Shown one piece after another: positions 1 through 64,000 of a stretch of DNA of 64,000 nt. The translations under genes were made by a program, and so were the position numbers. Within the stretch, counting starts at the first letter, position 1; every line of letters begins with the position of its first letter. The notes under the pieces are model-generated. The model searched no databases and was not told the DNA's origin. It was given only the letters and a program-made list of their open reading frames with translations. Origin of the DNA: Kiloniella sp. EL199 (GTDB lineage Bacteria; Pseudomonadota; Alphaproteobacteria; Kiloniellales; Kiloniellaceae); NCBI RefSeq assembly GCF_900313065.1, contig NZ_OMPU01000004.1, positions 62,001 through 126,000 on the forward strand. Direction: 5' to 3'.

Positions 1-71
1 GTTATAATGACACCTTTGTTGATATAGCTCCGGCTTGAGAACACTCAACTTACATGTTTGCTGTGCATAAA

Positions 72-95
72 AAAGGCCGCTGAAAAGCGGCCTTT
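72..95 (-). terminator. Rho-independent terminator after accA
   Basis: A perfect 10-bp stem (AAAGGCCGCT / AGCGGCCTTT) with a GAAA loop lies 23 bp past the accA stop. On the minus strand it is followed by a T run (the A run at 69-74). The plus-strand side has only a short TTT, so it may be bidirectional. Positions 1-70 show no gene. Confidence 0.85.
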
Positions 96-118
96 CACAT
101 AATCTAGTTGGCAAAAAA

Positions 119-1075
119 TCAGAGACCTTTTTGCCCCATCTCCAAGAATTTATCACGACGCTTTTGACGAAGCTCTGCACCACCAAACTGAGAAAGTTCT
201 TGTAAATGCTTTTCGATGCTATCGCCCAAAGCAGCAATACATACATCTTTAGCACGATGCGCACCGCCCATTGGTTCTGCGATAACCTCATCAATTACCC
301 CAAGAATTTCCAGATCTTGAGCCGTCAATTTAAGAGCTTCAGCAGCTTCTTTAGCCTGATCACCAGAGCGCCAGAGAATAGAGGCACAGCCCTCGGGAGA
401 AATCACGGAATAGATTGAATGTTCAAGCATCAAGACAGTATTCGCAGCGGCCAGAGCAATCGCACCACCTGAACCACCTTCGCCGATAACAGCCGAGACA
501 AGTGGAACTTTGATCGCAAGGCACTTTTCGATACTACGTGCAATCGCTTCGGATTGACCGCGCTCTTCTGCCCCAACACCAGGATAGGCACCAGCCGTAT
601 CAACCAAGGTGATAACAGGTAACTCAAAGCGTTCTGCCATATCCATCAAACGCTGTGCTTTACGGTAACCTTCCGGGCGTGCCATACCGAAGTTGTGCTT
701 CACACGGCTGTGCATGTCAGCGCCTTTTTCCTGACCAATCACAACAACGGATTGACCACGAAAACGCCCCAAGCCACCCAAAATGGCAAAATCTTCGGCA
801 AACGCCCGATCCCCGGCCAACGGTGTGTAGTCTTCGATCAGCGCCTCAATATAGTCCTTGCAATGAGGACGATCAGGATGGCGCGCAACAAGTGTTTTTT
901 GCCAAGGGCTCAACTTTGCGTATGTTTGGCGCAACAGCTTGTCAGCCTTTGCTTCCAGCTTGGAAACTTCGTCGGCAATGTTCACATCACTGCTGCTGTC
1001 AGACAGATGCCGCAGGCCTTCAATCTTACCAGCAAGCTCAGCAATCGGTTTTTCGAAATCTAGGAAATTTTGCAT
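119..1075 (-). CDS. accA: Acetyl-CoA carboxylase carboxyltransferase subunit alpha
   Basis: This is the alpha subunit of the carboxyltransferase half of acetyl-CoA carboxylase. With AccD it moves the carboxyl group from carboxybiotin to acetyl-CoA, giving malonyl-CoA for fatty acid synthesis in the cytoplasm. The 318-residue length is typical of the family. The crotonase-fold core is clear: DTAGAYPG at about 159-166 and GEGGSGG at about 198-204, the glycine-rich oxyanion region, followed by the [11 protein letters not shown] segment. The start [10 protein letters not shown] is the usual AccA N-terminus. It is transcribed with the same polarity as the malyl-CoA lyase and xerD upstream, but about 200 bp separates it from the former, so its own promoter is likely. 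Identification is secure. Confidence 0.97.
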
Positions 1076-1224
1076 AAGGCGTTGTCTATCACATCGTGAA
1101 AATCAGTCAACAAATATAGTCGTCGCATAGTATCTTTCAAACGCGCAATTTCAAGTTTTTGCTTAATTCTGGTTACGCAAGTTATTCCCCGATCAACATA
1201 ACAAAAGGCCACACATAACAAAGA

Positions 1225-1244
1225 CCGGCCCTTTCAGGGGCCGG
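1225..1244 (-). terminator. Probable terminator after the malyl-CoA lyase gene
   Basis: A GC-rich 7-bp stem (CCGGCCC / GGGCCGG) lies 34 bp downstream of the lyase stop on the minus strand. It is followed on that strand by a short T-rich stretch (GGTCTTTG), so termination could be partial before accA. Confidence 0.6.
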
Positions 1245-1277
1245 CCAACGTCATAACTCAAATCCTGTTATGCAGTC

Positions 1278-2273
1278 TTAACCTTCGGATGCTGCATCAA
1301 CTGAGGCAATTTCTTTCGCCTTTTCAACCATCACACTTGCCTGTCGAATAGAGGCAATATCAATAAGCCTCCCATCCAGAGAAACAGCTCCTTTACCTTC
1401 ACGCTGGGCCTGTTCCATCGCGTCTAGAATGCGGTTCGCTTTGTTTACTTCGGCTTCTGACGGGCTGTTAACCTCATTTGCAATTCCAATCTGGTTCGGA
1501 TGGATCGCCCACTTCCCTTCACAGCCCAGAATTGTCGCTCTGTTTGCTTGGGCACGATATCCTTCCGGGTCAGAAAAGTCACCAAAGGGGCCATCAATAG
1601 CACGAAGGCCGTTCGCACGTGCAGCAACAACCATGCGCGCAATAGCATAATGCCACATATCTCCCCAGTGAAAATCTCTTGGTGTGTCACCATCAATATC
1701 TGTTAAAACACCATACATCGGATTGGGGCCGCCGATGCCTGTCGTTCGGGCCTTCGTCGATGCTGCATAGTCCGCGACACCAAAATGCAGGCTTTCATTT
1801 CGTTTCGATACAGCCGCAATTTCATTGATATTCTGCATACCCAAGGCCGTTTCAATAATCATTTCAAAGCCAACAGCTTTCTGGCGACCTTTGGCTGCTT
1901 CAACCTGTGTGCACAACATATCCAATGCATAGATATCTGCCGCAGTACCTACCTTGGGGATCATAAACAAATCCAGTCTATCCCCAGCCTGTTCGAGCAC
2001 ATCAATCACATCCCGATACATATAGGAAGTATCCAGACCGTTAATACGAACCGACAGGGTTTTGTTCCCCCAATCGATATCGTTTATTGCCTCTATGACA
2101 TTTTTACGCGCCTGCTCTTTATCGTCTGGTGCAACCGCATCTTCCAAATCCAGAAAAATTACATCTGCTTTGGATGCCGCCGCTTTTTCAAACAATACGG
2201 GATTACTTCCCGGGACAGCCAGTTCACTACGATTGAGACGTGAAGTGGTTTCTTCTGGAATTGTAAAGCTCAT
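1278..2273 (-). CDS. HpcH/HpaI-family CoA lyase, probable L-malyl-CoA/beta-methylmalyl-CoA lyase
   Basis: This 331-residue protein belongs to the citrate lyase beta / malyl-CoA lyase family (TIM barrel, Mg-dependent). Members cleave L-malyl-CoA to acetyl-CoA and glyoxylate, and beta-methylmalyl-CoA to propionyl-CoA and glyoxylate. Visible family features are the N-terminal RSELAVPGSNP stretch, the metal/substrate region DVIFLDLEDAV at about 37-47, the catalytic-region Glu in GFEMIIETALG near 135-145, and the C-terminal GCEGKWAIHPNQI segment. The methylmalonyl-CoA mutase and MeaB elsewhere in the window fit an Mcl1 role in the ethylmalonyl-CoA pathway, but the signature gene ccr is absent here, so the pathway is inference. 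A citramalyl-CoA lyase role is the main alternative. Confidence 0.85.
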   Translation of the reverse strand: MSFTIPEETTSRLNRSELAVPGSNPVLFEKAAASKADVIFLDLEDAVAPDDKEQARKNVIEAINDIDWGNKTLSVRINGLDTSYMYRDVIDVLEQAGDRLDLFMIPKVGTAADIYALDMLCTQVEAAKGRQKAVGFEMIIETALGMQNINEIAAVSKRNESLHFGVADYAASTKARTTGIGGPNPMYGVLTDIDGDTPRDFHWGDMWHYAIARMVVAARANGLRAIDGPFGDFSDPEGYRAQANRATILGCEGKWAIHPNQIGIANEVNSPSEAEVNKANRILDAMEQAQREGKGAVSLDGRLIDIASIRQASVMVEKAKEIASVDAASEG

Positions 2274-2505
2274 GTCTTACTCCCTTGGGTTCCGGTTCGC
2301 TTTCGATTTCAGCCAACTCTTATTGTGCACCGCAACATAAACTGTGACCTGACAAATGAATTCTGTCAAGCTCGTGGAAATTCTGTGAAAGAAAAATTGC
2401 GCGCGTTGCCACAAAAACTGGCGCGAAAATACCCGATCAAGACCAGAGGATAGTTCTGAAGTTATGACAATATTCGCTATATAAAAGTGATCAGGATAAA
2501 AGAGA

Positions 2506-3432
2506 TCAGGATTTTGAAGACAAGGGATGCTTTTCAAATACCAGTTTCTGCAAACGCTCCTGCAAAACATGGGTATAAATCTGGGTTGTCGAGATATCAG
2601 AATGTCCCAGCATTTTCTGTACAGATCTCAAATCAGCACCATTTTCCAACAGATGGGTCGCAAAAGCATGACGCAAAACATGCGGAGATACCTTGGATGG
2701 CATGACGCCACTTTTTATAGCTAGCTCTTTTAGAAGCTGACCGACGCGATGACGTGTCAGGTAACCACTCTTCCCACGAGAAGGGAAAACCCATCCCGCA
2801 TCTTTGACTTTATCCTGCCCGAGATTTATAAAAAAATTATCACGTATTAGAAGATACCGGTCCAGTGCCTCACGCGCCTGAGGACTAAGAGGAACAAGCC
2901 GCTCTTTATTTCCTTTTCCCATTACAGTTAAAATACGGGAGTCACGCTGCGTTTGGGATATCTTCAAAGATACGAGTTCACTCACCCGCATCCCAGTAGC
3001 ATATAACAGCTCGATTAGCGCACAAAGGCGCAAACCTTCGTCTGTCTGATCGTCTTGTGCAGCTTTCAAAAGAGCATCGGTATCTTCCACAGAAAGAAAT
3101 TTTGGCAACGCTTGCGCCATACGCGGCGTGCCTATTTCCGCGACAGGATTATCTTGTCGCACACCTTCTTCCATAAGAAATAAATAAAACTGTTTTAAGG
3201 AAGACAAGTGGCGTGCCTGCGTTCGGGCACTTAGCGCCTCTACGGTTAGATCAGCCAAATAAGCCTTAATATCCGATGCTTCAACAGCCACTATATCTTT
3301 TCGGCGGCAAGACAAAAAATCATCAAACCGCATCAGATCACGTTCGTATGCTTCCAGAGTATTTTGGCTGGCCCCGCGTTCAGCAGACATCATCTCCAAA
3401 AAAGTGGAGATTCTGGATGCAGAAAACATCAA
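2506..3432 (-). CDS. xerD: Site-specific tyrosine recombinase XerD
   Basis: Tyrosine recombinase that acts with XerC at dif to resolve chromosome dimers. At 308 residues it has the normal length. It has the N-terminal SAM-like core-binding domain (about 10-95) and a complete catalytic set: Arg149 in TGMRVSEL, Lys in GKGNKER near 173, His251 and Arg254 in HVLRHAFATH, His277 in LGHSDIST, and the nucleophile Tyr286 in QIYTHV. The gene is a housekeeping recombinase rather than a mobile-element integrase. It sits 14 bp downstream of the large exported protein gene and is probably co-transcribed with it. Such genes commonly neighbour aroK in alphaproteobacteria, which is interrupted here. Confidence 0.93.
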   Translation of the reverse strand: MMFSASRISTFLEMMSAERGASQNTLEAYERDLMRFDDFLSCRRKDIVAVEASDIKAYLADLTVEALSARTQARHLSSLKQFYLFLMEEGVRQDNPVAEIGTPRMAQALPKFLSVEDTDALLKAAQDDQTDEGLRLCALIELLYATGMRVSELVSLKISQTQRDSRILTVMGKGNKERLVPLSPQAREALDRYLLIRDNFFINLGQDKVKDAGWVFPSRGKSGYLTRHRVGQLLKELAIKSGVMPSKVSPHVLRHAFATHLLENGADLRSVQKMLGHSDISTTQIYTHVLQERLQKLVFEKHPLSSKS

Positions 3433-3446
3433 GAACCAGCCATCAA

Positions 3447-5285
3447 TTAGATGCCACTAAGAACAGTTGCTTCAATTGCCAGCGACCGCGCTTCATTTTG
3501 TAGTCCAACGGAATAAAGAGCTTCCACGACACCTCCCAAGGCAAGACTGTGCGTATCACCAGGACCTTCTTCGCCCAGAATAATCAGACTAAGAAGAACT
3601 ACCTCTGCCAAACGTCCGCCGTTTTGTGCATCCTTCAGGGCATAGAGCAAAGCTGCCGATGGCGCCAAACCGGGTGATGTTATTTCCAACGAAGCAAGCT
3701 CGCCCCAGCTCAGACGGGTATTTTCACCAAGCGCCTGCATACACGAGCGTAACATAACTAACTGTTGATTTAGAACTTCAGGCCCGACATCACTTTGCGC
3801 GGACGCCCAGCCCTTCAAGGTGCCATAGCGTTCACCACCTTCCATGCCGGAAAGTCGGGCATAGGGCCAAAGCGCCGTCAAATTGGCAGCTGCGGTTTCC
3901 TCGCTCAACATATACTGACGCGCCAAAAGCAGCCACGCATCCGCCCGTTCACGCTGTCCTGCCAAATAAAGCGTACGCCCAGCAGGTAGAGCAAACCACG
4001 TTAAATCCGCCGAATGAGGAATTTCAGCCACCAGATCTGCAATGACTCGTGACATCAGGAACGCTGTTCCATCAACCTCTGCCTGATCAAGAGCTGCTTT
4101 AACAATCTCGGCCCGTGCTGCAGGCACAGCCTGCAACTGCGCTGCTTGCAGGAACAGTGCTCGTAATGCAGAGCCATCGCGTTTGATTTCACCGCCGACA
4201 ACAGCATCAATCTCTTCCGGTTCAAAAGCATAACCGCTATAAAGATTAACGAGTATATCTGGCGCTAACGCCCCGCTTTTTACAGCCGCCTCAGCCGCAT
4301 AAACACGCCGTTCCAAAGAGTATTCTTCTGCCTTGACCAAAGCATCTCGAACACCGGGGTTCAGAAAATTGTCCAGCTCTTCAGGTAGTTGAGAGCTTGA
4401 AAGAGCTGCCAGTGCCCAATGTATGGGTTCAACACGTCCGGCACTTTTACCGGACAGTTTGATATTTGCCCCTGAAGCAGCAAGAGCAAGTTCTTCAAAA
4501 AGGGGGTCCGCTTCTTCGCCTGTTTCCCTCAAAAGATCCAAGCCTAGAAGTGCCTGATCAACCTGTTTTTGCAAAAAGTGGCAATAGACCATGCCACGTA
4601 TCCAGTAACTGTCTTTACCTGTTGCAGACTTTCCCTGAATAACCTGACAGGCATCGCCATTTTTTCCAGTCATCAAAAGACTGTCACTTCGGTAACGTGC
4701 CTGTTGCTCGCTATCAGAACGTGTTGGAATTCTCTGAAACAGATTATCAAGATCCGAATAAGCGCCTAACTCAGCTAATTTTTCCAATCGAAGAGAAAGA
4801 AGGCTTTGCTCACTCTGCAATGGTTTGTCATCCAACGGCCGTCCGGCACTGGATAACAGCATTCTCTTTGCCAGATTGTTGCCTATCGCGGAATTGTAGC
4901 TCACAGGCATCTGCTTAATCAGAGCAAAAACATCCTGCAACGAACTTTGTCGCCACATGTCATAACCAAGCCCGCCTTGCCCGGGACTAAGTGTGCCTAT
5001 GCTGTCCAGATCAAGACCACCAAGACTATCGACTTGTATCCCGCCAGAGCTAACAGGTGTACTTTCAATACCAGGCGTAGCAGGAGTCTCTGATAAAGGC
5101 TGACCAGTTATCGATTGATCAGATGTCGGTTGCTGCGGGATTAATTGAGTCTGCGCATAAGAGGACGCGCCTATACCAACAGAAAATGCCCCAATGGAAA
5201 GCCTTAAAGCAGTCCCCACGAGGATCGACTTGGACAAATTGGCAGATTTAGACAATTTGGCAGAATCAAGTAATTTGAACGACAT
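3447..5285 (-). CDS. Exported helical-repeat protein of unknown function (612 aa)
   Basis: I do not recognise a characterised family. An ATG at 5285 is preferred over one 42 bp upstream because it begins one base after the stop of the 46-residue gene, suggesting translational coupling. From this start the protein opens MSFKLLDSAKLSKS, then a hydrophobic stretch (about 20-40) ending SSYAQ, a plausible Sec signal peptide. A Gln/Pro/Ser/Thr-rich linker of about 60 residues follows, then some 500 residues of Ala/Leu-rich helices resembling TPR or Sel1-like solenoids. A periplasmic scaffolding or envelope role is inference. The n-region is unusually long and internally repetitive (AKLSKSANLSKS). 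Confidence 0.8.
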   Translation of the reverse strand: MSFKLLDSAKLSKSANLSKSILVGTALRLSIGAFSVGIGASSYAQTQLIPQQPTSDQSITGQPLSETPATPGIESTPVSSGGIQVDSLGGLDLDSIGTLSPGQGGLGYDMWRQSSLQDVFALIKQMPVSYNSAIGNNLAKRMLLSSAGRPLDDKPLQSEQSLLSLRLEKLAELGAYSDLDNLFQRIPTRSDSEQQARYRSDSLLMTGKNGDACQVIQGKSATGKDSYWIRGMVYCHFLQKQVDQALLGLDLLRETGEEADPLFEELALAASGANIKLSGKSAGRVEPIHWALAALSSSQLPEELDNFLNPGVRDALVKAEEYSLERRVYAAEAAVKSGALAPDILVNLYSGYAFEPEEIDAVVGGEIKRDGSALRALFLQAAQLQAVPAARAEIVKAALDQAEVDGTAFLMSRVIADLVAEIPHSADLTWFALPAGRTLYLAGQRERADAWLLLARQYMLSEETAAANLTALWPYARLSGMEGGERYGTLKGWASAQSDVGPEVLNQQLVMLRSCMQALGENTRLSWGELASLEITSPGLAPSAALLYALKDAQNGGRLAEVVLLSLIILGEEGPGDTHSLALGGVVEALYSVGLQNEARSLAIEATVLSGI

Positions 5286-5286
5286 C

Positions 5287-5427
5287 TTATTTGGTAAGGC
5301 GATCATTGGGAATGACCTTTTCCACATTTGCAGAAGGCGCGGGAATATCCCACGTCAAAAGGAAAACACCCCCTGCAAGCAAAGCACCGATCAGGATAAC
5401 AAAGACAAAAAGGCCGAATTTCTTCAT
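5287..5427 (-). CDS. 46-residue single-pass membrane protein upstream of the exported solenoid
   Basis: A short gene reading MKKFGLFVFVILIGALLAGG and continuing into a periplasmic tail that contains DIPAPSANVEKVIPNDR and ends LTK. It has a two-lysine start, one transmembrane helix (about 4-24) and a short conserved-looking tail. Its TAA stop is one base from the ATG of the downstream 612-residue gene, so the two are probably translated together. Tails of this kind (WDIPAPS...VEKVIP.DR) occur in small unnamed proteins of Rhodospirillales from memory, which supports a real gene. Function is unknown. The long gene annotated from 5327 would overlap it in another frame. Confidence 0.75.
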   Translation of the reverse strand: MKKFGLFVFVILIGALLAGGVFLLTWDIPAPSANVEKVIPNDRLTK

Positions 5428-5578
5428 GGAGCGTAAGCTTCACTCTATCTGTTTGGGTCAATAAGCTATTCATAACACCATATATCTATCACTAGAGTAT
5501 GGCGAGATTGGGACAGTCTAAAACCCGGTTTTGTATCTGTAAACAACCTGTTGGGGTACAGCTCTTTTTATTTGGACT

Positions 5579-6376
5579 TCAGTTGAGGGACAATCCTTCT
5601 GTATGCCCATCCACTGTCAAAACCTGACCTGAAATTTTGCTTCCCTGTGGTGAAGAGGCAAAGAGAATCATATTCGCGATATCTTCCGGTGAGACGAAAG
5701 TTCTCATTGATGTCTGTTTTTCGAATTGTTCACGCACCACATCAGGCGAAACATTTTGCGCTTGGGCAGATGCTTCAATGACCCGATCCATCCGTGGTCC
5801 TGACACAGAACCTGGCGCAACCGCATTTACCCGAATACCATAAGGCCCAAGTTCCATGGCCATTGTTTTGCTTATACCAACAACAGCCCACTTAGCCGCG
5901 GCATAAGGTGTCCGATAGGGAAATCCGAACAATCCCCCAGTAGAAGAAAGATTGAAAATTGCACCACTTCTTTGCATTTTCATCAAAGGGATGGCTTCGC
6001 GAGAAAAAAGAAACTGAGAATCAATATTCACAGAAATGCATTTTTGCCATGCATCATAATCCAGAGTTTCCAGTTCACCTGTGGGACCAGCAATACCCGC
6101 GTTATTAACCAAAACATCCAAGCCAGAAAAGCTTGCTTTCAAATCAGCGAATAACGTCTTAACTCCCGCCTCATCTGTCACATCAAGCAAGCTTTTCGTT
6201 AACTGGCCTTCCTTTTTAGGATCGCTTTCAAAAGAAAAATCATCCAACGCTTTGGGATCAATATCACAAACATGTACATTAGCCCCTTCGCGAAGAAAGG
6301 CCTCTGCTGTGGCCCTCCCCAACCCTGCGGCTCCTGCTGTAATAAGAACGCGATATCCCTGAAGATTTAAATCCAT
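5579..6376 (-). CDS. SDR-family oxidoreductase in the sugar module
   Basis: A 265-residue classical short-chain dehydrogenase. It has the NAD(P)-binding glycine motif TAGAAGLGRA at about 13-22, an acidic residue after the second strand (VCDID, suggesting NAD preference), the NNAGIAG motif near 91-97, the catalytic Ser in NLSSTGG, and YAAAKWA (Tyr-x-x-x-Lys) near 158-164. It is the last gene of the minus-strand sugar module, 150 bp after the GH3 hydrolase. Oxidation of a released sugar or sugar derivative is the reasonable inference, but the substrate cannot be read from sequence. A good AAGGA ribosome-binding site precedes the ATG. Confidence 0.85.
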   Translation of the reverse strand: MDLNLQGYRVLITAGAAGLGRATAEAFLREGANVHVCDIDPKALDDFSFESDPKKEGQLTKSLLDVTDEAGVKTLFADLKASFSGLDVLVNNAGIAGPTGELETLDYDAWQKCISVNIDSQFLFSREAIPLMKMQRSGAIFNLSSTGGLFGFPYRTPYAAAKWAVVGISKTMAMELGPYGIRVNAVAPGSVSGPRMDRVIEASAQAQNVSPDVVREQFEKQTSMRTFVSPEDIANMILFASSPQGSKISGQVLTVDGHTEGLSLN

Positions 6377-6526
6377 CCATCAAGTCCTTCCAAGCTCAGT
6401 TTTCCATGAATAACCCTAGAGAGTCAAAAGAAGTACACCATACAGATTTTCTGAATTTTGAAACAAAATGCGTCATACAAGTTGATATCATTCAAAATCA
6501 AATTCTGAACAACACCAAGAGCACAT

Positions 6527-8188
6527 CTACCCCATACTCTCTTTTTTCTCTTTAACAATGAACCGGGCCATTGCCCGCGCAGAACAAGCACGACTGGAAT
6601 AGGCGGCGACATAGGTACTTAGATCAGGATGAGAGCGAAGTTCATAGTCACTTCGAAGCGCACACACCACCATCTTACCCTTGGTCATCTGAACAAGTTG
6701 TTCCAGCCGCTCTGCCTGAAAATCAACATCATAGTCCATACCCGGCAATGGATAGTCTTCGGTAACACCAATCACAATATCCTCGTCACCAAAACAGCGT
6801 TCACCAGCAAGATAATCTTGCAACTCGGCCTCTGATAAAATCTCTATATCCGTCCCAGCGTCTGCCGACATTTTTTTAAGTTCTTCGCAAAGCACATCAA
6901 AAGCGGCACTGGGATCATTTGGTCCAATACCACGTGTATTAACGACCATCTGATGAGCCTCGGCAGCACTAAGACCAAGTAGTTTTACTTTGCCAACAAG
7001 GGGAAGAAGATTGTCTCTGTCCTTGACAATACGAATGGCTTTTTCTGCAGCAAGATCAGCAAGACCACGATGTTTTTCAGTTGAAATATCCTGAAGATTT
7101 GCGTTGCAAAGGTCCATATTCGTTGCCAATTGAATCCGCAGGCAGAAAATTCTTTCCAAAGCATCTTCAACCACATCCAAAGCAAGATCACCTGCTGCAA
7201 CAGCCTCGACGACACCATCAATAGTTGCCCTTTGCTTGGCGATATAATTTGTTGCATCATGCTCGTAATGCTCTTCAGATAACATGACAATGTCGCAACC
7301 AGCTTTCAGCGCAAGAATAGCAGATTCAGCAGGATCATAGTTCTTCCGCATCCCCCACATGTTCATGCTGTCAGTCACAATCACCCTCTGAAAGCCCATT
7401 CTGTCGCGTAATAAATCACGCATAATCTTGGGGGAAAGAGTTGCAGGAAAATCAGGATCAATTTGTGGAAAATTAATGTGTGAAGTCATGATCATTGGCA
7501 ATCCGGCATCAATGGCCGTCTGAAAAGGAATCAGATCCTGATCCAGTAAATAAGACAGACTTCTATCGACAGTTGGCAACAAGCGATGACTATCTTCACT
7601 GGTATCACCGTGTCCCGGAAAGTGTTTTCCGCAGCACACAATGTGATTATCCAAAGCCCCTTCAACAGCAGCCCTCACATGCCTGGCAACTTTATCGCGA
7701 TCTTCCCCGAACGAGCGTGTTCCAATAATTGGATTATCCGGATTGCTGTTGATATCGGAACAAGGGGACAAGATAACATTGTAACCACATGCCATCATTT
7801 CTCGTGCATAGATACCATAAACCTCATGCGTTAAAGATGTATCATCCGCAGATCCCAAAGCAAGATTTCCAGGGCCTGTCGTGGTTTCAGAAACGGCGAC
7901 ACCCCATGCTCCTTCCTGATCCACGCCAAAAATCAGCGGCAGATCAAGCATTGTCAAGCTTGCCGCAGCTTGCAAAGTTTGCGTCAGATTTCGAGCTTCG
8001 GATACTGTCTCGGCGTTATCCTGGGAAATGTAGAACCCGGATATATAACGTTCCTGAACAAGTTCTCTGGCATAGGTGAGATCTTTGCCACCAAAGGCCA
8101 ACATAAAGAGCTGCCCCACCTTTTGTTCCAACGTAAGCTTCGCTATTAACTCACGCGCATCCGCACGTGCATTTTCCAACACACCCAT
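6527..8188 (-). CDS. GH3 beta-N-acetylhexosaminidase (NagZ-like)
   Basis: A family 3 glycoside hydrolase of 553 residues from the ATG at 8188, which has AAGGAAAG at good spacing. An ATG 15 bp further upstream would include that site. The NagZ signature KHFPGHGD (about 188-195) followed by DSH (199-201) supplies the Asp-His acid/base dyad of N-acetylglucosaminidases, and Asp273 in VTDSMNM is the expected nucleophile. A C-terminal domain of about 180 residues makes it longer than enterobacterial NagZ, more like two-domain Gram-positive enzymes. No signal peptide is visible, so it is probably cytoplasmic and acts on imported amino-sugar oligosaccharides. It lies about 80 bp downstream of the ABC ATPase gene. 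Confidence 0.87.
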   Translation of the reverse strand: MGVLENARADARELIAKLTLEQKVGQLFMLAFGGKDLTYARELVQERYISGFYISQDNAETVSEARNLTQTLQAAASLTMLDLPLIFGVDQEGAWGVAVSETTTGPGNLALGSADDTSLTHEVYGIYAREMMACGYNVILSPCSDINSNPDNPIIGTRSFGEDRDKVARHVRAAVEGALDNHIVCCGKHFPGHGDTSEDSHRLLPTVDRSLSYLLDQDLIPFQTAIDAGLPMIMTSHINFPQIDPDFPATLSPKIMRDLLRDRMGFQRVIVTDSMNMWGMRKNYDPAESAILALKAGCDIVMLSEEHYEHDATNYIAKQRATIDGVVEAVAAGDLALDVVEDALERIFCLRIQLATNMDLCNANLQDISTEKHRGLADLAAEKAIRIVKDRDNLLPLVGKVKLLGLSAAEAHQMVVNTRGIGPNDPSAAFDVLCEELKKMSADAGTDIEILSEAELQDYLAGERCFGDEDIVIGVTEDYPLPGMDYDVDFQAERLEQLVQMTKGKMVVCALRSDYELRSHPDLSTYVAAYSSRACSARAMARFIVKEKKESMG

Positions 8189-8271
8189 TGTTCTTTCCTT
8201 CAAATTTTGTTGCCTGAAGTAAGCTAAACCCTGCCTAAAGACATACAGAACGTCTTAAGATAAACGCCTGA

Positions 8272-9048
8272 TCAAGCAGCCCGTTTTGCACCGGTGATAA
8301 GCCCTACAAGATCATCTGGCGTAATATCCTCAATCAGTACATTCGCCGCAGCACGTCCGTGACGTAAAACCACCGCACGGTGACAAACTTCCATAACGTG
8401 TTGAATATTATGGCTAATCAAAAGTACTGAGATACCCTGTGAGCTAATCAGTTTAATCAGGTTATTCACCTGAGCAGCCTGCTCGACCCCTAACGCCGCT
8501 GTTGGCTCATCCATAATAACAATGTCTGCACCCCAATTTACAGCACGGGCAATAGACACAGCTTGACGCTGTCCGCCCGACAGATTTTTGATTTCTTCCT
8601 TGAAAGATGGAATACGGGAATTCAGGCGTTTCAGGGCAATTTCACTCTGGCGACTCATTTCCTTGTGATCCAACCACCCAAAGAATTTCAAAACAGGGTT
8701 CGATGAAAGAATCTCGCGATTCAAAAACAGGTTCTTGGAAACATCAAAATTCGGGATAACAGCCAAGTCCTGAAAAACAGTTTCAACGCCTTGATCCCGT
8801 GCATCTTGTGGAGATTTAATATCGACTTTCTGTCCATTGATCAGAATTTCGCCGCTATCTTGAGGATGCACCCCAGAGATACAGCGAACCAACGTCGATT
8901 TACCGGCACCGTTATCCCCGAGAAGTCCAACAACTTCGCCTTTCAAGATTGAGAAACTGACGCCCTTCAACGCTTGTACACCGCCAAAGGACTTGTGAAT
9001 TTCTTTCACTTCCAAGGCATTATCCGGCACATGATATTCAGCAGTCAT
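8272..9048 (-). CDS. Sugar ABC transporter ATP-binding protein (FrcA-like)
   Basis: A single-domain carbohydrate-type ABC ATPase of 258 residues. The Walker A motif GDNGAGKS is near 44-51, the signature LSGGQRQ near 156-162, Walker B IVIMDEP near 180, and the H-loop LISHN near 210. It resembles the single-domain FrcA/XylG-like subclass rather than the duplicated RbsA type. Its start overlaps the permease stop by 4 bp, so the two are translationally coupled. It powers the permease and binding protein encoded upstream on the same strand. The ligand is unknown. The GH3 neighbour points to an amino-sugar-containing saccharide. Confidence 0.92.
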   Translation of the reverse strand: MTAEYHVPDNALEVKEIHKSFGGVQALKGVSFSILKGEVVGLLGDNGAGKSTLVRCISGVHPQDSGEILINGQKVDIKSPQDARDQGVETVFQDLAVIPNFDVSKNLFLNREILSSNPVLKFFGWLDHKEMSRQSEIALKRLNSRIPSFKEEIKNLSGGQRQAVSIARAVNWGADIVIMDEPTAALGVEQAAQVNNLIKLISSQGISVLLISHNIQHVMEVCHRAVVLRHGRAAANVLIEDITPDDLVGLITGAKRAA

Positions 9049-10010
9049 CTTCTGTCCTCCTTAACACCAATGGCAACGGCAACGATAAGAATAAGACCTC
9101 TTGCGATGATTTGCTCATTTGTGGAAAACCCCCACAAAATAAGGCCATTGTTGATAACGCCCATCAGCCAGGAACCAACAACAGCCCCTGCAACGGACGC
9201 CCGCCCGCCAAAAAGGCTTGTGCCACCAATTGCCACCGCCGCTATAACAGTCAGCAAGTCAGCTTCACCAAGGCTATATCTCGCCCCATGCAAACGTCCG
9301 GCATACAGCATTCCCGCCATTGCAGCCGCTCCACCAGCAATCACCATTGCTGTGATTTTTACCTTCACCACATTAATGCCGAGGGCACGGGATGCCGTGG
9401 GGTTACCGCCAACGGCCAACAGATGACTGCCAAATCTGGTTTTCGAGAGAAAAACCCACCCTAAAACCAATGCGAACAGGGTCCAGATAAACATAACCGA
9501 CACGGGGCCAAAGCTTCCTGAGCCAAAAATATAGGTGAAGCTATCGTTCGTGATCGGAATAGATTCAAGATTAGTAATGACCCGGGCAATTCCAGAAATC
9601 ACCCCCATTGATCCAAGAGTGATAAGTAACGAGGACACTTTGAGCCATTCAGTCAAAACACCGTTTATTAACCCAACAAGCATACCTGCACTCAAGCCTG
9701 CAAACACAGCCACAGGCCAAGGGACAATATCAACCAGCAAACCACAGACAAGCGCAGACAAAGCAACAACAGAGCCAACAGAAAGGTCAATATGCCCCAC
9801 AGCCAGAGCAAATGTCATACCCACGGCCATGACTGTAATCGGCGTGGTCTGTCGAATAATGTTCATAAAGTTCGGAGTTGATAAAAACGCCGTTTCAGAA
9901 AGCACGACAGCAAAAAAGGCAATTACGAGTATCAACGCGTAATAAACAAAATACTCTCGGTTAAGAATTTTATGAAACACCGGAGAATGTGTTTCAGACA
10001 GGAAAGTCAT
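9045..10010 (-). CDS. Sugar ABC transporter permease (RbsC/FrcC family)
   Basis: A 321-residue inner-membrane permease of the branched-chain amino acid/ribose superfamily. It has about eight to ten hydrophobic segments, with conserved stretches such as GMTFALAVGHIDLSVGSV and GGTSLFGGRASVAGAVVG that are typical of RbsC-like proteins. It presumably homodimerises with two copies of the ATPase encoded 4 bp overlapping downstream. The binding-protein gene lies about 200 bp upstream across an RNA hairpin. The start MTFLSETHSP is preceded by a cytoplasmic tail of about 20 residues before the first membrane helix. Confidence 0.93.
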   Translation of the reverse strand: MTFLSETHSPVFHKILNREYFVYYALILVIAFFAVVLSETAFLSTPNFMNIIRQTTPITVMAVGMTFALAVGHIDLSVGSVVALSALVCGLLVDIVPWPVAVFAGLSAGMLVGLINGVLTEWLKVSSLLITLGSMGVISGIARVITNLESIPITNDSFTYIFGSGSFGPVSVMFIWTLFALVLGWVFLSKTRFGSHLLAVGGNPTASRALGINVVKVKITAMVIAGGAAAMAGMLYAGRLHGARYSLGEADLLTVIAAVAIGGTSLFGGRASVAGAVVGSWLMGVINNGLILWGFSTNEQIIARGLILIVAVAIGVKEDRR

Positions 10011-10137
10011 ATCAATACCTTAGTTAAGGCCTCATCAATCAAAATAACAAAGATACCCACAAAAACTGCAATGCTTTGCAATTCAATCCTTATCAATCAG
10101 GGAATTATATCGAAAAGACCCGAAAGATAAAAAGAGA

Positions 10138-10167
10138 GGAATGGATAACGATACCATCACCCATTCC
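10138..10167 (-). promoter_or_regulatory. Intercistronic mRNA stem-loop between binding-protein and permease genes
   Basis: In the minus-strand transcript GGAATGGGTGAT pairs with GTTATCCATTCC over 12 bp including G-U pairs, with a six-base loop. It lies about 42 bp after the binding-protein stop and has no long T run. Such hairpins commonly stabilise binding-protein mRNA or attenuate read-through in ABC operons. That role here is inference. Confidence 0.6.
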
Positions 10168-10208
10168 CCAGAGGATAAGTGATCTTTGTAAGGTGAAAAG
10201 CTCTACAA

Positions 10209-11315
10209 CTATTGCAGCGCATCACTCAGTTTTTTCGGGATTGGGCGACGTAAAGACTTCTCCCAGGTGACAGCCAGATTATCCCTGGTCACCTTATCAT
10301 AGCCAACGACAGAAAAGGCCGGAGATTCTTTATCCAAAAGTCCATAGACACCAAGCATTGCCATAGCTTGACCGATTTCATAGGGTCTGTCCGCAACCGT
10401 ACCGTACATGTTACCTTGTTTGATCATATCCAGCGCATTATTTTGCCCCAGATCATGCGTGATAACCTTCACATCACTCCGCCCCTGTGCTCGTAATGCT
10501 TCAATCACACCTTCAGCCGCGACATCCCAGGCAACATAAATTCCCTTGAGATCCGGGTTCTGTAGAACCATTGCAGAAGCAAGCTCAAAAGTCTGCCCCT
10601 CTTCAGTGAAGCCTTTTCCCGAGACAATTTCTACATCTGCATGTTTTTCCTGAATGGCAGTACGAAAAGCGTTGTCACGATTATTGGTGATGAAATAACT
10701 GGCATCATGATAAATGAAACCGATTTTACCTGTCCCGCCAATTGCATCGCTCATCATTTCTGCCGCAGCAACGCCCATACCGTACATATCATCAGTTACA
10801 ATACCTGTGTATTCGCTATTGGGTTTATATCCTGCAATTGGATTAGACAGCAGAACAAGTTCAGTTCCCTTATCTACAGCAGGTTTGAAAGCTGCTCCAC
10901 CACTGACTGGATCAATAACCAATGTCAGAATAATATCAGGATTCAGAGCCAAAACATTTTCGACATCACTCGCCTGTCGCGCAGAGTCAAATTGCGCATC
11001 TGTTGTCGCAACAACTTCAATGCCCAATTCCTCAAATTTTGTCTTGGCTCCTTCTGTAACTGCATTAACCCAGTCACCAGAAGCATGCCAAACCAATGCC
11101 GCTTTGTAGTTTTTGTTTTTGATCGCAGCTGCTTCATCAGAGTTAATAGCAATATTACCTGCAGGTTGTGCCGCATTTCCATTTGGACCTTCTGGCGACT
11201 TGCTTAAATCAATCCTTTCAAGCGGTCCCGCCTGGGTCGCTGAAATGCCAACGGCAATTCCGGCCATCAACAAAGAAACCCAGGATAATGTTTTAATTTT
11301 TTTCACACCAAGCAC
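10209..11315 (-). CDS. Sugar ABC transporter substrate-binding protein
   Basis: A periplasmic binding protein of 368 residues in the LacI-like Peripla_BP_4 class. I place the start at a GTG (11315) because GGGAG lies six bases upstream and the product then begins with a standard signal peptide (VLGVKKIKTLSWVSLLMAG, cleavage near ATQA). An ATG 75 bp upstream would put an unlikely polar extension before it. The mature part has the sequence YKAALVWHASGDWVNAVTEG near its beginning and ITHDLGQNNALDMIK near the second lobe. It is the first gene of the sugar operon, directly under the palindromic operator. Ligand specificity cannot be assigned. Confidence 0.9.
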   Translation of the reverse strand: MLGVKKIKTLSWVSLLMAGIAVGISATQAGPLERIDLSKSPEGPNGNAAQPAGNIAINSDEAAAIKNKNYKAALVWHASGDWVNAVTEGAKTKFEELGIEVVATTDAQFDSARQASDVENVLALNPDIILTLVIDPVSGGAAFKPAVDKGTELVLLSNPIAGYKPNSEYTGIVTDDMYGMGVAAAEMMSDAIGGTGKIGFIYHDASYFITNNRDNAFRTAIQEKHADVEIVSGKGFTEEGQTFELASAMVLQNPDLKGIYVAWDVAAEGVIEALRAQGRSDVKVITHDLGQNNALDMIKQGNMYGTVADRPYEIGQAMAMLGVYGLLDKESPAFSVVGYDKVTRDNLAVTWEKSLRRPIPKKLSDALQ

Positions 11316-11369
11316 GTCAGTCTCCCGTTTGTTATTTATTTGTTCATTTAATGGTATTAAAAATTTCAT

Positions 11370-11392
11370 ATTTGTCAAATATTTTGACAAAT
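11370..11392. promoter_or_regulatory. 23-bp palindromic operator between the sugar operon and the ROK gene
   Basis: ATTTGTCAAA, TAT, TTTGACAAAT form a perfect 10-bp inverted repeat with a 3-bp spacer. It sits 55 bp upstream of the binding-protein GTG and about 118 bp upstream of the ROK ATG. On the minus strand it contains TTGACA, a consensus -35, so an occupied site would block the operon promoter. The ROK protein next door is the obvious ligand-responsive binder, by inference. Confidence 0.75.
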
Positions 11393-11509
11393 CATTATTA
11401 TTAAAATAAATTCAATATGTTATATATTTAAATTTGCTATTTTCGTTTTACCCGGTAGATTAAAACGCACAAATTACAAATCCGAATTACAAACAAGGCC
11501 TTTAGCTTC

Positions 11510-12751
11510 ATGCCCCCAAAAGGGACCAATTTAGAACAGACGAAAGCCCACAATCTGCGCCTGGTTTTAAGTGAAATACTTTCCGGCGATGAAATCTCAC
11601 GTGCAGATATTGCCAAACGTACAGGTTTGACTCGCCAGACAATTTCTAACTTGGTCGAGAAACTCCTTGAAGCAAACTTTGTTACCGAGGGTAATTACAA
11701 AAAGGGTGGTGCAGGAAAACCCTCACGGATACTCCAGATATCATCGACAGCTGCCTTTAGTATCGGTATTCGGATTGAAATCAACAAAATTGCCATTAGT
11801 CTGGTTGATCTATCTGGAAACCTGATGCATTCAGAACAGGTTGATGCAACCTATTCCACTGATGAAGATGTTATTCGCCTGATCGAACCACTTTGTCTTG
11901 ATGTCCTAAGAGATACCAAGACCGACATCAGGCGCGTGCTAGGCATCGGAATCATCATGGCAGAAAATGACGATCGAAATCACCGTCACGCCACCAGCGA
12001 TCTGATAACAGATCCGAAAAACATTGCTGAACTTCTATACAAAGAACTGAAGATACCCACCTTTCTTGAAACCGCTGCCGCTGCTGCTGCTTTAGCAGAG
12101 TTTCTACAAGGAAGTGCTCGAAATTTCAGAAATTTCATCTACCTCTTTATAGGACCTGACTTGTCCGCAGGCCTGATGGTTGATGGTAAAATCTATGGCG
12201 GCAGATCAGCGCGCGCAGGATCTATCGGGCACCTTGTTGTGAATATAAACGGCCCTATTTGCACCTGTGGCAATCCGGGATGCCTAAATGGGTATATATC
12301 TTTGGAATCATTGACTACCTACTTGCAAAAACAAGACAAAATACAGCGTGATCCCTATGATTCTTTCGCAGACATCCCCCCGAATGATCCAAGGGTGATA
12401 TCCTGGCTTGAACAACAAGCTGAATATTTCAGGGTTGGTATAAATTCACTCGAAAATCTTTACGATCCTGAAACAATCATATTAGGAGGTGATTGTCCTG
12501 ATTGGTTTCTTGAAGCTGTTATCCGTTTATCCAGACCATTTATGCGATCGATCAGCGAAAGAGGAGAAAGAGACCTTCCACGTGTAATCAAATCGCCGCA
12601 CGCAGATCAAATGGTACAGAAGGGAGCGGCAACCCTGCCAATACATGCTGCCTTAGGGGAAGAAAATGCAGCTTATAAATCCCAAGCACAGTTTGGCGTT
12701 TCTTACCAAAGACTTTCAGAGTTGTTGGGCCATTACATCAATGAGAAGTGA
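11510..12751 (+). CDS. ROK-family transcriptional repressor (NagC/Mlc/XylR type)
   Basis: A 413-residue ROK regulator. The N-terminal winged helix-turn-helix (about 25-60: RADIAKRTGLTRQTISNLV) is followed by the ROK sugar-kinase-like fold. The zinc/ROK consensus CTCGNPGCLNGY is present near 251-262, and the glycine-rich segment GPDLSAGLMVDGKIYGG precedes it. It is transcribed divergently from the sugar ABC/GH3/SDR operon with the perfect palindrome in the shared control region, so local repression relieved by the sugar is expected. The family relation to NagC agrees with an amino-sugar substrate but does not prove it. Kinase activity is unlikely given the DNA-binding domain. Confidence 0.9.
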   Translation: MPPKGTNLEQTKAHNLRLVLSEILSGDEISRADIAKRTGLTRQTISNLVEKLLEANFVTEGNYKKGGAGKPSRILQISSTAAFSIGIRIEINKIAISLVDLSGNLMHSEQVDATYSTDEDVIRLIEPLCLDVLRDTKTDIRRVLGIGIIMAENDDRNHRHATSDLITDPKNIAELLYKELKIPTFLETAAAAAALAEFLQGSARNFRNFIYLFIGPDLSAGLMVDGKIYGGRSARAGSIGHLVVNINGPICTCGNPGCLNGYISLESLTTYLQKQDKIQRDPYDSFADIPPNDPRVISWLEQQAEYFRVGINSLENLYDPETIILGGDCPDWFLEAVIRLSRPFMRSISERGERDLPRVIKSPHADQMVQKGAATLPIHAALGEENAAYKSQAQFGVSYQRLSELLGHYINEK

Positions 12752-12898
12752 TCTCCCCGACCAAATTATATTCCAGAAGCGAACAAAGACCGGAATTCGC
12801 ACTTAAATCTGCCTCTCGACATTCTTTTCCTTTTGTTTCAGAGAAATCCTTTCTATAGGCTAGGCTTAAGTGATTAATGTGAATCGGTAAAAGGTACG

Positions 12899-13447
12899 AT
12901 GTCATCAAACGGGAACTTTACTCCCCCAAAAACTGTTGTTCTCGTTGGTTTAATGGGTGCAGGGAAAACATGTATAGGCAAAAAGCTGGCACAGGCTTTG
13001 AAATTGCCTTTTGTAGATGCTGATGTCGAAATAGAAAAAGCTGCGGGCTGCACAATTTCCGAAATCTTTGAAGAGCACGGCGAAGCCTATTTTCGCGACA
13101 GAGAACGATTGGTTATTCAACGTCTGCTGGAAGGGCCCGTTCAAATTCTGTCAACAGGGGGCGGTGCCTTCATGGACGAACTCACCCGAAATACCATAGC
13201 CGAAAAAGGTATCTCGCTCTGGCTCAGAGCAGATCTGGATATTCTTGTTGAACGGACATCTCGTCGTAATCATCGGCCTCTTCTTCGAAACAGTAACCAT
13301 CGCGAGATATTATCCCGATTAATCGAAGAACGTTACCCCATTTATGAACAAGCAGATATCATTACTGAGTCAGAAGAAGGTTCCGCAGACCTGACAACAG
13401 GTAATGCCCTGGAAGGACTTCAACGCTTTTGCCACAAATCGTTGTAA
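12899..13447 (+). CDS. aroK: Shikimate kinase
   Basis: Cytoplasmic kinase that phosphorylates shikimate at the 3-hydroxyl with ATP in the aromatic amino acid pathway. The 182-residue protein has Walker A GLMGAGKT near 17-24, the shikimate-binding DADVEIEKAAG (about 40-50) with the following FRDRE (Arg58-type residue), the GGGAF segment near 83-87, and the lid-region Arg cluster RTSRRNHRPLL. It starts the aroK-aroB pair, with 50 bp to aroB, and is divergent in position from the xerD block, from which the sugar module now separates it. Confidence 0.95.
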   Translation: MSSNGNFTPPKTVVLVGLMGAGKTCIGKKLAQALKLPFVDADVEIEKAAGCTISEIFEEHGEAYFRDRERLVIQRLLEGPVQILSTGGGAFMDELTRNTIAEKGISLWLRADLDILVERTSRRNHRPLLRNSNHREILSRLIEERYPIYEQADIITESEEGSADLTTGNALEGLQRFCHKSL

Positions 13448-13497
13448 ATAAAAGCGGAACAAGTCAGTAACGAAGCCACCTACGAAGATAGAATAGA

Positions 13498-14631
13498 ATG
13501 CGCACAGAAACCTATGAACGGCTAACACTTGATTTAGATGACCGCAGCTACGACATCCTTGTCGGCGAAGGTTTAGTCGCCAATGCTGGCTCACTTGTTC
13601 GTCCCTTCATAAAACAGGATCGAACTTTCATCATTACAGATGAAAACGTCGCCAAACACCACCTGCCGACTCTGGAAACTGCTCTTAAATCAAAAGATAT
13701 AAAAAGTCACACACTGATTTTACCTTCTGGCGAGCAAACCAAAAGCTTTCGCCAACTGGATCACGTAATCGACTTTCTGCTTGAGCACAATATCGATAGA
13801 AAATCGACACTCATAGCCTTTGGTGGCGGCGTCATTGGCGATTTGGCTGGCTTTGCAGCAGCCGTTGTAATGCGAGGCATTGATTTTATTCAGATCCCGA
13901 CAACTCTGTTATCTCAGGTAGATAGTTCAGTTGGCGGAAAAACAGGCATTAACACAGCACGAGGTAAAAATCTGGTTGGCAGTTTTCATCAACCAAAACT
14001 TGTTCTTGCTGATACAGGCTTACTTGAAACCTTGCCTAGAAGAGAGCTCCTCGCCGGCTACGCAGAAGTTGTGAAATACGGGTTGATTAACGATCCTCAG
14101 TTTTTTGAATGGCTGGAAGACAAGGCAGGAAAAGTTATTTCCGGCGACATATCTGCCCGAACACATGCCGTGCTTGTTTCCTGTGCAGCAAAGGCCAAAA
14201 TCGTTGCCCAGGACGAAAAAGAGTCTGGTGCACGGGGACTGCTTAATCTGGGACATACCTTTGGGCATGCTCTAGAGGCAGAAACAGGATATAATGGATC
14301 TTTGCTTCATGGCGAAGCCATCTCTATTGGTATGGTTATGGCACATGATTTATCAGCCGAGCTTGGTTTGTGTTCGGAGCAGGACGCCAAAATCGTTCGC
14401 GCACACTTTGAGAATATCGGCCTGCCGATATCAACAGATTATGTATCTTCTAATGCTTTGGGTGGAAAAAAACTTGAAGTTTCCCGCCTGATGGATCACA
14501 TGAGCAGAGATAAAAAAGTAAGTAACGGACGCCTGACCTTTGTTATGACAAAAGGCATTGGTCAGGCTTATCTGGATAACGCGGTAGACATGGCGGTGGT
14601 TTCTGATTTTATGAAACGCTTTATTGCCTGA
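13498..14631 (+). CDS. aroB: 3-Dehydroquinate synthase
   Basis: NAD- and Zn-dependent enzyme converting DAHP to 3-dehydroquinate, the second shikimate-pathway step. It has 377 residues. Diagnostic stretches are FGGGVIGDLAGFAAA near 115-130 (dinucleotide binding), PTTLLSQVDSSVGGKTGIN near 138-156, the metal-ligand Glu in GYAEVVKYG, and the metal histidines in LLNLGHTFGHALE and in LLHGEAISIG. All catalytic landmarks are intact. It is probably co-transcribed with aroK and followed 38 bp later by the CorC/CNNM gene. Confidence 0.96.
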   Translation: MRTETYERLTLDLDDRSYDILVGEGLVANAGSLVRPFIKQDRTFIITDENVAKHHLPTLETALKSKDIKSHTLILPSGEQTKSFRQLDHVIDFLLEHNIDRKSTLIAFGGGVIGDLAGFAAAVVMRGIDFIQIPTTLLSQVDSSVGGKTGINTARGKNLVGSFHQPKLVLADTGLLETLPRRELLAGYAEVVKYGLINDPQFFEWLEDKAGKVISGDISARTHAVLVSCAAKAKIVAQDEKESGARGLLNLGHTFGHALEAETGYNGSLLHGEAISIGMVMAHDLSAELGLCSEQDAKIVRAHFENIGLPISTDYVSSNALGGKKLEVSRLMDHMSRDKKVSNGRLTFVMTKGIGQAYLDNAVDMAVVSDFMKRFIA

Positions 14632-14669
14632 ATGCTCGTTCCGCCTTATCCACAACCCCTGAAAGGGCC

Positions 14670-15938
14670 ATGGAAACAGAGTTAATTCTCTCAATCGGTG
14701 CCATTGTGGTACTGCTCGCAATCTCCGCCTTTTTTTCTGGCGCAGAAACCTCAATGACAGCGTCTTCAAAGCCACGCATGCATACGCTTGAGCAAAGCGG
14801 GGACAAGAAAGCCAGAATTGTTAACAAGCTTTGGAGTGCAAAGGAAAGGCTTATCGGGTCAATCCTGCTGGGAAATAACCTCGTCAACATTTTAGCATCC
14901 GCTCTAGCGACCTCGGTCTTGATCCGCCTGTTTGGTGAGGCTGGTGTTATATATGCGACCCTCGCGATGACCGCTCTGGTACTTATATTTGCCGAAGTTC
15001 TCCCCAAAACTTATGCTTTGAGACACTCTGACAAAGCAGCTCTTACCTCTGCGCCAATCTTGCGACCAATCGTATTCATTTTTGGACCGATTGCACTCGC
15101 GGTTGAAATCATCGTTCACGTCATCCTGACGATATTCACCAGTACAAAAGCAGATTTGGAAAACAGCGAAGTTGCTGAAGAAGAATTACGTGGTGCGATT
15201 GACCTTCACGAAGGTGAAGGAAAAGAGGTCCGCCACGAGCGTGAAATGCTCAGATCTATTCTTGATCTAGATGATGTTGAAGTCGATGAAATCATGACCC
15301 ATCGACAGGATGTCAATTCAAGCGACATTGACCAGGCACCAGCACAAGTTATCGAAGATGTTTTATCCAGCGCCTATACCAGGATCCCGCTTTGGCAAGA
15401 TAAGCCCGACAATATCGTTGGCGTTTTACATGCCAAAGCCTTGTTACGTGCAATTCGTGCTCATGAAGGCGAGTTGGATAAAAACACGCTGATCGAAATT
15501 GCCAGCAAGCCTTGGTTTATCCCGGAATCGACAAGCCTTCTTGCCCAGCTCCATGCCTTCCGGGATCGACATGCCCACTTTGCCATCGTTGTCGATGAAT
15601 ATGGCGAAATGCAGGGTATCGTTACACTTGAAGATATTTTGGAAGAAATTGTCGGTGACATATCAGATGAACATGACATTGACATCGAAGGTGTTCAGAC
15701 CGTTACAGAGAATGAATTCATCATCAACGGTACTGTAACCATCAGGGATTTGAACCGACAATTTGAATGGAGACTTCCCGATGACGAAGCGGCAACATTG
15801 GCCGGGCTTATTTTACATGAAGCACGCCAAATCCCTAAAGTAGGACAAACCTTTGTTTTCCACCGCATGAGGTTCGAAATTCTGGAACGTAAACGTCATC
15901 AGATAACGTCAATACGTGTATCTCCTGTCCCGGAATAA
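14670..15938 (+). CDS. CNNM/CorC-HlyC family membrane protein with CBS pair
   Basis: A 422-residue inner-membrane protein. It has an N-terminal DUF21/CNNM domain with about four membrane helices (from residue 5, containing FFSGAETSMTASS), a cytoplasmic CBS-domain pair (about 200-330, including MTHRQDVNSSD and VVDEYGEMQGIVTLEDILEEIVGDI), and a C-terminal CorC_HlyC domain. Family members are linked to Mg/Co efflux or tolerance. The hemolysin name is historical. It follows aroB by 38 bp, an arrangement common in alphaproteobacteria. A purine-rich AAAGGG sits very close to the ATG, so the start is likely but not certain. Confidence 0.9.
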   Translation: METELILSIGAIVVLLAISAFFSGAETSMTASSKPRMHTLEQSGDKKARIVNKLWSAKERLIGSILLGNNLVNILASALATSVLIRLFGEAGVIYATLAMTALVLIFAEVLPKTYALRHSDKAALTSAPILRPIVFIFGPIALAVEIIVHVILTIFTSTKADLENSEVAEEELRGAIDLHEGEGKEVRHEREMLRSILDLDDVEVDEIMTHRQDVNSSDIDQAPAQVIEDVLSSAYTRIPLWQDKPDNIVGVLHAKALLRAIRAHEGELDKNTLIEIASKPWFIPESTSLLAQLHAFRDRHAHFAIVVDEYGEMQGIVTLEDILEEIVGDISDEHDIDIEGVQTVTENEFIINGTVTIRDLNRQFEWRLPDDEAATLAGLILHEARQIPKVGQTFVFHRMRFEILERKRHQITSIRVSPVPE

Positions 15939-15977
15939 CCTAAAACGGAAACTCTATAATAACAGAGGTCACCACAT

Positions 15978-16541
15978 ATGCCCCTACCCCCGGCAAAGAA
16001 GCGAAAACATCTTCATCAACGACGTTATGACTTTCAGGGATATGAGCGTGAAGATAATCTATGGGATATTGAAGGACGCATTACAGATGTTAAATCCTAC
16101 CCCTTTGACAACCAGTTCAGGGGCACAATCGAACCTGGCGAAGCCCTTCATGATATGTGGATCCGCTTGACAGTTGATATTAACTTTATCGTTCAGGATG
16201 TAGAAGCCTGTATTGATGACAGTCCCTATTCAATTTGCCCTTCAATCACACCAAACTTCAAAAGAATCATTGGATTGAAAATTGGTCCGGGATGGCGTAA
16301 TGCCATTCGACAAACTGTTGGCGGCACTGAAGGATGCACACATCTTGTTGAAATGCTGGGGACAATGGCAACAGTTACATTTCAAACCCTTTATCCGGCG
16401 ATGATAAGAAATCAGGCAAAAACCAGAAATGAAAAGAAGCCTTTGAGGCGCCCGGGTATTATTGGCACCTGTCACGCGTATAGTTCTGATGGAGAGATTG
16501 TCAAGCACGAATGGCCGGATTTCTATACCGGCAGCTCCTAG
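15978..16541 (+). CDS. DUF2889 family protein
   Basis: A 187-residue soluble protein matching the DUF2889 pattern: an early RRYDFQGYEREDNLWDIEGR stretch, then FRGTIEPGEALHDMWIRLTVD, and a later GCTHLVEMLGTMATVTFQTL region with a conserved His. The biochemical function is unknown to me. It lies 39 bp downstream of the CorC/CNNM gene in the same direction and converges with the RHH gene 25 bp further on. The conserved aspartates and histidine would allow metal binding, but that is conjecture. Confidence 0.82.
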   Translation: MPLPPAKKRKHLHQRRYDFQGYEREDNLWDIEGRITDVKSYPFDNQFRGTIEPGEALHDMWIRLTVDINFIVQDVEACIDDSPYSICPSITPNFKRIIGLKIGPGWRNAIRQTVGGTEGCTHLVEMLGTMATVTFQTLYPAMIRNQAKTRNEKKPLRRPGIIGTCHAYSSDGEIVKHEWPDFYTGSS

Positions 16542-16566
16542 AGTACCGATAAGAAACCGCAGTTAT

Positions 16567-16923
16567 TTATTTCTTAGATATTGTTGGATATTGCGACACA
16601 GGAATCGGCTTCCAGCCTCTTTTTTCCTGAGCTGCTGTTCTGAAATACGATAACGTAAAAACCCGGATTGCAGCAGTTAAACTTGATTGAACCCGCCTTC
16701 CTTCAACAAGATTACAAATCTCGTTCAAGGCAAGGCCTTCACGTTCGCAAATCTCGCCTAGCCCTCGCCACATCATAGGCTCTAAACGCAATGATGTACG
16801 CCGCCCGCGAATCGTTACATTCTTCAGAACCAGGTCATTTTCTCCAGCCAGTCGCTTCATCTCCTTTTGGAGATCTCGTCGACTTTGCGAAAGAAATGAC
16901 ATCTTATCATTTTCTTTCGCCAT
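16567..16923 (-). CDS. Ribbon-helix-helix domain protein
   Basis: A 118-residue small basic protein. The central part (about 34-85: LKNVTIRGRRTSLRLEPMMW...ALNEICNLVEGRR) fits the RHH_4 ribbon-helix-helix fold typical of alphaproteobacteria, suggesting DNA binding. The ATG follows the BolA stop directly (TGAATG), so its expression is coupled to bolA. Target genes are not identifiable. The coupling hints at a shared stress or iron-sulfur context, which is inference. Confidence 0.83.
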   Translation of the reverse strand: MAKENDKMSFLSQSRRDLQKEMKRLAGENDLVLKNVTIRGRRTSLRLEPMMWRGLGEICEREGLALNEICNLVEGRRVQSSLTAAIRVFTLSYFRTAAQEKRGWKPIPVSQYPTISKK

Positions 16924-17217
16924 TCAGGAAACACCTTTACCTGTAGAATCTATCTCTGCAGGAGTGTTTGCCTTAATCTGCAAAGCGTGAATTGTTGATG
17001 CAAGCTCTTCTTTTAACAACTCATGAACCATTCGTTGTCTGTTAATCCGATTAACACCCGCAAACTTTTCAGAAACAACTTCTATCGAAAAATGGCTTTC
17101 CCCGCCTTCACGATATCCAGCATGGCCAATATGATGATGCGAATCATCCGTTACCACAAGGTAAGAAGGCAATAATCCTTCCCGCAATCGCGCGTCAATT
17201 GTTTCTGTCATTCCCAT
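16924..17217 (-). CDS. BolA family protein
   Basis: A 97-residue BolA-like protein from the ATG at 17217, preceded by AGGT at eight bases. A second ATG six bases on (MTETIDARL) is possible, while further upstream extension to 17292 is unlikely. The class II KH-like fold features are present: SHFSIEVVSEKFAGVNRINRQRMV with the conserved FxGxxRxxRHR-like run, here modified (NRINRQRMVHELL), and the C-terminal IHALQIKANTP. BolA proteins partner monothiol glutaredoxins in Fe-S and iron signalling. It is divergent from the J-domain/cobST genes. Confidence 0.88.
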   Translation of the reverse strand: MGMTETIDARLREGLLPSYLVVTDDSHHHIGHAGYREGGESHFSIEVVSEKFAGVNRINRQRMVHELLKEELASTIHALQIKANTPAEIDSTGKGVS

Positions 17218-17293
17218 GGTACTGCACCTATTACCCATAGATATCAACTTGATAATGCCAGTATAGTACCTATCAATACACCACATTTTCAAT

Positions 17294-17340
17294 GTAATTT
17301 AAAAAATTACCCTTAAAATGACGTTAATTCACGTTAATTT
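17294..17340. promoter_or_regulatory. Inverted and direct repeats in the bolA / J-protein divergent region
   Basis: GTAATTT-AAA-AAATTAC (17294-17310) is a perfect 7-bp inverted repeat. ACGTTAATT occurs twice at an exact 10-bp period (17321 and 17331). Both lie about 80-120 bp upstream of bolA and are candidate regulator sites. No known motif is recognised. Confidence 0.4.
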
Positions 17341-17491
17341 CACGCAGTTATTGTTCGGGATGACCGATAAAACAAGACCCACTACTGATCATTCACCTGC
17401 TCACAAAATGTAAGCATACAAAACCTTTGGTCTTAATTATTCCATAAGGCTGGTACTTGTATCAGAACCTAAGAATCACCATAATTCGACT

Positions 17492-18097
17492 ATGAAAAAA
17501 TCTATGCATGACGCTTCGTTACAAACACCTTGGGACCCGGCAGAAGCTAAAAACTGCTGCGAGGCCAAAGGCTGTGAAAATGCCGGCGAGTATCGTGCAC
17601 CAAAATCCAGATTTAAATTAAATAGCTACTATTGGTTTTGTCTCGACCACGTCCGTGAATACAACACTGCCTGGAATTACTGCAAGGATATGGACGTTGC
17701 CGACGTAGATAAATTGCGCCGACAAGATGCCGTTTGGGGAAAACCAACCTGGCCACTGAATGGAGCAGGAAAAGAAAACTACGCAAAAAAACTGGATGAT
17801 TTGGATAAAGCCTGGCGTTCTTTTGCCGGATATGACAACAACCAGTCAGAACAAGCACAAAAATTTATACCCGAGGAAGAACGAAAAGCTCTTCGTGTAT
17901 TGGGACTCGAAACAATAGAATCCTTAAAAGAGATCAAAAAACGCTACCTGACACTGGTTAAAGAACTGCACCCGGATACAAATGGTGGCGCAAAAGGAGC
18001 AGAAGATCGGCTCAAAAAGGTCAATCAGGCCTATAGCCTTTTAAAAAACAGCATTTTTGTAAAAGAAATACTTCAAGAAACCGACCTGACGTCCTAG
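17492..18097 (+). CDS. J-domain protein
   Basis: A 201-residue co-chaperone-like protein. The C-terminal J domain (about 130-190) contains LVKELHPDTNGG, with the HPD tripeptide needed to stimulate DnaK ATPase. The N-terminal half carries Cys-containing segments (NCCEAKGCENAGEYRAPKS, WFCLDHVREYN) that resemble a metal-binding ribbon, and conserved aromatic residues. It is 38 bp upstream of cobS, a linkage recurring in alphaproteobacteria, so it may assist cobaltochelatase assembly, though this is unproven. No membrane segment is present, unlike DjlA. Confidence 0.87.
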   Translation: MKKSMHDASLQTPWDPAEAKNCCEAKGCENAGEYRAPKSRFKLNSYYWFCLDHVREYNTAWNYCKDMDVADVDKLRRQDAVWGKPTWPLNGAGKENYAKKLDDLDKAWRSFAGYDNNQSEQAQKFIPEEERKALRVLGLETIESLKEIKKRYLTLVKELHPDTNGGAKGAEDRLKKVNQAYSLLKNSIFVKEILQETDLTS

Positions 18098-18135
18098 TGT
18101 AACGTCCGAGAAACAATAACACCCTAACAGCAAGT

Positions 18136-19143
18136 ATGGATGCGACGATGTCCTCTAAAGTAATTGGCCATGGCGAAATGATCATGGGCGGCCCGGATAC
18201 AACAGTTTCAGCTCGTGAAGCTTTTGGTATAGACAGTGATATGCAGGTACCTGCATTCAGTACACGTAACGAATACGTTCCAGAAGAAGATCCAACGTAT
18301 CAGTTTGATCATGACACAACATTGGCGTTGCTCGCGGGCTTTGCCTTTAATCGTCGCGTGATGATTCAAGGATATCATGGAACAGGTAAATCAACCCACA
18401 TTGAACAGGTGGCATCTCGCCTGAACTGGCCTTGTATTCGTGTCAATCTGGATAGTCACATCAGCCGTATTGACCTTGTTGGTAAAGACGCCATCGTCCT
18501 GAAAGAAGGCAAACAAGTCACTGAATTCCGCGAAGGTTTGATGCCTTGGGCGCTACAACGTCCTGTTGCTCTGGTTTTTGATGAATATGATGCCGGCCGT
18601 CCTGATGTAATGTTTGTTATTCAACGCATTCTAGAGGTCGAAGGTCGGTTGACTCTGCTTGACCAGAACCGTGTGATTACGCCACATTCATCTTTCCGAT
18701 TGTTTTCAACAGCAAACACTGTTGGGTTGGGCGACACCACGGGACTTTACCATGGGACTCAACAACTCAATCAAGGTCAGATGGATAGATGGAACATCGT
18801 TTCCACACTGAACTATCTTCCGCACAAGGATGAGATGAATATCGTACTGGCCAAACATCCAGAATACGATACGGAAGAGGATCGTGATCTCATTGCAAAC
18901 ATGGTTTCCTTAGCTGATCTAACACGGAGCGGCTTCATTAATGGTGATATTTCTACCCTTATGAGTCCGCGTACTGTTCTGTCATGGGCCGAAAATGCAA
19001 AAATCTTTGATAACATTGATTTTGCCTTCCGCCTCACTTTCCTGAACAAGTGTGATGAAATGGAACGACCACTCGTGGCAGAGTATTTCCAAAGATGCTT
19101 TGGACGCGAACTCGCAGATGGCAGTGAAAAATCTTCGTCATAA
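18136..19143 (+). CDS. cobS: Aerobic cobaltochelatase subunit CobS
   Basis: AAA+ ATPase subunit of the CobNST cobaltochelatase, which inserts cobalt into hydrogenobyrinate a,c-diamide in aerobic B12 synthesis. It has 335 residues. Walker [10 protein letters not shown] is near 79-87 and Walker [12 protein letters not shown] near 140-150, followed by a sensor region [11 protein letters not shown]. It is partnered with cobT 30 bp downstream. The large subunit CobN is not in this window. This gene should not be confused with the unrelated cobalamin-5-phosphate synthase that is also named cobS. Confidence 0.95.
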
Positions 19144-19173
19144 TCGACGAGGATCAAGACGGTAAGTGCAGGT

Positions 19174-21027
19174 ATGAGTAAAGCTGAAACGCCCTTAGAA
19201 CAGTTTAAACGCGCGACATCATCCACAGTCAAAGCTATGGCAAAGAAAAGCGAGCTCAGTGTCGTTTTTTCCGCGAATGGCCGTGGCTTGAACGGTGATG
19301 AACTCAGGCTCCCCATGCCTGCCAAAGATTTACCCGAAGAGGATGTGCAGCGTATTCGCGGACGGGCAGATTCAGCATCTCTCCGCCTGCGGTACCACAA
19401 TACAAAAACACATCAAAAGCTGAAACCGACTGATAGCCAGGCCGCTGCTATATTTGATTCGGTTGAACAAGCCAGGTGCGAAGCCCTGGGCATGTCCCGT
19501 ATGGAAGGAGTAGCCCAAAACCTTGAAGCCCTGCATGAGGATACGCTTGATCAATTGGGGTATGGCAATGCTGTTACCTCAGATGATGTTCCCCTGAACG
19601 AAGCTATGGCTGTTTTGGCCCGGGAAGCCCTGACAGGAAGACGCCTGGAAAAAACATCTGCCAAAATTGCTGAAATCTGGCGCCCCAATCTCAGTCAGGA
19701 GATTTTCGAAACTCTTGATGGCCTGGGGGAACACGTAGCAGATCAGGCACAGTTTGCCCGTGCTTTACAGGATCTGCTCGGCCAACTTGATTTTGATCTT
19801 GAGGACAGCGAAGAATCAGAGGCTGAAGAACAGGATGATCAGGATCAGCTCGACGATACGTCCGAAGATCAGGATCAACAACAAACGTCAGAACAATCAG
19901 CCCCTATGGAAGCTGAAAGCAGTGATCAGGGTGACGCCGAAGGTGCACCCGATGACGGCGGGGAAAGTGACGGACAGCAGATGGATGGCCAGGGTCAGGA
20001 ATCTGCAGGGTCACCAGATCAGCAGCAACCAGAGTTTGATTCTGATCACAACTTTTCTGCGGCTCATGGCTATTCCTCGTTCACGACACAGTTCGACGAA
20101 ATTATCGAAGCACAGGATCTGTGCGAAGATGAAGAGTTATCCCGCTTAAGAGAACTGCTGGATAAACAGCTCTCTCACCTGCAAGGTGTCATCTCCAAAC
20201 TGGCGAACCGTCTGCAACGACGTTTGATGGCACAACAAACCCGGAACTGGGAATTTAATCTGGAAGAAGGTTTACTTGATACAGCGCGCTTGACCCGCGT
20301 TGTAACAAACCCCTTGCACTCACTCAGCTTCAAACAGGAAAGCGATACTGAGTTCAAAGATACGGTTGTAACACTCTTGATTGATAATTCCGGTTCTATG
20401 CGCGGACGCCCGATTACCATCGCGGCAATGAGCGCAGATATTCTTGCCAGAACACTGGAACGATGCGGTGTTAAAGTCGAAATCCTGGGCTTTACCACAA
20501 AAATGTGGAAAGGCGGACAATCACGGGAACGCTGGATTGAGCAAGGTAAACCCGGAAATCCGGGCCGCCTGAACGATCTTCGACACATCATCTATAAAAA
20601 AGCTGATGCCCCGATGCGCCGATCCAGAAAAAACCTCGGTTTGATGCTGCGCGAAGGTATTCTCAAAGAAAACATTGATGGGGAAGCTTTGTTGTGGGCG
20701 CACAACCGTTTGCTCGCCAGAACAGAACACAGACGTATTCTCATGGTTATTTCTGATGGTGCCCCTGTTGATGATTCGACCTTGTCTGTAAATAGCGGTA
20801 GTTATCTGGAAGATCATTTACGCGAAGCCATTGATCTCATCGAAAAACGCTCACCTGTCGAGCTTCTTGCAATTGGGATTGGGCATGATGTTACCCGCTA
20901 TTATAAACGCGCCGTCACAATCAGTGACGCTGAACAACTTGGCGGTATAATGATGGAGAAACTCGCAGAGCTGTTTGCGGAAAGCCCAAGAAGCACCGAT
21001 AGTTCTTTGGAAAGTATCAAGCGTTAA
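19174..21027 (+). CDS. cobT: Aerobic cobaltochelatase subunit CobT
   Basis: The 617-residue partner of CobS in cobaltochelatase. The N-terminal cobalt chelatase domain is followed by a very acidic, Gln-rich linker (about 205-290, [15 protein letters not shown] and similar) and a C-terminal von Willebrand factor A domain with the MIDAS motif DNSGSMRG near 403-410. This architecture matches CobT and the analogous BchD/ChlD Mg-chelatase subunit. A hairpin terminator follows about 30 bp after the stop. The presence of CobST implies aerobic cobalamin synthesis, relevant to the B12-dependent methylmalonyl-CoA mutase at 35.6 kb. Confidence 0.95.
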
Positions 21028-21058
21028 CCTTACCTGAAGTTCTGACTAACTTTTTGAT

Positions 21059-21086
21059 CCCACAGCTTACATCAAGCTTGTGGGGT
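21059..21086 (+). terminator. Terminator after cobT
   Basis: CCCACAGCTT pairs with AAGCTTGTGGG (10 bp, one bulged T) with a short loop, followed by TTATTTCT. It separates cobST from the heme-uptake locus. Confidence 0.7.
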
Positions 21087-21092
21087 TATTTC

Positions 21093-21107
21093 TAATAATG
21101 ATTCGCA
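21093..21107. promoter_or_regulatory. Fur-like box 1 upstream of hemP
   Basis: TAATAATGATTCGCA matches the 7-1-7 Fur consensus TGATAATNATTATCA at 11 of 14 informative positions by my count. It lies just upstream of the putative -35 of the hemP promoter. Confidence 0.6.
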
Positions 21108-21114
21108 AATATAC

Positions 21115-21143
21115 TTGACACTTATCAATCACAGAACTATTAG
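21115..21143 (+). promoter_or_regulatory. Sigma-70-type promoter for the heme locus
   Basis: TTGACA (21115-21120) and TATTAG (21138-21143) are separated by 17 bp. Two Fur-like boxes flank this promoter, so iron-replete Fur would occlude it. Transcription would start inside the second box. Confidence 0.65.
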
Positions 21144-21160
21144 TTGCGAATGATTTTCAA
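21144..21160. promoter_or_regulatory. Fur-like box 2 at the hemP promoter
   Basis: TTGCGAATGATTTTCAA is an imperfect palindrome whose core TGCGAATGATTTTCA also matches the Fur 7-1-7 consensus at 11 of 14 positions. It abuts the -10 hexamer and lies 14 bp before the hemP ATG. Confidence 0.65.
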
Positions 21161-21174
21161 TATCGGCTTTTATA

Positions 21175-21372
21175 ATGGTGCCTGACAACTTAAAGAACAC
21201 ACAAAGTCCCATAGATGCCCCCGTGGATAATATGGGCAATCGCTCTGGCCAAATGCCACGAGTTTCTGCAGAAACTTTGATGCAAAATAACAGAGAAATC
21301 GTCATTGAATACCAAGGTAGTGATTACCGTCTTCGCATAACCTCTAATAACAAGCTGATACTTACGAAATAA
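21175..21372 (+). CDS. hemP: Hemin uptake protein HemP/HmuP
   Basis: A 65-residue protein whose C-terminal half carries the HemP signature: VSAETLMQNNREIVIEYQG followed by YRLRITSNNKLILTK. HemP/HmuP proteins sit at the head of heme-uptake operons. In some rhizobia and Burkholderia they are needed for, or activate, expression of the TonB-dependent heme receptor. The gene directly follows the Fur-flanked promoter and precedes the receptor by 130 bp. The N-terminal 25 residues are poorly conserved, and a later start is possible. Confidence 0.9.
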   Translation: MVPDNLKNTQSPIDAPVDNMGNRSGQMPRVSAETLMQNNREIVIEYQGSDYRLRITSNNKLILTK

Positions 21373-21502
21373 CCTCGTCTCTCGGGTGCAAAGAGAGATC
21401 GCCAGCCAGCTCGCCACCTTGTCAATCTGACAAAAAGCCAGCCAGCCAGCAATGTTACATCAACATTCTCCGGTTTGGTTTTTTTGATAAGGTGCATGAT
21501 CC

Positions 21503-23554
21503 GTGCAATATATTTCTTACAAAGGGCTCTTGCTTGCAAGCGCGGCTCTGGCTCTCCTATCCACGCCTCTAAAGGCACAGGACAACACTTCTGTAGACAG
21601 TGAAGATACAGAAACAGTCGCCTCGGACCAACAGCCTGTCTTTACCTTTGATACTATCTCTGTAACCGCTTCGCGTGACGAAAAGCTTGCGATTGATAGC
21701 CCTGCCTCAATCTCAATCGTAACCGAAGAAGAGATTGATCGTCGTCAAGCTGAAACAGTGCACGATCTCCTAAAAGATTTACCGAGTGTTGAGTTAGAAG
21801 GTGGGACAAGAAATACAGTTATAAAACCATCCATACGCGGCTTGGGTGGACAACGGGTTGTCACACGAATTGATGGCGCCCGGCAAAACTTCAATTCTGG
21901 GCACAAGGGCGGTTTGTTTATTGATCCAGCTTTGTTAAAGCAAGTTGAAGTTCTTCGTGGGCCTGCCTCAACAATTCACGGCACAGGGGCCTTGGGTGGC
22001 GTGGTTGCTTTTGAAACAAAAAGTGCTGACGACTTTCTGGAAGCTGATGAGAAATATGGCGCTCAAATTTCGACTGGCTTCAGCACAGTCGATAATGGCG
22101 TTCATGGTAATTTAACAGGTTACGCCCGTCCCATAGAAAACATTGATCTCATGGCAAGTGTAACACGACGCAAAACAGATGATTACGATGCTGGTGACGG
22201 AAAGAAGAGAGCCTATACTGATGATGATTTGGTTTCAGGCCTTATCAAAGGTGGCATTGACATTGCCGATTTCCATCGATTAGGTCTTTCATACAGACTA
22301 TATCGTGACGATCATAATCTACCTGCCACACCAGATGGATTGAGTACCTCTTCAATCGTTGAACGCGAAAGTAAAGAAGACAGCTTTGTTTTAGATTATA
22401 ACTACGACAACCCCGATAATCAGTGGTTTGATAGTGCTTTTAAAGCTTACTATAACGTAACAGATATTGATGAAGTCAGAATTTCAGACGGACGCCACCA
22501 AGAACGAACCTTGGAAACATTGGGCCTGGAAGGCTTCAACACATCTCATCTGAGCTTACATGATAACGCTCAGTTGGCTGTAACCATTGGCGGTGAGATC
22601 TTCCAAGATACCCAAGAAGGTGAAAGTAACGGCGCCGATATTGGCGGATATCCCGATGCCGAGCGTAATATTTACGGTGTTTATCTAGACAATACTTTGA
22701 CTCTTTTTGAAGACCTCGAACTAACCGCCGGTCTTAGATATGACTCCTATTCTCTCGAAGCAGACGGAGAACAGGATTCAGAAGAGACATCGACATCCCC
22801 TCGCTTTGCCGTCAGCTATCAAGTACTGCCGTTCCTACAGCCATACGTAAGTTATGCGGAAGCTTTCAGAGCCCCGTCATTAGGAGAAACTTACGCTTCA
22901 GGATTACACTTCCCAGGCGGAGGACCAGTACCAAACAACTTCTTTGTTGCGAACCCGAATTTAAAACCGGAAACAGCAAAAACATGGGAAGTTGGGGCAA
23001 ATATCAAGCACGACAACCTTTTCCTCAATGACGATGCACTACGGGCCAAAGTTTCTTACTTTAGGAATAACGTTGATGATTTCATCGAACTAAATGTCGA
23101 TGTTGCTGGCGGAACCACAACAAGCAGCAACGTAACAAAAGCAAGAATACAAGGTTTTGAAGCCGAAATTCATTACGACACACCTACCGTTTATGGATCA
23201 CTTAGTGGTTCGAGAATTCGTGGTAAAAATTCGGACACTTCAGAACCCCTATCAGGCATTGCCGGTGACAAAGCAGCTTTGATGTTAGGATATCATTTCC
23301 AGGATATCGGTCTTGATCTCGGTGGTCGTGTTCTTGCTGTTCGTGATCAGGAACGCGTCCCTAATGGAAATGATGAAATCGACGGTTACGCCACCTTTGA
23401 TGTCTTTAGCACTTGGGATGCCCGCGACTATGTTCCTGGCCTAAAAATCAATGCCGGTATCGATAACATTCTCGATAAAAACTATCGACGCGGAGCCGCC
23501 GTTCTGGATGAGCCCGGACGTAACTTCAAAGTTACAGCCAGTCTGAAATTCTAG
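21503..23554 (+). CDS. hmuR: TonB-dependent heme/hemoglobin receptor
   Basis: An outer-membrane receptor of 683 residues. A GTG start gives a good signal peptide (VQYISYKGLLLASAALALL, cleavage near LKAQ). The TonB box region (FDTISVTASRDE) and plug domain (DLLKDLPSVELEGGTRNTV) are followed by a 22-strand-type barrel ending in the typical terminal aromatic (VTASLKF). The heme-receptor FRAP and NPNL motifs are both present, in AEAFRAPSLGE and VANPNLKPET, with a histidine between them as in HemR/HmuR. The neighbours hemP, tonB, hmuS and hmuTUV confirm heme as substrate. The ATG seven bases upstream is out of frame. Confidence 0.92.
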   Translation: MQYISYKGLLLASAALALLSTPLKAQDNTSVDSEDTETVASDQQPVFTFDTISVTASRDEKLAIDSPASISIVTEEEIDRRQAETVHDLLKDLPSVELEGGTRNTVIKPSIRGLGGQRVVTRIDGARQNFNSGHKGGLFIDPALLKQVEVLRGPASTIHGTGALGGVVAFETKSADDFLEADEKYGAQISTGFSTVDNGVHGNLTGYARPIENIDLMASVTRRKTDDYDAGDGKKRAYTDDDLVSGLIKGGIDIADFHRLGLSYRLYRDDHNLPATPDGLSTSSIVERESKEDSFVLDYNYDNPDNQWFDSAFKAYYNVTDIDEVRISDGRHQERTLETLGLEGFNTSHLSLHDNAQLAVTIGGEIFQDTQEGESNGADIGGYPDAERNIYGVYLDNTLTLFEDLELTAGLRYDSYSLEADGEQDSEETSTSPRFAVSYQVLPFLQPYVSYAEAFRAPSLGETYASGLHFPGGGPVPNNFFVANPNLKPETAKTWEVGANIKHDNLFLNDDALRAKVSYFRNNVDDFIELNVDVAGGTTTSSNVTKARIQGFEAEIHYDTPTVYGSLSGSRIRGKNSDTSEPLSGIAGDKAALMLGYHFQDIGLDLGGRVLAVRDQERVPNGNDEIDGYATFDVFSTWDARDYVPGLKINAGIDNILDKNYRRGAAVLDEPGRNFKVTASLKF

Positions 23555-23562
23555 GGGGTGTC

Positions 23563-24642
23563 ATGCAGGGGGTCACAGTGATTAGATGGATCATCAGTTG
23601 CACAGTTGCATTTGCCCTTCATCTGGGCATACTGCTCTGGTCTGGAAAAATCCTGCCCCCTGCTTCGACAATATCATCAGAAAGTGCTTCTCTTGAATCA
23701 GGGAATCAACGTTCGGTTTCTTTGGCCACGGCTAACTTAAAAGACACGTCACCAGCCCCAGTAGAAAAAAATACGCCTTCAAAAAAACCAAGTGTACCAG
23801 ATACAAAACCAGAACTGGCACTAGTAACTTATCCTGACAAACAACAATCTGTTATCAAGACAGTTCAAAAGACAGACACAATCCCGGCAGAAAGCCGCGC
23901 TCTAACTGAACTTCTACCAAAAGCAGAAACACCAACAAAAGAAAAAGTTACTGAGAACAAAGTTCCGACAGTTCCACAAGTCGTTCAAGAAAAAGCTGTT
24001 ATTCCCCCAAAACCAAAACCCAAGCCCAAAGCGCCTTTGAAAGTTGCGGCACTGGAAACATCTACAAAGGTTAAAGAGAAACAGCATTACGACTTAGAAA
24101 AAAACGCCAAGCCTGAAAACCCAAAGAAACAAAACGTTTCCCCCGAAGCAACCAAAGTGCTTTCACCAACGACTTCGGAAAACATAAAGCCCGAAAAACA
24201 GCAGGAAACGGCACAACAGGCGAATATAACGACTGTTCAAAGCCCACAAAACAAAGCATCAAATCAATCCGGTTTCCTGAAGCAAGCAGGTCAGAGCACA
24301 AAAGGCTTAAACCAAAAGGGATCGTCCAACAATCAAATCGCTTCACTGACATACAACGATTTGCCACTGCTCACTCAGCCATCTTTTTCGCGCCCACCGC
24401 GTCCACCAGAATATCCACAACGGGCGAAACGCAAGAAACTGCAAGGCAACGTAGTTCTCAGAGCCAAAATAGATCGAAGCGGCATTGTACAGGAAATCCG
24501 TGTCTGGCGTTCATCAGGGCATCGCTTGCTCGACAAAGCAGCAGAAAAAGCCATGCGTCAATGGCGTTTCACCCCAGCACGTCAAGGCGGTATCACAACC
24601 GCCTCGTGGGTAGAGTTTCCCATTAATTTTTCGATCAGATAA
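23563..24642 (+). CDS. TonB-family energy transducer dedicated to the heme locus
   Basis: A 359-residue TonB-like protein. It has one N-terminal membrane anchor (about 5-25), a long Pro/Lys/Thr-rich periplasmic spacer (about 40-260, for example IPPKPKPKPKAPLKVA), and a C-terminal TonB domain (about 275-359) with YPQRAKRKKLQGNVVLRAKI and AMRQWRFTPARQGG. It couples proton-motive force to the receptor encoded 8 bp upstream. ExbB and ExbD are not in this window, so it must use copies encoded elsewhere. The start has a GGGGG-rich site closely upstream. Confidence 0.9.
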   Translation: MQGVTVIRWIISCTVAFALHLGILLWSGKILPPASTISSESASLESGNQRSVSLATANLKDTSPAPVEKNTPSKKPSVPDTKPELALVTYPDKQQSVIKTVQKTDTIPAESRALTELLPKAETPTKEKVTENKVPTVPQVVQEKAVIPPKPKPKPKAPLKVAALETSTKVKEKQHYDLEKNAKPENPKKQNVSPEATKVLSPTTSENIKPEKQQETAQQANITTVQSPQNKASNQSGFLKQAGQSTKGLNQKGSSNNQIASLTYNDLPLLTQPSFSRPPRPPEYPQRAKRKKLQGNVVLRAKIDRSGIVQEIRVWRSSGHRLLDKAAEKAMRQWRFTPARQGGITTASWVEFPINFSIR

Positions 24643-24669
24643 CAAGATTGCAAATTCAGGAGCATCGTC

Positions 24670-25746
24670 ATGCATACCGCCCCCTCAATTGAATACAAAA
24701 CACCACTAGAAGCATGGACAGATCTAAGCGCAGGAACAGCAAAGGGATATGCCCGCGACATTGCCCGCGCGATGAATATTACAGAGGGGCAACTTGTTGC
24801 GGCTGGCGTAGGTGACAATGTCATTCGCCTTGAAGCCGAATGGGGGCAACTCATTCAGGAGCTTGGTTCACTTGGCGATGTAAAAATTATTACCCGTAAT
24901 GAGCATGCTGTTCATGAGAAGGTAGGACTCTTTGATAAAATCAGTGCAAAAGGCCCCATGGGCATCGTCCTTAATCGTGAGATCGACCTGAGACTATTCC
25001 TAACCAAATGGGCATTCGGCTTTGCAGTCACAACCGAAACCAGCAGCGGAAAGAGAAAAAGCCTTCAGTTCTTTGATCACGAAGGTACTGCTATTCACAA
25101 GATTTTTCTGACTGCAAACTCTCATGAAGATGCTTATCAAACACTTGTTGATCGCTATAAAGCAGTGGAACAATCTTCTGAACTTCAACTGGAAAGTTAC
25201 GATCCTGCCAACGCCCCGGCTACAGATAACACCATTGATCTTGAATCTCTAAAAAACGGGTGGGCGGCTCTAAAGGATGTGCATCAGTTTCACGGACTTT
25301 TGAGAAAACACAACTGCGACCGCCACCAAAGCTTCAGACTGATTGGCAAAGAGTTCGCCGAGAAACTAACACCAACTGCCTTAAAAAGTGTGTTGGAGCA
25401 ATCCGTAACGGACAACATTTCCATTATGGTTTTTGTAGGCAACAAAGGATGCATTCAAATACACACAGGCCATATTGAAAAAGTTAAAGAAATGGGACCT
25501 TGGATCAACATTCTTGATTCCGGTTTCAATCTGCATCTCAGACAAGATCACATTGCAGAAATCTGGCTGGTTAGAAAGCCGACCAAAGACGGCGTTATCA
25601 CAACCCTCGAAGTTTTCAACGACAAACAGGAAAGTTTTGCTCTGTTATGCGGAGAACGTGAAATGGGCCAACCGGAAAACATTCACTGGCAAAACATGCT
25701 CGAGAATCTGGAGCGTCATGCAACAGTTTCAGCTGCTGCAGAATAG
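24670..25746 (+). CDS. hmuS: Hemin-degrading factor / cytoplasmic heme-binding protein HmuS (HemS)
   Basis: A 358-residue protein of the HemS/HmuS/ChuS family. It shows the internal duplication of two HemS-like halves (about 25-170 and 200-350). The second half has FVGNKGCIQIHTGHIEKVKEMGPWINILD and LRQDHIAEIWLVRKPTKDGVITTLEVF, characteristic of the family. It binds heme imported by HmuTUV and may release iron. Orthologues differ on enzymatic versus trafficking activity. It lies 28 bp after tonB and 20 bp before hmuT, consistent with one operon. Confidence 0.92.
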   Translation: MHTAPSIEYKTPLEAWTDLSAGTAKGYARDIARAMNITEGQLVAAGVGDNVIRLEAEWGQLIQELGSLGDVKIITRNEHAVHEKVGLFDKISAKGPMGIVLNREIDLRLFLTKWAFGFAVTTETSSGKRKSLQFFDHEGTAIHKIFLTANSHEDAYQTLVDRYKAVEQSSELQLESYDPANAPATDNTIDLESLKNGWAALKDVHQFHGLLRKHNCDRHQSFRLIGKEFAEKLTPTALKSVLEQSVTDNISIMVFVGNKGCIQIHTGHIEKVKEMGPWINILDSGFNLHLRQDHIAEIWLVRKPTKDGVITTLEVFNDKQESFALLCGEREMGQPENIHWQNMLENLERHATVSAAAE

Positions 25747-25765
25747 TTGGTGGGAAAATAGTAAA

Positions 25766-26665
25766 ATGTATAGAGATACCCCCATGTTTTTTAGCCCTGG
25801 TTATATACCAAAGCGTTATAAAACAATCATAGTGTTTTTGGTTTGTCTTTTGACTACAATAATTGGCAGCCAGGCAAGCGCAGATGCAAACCGGATCATA
25901 ACGCTCGGAGGCCCTGTTACAGAACTTGTCTATGCTCTTGAAGCAGGAGACAAAATTGTTGCTACAGATACAACCAGTGAATACCCGGCAGAAGTCCTTG
26001 ACCTACCCAAAGTGGGCTATATCCGGCAACTCTCTGCGGAAGGTCTTTTAAGCCTGAAGCCTGACCTGATTATTGCTTTGGAAGGCTCTGGCCCTACGCA
26101 TGTTTTGGAAACTATTCAGGCCGCAGGCATCAAGGTGGTCGAAATACCCAAACTGGTCAACATGGCATCCGTTGCCACAGGGATTGAGTTGATTGCGGCC
26201 CAAACCAATCAACAGGCATTGGGAAAATCACTCAGCACAACGATATCAGCACAACTTAAAAAGCAATATACCGCAGTTAAAGATCTGCCTGAAAAACCTT
26301 CTGTTCTTTTCCTCCTGAACACAGGCCATGGCGGTCCCATGACTGCAGGCGGGGATACTGCCATTGATACAATCATCACCTACGCTGGTGCAAAAAACAT
26401 CGCGGCTGATTTACAAAGTTTCAAACCTTTGGCCAGCGAGTATATCCTTGGCAACAACCCTGATTATATCCTGATGTCAAAAAAATCTCTCGAGATAAGT
26501 GGTGGCGTTGAAGCCCTTGTGAAAGACCCGCTTTTGGGAAAATTGTCCGCGATACAGAATGGTCGCATCGTCACACTTGATGGTACGCTTCTTTTTGGCT
26601 TGGGGCCAAGAACCATAGATGCTGTGGAAACCCTGTCTTCCCAGATCAACAAACAGAAACTCTGA
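25766..26665 (+). CDS. hmuT: Heme ABC transporter periplasmic binding protein HmuT
   Basis: Class III periplasmic binding protein, 299 residues from the ATG at 25766. A second ATG at 25784 is equally compatible with its signal peptide (YKTIIVFLVCLLTTIIGSQASA), and any longer reading would overlap hmuS. The mature protein starts NRIITLGGPVTELVYALEAGD, and the typical KVGYIRQLSAEGLLSLKPDLIIA segment follows. It captures heme in the periplasm for HmuUV. The 3' end is 7 bp from the hmuU ATG, so the operon is tight. Confidence 0.9.
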   Translation: MYRDTPMFFSPGYIPKRYKTIIVFLVCLLTTIIGSQASADANRIITLGGPVTELVYALEAGDKIVATDTTSEYPAEVLDLPKVGYIRQLSAEGLLSLKPDLIIALEGSGPTHVLETIQAAGIKVVEIPKLVNMASVATGIELIAAQTNQQALGKSLSTTISAQLKKQYTAVKDLPEKPSVLFLLNTGHGGPMTAGGDTAIDTIITYAGAKNIAADLQSFKPLASEYILGNNPDYILMSKKSLEISGGVEALVKDPLLGKLSAIQNGRIVTLDGTLLFGLGPRTIDAVETLSSQINKQKL

Positions 26666-26672
26666 ACGAACA

Positions 26673-27758
26673 ATGGCCCAGGCCCTGGCAGCAACCCCAA
26701 AACGTCGCAAACTAAAAAACAATAAAAAGCCTTATTATACTTTAGGAGGGTTGTTTTTTATTCTTATCATATCTTCAATCATATCACTTGGTATTGGGGG
26801 GGTAGCAATTTCGCCCCTGTCAAACATTGAACATTTTGCAGCTTATATCGGTTTGGGCGAAAGCAAACTTGAATTACACCAAGTGCTCGTCATAGAATCG
26901 ATTCGCCTCCCCCGGATTGTTCTGGGACTTGTCATCGGTGCCTCTTTGGGACTTTCCGGTGCCGTGTTGCAAAGCCTGTTCCGTAACCCCTTGGCTGACC
27001 CAGGTTTAATTGGTGTTTCCTCCGGTGCTGCATTGGCTGTTGTTTCCATCATCGTACTGGGCGACACATTCTTTGCTGCATTTTTAGAGTTGACCCGTAA
27101 TTTTGCACTCCCTGTTGCCGCCTTTACCGGAAGCTTGCTTACCACAGCATTAATTTATCACCTGTCCAGACGTGACGGCCTGACAGATGTAGCCATGATG
27201 GTGTTGATGGGCATTGCCGTGAATGCAATTGTTGGATCACTTATCGGGTTACTCACCTATCTGGCCGATGATGCAGAACTAAGATCTCTGACCTTTTGGT
27301 CCATGGGGAGTCTTGCTGGCGCGGGGCAAGCAGCGTGGCCCTCTGTTTCAATTATGATTATTGCTTCACTCTTTTTGCTGAAACTTTCAAGCCCTCTCAA
27401 CCTTTTCCTTCTGGGCGAAGCCGAGGCCCACCACTTAGGCATTCCAACAGAACGAATCAAACAACAGGCCGCTATTGCGGCTGCTTGTGCGACGGGTGCT
27501 GCAGTGGCTGCGGCAGGCATGATTGGCTTCATAGGCTTGATTGCCCCCCACCTCTCTCGCTTGATTGGCGGGGTGGATAACCGCTTTGTTTTACCGGCTG
27601 CTGCCTTGATTGGGGCAAACCTCATTGTTATTGCCGATACGATCGCCCGCATTATTGTGTTACCAGCCGAGCTTCCTATCGGACTGGTCACAAGCTTTAT
27701 TGGCGGCCCTTTCTTCTTCGCTCTTCTGTTCCGTGAATTCAAAAAGAGGCGCATGTGA
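26673..27758 (+). CDS. hmuU: Heme ABC transporter permease HmuU
   Basis: An FecCD/BtuC-type permease of 361 residues from the ATG at 26673, since an upstream in-frame ATG would overlap hmuT. About nine to ten membrane helices are visible, with family stretches RLPRIVLGLVIGASLGLSGA, LADPGLIGVSSGAALAVV and GFIGLIAPHLSRLIGG. The basic N-terminus (KRRKLKNNKK) is cytoplasmic. Its stop codon overlaps the GTG start of hmuV by 4 bp, giving translational coupling of permease and ATPase. Confidence 0.93.
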   Translation: MAQALAATPKRRKLKNNKKPYYTLGGLFFILIISSIISLGIGGVAISPLSNIEHFAAYIGLGESKLELHQVLVIESIRLPRIVLGLVIGASLGLSGAVLQSLFRNPLADPGLIGVSSGAALAVVSIIVLGDTFFAAFLELTRNFALPVAAFTGSLLTTALIYHLSRRDGLTDVAMMVLMGIAVNAIVGSLIGLLTYLADDAELRSLTFWSMGSLAGAGQAAWPSVSIMIIASLFLLKLSSPLNLFLLGEAEAHHLGIPTERIKQQAAIAAACATGAAVAAAGMIGFIGLIAPHLSRLIGGVDNRFVLPAAALIGANLIVIADTIARIIVLPAELPIGLVTSFIGGPFFFALLFREFKKRRM

Positions 27759-28546
27759 CTCTCAGAGCAATCGCAATTGATATAGAGATCAATTCAACGA
27801 AGCTACTAAAAGGTATATCGCTGGAACTCACTCCGGGGAAACTCTTGGGTGTCTTGGGGCCTAATGGTGCCGGAAAATCAACTTTGTTAAAGGCACTATC
27901 CGGTGATCTTTCCCCGACACACGGAACAATTACCCTTGATGATATCCCTCTTCAGAAATGGCAAAGTATAAACCTCGCCAAACGACGTGCCGTCATGCCA
28001 CAAGCATCACAGTTGGTTTTCCCTTTCTCTGCACATGATGTGGTTGCCATGGGGCGATGGCCTTACGAGAAGCTATGTTCACCTTTTATCAACAGGCTCG
28101 CGGTAGAAAAAGCCATGATCCTTGCGGGCATAAAGCATCTCGCGGATCGTCCTTACCCCGTCTTGTCGGGGGGTGAAAAACAGCGCGTGCAACTCGCCAG
28201 AACCTTAACCCAGAGCATCGGCCTGACAGGCGATACAGAAACAAAATTTCTGTTACTGGATGAGCCAACTGCAGGTTTGGACATTGCACATCAGCACGCT
28301 GTTCTAGCCGCAGCCAAGAAACAGTGTAAAGAGCGAGGTACGGCAGGTCTTGCTATTCTCCACGACCTCAATCAAGCCGCTCAATACTGTGATTCAATTG
28401 CAATCATTTCAAACGGCACATTAATATCCAACGGTCCAACTCCTGAAGTGATGGAACCTGAGCTTTTGTCTGATATTTTTAGCTGCAATATATCAAGATC
28501 TATAGATAGTACATCTTCGACCCCTGTTTTTCTTTCTTCAATCTGA
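27755..28546 (+). CDS. hmuV: Heme ABC transporter ATP-binding protein HmuV
   Basis: ATPase subunit of the heme importer, 263 residues with a GTG start overlapping hmuU. Walker A GPNGAGKST is near 36-44, the Q-loop region MPQASQLVFPF near 88, the signature LSGGEKQRVQLAR near 141, and Walker B FLLLDEPTAGLD near 170. It is the last gene of the heme locus. A short UUCG-capped hairpin follows. The locus order hemP-hmuR-tonB-hmuS-hmuT-hmuU-hmuV is complete. Confidence 0.94.
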   Translation: MTLRAIAIDIEINSTKLLKGISLELTPGKLLGVLGPNGAGKSTLLKALSGDLSPTHGTITLDDIPLQKWQSINLAKRRAVMPQASQLVFPFSAHDVVAMGRWPYEKLCSPFINRLAVEKAMILAGIKHLADRPYPVLSGGEKQRVQLARTLTQSIGLTGDTETKFLLLDEPTAGLDIAHQHAVLAAAKKQCKERGTAGLAILHDLNQAAQYCDSIAIISNGTLISNGPTPEVMEPELLSDIFSCNISRSIDSTSSTPVFLSSI

Positions 28547-28578
28547 GCCGAGAAATATCTTTTAGTTCATATTCTTAT

Positions 28579-28596
28579 GCCCTTCGGGGCTTCTTT
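28579..28596 (+). terminator. Weak terminator after hmuV
   Basis: GCCC-TTCG-GGGC forms a short but very stable tetraloop hairpin followed by TTCTTTCTT, 32 bp past the hmuV stop. Confidence 0.5.
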
Positions 28597-28713
28597 CTTA
28601 GCAAACCAAAATACTTTGCCTTACAAAAGTCACAGCCTCTTCACCCTAAATTCATAAAGAATGCCAATAATCGTTTATGATACTTAGAACAAGTGGGACA
28701 GAGGCAGGCAGGA

Positions 28714-29838
28714 ATGATCACCAGAGTCCTATGTATTATAGCTAGCATAGCCATCTGCTTGATGGGCTATACAGCCTATCTGGACAGAAGTTTGGAGGTC
28801 ATCGAAGTCGCTAAAATTCCCCTCACGATCAAAGCCGTTCCTGTTCCGAACCAACAGCCAATCGCCCGAACAACAGAGTTTAAAAAAGCTCCTTCTCTTC
28901 ATTGGCGCGGCGGTATTAAGATCAGTTCACCTCATAAACGCTTCGGCGGTTTGTCAGGGCTGGAAGTTTCAGCGGATGGGCGTTCTCTTTTAGCTATTGG
29001 AGACAAAGGACTCTGGTTTACCGGACGTTTGAATTACGACTTGAACGGTAACCTTTTATCTCTCACAAACGGTTTGCTCTCAACGATGAGGGGAACACAA
29101 GGTCAAAACTTGATTCGCAAAAAGGATCGGGATAGTGAATCAATTGCTCTGGCAGATAATGGGGCAATTTATGTTAGTTTTGAACGCGATCATCGCATTC
29201 TTGAATATTCAGCACCTCTAGCAACAACAACAGGTTCTATCCGTTTACCACGTGAATTCACAGATATCGCCTCAAACAACCGCGGTATCGAGGCTCTGAC
29301 CTGGCTCACTGGTGATTGTCTTTTGGCCATCCCGGAACGAACAACAACAGCAACATCAAAACAAGGGAGCGTCATAGAAGCCTATCTATGGCACCAGCAG
29401 AGTTGGGACAAACTTTATCTTGAACCCAATAATAACTTCCTTCCAACCGGGTTAAGCAGCACTCCCGAAGGTGATTTGTTACTTCTTGAGCGAGAGTTTT
29501 CTTTTTTGGAAGGTTTCAAAACCAGCTTGAGGTTCTTTCCCGCATCAGAAATTCAAACTGCTTTATCCATGCCAGATTATGTAATGCGAGGAGATGTACT
29601 TGCGACATTTGAAGGTGCACAATCCATTGATAATATGGAAGGCATCAGTAGTCGGATCGGTGCAAAGGGCGAGATCCTGATCTATCTCTTGTCAGATGAC
29701 AATCTTAGCTTCGCACAGGATACACTATTATTGATGTTCGAATTACAAAAACAAAGAAAGCCCGCTGGCAAAAGCACAGCGGGCTGTTCTAAGAATAAGA
29801 CTGCTTATTCAGCTGCTTTGGAAACCAAAGCTTTCTGA
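28714..29838 (+). CDS. Exported esterase-like / phytase-like beta-propeller protein
   Basis: A 374-residue protein from the ATG at 28714, preceded by GAGGCAGGCAGGA. An in-frame GTG 21 bp upstream is less likely. It has an N-terminal membrane anchor or signal (MITRVLCIIASIAICLMGY) and then the 'esterase-like activity of phytase' domain: FGGLSGLEVSADGRSLLAIGDKG, DSESIALADNGAIYVSFERD and NNRGIEALTWLTG are typical. The substrate is unknown and the location is probably periplasmic. The last 34 bp overlap the convergent rpmB gene, and its C-terminal coding region contains the rpmB terminator. Confidence 0.85.
   Translation: MITRVLCIIASIAICLMGYTAYLDRSLEVIEVAKIPLTIKAVPVPNQQPIARTTEFKKAPSLHWRGGIKISSPHKRFGGLSGLEVSADGRSLLAIGDKGLWFTGRLNYDLNGNLLSLTNGLLSTMRGTQGQNLIRKKDRDSESIALADNGAIYVSFERDHRILEYSAPLATTTGSIRLPREFTDIASNNRGIEALTWLTGDCLLAIPERTTTATSKQGSVIEAYLWHQQSWDKLYLEPNNNFLPTGLSSTPEGDLLLLEREFSFLEGFKTSLRFFPASEIQTALSMPDYVMRGDVLATFEGAQSIDNMEGISSRIGAKGEILIYLLSDDNLSFAQDTLLLMFELQKQRKPAGKSTAGCSKNKTAYSAALETKAF
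29759..29785 (-). terminator. rpmB terminator embedded in the convergent phytase-like gene
   Basis: AGCCCGCT and AGCGGGCT form a perfect 8-bp stem. On the minus strand it is followed by TTTCTTTGTTTTTG. It lies 20 bp beyond the rpmB stop but inside the plus-strand coding sequence that ends at 29838. Confidence 0.8.
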
Positions 29839-30101
29839 ACGCGCTTTTTCATTTCCCGAGCTTTTTTGCCCAGTTTTTCAGATGGTGTTGACAGCAAGAA
29901 TGCGTCAAGACCACCGCGCTTTTCGATGGTGCGGATAGCTGCAGTGCTCAGACGGAACTGAACAGTCTGACCTAGAGCATCGCTCAACATCGAAGTCTTT
30001 TGAAGATTTGGCAGGAAGCGACGCCGTGTTCTATTCTTAGCGTGGCTCACATTGTTGCCAGTCTGTACCTCTTTGCCGGTAAAGTCACAACGGCGTGCCA
30101 T
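29805..30101 (-). CDS. rpmB: 50S ribosomal protein L28
   Basis: Large-subunit ribosomal protein of 98 residues. The start at 30101 gives MARRCDFTGKEVQTGNNVSH, the canonical L28 N-terminus. An in-frame ATG 45 bp upstream is not expected. RRRFLPNLQKTSMLSDALGQ and the tail of about 30 residues (MKKRVQKALVSKAAE) agree with alphaproteobacterial L28. It is a monocistronic gene ended by the hairpin at 29759-29785. Confidence 0.96.
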   Translation of the reverse strand: MARRCDFTGKEVQTGNNVSHAKNRTRRRFLPNLQKTSMLSDALGQTVQFRLSTAAIRTIEKRGGLDAFLLSTPSEKLGKKAREMKKRVQKALVSKAAE

Positions 30102-30215
30102 GGTTTTAATCCCGTAAACTCGATGAAAATAAAAATCTAATGCCAATACGTCGGCTCGGCGCGAGTTTTAAGACACAGTCGTCCGAGGGTCAAGATAAAA
30201 GCACGATTCATTCAA

Positions 30216-30259
30216 AGATTCGTAACGAATCTGTAAAAACGCCAAGTTTACAGCGTTTT
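30216..30259 (-). terminator. Terminator region after meaB
   Basis: AAAACGC / GCGTTTT (30236-30259) makes a 7-bp stem followed by a T run on the minus strand, 12 bp past the meaB stop. Immediately beyond it lies a second perfect hairpin, AGATTCG-TAA-CGAATCT (30216-30232). Confidence 0.7.
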
Positions 30260-30270
30260 ATTATCATACA

Positions 30271-31260
30271 TCAGGCCTTGAGAAAGATATTCAGCAGCTT
30301 TCTCGCCGCCGTAGCAGGCGCAATTCTACCAGAAACTACATCGGATTCCACCTTTTCAAGAGCCTTATCAATCTCTGGCTTGTCCTTAAAAGCAAGCAGA
30401 AGAGATTCTTTAATCTCACTCCACATCCAGGAAACAGCCTGCTTCACCCTCTTATCAGGTATCTCATTACTTTCCCAAAGCTTAGTTCTGAATTCTTCTA
30501 TCGCTGACCAGATTTCATCAATACCTTCATTATGCAGTGCAGAGCATTTCTTAACCCTGGGCTTCCAGTTCGAACTGGAAGGGCGCATCAAGCCCAAAGC
30601 CGCATGGTATTCTGCTGCGGCCCGATTTGCTGCCGGCGCAAGATCACCATCCGCTTTGTTGACGACAACCATATCCGCCAGCTCCATAATCCCCTTTTTA
30701 ATGCCCTGTAACTCATCACCACCGCTCGGCAGTAATAGAAGCAGGAACATATCAACCATCTCAGCAACAGCTGTTTCTGACTGACCAACACCTACGGTCT
30801 CAACCAAGATGACATCAAAGCCCGATGCTTCGCACAACAACATAGCTTCGCGAGTTCGTCGCGCAACCCCGCCAAGCGTTGCCCCAGCCGGAGAGGGGCG
30901 TATAAAGGCTGCCTCTTGCCGGGACAGAATCTCCATACGGGTCTTGTCCCCAAGGATAGAACCACCCGTTCGCTGCGACGACGGATCGATGGCCAAAACG
31001 GCGACACGAAAGCCTTTACCGATTAAATGCATCCCGAAAGATTCAATGAAGGTTGATTTACCGACCCCTGGAACACCGGAAATACCAATCCGGATAGACT
31101 TCCCGCTCATCGGTAAGATTTGTTCCAGCAAAAGGTCTGCATCTTCCCGGTGATCTACCCGAGTTGACTCAATAAGGGTAATTGCCTGTGCCAATGCACG
31201 CCGTTGCCCATCAGCAATACCCTTAATCAGCGTCCCGATCTTGTCATTATCTTTCGTCAT
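30271..31260 (-). CDS. meaB: Methylmalonyl-CoA mutase-associated GTPase MeaB
   Basis: A 329-residue SIMIBI-class G protein that loads and protects adenosylcobalamin in methylmalonyl-CoA mutase. Walker A GVPGVGKST is near 61-69, and further G-region motifs are DPSSQRTGGSILGDKTRM, VETVGVGQSE and VVNKADGD. The C-terminal helical dimerisation arm is present. Its client scpA is encoded about 4.4 kb upstream on the same strand, with an ABC exporter and a coiled-coil gene between them. Confidence 0.95.
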   Translation of the reverse strand: MTKDNDKIGTLIKGIADGQRRALAQAITLIESTRVDHREDADLLLEQILPMSGKSIRIGISGVPGVGKSTFIESFGMHLIGKGFRVAVLAIDPSSQRTGGSILGDKTRMEILSRQEAAFIRPSPAGATLGGVARRTREAMLLCEASGFDVILVETVGVGQSETAVAEMVDMFLLLLLPSGGDELQGIKKGIMELADMVVVNKADGDLAPAANRAAAEYHAALGLMRPSSSNWKPRVKKCSALHNEGIDEIWSAIEEFRTKLWESNEIPDKRVKQAVSWMWSEIKESLLLAFKDKPEIDKALEKVESDVVSGRIAPATAARKLLNIFLKA

Positions 31261-31276
31261 AATGTCGCTTAACCTA

Positions 31277-33136
31277 CTACACTATCTCACCAACCGGATC
31301 ATCTTGCCCAGCTGCCTTCTCAACTTCAGCAACCTTCTGTGCAACTTCTAACTGACGACGCCACATTTCAGCATAGTGCCCTTCTTTTTCAAGCAACTCA
31401 CGATGCGTACCACGTTCTTCAATCCTGCCTTGTTCAAGGACGATGATCTCATCCGCATCAACAACAGTAGAAAGACGGTGGGCAATAACCAACGTCGTTC
31501 TGTCTTTGGATACATCATTGAGGCTGGCCTGAATTTCCTGCTCTGTTCGACTATCCAATGCAGACGTTGCCTCGTCAAACAACATGATTGATGGATTTTT
31601 AAGAACTGTTCTGGCAATGGCAACACGCTGTTTTTCTCCGCCAGAGAGTTTCAACCCACGTTCTCCCACGACGGAATCATATCCATCCGGTAATGACAGA
31701 ACAAAGTCATGAATCTTGGCAAGCTTTGCAGCAGATTCGACCTCTTCACGCGAAGCATCCGGTCGTCCATAAGCGATGTTGTAGAGAATTGTGTCGTTAA
31801 ATAACACGGTGTCTTGAGGCACGATACCAATCGCCTGACGAAGAGATCCCTGTTTCACCTTAGCAATATTCTGCCCGTCAATTAGAACTTCACCAGCATC
31901 CAAATTATAAAAACGGAAAAGCAGACGACTGATTGTGGACTTACCAGCACCACTAGAGCCCACAATGGCCAGCTTTTTACCTGCAGGAACTGTAAAGCTA
32001 ACACCTTTCAGGATAGGCCGGCGCTCATCGTATCCAAATTGGCAATCTTTAAACTGAATTTCAGCACCGCTAACGGTCAACTCATTTGCATCCGGCTCAT
32101 CTTTGATCTCAAGATCTTTGTGGAGCAACTCGAACATGGTATGCATGTCTATAAGTGCCTGACGAATTTCCCGATAGACAAACCCCAGAAAATTCAACGG
32201 CATTGCAAGCTGCAACAGATAAGCATTGACCATGACAAAATCACCCACGGTCATTGCACCATCTACAACACCATAGGCAGACATGATCATCATCAGACTG
32301 GCCCCGAGCGAAATAACGCCGGACTGGACAATGTTTAGGCTGGAAAGGCTTGTTCGGCTGCGAATAGCCGCGTGTTCATAAGCAGCAAGACCGCGATCAT
32401 AACGTTTGGTTTCATGCTCTTCATTGCCAAAATACTTAACTGTTTCAAAGTTTAATAAACTATCCACAGCTTTGGTATTGGCATCGTTATCAGCCGCATT
32501 CATATCTCGGCGTAGCGTTATCCGCCATTCAGTAATACGGAGAGTCAGGAAAATATAAGCAAGGATTGTCACAAGTGGAACGACCGCAAAACGCCAGTCA
32601 AACAAGAACCAAAGCAGGATACAGACAACCGTTATTTCAATAAGCGTCGGAATGACATTGAACATCAAGAAGGTGAGCATAAACTCAATCCCCTTGGTTC
32701 CCCGATCAATCGCTCGGGTTACGCCCCCAGTTCTGCGTTCGATATGGAAGCGTAAGGAAAGTGAATGCAAATGCCGAAAGGTAACTAGAGCCACACTTCG
32801 GATGGCATTCTGCACAACCTTTGCAAACAGGCCTTCACGAATATTATCAAAAGCAATAGCACCAACTCTGGCAGTACCATAGGCTATCAAAAGGCCAAGC
32901 GGGACAACAAGCAGCGTTGGGTCATCTATACTCAACGCATCAACCGCACCTCTTAGAATATAAGGCACGGACACATTTGTGAGCTTTGCAAAAATCAAAA
33001 GCGCAAAACAAAAGATAATCCGAGCCTTAAGATCAAAGCGACCTTCCGGCCAGAAATAGGGCAGCAGTGTTTTTAGAGTATCCAACTGGCTGTTATCGCC
33101 CTCTGACTTAGGAACATCTTCACGCATCCGGCGCAT
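31277..33136 (-). CDS. Atm1/ABCB7-type ABC exporter (fused permease-ATPase)
   Basis: A 619-residue half-transporter. The N-terminal type IV exporter domain has six membrane helices (about 40-330), with the Atm1-like stretches VSVPYILRGAVDAL and RRTGGVTRAIDRGTKGIEF. The ATPase domain has Walker A GSSGAGKST, signature LSGGEKQRVAIAR and Walker B IMLFDEATSALD. Bacterial Atm1 relatives export glutathione-type thiols and confer heavy-metal tolerance. Mitochondrial orthologues serve cytosolic Fe-S assembly. It starts 6 bp after the coiled-coil gene and ends 16 bp before meaB, so the three form an operon. Confidence 0.92.
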   Translation of the reverse strand: MRRMREDVPKSEGDNSQLDTLKTLLPYFWPEGRFDLKARIIFCFALLIFAKLTNVSVPYILRGAVDALSIDDPTLLVVPLGLLIAYGTARVGAIAFDNIREGLFAKVVQNAIRSVALVTFRHLHSLSLRFHIERRTGGVTRAIDRGTKGIEFMLTFLMFNVIPTLIEITVVCILLWFLFDWRFAVVPLVTILAYIFLTLRITEWRITLRRDMNAADNDANTKAVDSLLNFETVKYFGNEEHETKRYDRGLAAYEHAAIRSRTSLSSLNIVQSGVISLGASLMMIMSAYGVVDGAMTVGDFVMVNAYLLQLAMPLNFLGFVYREIRQALIDMHTMFELLHKDLEIKDEPDANELTVSGAEIQFKDCQFGYDERRPILKGVSFTVPAGKKLAIVGSSGAGKSTISRLLFRFYNLDAGEVLIDGQNIAKVKQGSLRQAIGIVPQDTVLFNDTILYNIAYGRPDASREEVESAAKLAKIHDFVLSLPDGYDSVVGERGLKLSGGEKQRVAIARTVLKNPSIMLFDEATSALDSRTEQEIQASLNDVSKDRTTLVIAHRLSTVVDADEIIVLEQGRIEERGTHRELLEKEGHYAEMWRRQLEVAQKVAEVEKAAGQDDPVGEIV

Positions 33137-33142
33137 ATATCA

Positions 33143-35506
33143 TCACTCCATACGGCCAATAGAACGTGCCAGCAAGACATAGAGCTTTCCAACATCTGCA
33201 GTCATAAATGTTGCAGATAGAACGTCCTCGCTATCGCATTCACGGGCCTGAGACATCAGGTTATCAAATTGATCCAGATAGCGATTCACCTGATTTCTGA
33301 AGGTCTGATTTGTCTCAAAATAACGTTTAACTTCACGTGTATCGTAAAGATCTTTTTTCTTTAAAATGGACCGTGCAAAAATCGAACGGTCCCCCTTGTG
33401 ATATCGTTTCCAATATTCTTCAGGCAAGTCCTCGTCCAAAATTTTATTCAAATCAATGGCCGAAGAATTGAGATCATCAATAAGAATTGTCGCGCCACGC
33501 AAGAAGGCATCGCGTTTATTCGCCGAGCGATCTTCCCTTAATTTCAGGGCCTGACGTGTCGCTTCTTCTGAGGCATGCGCCAGATCCCGGGCCTGTTGCC
33601 CAAAAGCATCTGCAAGCGACGAAACCTTACCATGTAGTTCCGTGACTTTGTTACTATCTTTCGAGAACGTCTCACTCAGTTTTTCCGCGCTTTTAAGAGC
33701 ACCATCCGCTGAACCTTTCAAACTGGAGGCAGCCTTTTCAGCACGGACACCAATATCCTCAACCTGTTTCAGGGATTCTTCCGCCAAGGCGGCAAGCTTC
33801 TCTCTTTGCTGATCAACATGATCTTTCAAGGTATCTGCTGTTTGGCGCGATTCATCGGATGCCTTGCTCAATGCTTCGGTACGGGCGTCCAGCGAAGTAC
33901 GAACATCTTCCAAAAGGGTACTGAAATCATCCGAAAGCGTTTTGAAGGCATCCAGTTCGTCATGAACTCCGTGACGAAGATCCTGCACGGCCTGATTAGC
34001 TGCACTTGATCCATCGGCAAGCGCCAGTGTCTGAAGTTGAAACACTTTGGCGACTTCCGTGGTATGACGCACGGCCTTATCAGCGGCAAGCTCCATAAGC
34101 CTTGTCTGATCCTTAAGTGCCTTGGATGCCTCTTCAACATTCTCCTGCGCACTTTTACTAACCTGTCCGATTTCACGGGTATGCTCGCTCAAGCCACCCA
34201 TAACAACATCGGCGAGATCGCTGAGCCGTTCGGATGATTCTTCCAGACTCACAATTCCCGGGCGGATTTTTTCCGCTGCTGCCACCAAAGTATCCTGCGC
34301 TTGGGCTGTTGCCTCCGTCAATCGAGACGCTTCTTCTCGACCGGCCAGAGAAACGGCTTCGCCTAAATCCTTGGTTACGAGCGTCAGGTTATCAGCAACT
34401 TCCTTGCCGCTTTTATCAAGTTCTCCCGCCTGCACTCTGAAACGTTCGTTCATTTCTCCCGCACGTAAAGCCACGTCCGCAAAAAGCTCTCGGACTTCTT
34501 CTGCATCTTTACGCATTGCATCAGAAAGGGAGACCGCTTTGTAACCAATTTCAGCAGCAAGCTGTTCCATGGCCTGATTCTCGCCAGACAATCTTTCGCC
34601 AAGTTCCGAAACTTTAGCGCCTGCCCCTTCAAGTAGCTGCTCAACGTCTCCGATACGGTCTTTGATCAAGCCTTTGAATTTTTCACCCTCGGCATCAATT
34701 GTGTCCTGAACAAGCTTCAAGGTTTCAAGGTCTTGTTTGAGGCTCTCGCGCATGGTTTCACTGCAAACTTCTGCGGTCGTACCAGCTGCGGCCATATCCT
34801 CAGCCTGTTGCTTTAACATTTCACTGGCATCTTCAGTCCGCCCGATCGTGCGCTCAACCGCTTCGTCCAGAACATCGACAGAATCACGCAATGTCTTGCT
34901 AATCGTCTCGGCCATAACCTCACTGCGCACTCCGGAACTTTCAAGGGCCGTAACCTGCTCCTTAACCGCTTCACGTGCATTTTCAAGGCTGGAATGAATT
35001 GAATTATGGACGTCTTCGAGCGAACTTTGCTGTGTCGTCAGCGTTTCCTGAATCTGCTCTGTTTGCGAAGATGCCCGAATAGCAGCACCAGTAAGTTGCT
35101 TTGTTTGTTCTTTAAATGCGTTAATCAAACCTGTCAGGCGCTTTTCTACTTCCCCCGAAGCGCTATTCAGGCTTTCGGCCTGTTCCTGTAGCTGACGCGT
35201 GATATCTTTGACCCGAGTATTTTCTTCGTCATCGGGATAGGTGAGCTTATCCAGTTTCACAAGAAGCTTACGTGTTTCACTTGAAAGCGCCGCACCTCTG
35301 AGAATAAAAAGCAATATGGACCATAAAAGAACAAGCGGCAGTGTAATTCCAGCAAGCACTTGCCCCTGTTCCTGAGGCACCATGCTTTCTATCACATCCA
35401 AACCAACCTGATTTTTAAAATACTGGTAACAAATCCACAGCCACGCCCCTGATGCTGCCACCCCGAACAGCGCCAAAGTTCTTGTGATCCAGGTATGCCC
35501 TGACAT
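33143..35506 (-). CDS. Large membrane-anchored coiled-coil protein of unknown function
   Basis: A 787-residue protein not assigned to a characterised family. Two membrane helices lie at about 8-30 and 48-70. Then some 550 residues are predicted coiled coil, rich in Glu, Lys, Ala, Ser and Gln with heptad-like spacing, resembling methyl-accepting or apolipoprotein-like helices. The C-terminal 120 residues differ: a Trp/Tyr-rich module (DEDLPEEYWKRYHKGDRSIF, TREVKRYFETNQTFRNQVN) that looks like a folded domain. The topology suggests an inner-membrane anchor with a long cytoplasmic stalk. No HAMP or MA signalling tip was recognised, so chemoreceptor function is doubtful. It is co-transcribed with the Atm1-type exporter. 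Confidence 0.85.
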   Translation of the reverse strand: MSGHTWITRTLALFGVAASGAWLWICYQYFKNQVGLDVIESMVPQEQGQVLAGITLPLVLLWSILLFILRGAALSSETRKLLVKLDKLTYPDDEENTRVKDITRQLQEQAESLNSASGEVEKRLTGLINAFKEQTKQLTGAAIRASSQTEQIQETLTTQQSSLEDVHNSIHSSLENAREAVKEQVTALESSGVRSEVMAETISKTLRDSVDVLDEAVERTIGRTEDASEMLKQQAEDMAAAGTTAEVCSETMRESLKQDLETLKLVQDTIDAEGEKFKGLIKDRIGDVEQLLEGAGAKVSELGERLSGENQAMEQLAAEIGYKAVSLSDAMRKDAEEVRELFADVALRAGEMNERFRVQAGELDKSGKEVADNLTLVTKDLGEAVSLAGREEASRLTEATAQAQDTLVAAAEKIRPGIVSLEESSERLSDLADVVMGGLSEHTREIGQVSKSAQENVEEASKALKDQTRLMELAADKAVRHTTEVAKVFQLQTLALADGSSAANQAVQDLRHGVHDELDAFKTLSDDFSTLLEDVRTSLDARTEALSKASDESRQTADTLKDHVDQQREKLAALAEESLKQVEDIGVRAEKAASSLKGSADGALKSAEKLSETFSKDSNKVTELHGKVSSLADAFGQQARDLAHASEEATRQALKLREDRSANKRDAFLRGATILIDDLNSSAIDLNKILDEDLPEEYWKRYHKGDRSIFARSILKKKDLYDTREVKRYFETNQTFRNQVNRYLDQFDNLMSQARECDSEDVLSATFMTADVGKLYVLLARSIGRME

Positions 35507-35638
35507 CCCCTCACTCCCTGTTTAATCACGATTTACGATCGCCTGAGAGAGATAATAAGGCAGGAAAGTCCTATAGTCCAAGAAAGACCATTAAGATCAG
35601 AGCCTTCTTAAGCATTTTTTTTGAGACATTTTTATCAA

Positions 35639-37783
35639 TCAGCTTCTTTTGTTCAATAAACCGATTATTTCCTGTGCAGCCAAAGGAATATTACTACCCG
35701 GCCCATACACAGCAGAAACGCCAGCTTGTTTCAGGGCATCATAATCTTGTGCAGGGATTACACCACCACAAATAACAAGAATATCATCTGCTTTCTGGCG
35801 CTTGAGTTCATCAATCAACTGTGGAACCAGCGTCTTGTGACCAGCAGCCTGTGTCGAGATGCCAATAACATGAACATCATTTTCGATAGCCTGCTGCGCT
35901 CCCTCTTCCGGAGTTTGGAAAAGAGGACCGACATCGACATCAAAACCAATATCCGCAAAGGCCGTCGCAATCACTTTTGCGCCACGGTCGTGACCATCTT
36001 GTCCCAATTTCACGACAAGCATTCTGGGACGACGACCTTCCTGCGCAGCAAAAGCTTCGACTTCCCCCTGAATTCGAGCGAAATCATCATCGCCATCGTA
36101 TGCAGATCCATACACGCCGGAAATACTCCTGTTTACAGCACGGTGGCGACCATACACCTTTTCCAAAGCATCTGAAATTTCGCCAACAGTGGCTCTTAAT
36201 CGTGTTGCCTGAACAGCTAAATCAAGCAAGTTGCCTGACCCATCTTCTGCGGCTTTGGTTAAGGCAGCAAGTGCTTCTTCACAGGCCTTGTTATCACGTG
36301 TCTTGCGAATTTCACTCAGACGCTCAATCTGTTGCTCTCGAACGGCCGTATTATCAATATCAAGAATCTCGATATTATCTTCTTTTTCAAGGCGATATTT
36401 ATTCACACCGACTACAGTCTCTTCGCCACGGTCAATACGTGCCTGCTTCTTCGCTGCAGACTCTTCAATCCTAAGTTTTGGCATGCCGGATTCAACAGCC
36501 TTGGTCATGCCACCCATTTCTTCGACTTCGTCAATAATTTTACGAGCTTCTTCAATAAGGCTTGCGGTCAGACTTTCCACATAATAGCTGCCAGCAAGAG
36601 GATCAACGACCTTTGTTATGCCCGTTTCTTCCTGCAAAATCAGCTGCGTGTTCCGGGCTATTCGAGCGGAAAAATCTGTTGGTAATGCTACTGCTTCATC
36701 CAATGCATTGGTATGAAGAGACTGCGTTCCTCCCAAAGCAGCAGCCATAGCTTCAACGGTAGTCCGAATGACATTGTTATAAGGATCCTGCTCGGTCAAA
36801 GAGACACCCGATGTCTGGCAATGAGTCCGAAGCATTAAAGATTTTGTATCTTTGGGATCAAACATCTTTTCCATATAATGTGACCACAGAAAACGTGCGG
36901 CACGAAGCTTTGATGCCTCCATAAAAAAGTTCATGCCAATCGCAAAGAAAAAACTAAGTCGTGGCGCAAACGCATCTACATCCAGCCCCTTTGAAATCGC
37001 AGTGCGTACATATTCCAAACCATCGGCAATGGTAAAGGCAAGCTCTTGCACACAAGTAGAACCTGCTTCCTGCATATGGTAGCCGGAAATAGAGATTGAA
37101 TTGAAGCGCGGCATATTCTTGGCTGTGTAGCCGATAATATCGGACACAATACGCATCGAAGGCGTCGGCGGGAAAATATAGGTGTTCCGCACCATGAACT
37201 CTTTGAGCACATCATTCTGGATTGTTCCAGACAACTGATCCGGCTTAACACCCTGTTCTTCGGCGGCAACAATATACCCCGCCAGCACTGGCAACACAGC
37301 CCCGTTCATTGTCATGGAAACAGACATTTGATCCAGCGGAATGCCGTCAAAAAGGATTTTCATATCCTCAACAGAATCAATCGCGACACCTGCTTTACCA
37401 ACATCACCAACCACACGCGGATGATCAGAGTCATAGCCTCTGTGCGTCGCCAAATCGAAAGCAACAGAAAGCCCCTTTTGCCCCGCAGCAAGATTCCGGC
37501 GGTAAAAAGCATTGGACTCTTCAGCCGTGGAAAAACCTGCGTACTGCCGCACAGTCCAGGGGCGTGCGGCATACATGCTGCCCCGCGGGCCACGCAAGAA
37601 CGGTGCGAACCCTGGCAAAGTCCCCATAGTACCCAGATCTTCGAGATCTTCTTCCGTATAGATAGGCTTGACCACAATACCTTCGGGAGTTTCCCAATTC
37701 AGGCTATCGCTTTTCTTGCCACGAAGTTCTTTTTCAACAAGCCCTTCCCAGTCCGCGATTGTTTTTTTGGGAAAATCAGACAT
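35639..37783 (-). CDS. scpA: Methylmalonyl-CoA mutase (single-chain, large subunit type)
   Basis: B12-dependent isomerase of (R)-methylmalonyl-CoA and succinyl-CoA, 714 residues. The N-terminal substrate barrel (about 60-530) has [20 protein letters not shown] and the C-terminal cobalamin domain has the ligand motif [15 protein letters not shown] (DxHxxG) near 588-602 plus [15 protein letters not shown] strong AGGAGG lies before the ATG. Cobalamin supply fits the CobST genes in the window, and the chaperone MeaB is encoded downstream. The epimerase and propionyl-CoA carboxylase genes are not visible here. Confidence 0.96.
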
Positions 37784-37889
37784 TCAACGTCCCTCCTAGC
37801 TTTCAGGATCTCGCCCCGGCTTTTATTCTTATCATTGTTCTTGCCTTAGAACATCTATCCTGCTGACAGATAATCCTAAAACAGAATTT

Positions 37890-37904
37890 TATTGCAGCGC
37901 AATA
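37890..37904. promoter_or_regulatory. Small palindrome upstream of scpA
   Basis: TATTGC-AGC-GCAATA is a perfect 6-bp inverted repeat about 107 bp upstream of the scpA ATG. TTGC/GCAA half-sites are used by short-chain acyl-CoA regulators (PccR/RamB/ScfR type bind TTTGCAAA), so a propionyl-CoA-responsive site is possible but unproven. Confidence 0.3.
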
Positions 37905-38082
37905 TAACCAGCTTTTTCACCACAAGTCTATGCCCTGTGAAAAGCCCAATAAAGCAAAGCCAATCCAGCAAAATTGCAGATGTGAAGTTTTTTACAAAAA
38001 ATCTGCGACAGAAATCACGCGTTGTAACGTTATACTTCTACTTAATGACAGCTGCGGGGCGTGCCCCCAAGGAATGAAGAAA

Positions 38083-39039
38083 ATGCAAAATGATCCCAAT
38101 TCCCTAAATAACTCCAATCCCGAGGGATTTGATTCACATAGACTGGAGCGCCATCGTTTCATGACCATGATGGGTGTTCTACCCGCAGCGGGGTTTATAG
38201 GTATAAGCACACAAAACGTTTGGGCTGTTCATAATCAGGTCAAAATTAGTACAAGAGGTCAATACCGCTACATTTCAGCAAATGGCATCCCTGATCATCG
38301 CACAGGGAATTTTCCAAATCGTAGAAATCCCAATGCCATCCAAGCACAAAGCCATAAATTCCGGGTCCCCTTGCTGCCCAAGAAAGCTTTGCGCATAACA
38401 GATGTGGAATTCAGCAGTTTTGGTGTCGCAATAAACGGTGTTCCGTTCGATCCAGCTGCAAATGAATTTTGGCGCCGAGATCGGCATTCTGGATGGCGTT
38501 ACGAAGCAATGTCCGGGAAAATCGATCTGGGACTGGATAAAAACAATGCACATGTTCAACCAAATGGCGCCTATCACTATCACGGCTTACCAACTGGCTT
38601 GATACGAAATTGGTCAGACAATCAGCATTCATCCCTTATCGGCTATGCCGCTGATGGTTTTCCCATATACGTTCTGTACGGCCATAAAGATCCGACACAA
38701 CCACAGAGTATCATTATCCCGTTAGCATCCAGCTATAAACTAAAAACGGGTACTCGTAATGGAGGGCCCGGAGGTCAGCATGATGGCAGTTTTGTTCAGG
38801 ATTACGAGTACCAACCCGGCCTTGGGGATCTGGACGAATGCAATGGACGTTTTTGTGTGACACCAGAATATCCTGAAGGCATCTATGCCTACTTCTTAAC
38901 CAGTGAATACCCTTTCATCCCGCGCAAGTTTAAAGGCACTCCAGATAAAAGCTTTAAAAAAAGAAGAGCCGGTCCCGGAAACCAACGCCCCAGAAATCAT
39001 TTAGGGTCAAAATCGGGCAAAAAACCACCCAGACCCTGA
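38083..39039 (+). CDS. YHYH domain-containing exported protein
   Basis: A 318-residue protein. I prefer the ATG at 38083, nine bases after AAGGA, over an ATG at 38074 that touches it. The N-terminus has an Arg-containing region then a hydrophobic run (RHRFMTMMGVLPAAGFIGIS), giving a Sec or Tat-like signal without a twin arginine. The defining YHYH motif is present in NGAYHYHGLP near 174-183, followed by SLIGYAADGFPIYVLYG. The function of YHYH domains is unknown, and the clustered His suggest metal binding. The C-terminal tail of about 35 residues is very basic and Pro/Gly-rich. Confidence 0.85.
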   Translation: MQNDPNSLNNSNPEGFDSHRLERHRFMTMMGVLPAAGFIGISTQNVWAVHNQVKISTRGQYRYISANGIPDHRTGNFPNRRNPNAIQAQSHKFRVPLLPKKALRITDVEFSSFGVAINGVPFDPAANEFWRRDRHSGWRYEAMSGKIDLGLDKNNAHVQPNGAYHYHGLPTGLIRNWSDNQHSSLIGYAADGFPIYVLYGHKDPTQPQSIIIPLASSYKLKTGTRNGGPGGQHDGSFVQDYEYQPGLGDLDECNGRFCVTPEYPEGIYAYFLTSEYPFIPRKFKGTPDKSFKKRRAGPGNQRPRNHLGSKSGKKPPRP

Positions 39040-39059
39040 ACAAGAATTAATTCGTCATC

Positions 39060-39944
39060 TTACCATTTAAAAATAGGCATTGCAGCAACCGGGTATTGAC
39101 CATAACGATTGCATAAACCGACAAGCTTCAACATATCAGTTGGCGAGTTCAAGCCATTGAGATCTTCAGCATGAATACCACCTGCAATGAACAAGCCGTG
39201 AATACTTGCAGCATTGGCCCCTGCAATATCAGTGCGCAAAGAATCCCCCACAGCAAGAACACGTGACCCGTCCTCAATGCCAACGAGCTTCATGCATTCC
39301 TTGTAGATATCCTGATAGGGCTTACCGTGGTACTGTACTTCTCCGCCCATATCTTCGTAATGATGAGCCACAGCACCGGCACAAAGTTCGCGCTTGCCCC
39401 CCCGGATTACTTCCAGATCAGGATTGGCGCAAACCATCGGCAAGTTACGTTCAAGCGCAGGCTCTAGCAGATAGTCGTACCGCTCGACTTTATCCTCTGG
39501 ATCCCAAATCCCGGTCAGCATAATGAAATCGGCATGATTGATGTCATCAACAAAAGTAAAATCCAGACCTTCTTTCATGCCAAGATCTCTCTCGGGGCCA
39601 ATCAGGAAAGCATTTTGTCCCAGCCTCTGGTAAAAAGGCAGTATCCGTTCTTTTAGATTTCGCCAGGTAACTTCACCTGATGAAAGAACAGCATCGGCAA
39701 GATTCCGGGCAACCCCCAGCTCTTCATTTCGAACGGTCACAGATTCAGCACGTCTGGGCGCATTGGACAAAATAACGATCCTTTTTCCAGCTTCTCTTAT
39801 TTTCTGCAGTGCATTCACAGCCTCGGGAAAAGCTTCGAGACCATCATGCATCACCCCCCACAAATCGATAACAAACCCATCATAATTATCAATGATTTCG
39901 GAAACCCCTGATAACAGCGGGATCGTACGAGGTGTGGTTGACAT
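39060..39944 (-). CDS. HAD-superfamily phosphatase (TIGR01459-like, NagD type)
   Basis: A 294-residue class IIA HAD hydrolase. Motif I is FVIDLWGVMHDG near 25-36, with the first Asp nucleophile and Trp in place of the usual DxDG pattern. Motif II includes VILSNAPRRAE, and motif III/IV is VLAVGDSLRTDIAGANAA near 228-245. The Asp-Leu-Trp-Gly variant is typical of the alphaproteobacterial TIGR01459 group. The substrate is unknown. It converges with the YHYH gene and stands alone otherwise. Confidence 0.87.
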   Translation of the reverse strand: MSTTPRTIPLLSGVSEIIDNYDGFVIDLWGVMHDGLEAFPEAVNALQKIREAGKRIVILSNAPRRAESVTVRNEELGVARNLADAVLSSGEVTWRNLKERILPFYQRLGQNAFLIGPERDLGMKEGLDFTFVDDINHADFIMLTGIWDPEDKVERYDYLLEPALERNLPMVCANPDLEVIRGGKRELCAGAVAHHYEDMGGEVQYHGKPYQDIYKECMKLVGIEDGSRVLAVGDSLRTDIAGANAASIHGLFIAGGIHAEDLNGLNSPTDMLKLVGLCNRYGQYPVAAMPIFKW

Positions 39945-40082
39945 AAAAACTTCCTACAAGATATCTGATCTAAAGATTAGTGAAGATCCTTGTGCCACAA
40001 GCGTCATGGCTTGCAAAGCTTTAGTCGCCACTTCAGCAAGATGACTTTAGTTTGTACCTAAATGTTTTGGAGAAAACTTAGC

Positions 40083-41384
40083 TTACGGCTTGGCGGGTCT
40101 GGGTTCTCCAAAAAGATACCCCTGGCCATAGGCAACATCCTGATCAAGAACCTGCACAAGGGCATCTTCGGTTTCGATTTTTTCGACAACCAGTTCTATC
40201 GGCAAACTTCTTAAATCATTCAGGAATTTTTGGGTTTTGCCTCTGTCCTCAGAAAAGAGCCAACCCTCGAACTTGAGGAAACGAACCCGCCCCGCGGCCA
40301 GAGCTTTTAAATCCATATCCAGTGTTCCCACTCGATCAAGTGAAAGCCGACAGCCATGCCCCATCAGCCGCTCTAAACTTAATAACTCACTAGCTTTTAA
40401 GTTCAAAAACTCATCTTGTGCGACTTCGATGATCAAATGCGGGGCAATTTCAATATTTCCGCGCACAAAATCGACAAAATCATCGAAAAAATCCTGATCC
40501 TTTAAGGTGTGAGATGATAAATTAACAAAGAAAGAAACATCTTCTCCAGAACGAAGAATTTTTCGAATGATCTGCACACAGCGAAATAGAAGCATATTAT
40601 CAATCGCTGTAATCAACCCCGCGCGCGTAGCAATAGAAACATACTGCCCCGGCTCAATGACCTGACCATTCGAAGTTCTCAGACGGGAAAAACACTCATA
40701 GAATTTTCTTTTGCGCTGAGGCAACGCAACAACCGGCTGCAAAAACATATCAATTCGATCATCACGTAAGGAGCGCCTTACAATTGATAATACTTCCGTT
40801 TCACTCAGATCACTTAAAACAGAAACTTCTTCTTTTGCTGTTTCTGTTTTTTGTCTCGCACTCATAGATCGCTCATTTCTGAAGTCATCCAGAAAGTCGC
40901 TTTTTACAACCTGTTGCTTTTGTCGAGTGTTTTCCTTTTTTTCGGGCTCTTGAAACTGAGAACTTTCTTCATCATCAAACAACCCGAGAAAAGGATCCGT
41001 TAATCTCGGCATGAGGGTTTTGAGAAGATTAACCTCGGACAGGGCATCATTAATAATATTTTGCTCTTCACTTAGTTTACTGGATTGACCTGCGGCCTCA
41101 AAAGCTTCGGCCATTCCTTTTATCTCTCTGCGGGTCCAGGAAATGCGATCTCTTAAAACAGCTTGGTTGTGGTGAAGCGTTTCAAGCTTTGCCGTTGTGT
41201 CCTCATCATTCCCCCGACGCGTAATAATTTCATGAAGCACGACGCCAGCCAGAAAAATCCACAAACCCAGCAACATGGCCCCACCTGTTTGCAGGTCAGG
41301 AATATAATTAGGCCCAAAAAGAACAGCGATAAGCGCGAGGCCACAATATATTGTGATAAAGAACAAGTGGTGTAGTAGAGGCAT
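40083..41384 (-). CDS. Membrane protein with a degenerate EAL domain
   Basis: A 433-residue protein. Two hydrophobic segments at the N-terminus (about 5-25 and 35-55) anchor it. A coiled-coil linker (about 60-120) leads to a C-terminal EAL-like domain (about 190-430). The domain fold is recognisable from FVNLSSHTLKDQDFF, IIEVAQDEFLNLKAS and the C-terminal YGQGYLFGEP. The EAL tripeptide is replaced (YECFSRLR), and the metal-binding DDFG is LDRVGTL. It is therefore unlikely to hydrolyse c-di-GMP and may be a c-di-GMP or protein-binding adaptor. Confidence 0.85.
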   Translation of the reverse strand: MPLLHHLFFITIYCGLALIAVLFGPNYIPDLQTGGAMLLGLWIFLAGVVLHEIITRRGNDEDTTAKLETLHHNQAVLRDRISWTRREIKGMAEAFEAAGQSSKLSEEQNIINDALSEVNLLKTLMPRLTDPFLGLFDDEESSQFQEPEKKENTRQKQQVVKSDFLDDFRNERSMSARQKTETAKEEVSVLSDLSETEVLSIVRRSLRDDRIDMFLQPVVALPQRKRKFYECFSRLRTSNGQVIEPGQYVSIATRAGLITAIDNMLLFRCVQIIRKILRSGEDVSFFVNLSSHTLKDQDFFDDFVDFVRGNIEIAPHLIIEVAQDEFLNLKASELLSLERLMGHGCRLSLDRVGTLDMDLKALAAGRVRFLKFEGWLFSEDRGKTQKFLNDLRSLPIELVVEKIETEDALVQVLDQDVAYGQGYLFGEPRPAKP

Positions 41385-41516
41385 AAATTTTATTTCGATT
41401 AGATATAACGAATAAGATAATCAATGACACAAGGTTCTTGAGAGACACTTAACAAAGCACTCATAATCTGACAGATTTCAAATATCTTTTCCAACTATAT
41501 AGATGGTCTACCTGAC

Positions 41517-41864
41517 ATGATGGTTAAAATCCTTCACAATTCCCGTTGCAGCAAATCTCGTGAAACTCTGAAAATTATTGAAGAACAAGGACACGAAGTG
41601 GCAGTTGTTGAATATCTTAAAGGCGCGGTCACTGAAAACCAGCTGACAGATATTTTAAAACAGCTTGAGATGAACCCACGTGACCTCATGAGAAAAGGTG
41701 AAAAAATTTATAAAGAACTTAATCTTTCGGATACCACTTTAAACAACGAAGATCTTGTAAAAGCCATGATAAAGCATCCGATCCTTATTGAACGCCCGAT
41801 TGTCGTCAGCTCTAGGGGTGTCAGAATTGGCAGACCGCCTGAATCTGTATTGGAAATCCTGTGA
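41517..41864 (+). CDS. ArsC-family reductase (glutaredoxin-type)
   Basis: A 115-residue thioredoxin-fold protein of the ArsC/Spx group. The redox Cys is in HNSRCSKSRETL near 8-15, and the Arg region NEDLVKAMIKHPILIERPIVV is present. The GRPPESVLEIL end matches arsenate reductase (glutaredoxin) sequences such as YfgD/ArsC. There are no arsenic-resistance neighbours (arsB, arsR), so arsenate may not be the physiological substrate. It overlaps nothing and converges with pyrD 12 bp away. The ATG three bases later is an alternative start. Confidence 0.88.
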   Translation: MMVKILHNSRCSKSRETLKIIEEQGHEVAVVEYLKGAVTENQLTDILKQLEMNPRDLMRKGEKIYKELNLSDTTLNNEDLVKAMIKHPILIERPIVVSSRGVRIGRPPESVLEIL

Positions 41865-41876
41865 GACAAGAAAAAT

Positions 41877-42941
41877 TTATCTGTGGTCTGCGCCGACGGC
41901 TTCGGGCACAGAACCAAAACCATCTTGCTGCAACAAGACAATCAACTCGTTAAGGATCTGGGGGATAAGAGGCGGTCCGGCATAAACCAAGGCAGAGTAC
42001 AGTTGTACCAATGAAGCTCCTGCCCTTATTTTTGCATAGGCTTGTCTACCACTGGCGACACCACCAACACCGATTAAAGGAATTTTGCCCTTTGTTAATC
42101 GGTACATATCCCCCAAAACTTCTGTAGAGGCTTCAAAAAGCGGCGCGCCACTCAAGCCACCAATCTCGGTACGATGTTCACTTCTGAGGCTTTCAGGACG
42201 CTCAATTGTTGTATTTGTAATCGTCAGACCATCCAGAGAAAGATCCAGTGCAACCGATGCAATGTCCTGTTTATCTTCTACAGTTAGATCAGGTGCAATT
42301 TTCAAGACAAGTGGCGGAGCCTTATCACCAAGTGTCTCAGCCAACACCTCTTGCACTCCGGCAATCAAAACTTCAAGTTCCTCTCGCCCCTGAAGAGCTC
42401 TCAATCCCGGTGTATTAGGTGAAGAGACATTAATCACCATATAATCAGCATAAGGTGCTAATTTACGGGCACCCTTTTGATAGTCATCAAGAGCAACTTC
42501 AGTCGCTTTGTTTTTCCCGAGGTTAACCCCGAGCAATCCGGAAAGTTTCTTCTGGCGAAGCTGCGCTAGCTTTTCTTCAGCAGCCTCCATTCCCCCGTTA
42601 TTGAATCCCATACGATTAATAACGGCTTGATCTTCAGACAAGCGAAATACGCGCGGTTTCGGATTACCCGGTTGGGCCAGAGGAGTAATAGAACCAACTT
42701 CGGTAAATCCCAGCCCCTGATCAAGCATCGGTTCGACTGCGTCAACGTTTTTATCAAAGCCTGCAGCCAGCCCCAAAGGATTAGAAAACTCAAGACCCCA
42801 TAGGCTGGTTTTAAGAATTGGATCAGCAATAGCTTTTTGCGATGGGGCAAGCCCATACTTAAGACACCACAAAGTAAAGTTATGCGCTCTCTCAGGCGAC
42901 AAGAGGCGGACACAAGGACCAATGATATCAAAGCTGTTCAC
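41877..42941 (-). CDS. pyrD: Dihydroorotate dehydrogenase (quinone)
   Basis: Class 2 membrane-associated dihydroorotate dehydrogenase, 354 residues, feeding electrons to quinone in pyrimidine synthesis. A GTG start at 42941 is preceded by GGAG at six bases. The family features are the N-terminal amphipathic helices (SPERAHNFTLWCLKYGL), NPLGLAAGFDKN near 56-67, INRMGFNNGG near 108-117, NVSSPNTPGLR with the catalytic Ser near 176-185, and IGVGGVASGRQAYAKI near the end. It sits 133 bp downstream of the DUF952 gene, a frequent partner in this class. Confidence 0.95.
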   Translation of the reverse strand: MNSFDIIGPCVRLLSPERAHNFTLWCLKYGLAPSQKAIADPILKTSLWGLEFSNPLGLAAGFDKNVDAVEPMLDQGLGFTEVGSITPLAQPGNPKPRVFRLSEDQAVINRMGFNNGGMEAAEEKLAQLRQKKLSGLLGVNLGKNKATEVALDDYQKGARKLAPYADYMVINVSSPNTPGLRALQGREELEVLIAGVQEVLAETLGDKAPPLVLKIAPDLTVEDKQDIASVALDLSLDGLTITNTTIERPESLRSEHRTEIGGLSGAPLFEASTEVLGDMYRLTKGKIPLIGVGGVASGRQAYAKIRAGASLVQLYSALVYAGPPLIPQILNELIVLLQQDGFGSVPEAVGADHR

Positions 42942-43073
42942 AAAATACTCCTGCGATCATATTTAACCTGCAACGCAGAGGGAAGTACCATAGCTATCTC
43001 TTCGCCGCCACCCTTTGATACAATCACAGTCCTGAAACATCAGCCTCGACAATATATCCAACATTAATGCAAA

Positions 43074-43427
43074 TTATTTCCGCAACCAGTCGGGAAAAGC
43101 ATGTGTCCCATCATCTGTAAGAGTTAATGCAGCTGTTCTTGTAACGGCAGTTAACGGCAAATCACTATATAAATGAGGGAAAAGCGCTCCTCCTCTGGAA
43201 GGTTCCCATTTCAACGCCTCGCCGAGTAAGGCCGTATCAACCTCCAGCAAAACAAGTTCATCCTGACCTGCACGATGTTTCGCAACTGAGCCGTGAACCT
43301 GGCCGCGTCCAGAAAAATGAATAAAACCATCCGCTTTATCTTGTGAAGAGCCTGAATAGGTTCCCGCGTCTTGCGCCGCGGACCATTCTTCAAATTTGCA
43401 GACGTGATATATATATCTTTCAGTCAT
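43074..43427 (-). CDS. DUF952 family protein
   Basis: A 117-residue protein with the DUF952 pattern: IYHVCKFEEWSAAQDAGTYSG, DKADGFIHFSGRGQV with the FIHFS core, and the C-terminal LFPHLYSDLPLTAV. Function is not established, although an ADP-ribosyl-processing-like fold has been suggested for relatives. It precedes pyrD in the same direction. The long AT-rich intergenic region with TTTTGCAAAA-type palindromes lies just upstream of it. Confidence 0.87.
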   Translation of the reverse strand: MTERYIYHVCKFEEWSAAQDAGTYSGSSQDKADGFIHFSGRGQVHGSVAKHRAGQDELVLLEVDTALLGEALKWEPSRGGALFPHLYSDLPLTAVTRTAALTLTDDGTHAFPDWLRK

Positions 43428-43468
43428 GACATTATCTTCTTTTTCGAATCATACAATCGCAAAAAGCA

Positions 43469-43514
43469 TTGCATTTTGCAAAAAACAATGCATCTCATTT
43501 ACTGCAAAATGCAA
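43469..43514. repeat. Perfect 12-bp inverted repeat in the 43.4-43.8 kb intergenic region
   Basis: TTGCATTTTGCA (43469-43480) and TGCAAAATGCAA (43503-43514) are exact reverse complements 22 bp apart. The first arm merges into TTTTGCAAAA (43474-43483), and another TTTTGCAAAA occurs at 43657-43666. They are candidate sites for a dimeric regulator of the DUF952 gene or an upstream activator of the sigma-54 gene. Apart from these and the IHF site, the 422-bp gap holds no gene I can support. Confidence 0.6.
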
Positions 43515-43722
43515 CACTCGTACCATTATAACAACTTATAATTTCATTCGACTCAAGCTAAAACCCGCAGTTTATAAAGGATTTTAGTCAATCTTAAGTC
43601 GTGAAAACAAACAGAAACACCACCTGATACCTTTACATTCCGCAGAAACCCTCATTTTTTGCAAAATATCTTCAGTAGCACCTCGAAACCAAACAACCTC
43701 TTTTGATTTTTATTCCATTTAA

Positions 43723-43735
43723 AATCAATATTTTA
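43723..43735. promoter_or_regulatory. IHF-consensus site
   Basis: AATCAATATTTTA matches the IHF consensus WATCAANNNNTTR at every defined position and lies in A/T-rich DNA 40 bp upstream of the sigma-54 promoter. This is the usual place for an IHF bend between activator and promoter. Confidence 0.6.
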
Positions 43736-43774
43736 GCAACAAAAAATATTTAAAATTACAAAAATAAAACAAAC

Positions 43775-43790
43775 TGGCACGCTCTCTGCA
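43775..43790 (+). promoter_or_regulatory. Sigma-54 (RpoN) promoter of the 69-residue gene
   Basis: TGGCACGCTCTCTGCA matches TGGCACGNNNNTTGCW except for one T-to-C change. It has GG at -24 and GC at -12 with correct spacing. The predicted start is near 43801, about 50 bp before the ATG. No other -35/-10 pair of quality is seen. Confidence 0.8.
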
Positions 43791-43849
43791 ATACTCCCTG
43801 TCAGGAAGTCTATTGCGAGCTAGACATCCTAGTATAAAGGAGAAAACCC

Positions 43850-44059
43850 ATGGCATACCAAAACATGACAGCGAGCACTATCGGCAGCAGAGCATTGGCA
43901 ACTGCTCTAGACGCCGTATCAGCCATGGGACAGTCTGATCGTTCAATGATTTCGGCTTCTCCAAACACAGCGATTTACAATGTAGGATCGCAACAAAACG
44001 ACCTGGGCGAAGAAAATATTCGGCAACTCTTCGTTTCTATGGTTGAGGCAGAACAGTAA
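43850..44059 (+). CDS. 69-residue orphan protein under sigma-54 control
   Basis: A small gene with AAAGGAG seven bases before the ATG. The protein starts MAYQNMTASTIGSRALATAL and ends in an acidic segment EENIRQLFVSMVEAEQ. It has an Ala/Ser-rich helical first half and a polar middle. There is no signal peptide, membrane helix, cysteine or recognisable domain. The gene is real on several counts: a strong ribosome-binding site, a near-consensus sigma-54 promoter, an IHF site, and two tandem hairpins after the stop. It stands alone between convergent DUF952 and pseudouridine-synthase genes. Function is unknown. Confidence 0.82.
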   Translation: MAYQNMTASTIGSRALATALDAVSAMGQSDRSMISASPNTAIYNVGSQQNDLGEENIRQLFVSMVEAEQ

Positions 44060-44096
44060 CCCCCTCACGTTCTCAATCATCCAGGTCGCTAAAGGA

Positions 44097-44120
44097 CTGT
44101 CTTTAGCCTGTGAAAGACAG
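44097..44120 (+). repeat. First of two tandem hairpins after the 69-residue gene
   Basis: CTGTCTTT and AAAGACAG form a perfect 8-bp stem with an eight-base loop, 38 bp past the stop and 3 bp before the main terminator. It may protect the mRNA 3' end. Confidence 0.6.
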
Positions 44121-44123
44121 CCT

Positions 44124-44158
44124 AATGGCGGGAAGGTAACTTCCCGCCATTTCTTTTT
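44124..44158 (+). terminator. Strong terminator of the 69-residue gene
   Basis: A perfect 12-bp stem (AATGGCGGGAAG / CTTCCCGCCATT) with a GTAA loop is followed by TCTTTTT. It is the strongest terminator in the window and marks a short, probably abundant monocistronic transcript of about 350 nt. Confidence 0.9.
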
Positions 44159-44223
44159 CCCAACATACAAATATTCCTATAAGAAAAACAATCTAACGTT
44201 CACAAAAAACTCGACACACATTA

Positions 44224-44892
44224 TTATAAAATGTCCTTAGCAGAGACAATCTTCCATTCACCGGGTTGCATGTTTCCAAGCTTTAGTTTGCCAATCGATT
44301 CACGAACCAACCGCAATGTCGGGAAACCGACCGCAGCCGTCATTCTCTTTACCTGACGGTTTTTACCTTCGGTTAAAGAAATTCGTATCCAGGCTGTTGG
44401 TATGTTCTTTCGTTCCCGGATAGGTGGCGTTCTGGGTGGTAACTTCGGCTTAAACTTCAGCAGTTCAACCTGACAAGGCTTTGTTTTATATCCCTTGATA
44501 ACCACTCCGCTTTTTAGCTGCGACAATGCTTCTTCATTCGGAATATTTTCCACCTGTACAAGATAACTACGCTGGTGACCATTTCTGGGATGAATAAGAC
44601 GATCAATAAAGGGACCATCGTTACTTAAGAGCAATAAACCTTCACTGTCTTTATCCAAACGTCCTGCAGCATACACCCCACGTGGCAAATCAATTTCACG
44701 AAGAGTCCGTTGCCCTACCTCGCCCGTAAACTGACTCAAAACATTATAAGGTTTATACAAAGCAACATACGTGAAAGCAGATTGAAGATCGCTATCTTTT
44801 CTGACACCGGAAGCCTCTCTCCTTATTTTCCTCATGGAAAATTTAGACGAGGCATTCTTGCCAGAATACATACTTTCTTTTTTTTGAACCAT
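44224..44892 (-). CDS. Pseudouridine synthase, RluE type
   Basis: A 222-residue RsuA/RluB/E/F-family enzyme without an S4 domain, as in RluE (23S rRNA U2457). The catalytic Asp is in GRLDKDSEGLLLLSNDG near 93-109, and the conserved YKPYNVLSQF lies before it. The C-terminal ISLTEGKNRQVKRMTAAVGFPTLRLVR is typical. The N-terminal 35 residues are basic and probably a linker. A start further in is possible because no strong ribosome-binding site is seen for the first ATG. Target position is inferred from family only. Confidence 0.88.
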   Translation of the reverse strand: MVQKKESMYSGKNASSKFSMRKIRREASGVRKDSDLQSAFTYVALYKPYNVLSQFTGEVGQRTLREIDLPRGVYAAGRLDKDSEGLLLLSNDGPFIDRLIHPRNGHQRSYLVQVENIPNEEALSQLKSGVVIKGYKTKPCQVELLKFKPKLPPRTPPIRERKNIPTAWIRISLTEGKNRQVKRMTAAVGFPTLRLVRESIGKLKLGNMQPGEWKIVSAKDIL

Positions 44893-45103
44893 GACAATTA
44901 TCTAACGCATCAAAAGTTTTCAGTCACGCTCCATTTAAACGTTGCCTCAGATTCTACACTTGCAATTACACACTTCCGGGTATCAGAAAGACCAAAAGTG
45001 TCAAATATAAGTTTTTGATCCTATTTTCTGTAAAATCGAGGTATAATTCCCATAGAGTACTGGTGCCACGTTATATAACAACAATTAAACAGGTGACCGT
45101 ACA

Positions 45104-45736
45104 ATGCTTAAACATGCAGACATATGGCGTGCAATTGACAGTTTAGCCGTACAGAACTCGTTATCACCATCGGGCCTAGCACGGAAAGCAGGCTTGGATC
45201 CAACAACTTTCAATAAAAGTAAACGGGTCACCCCCAAAGACAAACAGCGGTGGCCCAGCACAGAATCTATCGCCAAAATTCTTGACGCAACAAATTCAAC
45301 TTTGGCTGAGTTTGTTAATCTGGTCGGGGAAGAAAGCGCTGGCCTCTTAGCCAAGAAAATCCCTGTTCAGGATTTAATTCAGGCATCTTCAATGGGACAA
45401 TTTGATCATAATGGCCATCCCGTCGGAGAAACATGGGACGAAGCCCTCTTTGCCCGTGTAGATGACACAAACGCATTTGGTTTGGAAATTACAGGCAATA
45501 GCTATCATCCAGTGTACAATGATGGCGATTTATTAATCATTTCACCAAATGCTGATCTGAGACGGGGTGACAGAATTGCCTTAATGACAATGAACCATGA
45601 AATCCTGCTCAAAGAACTCGTCAGGAACAGCCCGCTCAGAGCTGAATTGAAAGGTTTTGCAACATCACACCAGGATATAACGATCATGACACAGGATATT
45701 ATCTGGATTGCACGCATTATCTGGGCCAGCCAGTAA
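45104..45736 (+). CDS. XRE-HTH regulator with S24 (LexA/CI-like) domain
   Basis: A 210-residue regulator. The N-terminal helix-turn-helix (about 18-65: SPSGLARKAGLDPTTFNKSKR) joins a C-terminal S24 peptidase fold (about 95-205) with GNSYHPVYNDGDLLIISPNADLRRGDRI. Ser/Lys catalytic positions appear as GNSY (Ser) and LLKELV (Lys) in the family pattern. Proteins of this kind are chromosomal homologues of phage CI repressors, but no prophage genes are nearby. Self-cleavage capability cannot be told, as the Ala-Gly cleavage site is not evident. A consensus-like TATAAT lies about 60 bp upstream. Confidence 0.88.
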   Translation: MLKHADIWRAIDSLAVQNSLSPSGLARKAGLDPTTFNKSKRVTPKDKQRWPSTESIAKILDATNSTLAEFVNLVGEESAGLLAKKIPVQDLIQASSMGQFDHNGHPVGETWDEALFARVDDTNAFGLEITGNSYHPVYNDGDLLIISPNADLRRGDRIALMTMNHEILLKELVRNSPLRAELKGFATSHQDITIMTQDIIWIARIIWASQ

Positions 45737-45889
45737 AGGACTTTCCCAAACAGGCTACCCTCGGATTTAACCAAGTGTAAGTCATGATTTTTACCTTTTT
45801 TAAAGGCTTTAGCGTCATATTAATGTAACAAGCGATGCCTTTATTTGTCGCTTAAAGCGTATAGTTAACACAATTTAGAGGCACGCAGT

Positions 45890-46318
45890 ATGGCTAAACT
45901 GGACATGGATGGTCCCCACAAGCTGGAAGAGAAGGTTATTCTCAAAGAGATAACCCAACCAATGCCCGGTTCCTTTGCACTTGGACACCTCGGTGCCGAT
46001 AGAAGCTTTGAAGTCCTGTATGTAGGCTATGCAGAAAAAACCGTCCAGGAAACACTGCTTCACTGTCTGAAAAAACGCATTGGACAAAGTGGTCTAATGG
46101 GAAAGCTGACTGGCAAAAACCAGATTAATGCCTTTAAATACAGTTACGCAAACTCACTGGAAGCTTGCTTCCAGAAGACCTGCAAAAATTTCCATGACTT
46201 TGGCGGCTCTAAAAAATTGAACAATAAAAGCCATCCAAAACCTCCCAAAGGGTTTGATTGGGTTTGCAACAGATGCACAGAAGAACTGACCGCCAACTTT
46301 AAAGTCAAGGCTGGATAA
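45890..46318 (+). CDS. Small protein with possible GIY-YIG-like fold
   Basis: A 142-residue protein. The pattern PGSFALGHLGADRSFEVLYVGYAE followed by a helical stretch, FKYSYANSLEACFQKTCKNFHDFGG and a C-terminal WVCNRC resembles GIY-YIG-like domains of uncharacterised bacterial proteins. The YVG element is clear, but the classic GIY is replaced (FALG), and I cannot confirm the catalytic Arg. The two Cys pairs (CNRC; CFQKTC) could bind zinc. It lies 153 bp after the S24 regulator, same strand. Function is unknown. Confidence 0.7.
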   Translation: MAKLDMDGPHKLEEKVILKEITQPMPGSFALGHLGADRSFEVLYVGYAEKTVQETLLHCLKKRIGQSGLMGKLTGKNQINAFKYSYANSLEACFQKTCKNFHDFGGSKKLNNKSHPKPPKGFDWVCNRCTEELTANFKVKAG

Positions 46319-46400
46319 CCCTCTAATTTTACTTGTAAAAAGTTACTAAAGACAAACGCTCTTGAACAAAAAAACGTGATCACTGTTTATGCTGTATATT

Positions 46401-47990
46401 CTACACTTCTGCTGACAAATCTTCTCCGGCTAAAGCTCGTTCAATCAGCTTTATACTCTCATCAAGGCCATAAAGCGCAAAGAAAGTACCCATTCGTGGG
46501 CCCTGAGATTGGCCAAGCAAGACTTCATATAGGCATTTGAACCAATCACGCAGGTTATCAAACTCGTGCTCTTTACCAATAGTGTAAACTTCCGTTTGAA
46601 TATCCTCTGCACGTGTACCAACAGGAAGCCCTTTCAAAACCAACAGAAGATCGTTCAAAGCTTTGACTTCTTTACCTTCTGGTGCGCGATATTGAAGCTT
46701 TGGCTTCACAAAATCCTGATAATAACGGACAGCAAAACCAACCAGTTTATCCAGGAAGGGTGTACTTTCCGGCGAAGCTTCGGGTGCATACTGTTTAATA
46801 AATCCCCAAAGGCGATCCGCATCATTCGCGTTACAAACACTTGCTAGGTTCAGTAAGATCCCAAATGAAAGCGATGTCTGTTCAGACGGCACATTCCCTG
46901 TGTGAATATGCCAGGCCGGGTTCTCAAAAAGCTTGCTTTCGTCCTGCTCATCGACTTTCCCCTTGAAAGTCAGATAGTCATCAACAGTACGCGGGATAAT
47001 ATCGAAATAGAGCTTCTTTGCCGTCCTTGGTTTGTTATACATGAACAAGGCCAGGCTTTCCTGTGGCGCATATGTCAGCCACTCTTCCATTGAAAGGCCG
47101 TTACCTTTGGATTTGGAAATTTTTTGCCCCTGCTCGTCCAGGAAAAGCTCGTAGGTAAAAGTCTCAGGTCCCTTGCATCCCAAAACTTTTTGAATCTTTT
47201 TACCCAACTTGACTGAATCAATCAGGTCTTTGCCTGACATTTCATAATCTACATCCAGTGCATATTGACGCATTGCCCAGTCAGGCTTCCATTGAAGCTT
47301 GCAATTTCCACCGATAATCGGAACTTCAATCAGATCGCCACCTTCGTCGCGGAAAGAAATTGTTCCTGCATCCACATTGGTTTCCTCAACTGGTACCTGA
47401 AGGACTTTTCCAGTCTTGGGACAAATGGGCATAAAGGGACTGTAAGTCGCCTGACGCTCTTTGCCCAAAGTCGGTAGCATCACATCCATGATCTTGTCGT
47501 AGTTAATCAGAATTTCCAATAGTGCCTTATCAAATTGGCCTGACTGATAAACTTCTGTGGCAGATAGAAAATCATACTGGAAGCCGAAACTGTCCAGGAA
47601 TTGTCTAAGACGGGCATTATTATGATGCCCCAGGCTTTCATACTCGCCAAAAGGATCTGGCACTTTTGAAAGAGGCTGCCCGATGTTCGCTGCCAGCATG
47701 TCTTTGTTAGGCAGATTATCTGGTACTTTACGGAAGCCATCCAAATCATCAGAAAAACAGAAAAGTTTGGTCGGGATATCGCTCAACTGTTCAAAAGCAT
47801 TCCGCACCATCGTTGTGCGGGCTACCTCGCCAAAAGTTCCAATATGAGGCAATCCCGAGGGGCCATAGCCTGTCTGGAAAAGTACATAACCCTTCTCTGG
47901 TATCTTCCCACCGATACGAGCCAATACTTTGCGCGCTTCTTCAAACGGCCATGCTTTCGCCTGCATAGCAAGTTCCCGGTGGTTAGACAT
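46401..47990 (-). CDS. lysS: Lysyl-tRNA synthetase, class I
   Basis: A 529-residue class I LysRS, the type found in archaea and most alphaproteobacteria rather than the class II enzyme. The HIGH-like motif is PSGLPHIGTFGEV near 45-57 and KMSKS is KISKSKGNG near 287-295. It charges tRNA-Lys in the cytoplasm. No lysine riboswitch or T-box is seen upstream. The gene is divergent from the helicase gene across a gap of roughly 490 bp. Some databases name this enzyme lysK. Confidence 0.95.
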   Translation of the reverse strand: MSNHRELAMQAKAWPFEEARKVLARIGGKIPEKGYVLFQTGYGPSGLPHIGTFGEVARTTMVRNAFEQLSDIPTKLFCFSDDLDGFRKVPDNLPNKDMLAANIGQPLSKVPDPFGEYESLGHHNNARLRQFLDSFGFQYDFLSATEVYQSGQFDKALLEILINYDKIMDVMLPTLGKERQATYSPFMPICPKTGKVLQVPVEETNVDAGTISFRDEGGDLIEVPIIGGNCKLQWKPDWAMRQYALDVDYEMSGKDLIDSVKLGKKIQKVLGCKGPETFTYELFLDEQGQKISKSKGNGLSMEEWLTYAPQESLALFMYNKPRTAKKLYFDIIPRTVDDYLTFKGKVDEQDESKLFENPAWHIHTGNVPSEQTSLSFGILLNLASVCNANDADRLWGFIKQYAPEASPESTPFLDKLVGFAVRYYQDFVKPKLQYRAPEGKEVKALNDLLLVLKGLPVGTRAEDIQTEVYTIGKEHEFDNLRDWFKCLYEVLLGQSQGPRMGTFFALYGLDESIKLIERALAGEDLSAEV

Positions 47991-48482
47991 CGTTTTAATC
48001 CCTCAAGGGTGTATATGTTAATTTAATGAAAGTCGCTCTGACGCCATTTAGTGACATGTCAGTGACGGGGAAATTAGGCGCAGGAAAGCCCCGCGTCAAC
48101 TATAGTCGTTTAACTTAATTTTTATTCACTGCGTGAAGAGAGAAGTGTAGATAGCCTACACGAATAATAAAACAATCAACGGGATCTCGGTGAATAAGAG
48201 CTAAGTTGAACGATTATAAAAGCTGTAGCAAAGGATGATACTTCATGAATTCCAACAAATGTTCGCCGCTTGTTCTTTTTCAATAGCCATTATCGACACC
48301 CCCTTTTATAAGAAGATTAAGAAAGCCGTCTTCAGCCGTTAAGGTGGCTCGAACAAATTTAGCTAGAGCATAAATCTTACGAAATACTAAAGCGAGATAA
48401 AACACCAAAAAATGACACCCAAGATATGACATCGGAACCCCCAGCAGCAAAACAGACCACGACTAGCCAAGCCGAGGCAATC
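47991..48482. other. 492-bp intergenic region between lysS and the helicase
   Basis: It contains small hairpin-capable repeats (GTGTAG-ATAGC-CTACAC at about 48147-48164) and no convincing gene. Two short ATG frames (30 and 13 codons) lack ribosome-binding sites. It must hold the divergent promoters of lysS and the helicase, which I could not place confidently. Confidence 0.5.
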
Positions 48483-51221
48483 ATGATGCCGAAAGCTCCT
48501 TTGCTGTTGTCCGGATTGCGATTTTCTGTCTGGATCAGCCCAGATGGCGAAGTCGAAAGACTACCTAACACAGAGGCTGCTCGTCGTGTCACTCTTGAAC
48601 CGCCAATGGTTTGCCACGCCAAATCCACAGCACAAAGACTGGGAATAGATCCTTTTCAATCCTATGATGTTCTTGAGCTAATCGCTTTTGTACGCCCCGC
48701 AGCGGCCTGCACACCAACTCCTCGGGGGCTCGCAGCCTTTATAGGCGCACCGGAACCCTCATCAATCGAAGCGGCAGCAATACTTCTTCATCAAACATCC
48801 GAACTTCTTTTACGTGAACAGGCATCCAAGGGCAGGCAATATGATCCTTACGCTGCGGACATTGCCAGAACAATGATGATGGCAGGATGGCTTTGGGGGC
48901 CAGCGATTCTATCTGCTATGCAGGAAGAAAATCTGCATTCGCCAGCCTTAAAACCCGGTCGTGGTTTACGTGTATGGGAACGCCTTGAAGAATGGAGCGA
49001 TCACGCCCCCGAAGATCCACCGAGACACCAATCTGTTAAGCCAGAAGAAGCAAGGCGCCGCCTCTCTGAACTACTTGGCGATGATGCAGAAATTCGCCCG
49101 CAACAGGTTGATTATTCTGCCGCCGTTTCCAGTGCCTTTGCCCCCAGAGATGTTTCAGGAGAACCCAATATTGTCTTGGCAGAAGCAGGAACTGGCATCG
49201 GCAAAACCTTGGGTTACATTGCACCTGCAAGTGTCTGGTCCGAAAAAAATGGTACACCGATCTGGATATCTACCTTTACACGAAACTTGCAAACTCAGAT
49301 CGACAGCGAGTTAAACAGGCTTTTTCCGGAACGACGCGAGAAATCAAAACGCGTAGTTATACGCAAAGGTCGCGAAAATTACCTTTGCCTTCTGAATCTC
49401 GAAGAAGCCACTCAGGCTCTCATGACCAAACCACACGATGCCATTGCCATTGGCCTGATGGCCAGATGGGCTTCACGCAGTAGAAATGGAGACATGGTCG
49501 GGGGAGATTTCCCCGGTTGGCTCGCAGATTTGGTTGGAAAAAACAAGTCTCTCGGCCTGACTGACAGGCGCGGCGAATGTATCTATTCCGGTTGTCCACA
49601 CTACAGCCGCTGCTATATCGAACGTAATATTCGCAAAGCCAAACGGGCAAATATCGTTGTTGCTAACCATGCACTGGTCATGATTCAAGCTGCCCTGGGC
49701 GGGGGACGTGATGAAGGATCTCTTCCCAGTCATTACGTTTTCGACGAGGGTCATCATCTCTTTGACGCTGCCGATAGTGCCTTTTCGGCTCACCTCACAG
49801 CTCAGGAAAGCCAAGAATTACGCAGATGGATTACTGGTGTAGAAACGGGTTCATCCCGCTCTGCCAGTCGGGCTCGTGGACTGAAAAAGCGACTGGAAGA
49901 TTTGATTGCTTCGGATGACAGGACTCGCGATCTTGTAAACGAAACGGTACAGGCAGCAAGGCATCTTACAGGGGACGGGTGGGTCAATCGCATGGAAGAT
50001 AACCTTCCCTCTGGCCCGATGGAAACGTTTCTTTGTCATCTAAGAGAGCAAGTTTATGCGCGCACTGACCATGAAAACTCTCCCTATAGTCTCGAAACTG
50101 AAACCAAACCGGCCATTCCCGGCCTCATAGAATCAGCGGTTGAATTACGCTCTGCACTCGAAGAGCTTCTGGAACCAATTAAGAATCTGTGCCGACGCCT
50201 GGAACAACGTCTTGATAATGAAGCAGACGAGTTAGACAGCGACACCCGCCGACGGATTGAGGCCGCTTGTAAAAGCCTTGAACAACGTGGCAGTAATCAG
50301 GTTCAGGCATGGATTGCGATGCTCAGTGCGCTGGAAGAAGAGATCCCAGAGGATTTCACGGATTGGCTTTCCGTTGAACGCGCTGGCGGTAAAGATCTGG
50401 ATGTTGGCTTGCACAGACACTGGATTGACCCCACAAAACCGCTGGCGAATACTTTGTTGTCTCAGGCTCATGGCACGGTCATAACATCAGCAACCCTTAC
50501 AGAAGGGAGTGGTAATGAAGAAGGGGACTGGATCGGCGCTGAACGCCGAAGTGGTGCGTCTTTCGTTCCCGGCATACCCACACGAGCTCGCTTCAAATCG
50601 CCTTATGATTACGTAAACCAAACCCGCGTCTTTATCGTCAACGATGTTCGCAAAGACGACATGGATCAGGTTGCAGCCGCCTATCGAGAACTTTTCCTCG
50701 CCTCCCAAGGTGGAGCTTTGGGCCTGTTCACTGCCATATCCCGTCTCAGATCTGTTCATCAAAAAATGGGGCCAGAACTCGACAGAGCTGGTTTGACTCT
50801 CTACAGCCAACATGTCGACAATCTGGACACCTCAACACTCATTGATATTTTCAGGGCAGAAAGAAACTCGTCCCTATTAGGAACCGATGCAGTTCGTGAT
50901 GGCGTAGATGTACCTGGCGATTCGCTGCGCCTGATTGTCTTTGACCGTGTTCCTTGGCCACGGCCAACAATTCAACACCGTGCTCGTAAAGAGCATTTTG
51001 GTGGTAATCGCTATAATGACAGCCAGACAAGACTTAAGCTTAAGCAGGCATATGGGCGCTTGATCAGGCGCGAAAACGACCGTGGTATATTCGTCCTTCT
51101 GGATCCCATGATGCCAACAAGACTCCAAAATGCTTTCCCTGAAGGTGTGTCGATACAAAAAACAGGATTAGCAGACACCATTTCCCAAATTCGAACGTTC
51201 TTCAATACATCCTCTAGATAA
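48483..51221 (+). CDS. DinG-family ATP-dependent DNA helicase
   Basis: A superfamily 2 (XPD/DinG-like) helicase of 912 residues. The ATG at 48483 has GAGG five bases before it and gives MMPKAPLLLSGLRFSVWISP, matching the beginning of alphaproteobacterial relatives. An in-frame ATG 57 bp upstream (48426) lacks a ribosome-binding site. Walker A is AEAGTGIGKTLGY near 235, a DEGH box (FDEGHHLF) follows, and Cys residues in GRENYLCLL, RGECIYSGCPHYSRCY fit an Fe-S cluster domain as in XPD/DinG. C-terminal motifs include ITSATLTEG and QAYGRLIRRENDRG. It probably acts in repair or replication-conflict processing. Confidence 0.87.
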   Translation: MMPKAPLLLSGLRFSVWISPDGEVERLPNTEAARRVTLEPPMVCHAKSTAQRLGIDPFQSYDVLELIAFVRPAAACTPTPRGLAAFIGAPEPSSIEAAAILLHQTSELLLREQASKGRQYDPYAADIARTMMMAGWLWGPAILSAMQEENLHSPALKPGRGLRVWERLEEWSDHAPEDPPRHQSVKPEEARRRLSELLGDDAEIRPQQVDYSAAVSSAFAPRDVSGEPNIVLAEAGTGIGKTLGYIAPASVWSEKNGTPIWISTFTRNLQTQIDSELNRLFPERREKSKRVVIRKGRENYLCLLNLEEATQALMTKPHDAIAIGLMARWASRSRNGDMVGGDFPGWLADLVGKNKSLGLTDRRGECIYSGCPHYSRCYIERNIRKAKRANIVVANHALVMIQAALGGGRDEGSLPSHYVFDEGHHLFDAADSAFSAHLTAQESQELRRWITGVETGSSRSASRARGLKKRLEDLIASDDRTRDLVNETVQAARHLTGDGWVNRMEDNLPSGPMETFLCHLREQVYARTDHENSPYSLETETKPAIPGLIESAVELRSALEELLEPIKNLCRRLEQRLDNEADELDSDTRRRIEAACKSLEQRGSNQVQAWIAMLSALEEEIPEDFTDWLSVERAGGKDLDVGLHRHWIDPTKPLANTLLSQAHGTVITSATLTEGSGNEEGDWIGAERRSGASFVPGIPTRARFKSPYDYVNQTRVFIVNDVRKDDMDQVAAAYRELFLASQGGALGLFTAISRLRSVHQKMGPELDRAGLTLYSQHVDNLDTSTLIDIFRAERNSSLLGTDAVRDGVDVPGDSLRLIVFDRVPWPRPTIQHRARKEHFGGNRYNDSQTRLKLKQAYGRLIRRENDRGIFVLLDPMMPTRLQNAFPEGVSIQKTGLADTISQIRTFFNTSSR

Positions 51222-51345
51222 CCAGAAAACATACCATCTTGGCCTGCAAAAACTGAGACCAGGTCCTTCATTTCATCCCAACGTGGAAATTTCTGTTTTT
51301 TTTGCTTGCAAAAGCAAAATAGGAAGAATAAACCTCACTCCGGAT

Positions 51346-51422
<77 letters not shown>

Positions 51423-51447
51423 GTTATTCCAAAAGGAATGATTGACC

Positions 51448-51476
51448 ACAAAGACCGCCTTCGAGCGGTCTTTTGT
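51448..51476 (+). terminator. Terminator after tRNA-Pro
   Basis: AAAGACCGC and GCGGTCTTT form a perfect 9-bp stem with a CTTCGA loop, ending in TTTTGT, 26 bp past the tRNA. Confidence 0.85.
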
Positions 51477-51502
51477 CATTTTTGATCATCCATTTCCACA
51501 AA

Positions 51503-51536
51503 ATAAGATCCAAGTATTTATAAGATCCAAGTATTT
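51503..51536. repeat. Perfect 17-bp tandem duplication
   Basis: ATAAGATCCAAGTATTT occurs twice head to tail (51503-51519 and 51520-51536) in the tRNA-Pro to LysE gap. It may be a recent slippage product or a regulator array. Confidence 0.85.
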
Positions 51537-51572
51537 TGCCTGATAAATCCTTACAGCATTCTCTCCCAAGCT

Positions 51573-51590
51573 CATTGTAACATTACAATG
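51573..51590. promoter_or_regulatory. Palindromic operator candidate upstream of the LysE gene
   Basis: CATTGTAA-CA-TTACAATG is a perfect 8-bp inverted repeat centred about 97 bp before the LysE start. No regulator gene is adjacent. Confidence 0.5.
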
Positions 51591-51677
51591 TCGAGCATTT
51601 AATTCTTTCACTATACGCCACGCACTATCCTGATTAGGCTCTTGATCTGTTGATTACTTCCATTTTGGAGCCTGATA

Positions 51678-52304
51678 ATGTCGCTAGATCTATTACTACT
51701 GTTTATTCCCGCGGCCTTTGCAATCAATGTTTTGCCTGGCCCTAACAATATGCTCGCCATGACAAATGGCCTGCGCTACGGGTTGTTTGATGCAATGAAA
51801 GGCGGGCTAGGTCGCCTGGTTGCTTTTGTCATCCTTATTGTCCTCACCACCACAGGCTTAGGGGCCATTCTCGCGGCGTCAACGACAGCCTTTTACGTTC
51901 TGAAAATCGGCGGCGCCATCTATCTTGTTTATCTTGGCATTCGTTTGTGGCGTTCTAAAACAGAAGATATTGGAAACATTGATGAACTTCAGAGATTTAA
52001 AATCTCTACCTATGCCATTATTCGACAGGAATTCCTGGTTGCAATCAGCAACCCCAAGGCGATTTTAGTCTTCACCGCGTTCTTCCCTCAGTTCATTGAC
52101 CCCGTCCTTCCGATGTTGCCACAGTTTGCAACAATGGGGGTAACCTTTGTTGTTCTCGAGATTATTGCTCTGTTCCTCTATGCCATTTCCGGTAAACAAC
52201 TTGCTTTCCTAACCAGAACTCAAAAAGGTCAACGAATGATGAACCGGACTAGCGGATCATTCCTCATTGCAGCTGGCGGCCTTCTTGCCACATCCAGTAA
52301 ATAA
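51678..52304 (+). CDS. LysE/RhtB-family amino-acid exporter
   Basis: A 208-residue inner-membrane transporter with about six hydrophobic segments. The N-terminal INVLPGPNNMLAMTNGLRYG is the LysE-family signature, followed by AISNPKAILVFTAFFPQF. Family members export amino acids or homoserine lactone-like compounds, and the substrate is unassigned. A perfect palindrome upstream suggests dedicated regulation. A strong hairpin follows the stop. Confidence 0.9.
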   Translation: MSLDLLLLFIPAAFAINVLPGPNNMLAMTNGLRYGLFDAMKGGLGRLVAFVILIVLTTTGLGAILAASTTAFYVLKIGGAIYLVYLGIRLWRSKTEDIGNIDELQRFKISTYAIIRQEFLVAISNPKAILVFTAFFPQFIDPVLPMLPQFATMGVTFVVLEIIALFLYAISGKQLAFLTRTQKGQRMMNRTSGSFLIAAGGLLATSSK

Positions 52305-52323
52305 AATTCCCTCTGCGTACCTT

Positions 52324-52353
52324 AGAAAATGCCAGAATAATCCGGCATTTTCT
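52324..52353 (+). terminator. Hairpin after the LysE gene
   Basis: AGAAAATGCC and GGCATTTTCT form a perfect 10-bp stem with a ten-base loop, 20 bp after the stop. The tail (AATTTGG) is poor in T, but the stem itself ends in TTTT. Confidence 0.7.
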
Positions 52354-52382
52354 AATTTGGGACAATTTATTTTCACATTCAG

Positions 52383-52410
52383 GGAATAAAATCAGCGCTG
52401 AAGTGTCTTC
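52383..52410 (+). promoter_or_regulatory. Possible ECF sigma-dependent promoter
   Basis: GGAATAA (52383-52389) is spaced about 15-16 bp from TGTCTTC (52404-52410), reminiscent of ECF -35 (GGAA-) and -10 (-GTC-) elements. Autoregulation by the ECF factor encoded two genes on is plausible. The match is suggestive only. Confidence 0.35.
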
Positions 52411-52457
52411 TATCTACACCAATATTCTTAAATTTTTGAAATAAGGAAATAAAGACA

Positions 52458-52853
52458 ATGAAGACAGCGTTAAAAATAATCCTCGCGACAACTACTCTTA
52501 TAATGGCTTCTCCTCTTGCCGTATCTGCAGAAGATCTGGAAGGTGTCGTCACCATCAGCGAAACATCTCTAGGTAAAATCCTCGTCAACACTTCAGGAAT
52601 GACACTTTATTCCTTTGATAAGGATTCAGAGGGAAAGTCAGCCTGTAATGGTGGTTGCGCAAAGGCTTGGCCCCCGCTTTTGGCTTCCTCCTCTACCGCG
52701 GAAAAAGGAAATTACACAAAAATCACACGTGATGATGGCGCGCAACAATGGGCATATAAAGGGATGCCACTTTATGGCTGGGTCAAAGACAAAAAGCCCG
52801 GCGATGTGACCGGAGATAAATTCAAGGGCGTCTGGCACATTGTAAAACCTTAA
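52458..52853 (+). CDS. Exported COG4315-type repeat protein
   Basis: A 131-residue protein with signal peptide (MKTALKIILATTTLIMASPL, cleavage near VSAEDL). The body has two repeats of the 'secreted repeat' (Lipoprotein_15) type: TLYSFDKDSEGKSACNGGCA and AWPPLL, then WAYKGMPLYGWVKDKKPGDV. Cysteines CNGGC are conserved and the lipobox is absent, so it is probably soluble periplasmic rather than a lipoprotein. It begins with AAGGAAATAAAGACA before its ATG. The ECF sigma gene follows by 33 bp, suggesting an envelope-stress context. Confidence 0.85.
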   Translation: MKTALKIILATTTLIMASPLAVSAEDLEGVVTISETSLGKILVNTSGMTLYSFDKDSEGKSACNGGCAKAWPPLLASSSTAEKGNYTKITRDDGAQQWAYKGMPLYGWVKDKKPGDVTGDKFKGVWHIVKP

Positions 52854-52886
52854 TGCCACTACGACAGACCAAAGGCCAAAGCCATT

Positions 52887-53456
52887 ATGGACGAGTTTCT
52901 TGATCAACTGACAAAGTCTATCCCTGTTCTCAGGCGATATGCTTATGCATTGGTCAAAGACTCGTCCAAGGCTGATGATCTGGTTCAGGACTGTCTAGAA
53001 AGAAGTTTGACAAAGCGGCATCAGTGGAAAGGCCAAGGGAGCTTAAAGCCTTGGCTATACAGGATTTTAAGTAATATTCATCTAAATCATTATCGACAAA
53101 GCAAAACCAATCCTATCCATTTACCAGCTGAATTGAATGAGAGAACATCAATGGGCCTGGGCACAGATACAACGTCACAACAACTGGATCATCTGTATTT
53201 ACGAGATCTAGATCAAGCAATAACCCAACTGCCTGATGATCAGAAACAGGTTCTTTTACTTGTTGCCTTAGAAGGCCTAAGCTATTCGGAAGTCGCAGCA
53301 ATTACACAAGTACCTCTTGGCACCGTAATGTCACGCCTTTCCCGGGCAAGAGAAGCTTTGCGAAAATCGACAACAACACAGTCCCCAACGAAAGAACCAC
53401 TTGTCAGGACAGATGATAAATCCGTAAGAAAACCCGCGATCAGGAGAATAAAATGA
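52887..53456 (+). CDS. ECF-type RNA polymerase sigma factor
   Basis: A 189-residue ECF sigma factor. Sigma region 2 (about 15-75: YAYALVKDSSKADDLVQDCLERSL and PWLYRILSNIHLNHYRQ) and region 4 (about 115-165: LPDDQKQVLLLVALEGLSYSEVAAI with PLGTVMSRLSRAREAL) are intact. Its stop overlaps the anti-sigma ATG (ATGA), typical of sigma/anti-sigma pairs. The exported COG4315 protein upstream is probably in the same regulon. The regulon and inducing signal are unknown. Confidence 0.92.
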   Translation: MDEFLDQLTKSIPVLRRYAYALVKDSSKADDLVQDCLERSLTKRHQWKGQGSLKPWLYRILSNIHLNHYRQSKTNPIHLPAELNERTSMGLGTDTTSQQLDHLYLRDLDQAITQLPDDQKQVLLLVALEGLSYSEVAAITQVPLGTVMSRLSRAREALRKSTTTQSPTKEPLVRTDDKSVRKPAIRRIK

Positions 53457-54256
53457 GCAAGAACAGATTTGAGGGCTCAGAACTTCTCCACGCTTATGTT
53501 GACGGAGAACTGAGTTTAGAAGAAAAACTACGCGTCGAACAATGGCTCGAAACGCATCCTGATGACGCCCGAATGGTTGCTGAGTGGCAAAAACAAAACC
53601 AGGGCCTGAATGATCTTTTTGCCACCAAAATCAATGAGCCAGCCCCGGAAACTCTCTCGGTCGGCACCGATTCTCATCAGCCACTTTCCCAAAACAGCAC
53701 CCTGCCTTCGCTCTTGCCTCAAATTGCAGCATCCTTCCTGATACTCGCCCTTGGCGTTGCTGGTGGCTGGTTTGGACGAGATTATCTCAACAACTTAACA
53801 GCCGAACAAACCATCAACCTGGCCACGCATCAAAGCTTTGCCCAACCAGCTATGGAAGCTCATTGGATATACACCCCCGAAGTTCGCCACCCTGTTGAAG
53901 TCGCACAAAACGAAGAAGATCATCTTGCCAAGTGGCTTTCTTACAGACTTGAAACACCGCTCACCATCCCGGACCTCACAGCACAAGGCTTTGATCTGAT
54001 GGGTGGTCGCCTCTTACCTTCAGGAACCGGGCCCGCTGCGCAGTTTATGTATGAAAGCAAAGAAGGCAGCCGTATTACCATCTATCTCAGCAAGTCGTTT
54101 AGCAACACCCCGGCGGAGGCTGCATTTCATTTCAACCAAGCCGGATCAACACGCGCATTTTATTGGTATAGCGGTAATCTGGGCTACGCTGTTATCGGGG
54201 ATATTGAACGGAATAAACTGTTTACAATTGTAAATGATGTCTATCAGCAACTTTGA
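53453..54256 (+). CDS. Membrane anti-sigma factor
   Basis: A 267-residue cognate anti-sigma factor. The N-terminal anti-sigma domain (SELLHAYVDGELSLEEKLRVEQWL, about 8-55) is followed by a membrane helix (about 85-110: LLPQIAASFLILALGVAGGW) and a periplasmic sensing domain of about 150 residues. The zinc-binding HxxxCxxC motif of ZAS proteins is absent, since no Cys occurs in this domain, so sigma sequestration is non-zinc. It overlaps the sigma gene by 4 bp. Release might follow periplasmic signals, with no site-1 protease evident nearby. Confidence 0.88.
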   Translation: MSKNRFEGSELLHAYVDGELSLEEKLRVEQWLETHPDDARMVAEWQKQNQGLNDLFATKINEPAPETLSVGTDSHQPLSQNSTLPSLLPQIAASFLILALGVAGGWFGRDYLNNLTAEQTINLATHQSFAQPAMEAHWIYTPEVRHPVEVAQNEEDHLAKWLSYRLETPLTIPDLTAQGFDLMGGRLLPSGTGPAAQFMYESKEGSRITIYLSKSFSNTPAEAAFHFNQAGSTRAFYWYSGNLGYAVIGDIERNKLFTIVNDVYQQL

Positions 54257-54422
54257 ATGAAAAAATAACGCCCCTTTTCAAGAGTTTCTAGGGACTTATT
54301 CATCAAGACTGTTATAGTAATGGAAAAGCTATTGAAATTTACCGCGCTTCTTCTCAAGTAAGATGTTCAGTATTTCAGATATTAAATATAATGTTTATAC
54401 ACGTTCATAAGGAAGTGTCTCA

Positions 54423-54827
54423 ATGACCGATTATCGTTCTGCCTTGGTCTATGTAATGGTTCTTACATCTGCAGCTGACAGCGACATGACTGATTCAGAG
54501 CTATCAACGATTGGTGAAATCGTAAAATTCCTGCCTGTCTTCAAGGGTTACAATCCAGAAGATCTTCCGATGGATTCTCGTGAGTGTGCGAATCTTCTCG
54601 AAGGCGAAGATGGCATTGACCGTGTCCTTGATAAAGTTGTCGCAGCTCTGCCGGAACACCTCAGAGAGACAGCTTACGCACTAGCGCTGGAAGTGGTTGC
54701 CGCAGATGGCATTGCCAGTCAGGAAGAGTTACGTCTTTTGGAAATTCTACGTCATACACTTGATATCGAACGCCTTGCTGCCGCGGCAATTGAACGTGGC
54801 GCCCGCGCCCGCTATATGCACGCCTAA
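54423..54827 (+). CDS. TerB-family protein
   Basis: A 134-residue all-helical protein of the TerB/DjlA N-terminal type. Two acidic metal-coordinating segments are visible: TSAADSDMTDSELSTIG near 18-34 and VVAADGIASQEELRLLEIL near 92-110. No other ter genes are near, so tellurite resistance should not be assumed. A short terminator follows. Confidence 0.86.
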   Translation: MTDYRSALVYVMVLTSAADSDMTDSELSTIGEIVKFLPVFKGYNPEDLPMDSRECANLLEGEDGIDRVLDKVVAALPEHLRETAYALALEVVAADGIASQEELRLLEILRHTLDIERLAAAAIERGARARYMHA

Positions 54828-54854
54828 GTTTTTCATTACCTGAATTGATAAAAA

Positions 54855-54879
54855 GGGAGGCCCTTCGCCTCTCTTTTTT
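54855..54879 (+). terminator. Terminator after the TerB gene
   Basis: GGGAGGC / GCCTCTC (7 bp with one G-T pair) followed by six Ts, 27 bp past the stop. Confidence 0.8.
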
Positions 54880-54903
54880 CTTCCCCAAAAAACGCTTTTG
54901 TCC

Positions 54904-55575
54904 ATGCTTGAGATTGATCATCTTTTTGTCTTCGTAGAACCTCCCAAAGAGGGAGACACACCTGCCGAGGGCTTTCTTCTCGAAAAAGCTGGTTTAGTGG
55001 AAAGTTATCGACGCAATCATCCCGGACAAGGCACGACAAACATCTGCTATTGCTTTAACAATGCCTATATCGAACTACTATGGGTGAACGACGTCATAGA
55101 CATCACAAGTTCCCTGATCAAAGGCACAAAGCTATTTGAACGTTCACAGTGGCAAGAAACAGCAGCCTCACCATTTGGTATTGCCCTTCGTCCGGAAATA
55201 CCTTGTGACACATGGGATTATCGCCCTCCCTATTTGCCATCAGATATGTCAATTCCTGTGGCAACAACAAGTCTTGATGCTCGCCAACCCTTTATTTTCC
55301 AGTCTCCCGGTGGCAAACAACCTGATCATTGGCGCGACCAAAAACCCCTGCAACAAAACGCCCCCATTGGTTCACACACCATCTCATCTATATCTTTGGA
55401 TATTCCTGAAAACTATCCAGCAAACATCAACTTGGACATGCTGGAGAGACAAGAGCTAATTCAAGTAAATCGTGGCAGACATTCGCACAAGATGGCCCTG
55501 TCACTTACAGACAAGAATGGCCAAGTAACTCATTATCTGGATCTCCCGAGTTGCCGTGTCACGAAAGTTCTTTAA
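54904..55575 (+). CDS. VOC-family (glyoxalase-like) protein
   Basis: A 223-residue protein with the Glyoxalase_3-type pattern: EIDHLFVFVEPPKEG at the start (metal His in IDH), GFLLEKAGLVESYRRNHPGQGTTNICY and YIELLWVNDV. The ATG at 54904 is preferred over a TTG six bases upstream. The metal-binding triad is incompletely visible to me. Substrate unknown. Confidence 0.78.
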   Translation: MLEIDHLFVFVEPPKEGDTPAEGFLLEKAGLVESYRRNHPGQGTTNICYCFNNAYIELLWVNDVIDITSSLIKGTKLFERSQWQETAASPFGIALRPEIPCDTWDYRPPYLPSDMSIPVATTSLDARQPFIFQSPGGKQPDHWRDQKPLQQNAPIGSHTISSISLDIPENYPANINLDMLERQELIQVNRGRHSHKMALSLTDKNGQVTHYLDLPSCRVTKVL

Positions 55576-55669
55576 CAGACAATCTGTACCCCCGTGATTT
55601 CTACTATTGATACCCACCGAAATCCTTATATAAGACCTATATAGAACTACCCTTTTCGGCAGACACAGC

Positions 55670-56728
55670 ATGATATCTGACACACGACAACAAGATCGCC
55701 CCATTGCCTTCTGGCTTTTGCTTTGCTGCGGAATGATTCTGGCGATGGCCGTGATCGGGGCCATCACCCGCTTAACCGAATCAGGTCTGTCAATTATGGT
55801 GTGGGAACCTTTCAAAGGCATTCTACCGCCAATGAATCAAGCTGAATGGGAACGTATGTTTGATATCTACAAACAAATTCCCGAATACCAGCAAGAAAAC
55901 CTGGGCATGAGTCTGGAAGAGTTTAAAAGCATTTTCTGGTGGGAATTCATCCATCGTCTATGGGGCCGTGCTATTGGTGTTGTTTTCCTATTGCCTTTCC
56001 TATGGTTCCTGATCAGAGGAAAAATCCGAAAACCGCTTATTCCCCATTTGATTCTAATGTTTATTCTTGGCGGACTGCAGGGTGGTTTGGGATGGTATAT
56101 GGTGGCCAGCGGCTTTGCAGACAGGACTGATGTCAGCCAGTACCGATTAACCGCACACCTGTTAATGGCCTTTGCCATTTACGCCTACATCTTCTGGATA
56201 GCTATCGGCTTATTACTTCCGCTTCCAAGCAGGAACTCTGCCCTATCAAGCGCAAAGCTACACATAGCGCTTTGTCTTATTCCTATACTCGTCACCATAA
56301 CAATTGCTTCCGGTGGTCTTGTTGCCGGCCTCAATGCAGGCATGATTTACAACGATAGTTTTCCGTTTATGGGCGAAGGCCTGATGCCTGAAGCTTATAA
56401 CTTTCTATCTCCTTGGTATTTAAATTTTTTTGAAAATGTAGAAGCAGTTCAATTCAATCACCGAGTATTAGCAGTATCAACATTCTCAATTACTTTGATT
56501 GTTTGGGCTTGGTCAATAATACTAAAGCGATCTTCAGCATTGGCTTATGCCCTTAATCTTTTAGTTCTAGCCTCATTCTTACAAATAGGACTAGGTATCG
56601 GTACACTTGTCATGGAAGTACCCATCTCATTGGCAGCCATGCATCAGGCCGGTGGCCTCTTGTATCTTACCGCCAGCCTCTATGCTCTCTATGTTGTGCG
56701 CCGGGATAAAAACCCCGCACTCTTTTAA
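55670..56728 (+). CDS. ctaA: Heme A synthase (COX15/CtaA)
   Basis: An inner-membrane enzyme that converts heme O to heme A for aa3-type cytochrome oxidase. The 352-residue protein has about eight helices and the type-2 CtaA signature: TRLTESGLSIMVWEPFKGILPP near 36-57, the heme ligand histidines in FIHRLWGR and RLTAHL, and a further pair in the FNHRVLA and MHQAGG segments. It is followed 29 bp later by the CobW gene. Presence of ctaA predicts a heme aa3 oxidase encoded elsewhere. Confidence 0.94.
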   Translation: MISDTRQQDRPIAFWLLLCCGMILAMAVIGAITRLTESGLSIMVWEPFKGILPPMNQAEWERMFDIYKQIPEYQQENLGMSLEEFKSIFWWEFIHRLWGRAIGVVFLLPFLWFLIRGKIRKPLIPHLILMFILGGLQGGLGWYMVASGFADRTDVSQYRLTAHLLMAFAIYAYIFWIAIGLLLPLPSRNSALSSAKLHIALCLIPILVTITIASGGLVAGLNAGMIYNDSFPFMGEGLMPEAYNFLSPWYLNFFENVEAVQFNHRVLAVSTFSITLIVWAWSIILKRSSALAYALNLLVLASFLQIGLGIGTLVMEVPISLAAMHQAGGLLYLTASLYALYVVRRDKNPALF

Positions 56729-56757
56729 AATTTATTGGCTTTTAAGGTTTACTGGAT

Positions 56758-57861
56758 ATGTCAGATTATAAATTTCAGGTTCACGATATGGACATCCCCG
56801 ATGAACCGCTTGCCATCTCTGTTCTGACAGGTTTTCTCGGAAGCGGTAAAACCACTCTGTTGAAAGAACTATTACAACACCCTGATATGGACGAGACAGC
56901 CGTTATTGTGAACGAATTCGGTGAAATCGGATTAGATCATCTATTGGTGGAAAACTCTACGGAAGACATCGTCCTGATGAACAGCGGTTGTCTTTGCTGC
57001 ACGGTACGCGGAGACTTGGTCGAAACAATCAGAAAGCTTTATAAACAACGCTTGATACAGGAAGTGCCAGCCTTCAAACGCATTGTGATTGAAACAACTG
57101 GCCTCGCAGATCCTGCACCAATACTCCAGACTTTAATGTCGGACCCTTTTTTAAGTGATCGTTTCCGATTGGATGGTGTTATTGTAACCGTTGATGCCAT
57201 CAATGGGACAGAAACATTAAACAACCATCAGGAATCGATCAAACAAGCTGCCGTTGCGGATCGTCTTCTCCTGACCAAAACAGATCTTTCCAAAGACGGT
57301 GATTTTGGCGCTATTCTCGCCCGCCTCAAAGAACTGAATCCAACAGCCAGTGTCTTTAAAACATCAAAGGGTCAAATTGATCCTGCACAGCTTTTCAACG
57401 CTGGCCTCTATAATCCGGAAACGAAATCACTGGATGTACAGAACTGGCTCAAAGCAGAAGCCTTTGAGGACAGTCATCATCACTCTCACGAACACACACA
57501 TGACCACCACCATCATGATCATAGTCATGATGTCAACAGACACGATGACAAGGTCCATGCTTTCTGCCTGACACATGACAAACCACTCGACTGGGATCAG
57601 CTTAATTCTTGGGTGGATATGCTCATCACGCTATACGGCAGTAATTTGCTTCGTATAAAAGGCATACTTAATATTGAAGGCGATCAGAACCCCATCGTCA
57701 TCCATGGAGTTCAGCATATTTTCCACCCACCAGTAATGTTAGAAAGCTGGCCGGATGATGATCACCGATCAAAAATTGTCTTCATCGTTAGAGATTTGAA
57801 ACAGGAAATGTTCGAAGATACCTTCAAAGCCTTCATAGAACAGAATCAAGATCTAATCTAA
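56758..57861 (+). CDS. CobW/G3E-family GTPase with His-rich loop
   Basis: A 367-residue G3E P-loop GTPase. Walker A is GFLGSGKTT near 25-33, the Cys metal motif SGCLCCTVRGDL near 78-89, and TKTD occurs near 170. A His-rich insert (about 238-265, DSHHHSHEHTHDHHHHDHSH) suggests metal storage or transfer, as in zinc-chaperone ZNG1/COG0523 proteins. Cobalamin-linked CobW is another possibility, but this gene lies with ctaA, not with cobST. Zinc- or iron-status regulation is not visible upstream. Confidence 0.9.
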   Translation: MSDYKFQVHDMDIPDEPLAISVLTGFLGSGKTTLLKELLQHPDMDETAVIVNEFGEIGLDHLLVENSTEDIVLMNSGCLCCTVRGDLVETIRKLYKQRLIQEVPAFKRIVIETTGLADPAPILQTLMSDPFLSDRFRLDGVIVTVDAINGTETLNNHQESIKQAAVADRLLLTKTDLSKDGDFGAILARLKELNPTASVFKTSKGQIDPAQLFNAGLYNPETKSLDVQNWLKAEAFEDSHHHSHEHTHDHHHHDHSHDVNRHDDKVHAFCLTHDKPLDWDQLNSWVDMLITLYGSNLLRIKGILNIEGDQNPIVIHGVQHIFHPPVMLESWPDDDHRSKIVFIVRDLKQEMFEDTFKAFIEQNQDLI

Positions 57862-57872
57862 AGAATACAGGT

Positions 57873-60080
57873 TTAGCTTGCCATATTTTTAAACCGATCT
57901 GTTCCCTCTGCAGTACACCATCTGAGGAAGTCTTCGGCAGGCATTGGCTTGGCAAAGAAATATCCCTGTGCTTCTTCACAACCACGTTCCTTGAGAAACA
58001 GCATGTGGGATTTTTCTTCCACACCCTCAGCAAGAACTTTGGTTCCCATCGCGTGTGCCATGGATATAATCGCGGCTGTAATCGCAGCATCATCCTGATT
58101 TTGATCCAGTTTCAGCACAAACGATTTGTCAATTTTCAACTTATCAACCGGGAATCGCTTCAGATAAGAAAGCGAAGAATACCCCGTACCGAAATCATCA
58201 ATGGCCAAATGCACTCCAAGTTCAGCAAGACTATTCAGGATACGATCAGCTTCTCTAAAATCAGCCATAATTGCTGTTTCGGTAATTTCCAGTTCCAAAC
58301 ATCCAGGGCTAACCTGTGTAAACTCCAGAACTTCAGCCACCTTATGAACAAAATCGGCCTGCCTGAACGAAATGGCAGACAAGTTAATCGCAACACGAAT
58401 ACCGGGCAAAAGGCTTTGCCACTCTCTGGCCTGTGTACAGGCCGTTGTCATTACCCAATCCGTTATAGGATCAATCAAACCAGTTTTTTCCGCAATGGGA
58501 ATAAAGCGATCCGGGCTGACCATACCTTCACTGCTATGCCAGCGGATCAGGGCCTCAGCTCCTATCAAGCGACCGGTCTGAAGTTCAATTTGGGGTTGGT
58601 AGTAAAGCTCAAATTCATCCTTGTCCAACGCAGCACGAAGCAAGTGTTCTATCCGGCTACTTTCTTCCAGATTCTTTTTTAAACTACTATCAAAGAACGT
58701 GTAGGTTGACCGCCCTTTGTGCTTTGCCTGATAGAGCGCCATCTCTGCATGCCCTAGAAGCTCTGTCGCCGTTGATCCATGTTCAGGAGCAATGGCAATG
58801 CCAACACTACATCCGGAATAAACCTCTTTGTCACTCAGAAAGAAGGCCTTACCCATCCGCATAAGGAGCCGTTGTGCACAGTATTCTGCATCAACCTTTT
58901 CTTCAATTGGCAACATAAGGGCAAACTCGTCTCCACCCAAGCGAGCTAAATGAGCACCCGGTACCAACTCTTCTTTGAGCAACCCTGCAATCTGGCGCAA
59001 AAGCTGATCACCGGTTTCGTGCCCAAAGATGTCATTAAGATCTTTAAAATGATCCAGGTCCATCACAAGAACAGCGCAATGTTTTTGCGAACCGCACGAT
59101 TCGTTATTATTTTGCAGAACAGGGGCTTGATCAACGCAATGTACAAATTGCATACGATTACCAAGTCCGGTTAAAGCATCATGATATGTCATGTGCTCAA
59201 CTGTTTCCTGCGCTTCAATACGAGCTTTGATCTCCTGGGTCAGTTCTTGCGTACGCTCTGCTACCTTTCGCTTCAACCCCCCTTGGATACGAAGAAGTTC
59301 TTCTTGTCGCAACAACAAATCATTAATATCTTTGGCTTCGATTAAATACCCGCCACGTCCACCATGACGAAACCTTGAAACAAACATCTCTACCCGGAGT
59401 TCACTTCCTTTCAGGCCGATGAGTTTCAATGGGAAAGCCTGTGTTTCTTCGGAGAGAACGCTGAAATCTTGATTAAAAACAGACTTATAATCCGGGTGAA
59501 CAAATTCTGAAAAAACCTTGCCAAGAACTTCTTCATCACTTTCACCTTCAAGTAACTTCAACCCGGCAGGGTTCATGTAACTGATACCTTTGTCATCGCA
59601 AATACATAGGAATGAAAGAGCAGCATCCTTTAAAATGCGTTGAGACATCTCACTTTCAACTAAAGCGGCGGCATTTTTTTTGGCAAGAGAAAAATCCTTG
59701 CCATAAAGGATAATAGTATCCTGTTCAGCTTCAATGACGGAATCTGCGTAAAACATGATTTCATGCTGGCTATTGTTCAACCCGACCAGTTTCAATGGAA
59801 AATCAGTCTTGCCGCTTTCAATCAATCCATGCCAAATTTCATCAAAAACATCATGGTAGTCGGCATCAACAATATCAATAACTGCTAGAACAGATTTGTG
59901 ATCAGCGTCATCATAACCAAGCAGACGACACCCGAAAGTGTTGCAAAAAACAACTTTCTGATCCCGTACTAAAAGGGCTAAATCAGGTAATGCATTAAGG
60001 ATTTGCCGAATATCTGTATTCAAATCTTGTTTAATGGCGATCACAGAAGAAGCCATCCATCCCATCATAATTTCTGCCAT
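57873..60080 (-). CDS. PAS-GGDEF-EAL bifunctional c-di-GMP protein
   Basis: A 735-residue cytoplasmic signalling protein. Two or three PAS-like sensor domains (about 20-275; conserved tips FCNTFGCRLLGYDD and SYMNPAGLKLLEGESD) precede a GGDEF domain with intact GGDEF in ARLGGDEFALML near 380, and an EAL domain with GAEALIRWHS near 515 and DDFGTGYSSLSYLKRFPVDK near 640. Both catalytic motifs are complete, so cyclase and phosphodiesterase activity are both possible. No RxxD I-site is seen immediately upstream of GGDEF. It is unaccompanied by other c-di-GMP genes except the degenerate EAL at 40-41 kb. Confidence 0.93.
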   Translation of the reverse strand: MAEIMMGWMASSVIAIKQDLNTDIRQILNALPDLALLVRDQKVVFCNTFGCRLLGYDDADHKSVLAVIDIVDADYHDVFDEIWHGLIESGKTDFPLKLVGLNNSQHEIMFYADSVIEAEQDTIILYGKDFSLAKKNAAALVESEMSQRILKDAALSFLCICDDKGISYMNPAGLKLLEGESDEEVLGKVFSEFVHPDYKSVFNQDFSVLSEETQAFPLKLIGLKGSELRVEMFVSRFRHGGRGGYLIEAKDINDLLLRQEELLRIQGGLKRKVAERTQELTQEIKARIEAQETVEHMTYHDALTGLGNRMQFVHCVDQAPVLQNNNESCGSQKHCAVLVMDLDHFKDLNDIFGHETGDQLLRQIAGLLKEELVPGAHLARLGGDEFALMLPIEEKVDAEYCAQRLLMRMGKAFFLSDKEVYSGCSVGIAIAPEHGSTATELLGHAEMALYQAKHKGRSTYTFFDSSLKKNLEESSRIEHLLRAALDKDEFELYYQPQIELQTGRLIGAEALIRWHSSEGMVSPDRFIPIAEKTGLIDPITDWVMTTACTQAREWQSLLPGIRVAINLSAISFRQADFVHKVAEVLEFTQVSPGCLELEITETAIMADFREADRILNSLAELGVHLAIDDFGTGYSSLSYLKRFPVDKLKIDKSFVLKLDQNQDDAAITAAIISMAHAMGTKVLAEGVEEKSHMLFLKERGCEEAQGYFFAKPMPAEDFLRWCTAEGTDRFKNMAS

Positions 60081-60213
60081 CTTTTATGGCAGACGTCAAA
60101 AACTAGAAAAAACTCTATTCAATCTTCTTTCCTAGGCTACCAAAATGACTCTTACTGGAATGTAAACATCAGCACTATTTACTGATTTTTTTGATAATAA
60201 AAATTACTTTTCG

Positions 60214-60483
60214 TTATTCAATATGATTATTCGGTCCACGATCTCTGAAATATTTAATCAGGAAATTAATCGCGACGATAGGTAAGACCAGACCGGCGCC
60301 TAAAAGAATATAGTGTCCGCCCCAATCGACAAGCTCGGCAGCTGAATCAACAACCTTTTGAAAATTATCAACTATCCAATTCAAGAGCCCCAATGCATCT
60401 GTGTTGAAGGCAGCCAGAACAACACCAACAACAAAACAGAGAAGTACGATCTGAATAATGCGGCCAACCATGTTATTCCCCAT
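60214..60483 (-). CDS. Small two-helix membrane protein (DUF6460-like)
   Basis: An 89-residue protein with two hydrophobic segments (about 6-26 and 55-75) and a short charged C-terminus. The VGRIIQIVLLCFVVGVVLAAF start and LVLPIVAINFLIKYFRDRG end recall small alphaproteobacterial DUF6460 proteins. Function unknown. The first ATG or a second at codon 5 could be used. Confidence 0.72.
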   Translation of the reverse strand: MGNNMVGRIIQIVLLCFVVGVVLAAFNTDALGLLNWIVDNFQKVVDSAAELVDWGGHYILLGAGLVLPIVAINFLIKYFRDRGPNNHIE

Positions 60484-60639
60484 ACAATCCTTGATCCCGT
60501 CAAGAATTTCGTATTGTAAGCAAATTCGATAAATCAGCTATTTTCTAGAATCTGAAAACTCACAGAGCAAGGACAATCAACAAGATCATTATCCGTTTCG
60601 ATAAAAACAGGCTGTTGTGATTTAAACTACTGAATTGAA

Positions 60640-60674
60640 AAGAGCGTCATTCTCACGAAGAAAACAACGCTCTT
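60640..60674 (-). terminator. Terminator after bioY
   Basis: AAGAGCGT and ACGCTCTT form an 8-bp stem with a 19-base loop, followed on the minus strand by TTTTCAATT, 29 bp past the bioY stop. Confidence 0.65.
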
Positions 60675-60702
60675 GAACTCTATTCCAAAACGGTAAAATC
60701 GA

Positions 60703-61302
60703 TTACTTTCGATTCCCCAGCAATTTCCATGTCGTTGGCAGCAAAAGAGAAGCTAGGGCCAACTTAACGGCATCACCAATCAAGAAAGGGAACATCCCCC
60801 ATTCCAACACTGGCTTATCCCAACCAACAATAGAACCAAGCCATAAAATACCGAAAGTATAAACCACAGCATTGCCAAGAATCATTGCAACAGCTGTTGA
60901 AATATAATTACGATCCCATCCCTTTTCAGCTAACCAGCCAAGTAAGACAGCAGCAAAGAAGAAGCCGAGCAGATAGCCCCCTGTTGTTCCCATCATATAG
61001 ACAAGACCCAATCCTTTTTCTGGCGTTCCAGAAAAGACAGGAAGCCCCATTGCTCCCTCAAAGAGGTAAAGCATGATCGTCAGGCCGCCAAGGCGCCATC
61101 CATAAGCCATACCAATCATAAAGACCACAGTGGTCTGCATAGTCATTGGTACGGGATAAAAGGGGATTTGAATTTTAGCTGACGCCCAAAGAGCAAGGGA
61201 TCCAACAAGTACCATCAACACCTTTGTTAAAAGACTGGAATAAGAACCAACAAGGTGCTGACCCAGTGTCAGGTGAGCGTTCTGTACCGAGAGCATCAAC
61301 AT
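60703..61302 (-). CDS. bioY: Biotin transporter BioY
   Basis: A 199-residue S component of an ECF-type biotin transporter, with six hydrophobic segments. Signature stretches are AKIQIPFYPVPMTMQTTVVF near 64-83, GAMGLPVFSGTPEKGLG near 107-123 and MGTTGGYLLGFFFA near 128-141. In many alphaproteobacteria BioY acts with BioM/BioN, which are not adjacent here, so it may work alone or with distant partners. No clear BioR box was found. Confidence 0.92.
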   Translation of the reverse strand: MLMLSVQNAHLTLGQHLVGSYSSLLTKVLMVLVGSLALWASAKIQIPFYPVPMTMQTTVVFMIGMAYGWRLGGLTIMLYLFEGAMGLPVFSGTPEKGLGLVYMMGTTGGYLLGFFFAAVLLGWLAEKGWDRNYISTAVAMILGNAVVYTFGILWLGSIVGWDKPVLEWGMFPFLIGDAVKLALASLLLPTTWKLLGNRK

Positions 61303-61498
61303 GCCTCCTGCAAAATAATCATCTATTTATCGAGTAACACAAACAAAAGAATCGATAATCTCGTTTGGACTCTAACAAGCTCTATACATATAAGAAAGGC
61401 GCAATTCTGCAGGTATGAATTGGTAAAGATGCCTCAGAGGTACTCTAGATTCCCCCCATTTCATACCCGTATAACAAAATATTGTATTATTCTTTTAC

Positions 61499-62491
61499 TT
61501 AGGGGAATTGTAGATTGGGATAATCGGTAATAATACCATCCACCCCCATTTTCACTAACAGTGCAAAATCTTCGCGATTATTGACCGTCCAGGGAATGAC
61601 TTTCAGGCCTTGTTCATGAGCTTCATTCAACAGCTCAGATGTAAGTTCCCGATAGAAAGGTGACCAGACACTTCCCCCGGCAGACTTAACCATCTTGGGA
61701 ACACTGCCCTCATAGTCATCAATGTCAAAATCTGCTGTCCAGCCACTGGTCCCGTCTTGCCCCATGGCAATGTTATCCAGCCATTTTTGTTGAGCAGTCA
61801 AATAAACAGTCGGAATATCAGACGCCTCTTTCTGCACAATCTGGAGTGTTCGCCAATCAAATGATTGAATAGAAACGCGATCTTGCATGTTGTATTGTTC
61901 AATAACCGTAAGAAGAGCCTTCGCAAAATCATCCGGTCCTACTGTAGCTCTCGGTAATTCGGGATTAATTTTGGTTTCAATATTAAAGCGAACGGTTTCA
62001 TTGTCCGATTTTTTAACCAACTCAAAGAGATCAGCCAGCTTGGGAATAACCTGAAATTCTTCAGATTGTTGACGAGAAAATCGTTCGGCGTATTTGGTTC
62101 CCGGCCTTAATTTACCCACATTAAATTGTGCGATTTGATCGTAATTCATTGTCATTAAAACAAGGAATTTGTCCTCAACCCATTTACCACCTGAATCTCG
62201 GGTTATATTAGGGTTTAGATAGGCATCATGATGAATAACAACAACCCCATCTTTGGTAACACCAGTATCAAGTTCAAGCGTTGTCACCCCAAACTCCAGC
62301 GCCTTGGAAAAACCAGCCAGGGTATTTTCCGGTGCCAAACCACGGGCGCCACGATGCCCTTGCAGATCAAAATTTTCTTTAGCCCCGAGATCAAGGAGAT
62401 TGAGCGAGACAGTTTCAGCACCTGCAACCTGCCCAAAACCAGACATAAAACATAAAACAACAGCCCCAAGAGTGATCTTTTTCCAAAACAT
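61499..62491 (-). CDS. Glycerophosphodiester phosphodiesterase, exported
   Basis: A 330-residue GlpQ/GDPD-family protein with a signal peptide (MFWKKITLGAVVLCFMSGF, cleavage after VAGA). The catalytic motif LQGHRGARGLAPENTLAGF near 42-60, the metal ligands in TLELDTGVTKDGVVVIHHD near 70-88, and C-terminal KVIPWTVNNREDFALL with VDGIITDYP are intact. It releases glycerol-3-phosphate from deacylated phospholipids in the periplasm. It overlaps the NUDIX stop by one base (TGATG), so the two are coupled. Confidence 0.92.
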   Translation of the reverse strand: MFWKKITLGAVVLCFMSGFGQVAGAETVSLNLLDLGAKENFDLQGHRGARGLAPENTLAGFSKALEFGVTTLELDTGVTKDGVVVIHHDAYLNPNITRDSGGKWVEDKFLVLMTMNYDQIAQFNVGKLRPGTKYAERFSRQQSEEFQVIPKLADLFELVKKSDNETVRFNIETKINPELPRATVGPDDFAKALLTVIEQYNMQDRVSIQSFDWRTLQIVQKEASDIPTVYLTAQQKWLDNIAMGQDGTSGWTADFDIDDYEGSVPKMVKSAGGSVWSPFYRELTSELLNEAHEQGLKVIPWTVNNREDFALLVKMGVDGIITDYPNLQFP

Positions 62492-62961
62492 CAGTTCACT
62501 CTGACAGGTTGTTCGACTGGCTGTCCGATTGATTTGTTCTCATCAAAATTCAGAACAAGTACCTGACGAGTTAAAGGAGCAACTTTCATGGACCCCAGAT
62601 TTCGCGGATCAATCCAGATCGCCTGTTCAATTTCTGCCTGCGGCCCGACAGAAGTATCGCTTTTGATATAAAAAACGTCTGCTTCAACAGCTGCGTGTTC
62701 TTCATTTGCTGCCGGAGCTGTAAATTTCCCCAGAAAACGACATTCAGCGCGGTCAAACGTAAAGCCAAGTTCTTCACTGAGTTTACGCTCCAGCGCGACC
62801 AACGGTTTTTCACCCGCTTCAATTTTCCCGCCAGCTTGCATGAAAAAAGACATCCCCCGCTTTCGAACCAGAAGCATCTTTCCATGACGATTACCGATCA
62901 CAGCAGCTGCAATCCTGATTACTTCCGACGTTTCATTATTATTTTCCCGGGAACTCATCAA
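62491..62961 (-). CDS. NUDIX hydrolase
   Basis: A 156-residue NUDIX-fold protein. The Nudix box is GGKIEAGEKPLVALERKLSEELGF near 42-65 (split here as GGKIEAG, then ERKLSEELGF), which conserves the catalytic EExGF but has Lys where the RE Glu is usual. Substrate is unknown, probably a nucleoside diphosphate derivative. It is coupled to the glycerophosphodiesterase downstream by a one-base overlap. The start ATG is at 62961, with an ATG three bases later as alternative. Confidence 0.87.
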   Translation of the reverse strand: MMSSRENNNETSEVIRIAAAVIGNRHGKMLLVRKRGMSFFMQAGGKIEAGEKPLVALERKLSEELGFTFDRAECRFLGKFTAPAANEEHAAVEADVFYIKSDTSVGPQAEIEQAIWIDPRNLGSMKVAPLTRQVLVLNFDENKSIGQPVEQPVRVN

Positions 62962-62990
62962 GGAACTTTCTTCTGAATTAAATAGTTATG

Positions 62991-63013
62991 CTAACGAATG
63001 GTAACTTCGTTAG
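62991..63013. repeat. Hairpin in the NUDIX / YnjB-like gap
   Basis: CTAACGAA and TTCGTTAG form a perfect 8-bp inverted repeat with a seven-base loop. It lies 30 bp upstream of the NUDIX ATG and just beside the tRNA relic. Role unknown. Confidence 0.5.
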
Positions 63014-63034
63014 TCTGAAAGCAAAAAATAACTG

Positions 63035-63089
63035 TGGAGCGAGTGAAGGGAGTCAAACCTGCGTCATGTTAATATTGAACTACACCTGT
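63035..63089 (-). pseudogene. Degenerate tRNA-Gly relic
   Basis: Read on the minus strand, the 55-nt segment starts ACAGGTGTAGTTCAAT, close to the tRNA-Gly(GCC) 5' part GCGGGTGTAGCTCAAT, and ends GACTCCCTTCACTCGCTCCA, close to its 3' part ending CCCTTCACCCGCTCCA. About 20 nt covering the anticodon loop and 3' stem are missing and the acceptor stem has mismatches, so it is not functional. It could be an ancient recombination scar. Confidence 0.7.
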
Positions 63090-63298
63090 AATTATGTTGT
63101 ACATATTGAACTTATAGTCTTACCTCTCGCCGAGGTGTATGACAAATTATCATCATTTCAAGTTGTTCATCCGACATAAAACCCTCGTGATCAGAGATAC
63201 TTGAGGCTGACAAAGCAACTTTTGATCTATACCTTTGCGATAATTTAACAAAACAAGAAGCAATCAGCTTGCTGCCGATTTCATAAATGAGGTTATCT

Positions 63299-64000
63299 AT
63301 GGGGATCAAAAAGACTTTCACTTCCGCCGTTCTTTTAGCAGGATTTATTTTCAGCTCATCAACAGCACAAAGTGTTCTTGCTCAGGATAGCGATCTGCCT
63401 AATCAGGACTGGTCAAAAATTGAAGCCAAAGCCGCGGGACAAACCGTTTATTGGAATGCCTGGGGTGGCAGTGAACTTATTAATGAGTACATTGCCTGGG
63501 TTGGCAAACGGGTTTGGGAAGATAATAAAATCACCCTTAAACACGTCAAAGTTACGGACACCGCAGATGTTGTCAGCCGGGTTCTTGCCGAAAAAACCGC
63601 CGGTAAAAACACCGAGGGCTCTGTAGATCTCGTCTGGATTAACGGTGAAAACTTTGCCTCGATGAAAAAGAACGAGCTTCTATTTGGTCCCTTCACAGAA
63701 AATCTTCCGAGCTATCATCTTGTGGATATCGAAAACAAAGCCACCACAACAACGGACTTCACAATTCCGGTTGATGGTCTGGAAGCGCCATGGGGAATGG
63801 CGAAGTTTAACTTCATCTATGACAGCGCCCGTGTAAAGAATACACCAAACTCTGCAACAGAACTCTTAACGTGGGCCCAGAACAATCCCGGACGTTTTAC
63901 ATATCCATCACCACCAGACTACTTGGGGTCTACCTTTCTAAAACAGGTTCTTGTTGAATCTGTTCAAGATCCAGAAATCCTTCGAGAAGAAGTAACCGAC
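63299..64000 (+). CDS. ABC transporter substrate-binding protein, YnjB-like (partial)
   Basis: The first 234 codons of a gene that continues beyond the window. The ATG at 63299 has GAGG six bases upstream. A signal peptide (MGIKKTFTSAVLLAGFIFSS, cleavage near VLAQ) is followed by a mature region with VYWNAWGGSELINEYIAW, VDLVWINGENFASMKKN, GLEAPWGMAKFNFIYDSAR and NPGRFTYPSPPDYLGSTFLK, the pattern of YnjB-type binding proteins. Permease and ATPase genes are expected next to it. The substrate of YnjBCD systems is not firmly known. Confidence 0.85.
   Translation, partial: MGIKKTFTSAVLLAGFIFSSSTAQSVLAQDSDLPNQDWSKIEAKAAGQTVYWNAWGGSELINEYIAWVGKRVWEDNKITLKHVKVTDTADVVSRVLAEKTAGKNTEGSVDLVWINGENFASMKKNELLFGPFTENLPSYHLVDIENKATTTTDFTIPVDGLEAPWGMAKFNFIYDSARVKNTPNSATELLTWAQNNPGRFTYPSPPDYLGSTFLKQVLVESVQDPEILREEVTD

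Follow-up and report, generated by a model that had tools for sequence, protein, structure and literature searches.

The 69-codon gene at positions 43850–44059 of the window (the whole stretch of 64,000 nucleotides of Kiloniella sp. EL199 DNA that was analysed) is, in the reading that we consider rather likely, the output of a LuxU–LuxO-like phosphorelay and probably a dual-function counterpart of qrr, acting both as a protein and as an RNA. Judged from the sequence, its regulation is well supported; what its product does we infer. The decisive element, overlooked in the original prediction, is a pair of LuxO-type enhancer repeats upstream of the gene; the constraint on the RNA had likewise escaped notice there.

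The small gene and its product

The gene and its surroundings contain the following features:

41877–42941, minus strand: gene beyond the DUF952 gene, which we take to be pyrD by its sequence
43074–43427, minus strand: divergent DUF952 gene, a marker of the locus
43803–43830, plus strand: leader stem-loop, with the loop UUGCGAGC at 43813–43820 invariant in 9/9 Kiloniella copies
43836–43842, plus strand: ribosome-binding site AAAGGAG, with AGGAG invariant in the nine-copy alignment
43850–44059, plus strand: ORF of 69 codons (69 amino acids), with a protein motif and unusually conserved fourfold-degenerate sites
44049–44068, plus strand: block across the stop codon, CAGAACAGTAACCCCCTCAC, with 19 of 20 columns invariant in nine copies
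44094–44122, plus strand: first 3' hairpin, in which 6 of 10 predicted consensus pairs have changes on both sides with pairing kept
44124–44151, plus strand: second 3' hairpin, a 12-bp perfect stem followed by a T-rich run, likely an intrinsic terminator
45104–45736, plus strand: HTH / S24-peptidase-like regulator gene

The ribosome-binding site, the 69-codon ORF and the two tandem hairpins, one with a 12-bp perfect stem, were all present as originally described, and the region 44085–44170 gave a folding z-score of −6.4 that was equalled by none of 200 shuffles. The ORF was exactly 69 codons long in all nine Kiloniella copies, and each of the 36 pairs of Kiloniella copies had a dN/dS below 1 (0.07–0.70). 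The most open alternative frame (sense, +2) was interrupted by internal stops in six of the nine copies, and in every copy it was closed four codons short of its end. Judged by dN/dS and by the absence of a rival frame open in the nine copies, the ORF is real.

The protein has a core, GSRALxxALDAVxAxG, followed by the C-terminal motif P...ML.AGA..G.vs...a..iY.AM, which can also be rendered as P..(M/I)..(A/V)G......R..(F/Y)..M. It had been called an orphan matching no family. The second half of this description held for Pfam, in which the window protein and nine relatives matched no family at E ≤ 10, and for NCBIfam, which gave one chance match (0.024), but the product is no orphan, having homologues across the Alphaproteobacteria. 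One of 13 members of the small-gene family had a stray Pfam SANTA match (E 0.14), and a resemblance to the R-body/RebB 'killing trait' was dropped, as the window protein and its relatives had no Pfam match. PHROG 5913 (173 positions, function unknown) was compared with three proteins and matched the C-terminal motif in two of them (9e-7 and 0.001) but did not match the window protein. Its best match (9e-7) was the C-terminal part of the small ORF at locus L026, so the motif may also end some phage proteins. Among PDB sequences a single profile match fell below 0.001 (6ff6 BRIC1, 6e-5, 36 residues) and was judged to reflect chance or composition, and Foldseek with the predicted structure returned no match at E ≤ 0.001. 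A first structure model reached a pLDDT of 60.7 and a second, built from 36 sequences, a pLDDT of 72.3 with a pTM of 0.40 and three helices; from these models the helix count alone was used.

A conserved sigma-54 promoter and paired enhancer repeats

The upstream region contains the following elements:

43469–43481, no strand assigned: enhancer repeat 1, TTGCATTTTGCAA, a perfect match to the LuxO upstream activating sequence (UAS) TTGCAWWWTGCAA
43502–43514, no strand assigned: enhancer repeat 2, CTGCAAAATGCAA, with one mismatch, starting 33 bp after repeat 1
43723–43735, plus strand: IHF consensus match AATCAATATTTTA, perfect to WATCAANNNNTTR, 40 bp 5' of the promoter, weakly supported
43775–43790, plus strand: sigma-54 −24/−12 promoter TGGCACGCTCTCTGCA, matching 11 of 12 specified positions of TGGCACGNNNNTTGCW

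The predicted sigma-54 promoter was present, with 11 of 12 positions, and was kept in all nine Kiloniella copies. Two sites with at most one mismatch were found in the 64-kb window, and 15 with at most two mismatches compared with 10.9 expected, a number that 15 of 100 shuffles reached; a lone sigma-54 motif is therefore not beyond chance and proves little, and the real support comes from conservation. The site lay 74–76 nt 5' of the ATG in 9/9 Kiloniella copies, matching at 10–11 of 12 positions, and was present in the four Denitrobaculum-type copies. A search for homologues together with their upstream regions found both the frame and the promoter conserved in related genomes, and this conservation across genera supports the enhancer-dependent sigma-54 control proposed for the small gene. 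The IHF site proved the weakest part of the original prediction: the perfect match 40 bp upstream was there, and a perfect match about 75–200 nt 5' of the ATG occurred in three of nine Kiloniella copies and in none of the four Denitrobaculum-type copies, the 64-kb window holding ten perfect matches on both strands. Being poorly conserved, IHF was rejected as a strong element. A second sigma-54-like site (11/12), at 43510–43525, overlaps enhancer repeat 2; it is on the minus strand and faces DUF952; no counterpart with at least 10/12 was seen 5' of the other eight Kiloniella copies, and the site, present among the nine in the window copy only, was set aside.

The paired repeats sit about 260–305 bp 5' of the promoter. 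They match the LuxO enhancer as published, given as TTGCAWWWTGCAA (PMC10162802) and as TTGCA-N3-TGCAA (PMC3352281), and also ttgcaaaatgcaa and ttgcattttgcaa, two sites that ChIP-seq of V. cholerae LuxO located at qrr genes (PMC10328515). The conserved stretches of the Kiloniella upstream alignment were the two TTGCA-N3-TGCAA repeats, the CCGCAGAAACCCTCA block, and the sigma-54 site with the leader. The CCGCAGAAACCCTCA block lies at 43640–43654, between the repeats and the promoter, with most positions conserved in the nine copies. The Kiloniella genome studied here held 24 repeat sites with at most one mismatch, compared with 14 for a reversed control pattern, and the window pair was the sole pair of such sites within 50 bp.

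We scored as a unit any repeat (at most one mismatch) located 30–300 bp 5' of a sigma-54 site (at least 10/12) within 400 nt of the match start. Such units were found at 9/9 Kiloniella copies, at 4/10 order-level loci, which were all four Denitrobaculum-type copies, and at 11/26 class-level loci, while the averages after dinucleotide shuffling were 0.00, 0.01 and 0.01, with a maximum of 1 in 200 rounds. Two repeats 30–33 bp apart were seen in six of nine Kiloniella copies, in 4/4 Denitrobaculum-type copies and at 5/26 class loci, the other three Kiloniella copies having a single repeat at this stringency. The repeat–promoter pair was absent from 15 of the 26 class loci; four f3 loci had neither repeat nor sigma-54 site, and two g17 loci had a sigma-54 site and no repeat with at most one mismatch.

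Repeat sites elsewhere were examined in 13 regions, five of which (L105–L109) had a sigma-54 site of at least 11/12 within about 190 bp and in the right order. The remaining eight (L110–L117) had no properly placed sigma-54 site, four of them having 10/12 sites elsewhere; the closest of these, in L114, was separated from the repeat by 268 bp and lay in the wrong order relative to it. In L110–L114 the repeat fell inside an ORF. These eight were judged chance occurrences. PhaR-type phasin regulation uses TTGC-N3-GCAA, and was set aside as an explanation of the repeats: the spacing differs and the repeats accompany sigma-54 promoters.

Of the five loci with both signals, L107 of genome G009 carries a TTGCATTTTGCAA site and a sigma-54 site (11/12) at 3017–3109 before a small-protein gene whose product is probably exported. 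A second, larger gene of 633 codons follows the small-protein gene, and a second LuxO-like gene lies about 5 kb off. This arrangement, considered together with L154, may be a local LuxO-type system with another target.

A second repeat-bearing unit in Denitrobaculum-type genomes

All four Denitrobaculum-type genomes had another locus at which a sigma-54 site (11–12/12) was accompanied by a perfect repeat or by two. Behind these signals about 140 nt were near-identical between genomes and closed with a strong terminator, made up of a hairpin rich in GC (11 bp in L108) and a T-run. The short RNA genes at these loci are:

L105, 2690–2860, minus strand: short RNA gene
L106, 3140–3310: short RNA gene
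L108, 3153–3322: short RNA gene
L109, 3174–3343: short RNA gene

L108 2900–3600, the one of the four that was compared with Rfam, gave no match. In its layout this second unit is organised like a qrr gene, and its product looks like a non-coding RNA. Its existence leads us to read the repeats as enhancers of sigma-54 promoters generally and not as a DUF952 operator. A kissing interaction of this RNA with the small-gene leader, noticed by eye, was dropped because it looks broken in L109.

Distribution and genomic setting

Full-length relatives were found in eight of nine Kiloniella genomes, including the one under study, the other copies being 64–90% identical; two copies in G006 bring the total to nine. 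The gene was undetected in G007 (Kiloniella, 97% complete), although LuxO and HPt are present there, reflecting either a lost gene or an assembly gap. Relatives also occurred in all four genomes of the neighbouring genus including Denitrobaculum (about 30% identity) and in two genomes from another family of the order (L029 and L030). In the class search, 29 of 385 alphaproteobacterial genomes gave a match at E ≤ 0.001, with class-wide protein identities of about 10–31% over 36 chosen rows. L196 (G382), which by eye lies inside a Mrp-type ATPase-like frame, was excluded from the 26 class loci and from the class carriers; L172 corresponds to G012 and was already counted, L177 is the order-level locus L031, and the second G171 match yielded no locus.

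The genomic setting was conserved too, as counted in loci of about 3 kb, which miss more distant neighbours. A divergent pyrD lay upstream at 10/10 order-level loci tested and at 19/26 class-level loci, with DUF952 between pyrD and the small gene at ten order-level and 11 class-level loci, and the HTH/S24 gene lay downstream at 7/10 and 2/26 loci, respectively. In Kiloniella the divergent DUF952 gene likewise has the repeats 5' of it, at 42–87 bp, and may be the gene that they serve.

A LuxO-like activator and an adjacent HPt gene

The genome encodes nine sigma-54 activators. For two of them, L122 and L123, the LuxO model scored highest, at 651 and 609 bits where the next families reached 398 and 369, with matches covering positions 1–461 and 2–461 of the 463-position profile at about 240–250 bits above the next family. 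Neither reached the 800 bits of the LuxO equivalog cut-off NF041946, and nor did any protein in the 61 order genomes or the 43 class genomes examined. Of the other activators, three passed the cut-offs of the NtrC, NtrX and PspF models and two more fitted FlbD (742 bits where 750 are required) and TyrR (491 where 576 are required) below cut-off, while L120 and L124 had no activator family above cut-off. The best PDB match of L122 was LuxO itself (5ep0, E 1e-140). Directly 5' of L122 there is an HPt-domain gene (PF01627, 2.5e-10 in this genome), an arrangement found at 8/8 Kiloniella loci of the L122 type; when 19 further luxO-like loci were checked, two (L150 and L154) had HPt-like sequence, suggesting that the pairing of HPt with luxO is for the most part peculiar to Kiloniella.

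The L122 type was present in eight of nine Kiloniella genomes; among these nine, a second LuxO-like gene was found in the genome under study only (E ≤ 1e-125). At the same threshold LuxO-like genes occurred in 25 of 61 order genomes, comprising 13 of 18 small-gene carriers and 12 of 43 others, as raw counts that ignore phylogeny and genome size. The five carriers without a LuxO-like match were G005, G025, G026, G027 and G041, and the small gene was undetected in 12 of the 25 LuxO-bearing genomes, including G007. In the class, at E ≤ 1e-110, LuxO-like genes were found in 18 of 24 carriers compared with three of 19 non-carriers, again as raw counts and with the non-carriers picked, not drawn at random, from 356 genomes listed without a match; two of the three positive non-carriers scored 378–386 bits only, as ordinary relatives do. 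Where the class locus combines repeat and promoter, 10 of the 11 genomes had a LuxO-like gene, the exception being G333 (86% complete); so did the genomes of nine of the 15 class loci without the pair.

The second LuxO-like protein of the genome (L128 6097–7590) has as neighbours a gene resembling mannose-1-phosphate guanylyltransferase and a PilZ-like gene with a sigma-54 site (11/12) 5' of it, at L128 11883–11898; both neighbours were named by eye. This protein is possibly a SypG-type polysaccharide regulator.

Constraint at the RNA level

Fourfold-degenerate sites of the small ORF were 0.798 identical between species (697/873), compared with 0.326–0.433 in nine neighbour genes (6–8 sequences each), suggesting that the mRNA itself is constrained. 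In the same seven genomes, the corresponding values were 0.819 for the small gene and 0.379 for luxO. All thirds of the ORF were constrained (0.843, 0.720 and 0.825). The gene's own codon usage predicts an identity of 0.339, which makes codon bias an unlikely cause. In agreement with this, different synonymous codons were fixed at different positions (Ala as GCA at residues 15 and 17, GCG at 8 and GCC at 22, and Leu20 mostly as CTA), so that a single favoured codon set does not explain the constraint. An overlapping or antisense gene was rejected as the cause, no other frame being open in all nine copies. This pattern looks like that expected of a transcript that, in addition to coding for a protein, acts as an RNA.

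Comparison of 43400–44300 with Rfam (4227 families) gave five matches, all below the gathering scores (four miRNA families and one sraA) and none of them Qrr. Pairing with the mRNA of a master regulator, which in qrr RNAs depends on Hfq, was probed in a limited way by duplex tests against four candidate genes (luxR, the paralogue, luxO and hpt) in six genomes, and no consistent signal emerged: z-scores of the leader against luxO ranged from −2.3 to −0.3 in the six genomes, and strong values, such as −4.0 for the leader against the paralogue in G004, were isolated and did not recur.

Paralogues beside luxR

Short paralogues sharing the N-terminal motif (of the SRAL/SKAL..ALDAV.AM type in Kiloniella) lie directly 3' of luxR with a luxI-type gene 5' at L011, L013, L014 and L015, and beside luxR at L002 and L012, where no luxI was seen within 3 kb. 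Pfam confirmed three of these assignments (LuxI and LuxR at L014, LuxR at L002), and the rest were judged by eye. These proteins are candidates for a new quorum-sensing accessory protein, and their position suggests that the small protein may modulate acyl-homoserine-lactone quorum sensing, perhaps by binding LuxR and antagonising it. Since the shared stretch is short (about 20–30 residues, E 4e-5 to 7e-4), we infer this link to LuxR/LuxI signalling with caution.

Alternative explanations

Control by LuxO and sigma-54 could be right and the transcript still be a plain small-protein mRNA, its synonymous conservation reflecting translation, mRNA stability or very high expression. This possibility, which we place on the unlikely side, fits the coding constraint (dN/dS < 1 in 36/36 pairs), the class-wide protein relatives at about 10–31% identity and the duplex tests, which gave no RNA target, but it leaves unexplained why synonymous codons are specific to position, with 0.798 observed where 0.339 is expected, and why every third of the ORF is constrained (0.843, 0.720, 0.825). 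At the other extreme, the locus might encode a purely Qrr-like regulatory RNA with an incidental ORF, as the strong nucleotide constraint in the leader, ORF and 3' region and the resemblance of the Denitrobaculum-type second locus to a non-coding RNA would allow; the constant length of 69 codons in 9/9 Kiloniella copies, dN/dS below 1 and the occurrence of the protein motif in other families of the class make this most improbable.

In a further alternative, the repeats might be bound by another regulator, be it the genome's other LuxO-like protein or one that controls DUF952 or pyrD, with the promoter answering to, for example, NtrC. There are two LuxO-like proteins in the genome, the repeats lie in a shared intergenic region and nearer to DUF952 in Kiloniella, and SypG and LuxO of V. 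fischeri use overlapping UAS (PMC10162802). However, repeats accompany sigma-54 sites at other loci too (L105–L109) and are also found where pyrD alone, without DUF952, was detected alongside (L173, L176 and L189); moreover, it is L122 that has the HPt neighbour and whose type occurs in 8/9 Kiloniella genomes, and among the nine a second LuxO-like gene was found in the genome under study only (E ≤ 1e-125). We regard binding by another regulator as quite unlikely.

Discussion

In the phosphorelay reading that we favour, a signal would pass by phosphotransfer from the HPt protein to the LuxO-like enhancer-binding protein, which would bind the paired TTGCA-N3-TGCAA sites and, through DNA looping perhaps aided by IHF, act on sigma-54 RNA polymerase. 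Transcription would run from about 43801 to the double hairpin and yield an RNA of about 350 nt, from which both the 69-residue protein (three helices predicted) and a Qrr-like regulatory RNA would derive, each with a putative partner or target. If the gene behaves as its Vibrio counterparts do, it would be strongly expressed at low density. As the transcript encodes a protein and is also conserved as RNA, it probably has two functions.

The LuxO–Qrr circuit is a textbook system of the Vibrionaceae. Like the Vibrio qrr genes, the Kiloniella gene combines a LuxO-type UAS (at least one in each of the nine Kiloniella copies), a sigma-54 promoter between UAS and transcript, a short transcript with a hairpin terminator and a LuxO-like activator encoded in the genome. 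It differs from them in that its transcript encodes a conserved protein and so is not non-coding, in having no Rfam Qrr match, and in being alphaproteobacterial and located beside DUF952/pyrD, not luxO. The pairing of HPt and LuxO-family genes at the 8/8 Kiloniella loci of the L122 type recalls Vibrio LuxU–LuxO, with phosphotransfer predicted, but in Kiloniella the HPt gene is upstream of luxO and the scores are below the Vibrio LuxO cut-off. SgrS is a dual-function sRNA that also encodes a small protein; with such RNAs the gene shares constraint at both the protein and the RNA level in one short transcript, whereas its regulator is a different one and its RNA function is putative. SypG of V. 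fischeri is a paralogue of LuxO (PMC10162802), and the second LuxO-like protein, encoded near polysaccharide-type genes (L128, by eye), could likewise use the same sites.

LuxO-like proteins in the class are not new in themselves. In a 2004 survey of 138 organisms (PMC524169), a LuxO orthologue is reported in Bradyrhizobium japonicum, homologues in most Proteobacteria, and LuxU only in Vibrio, and a Micavibrio genome paper names LuxO and no target (PMC3189940). No description of such a LuxO target was found in the searches of open-licence PMC papers on LuxO/Qrr, the Alphaproteobacteria and Kiloniella quorum sensing; with this coverage, the novelty of the small-gene target is provisional.

More tentatively, and with less than even confidence, we propose that the gene belongs to an old, class-wide LuxO–sigma-54 regulon whose core output is a dual-function RNA (small protein plus Qrr-like base-pairing RNA) beside pyrD/DUF952, that Qrr would be a derived form of it, and that in Kiloniella the output would feed into LuxI/LuxR through the small protein. 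If this were true, the LuxU–LuxO–UAS–sigma-54 architecture would be far older and wider than Vibrio. The recurrence of the gene, often with its switch, in other alphaproteobacteria suggests that a quorum-sensing-like circuit may be older and more widespread than thought. The same type of enhancer, promoter and activator driving a constrained small-protein mRNA in the Alphaproteobacteria would recast the evolution of LuxO–Qrr, would point to a candidate pathway by which these bacteria sense density or a signal, and would offer a handle on the function of their LuxO-like proteins.
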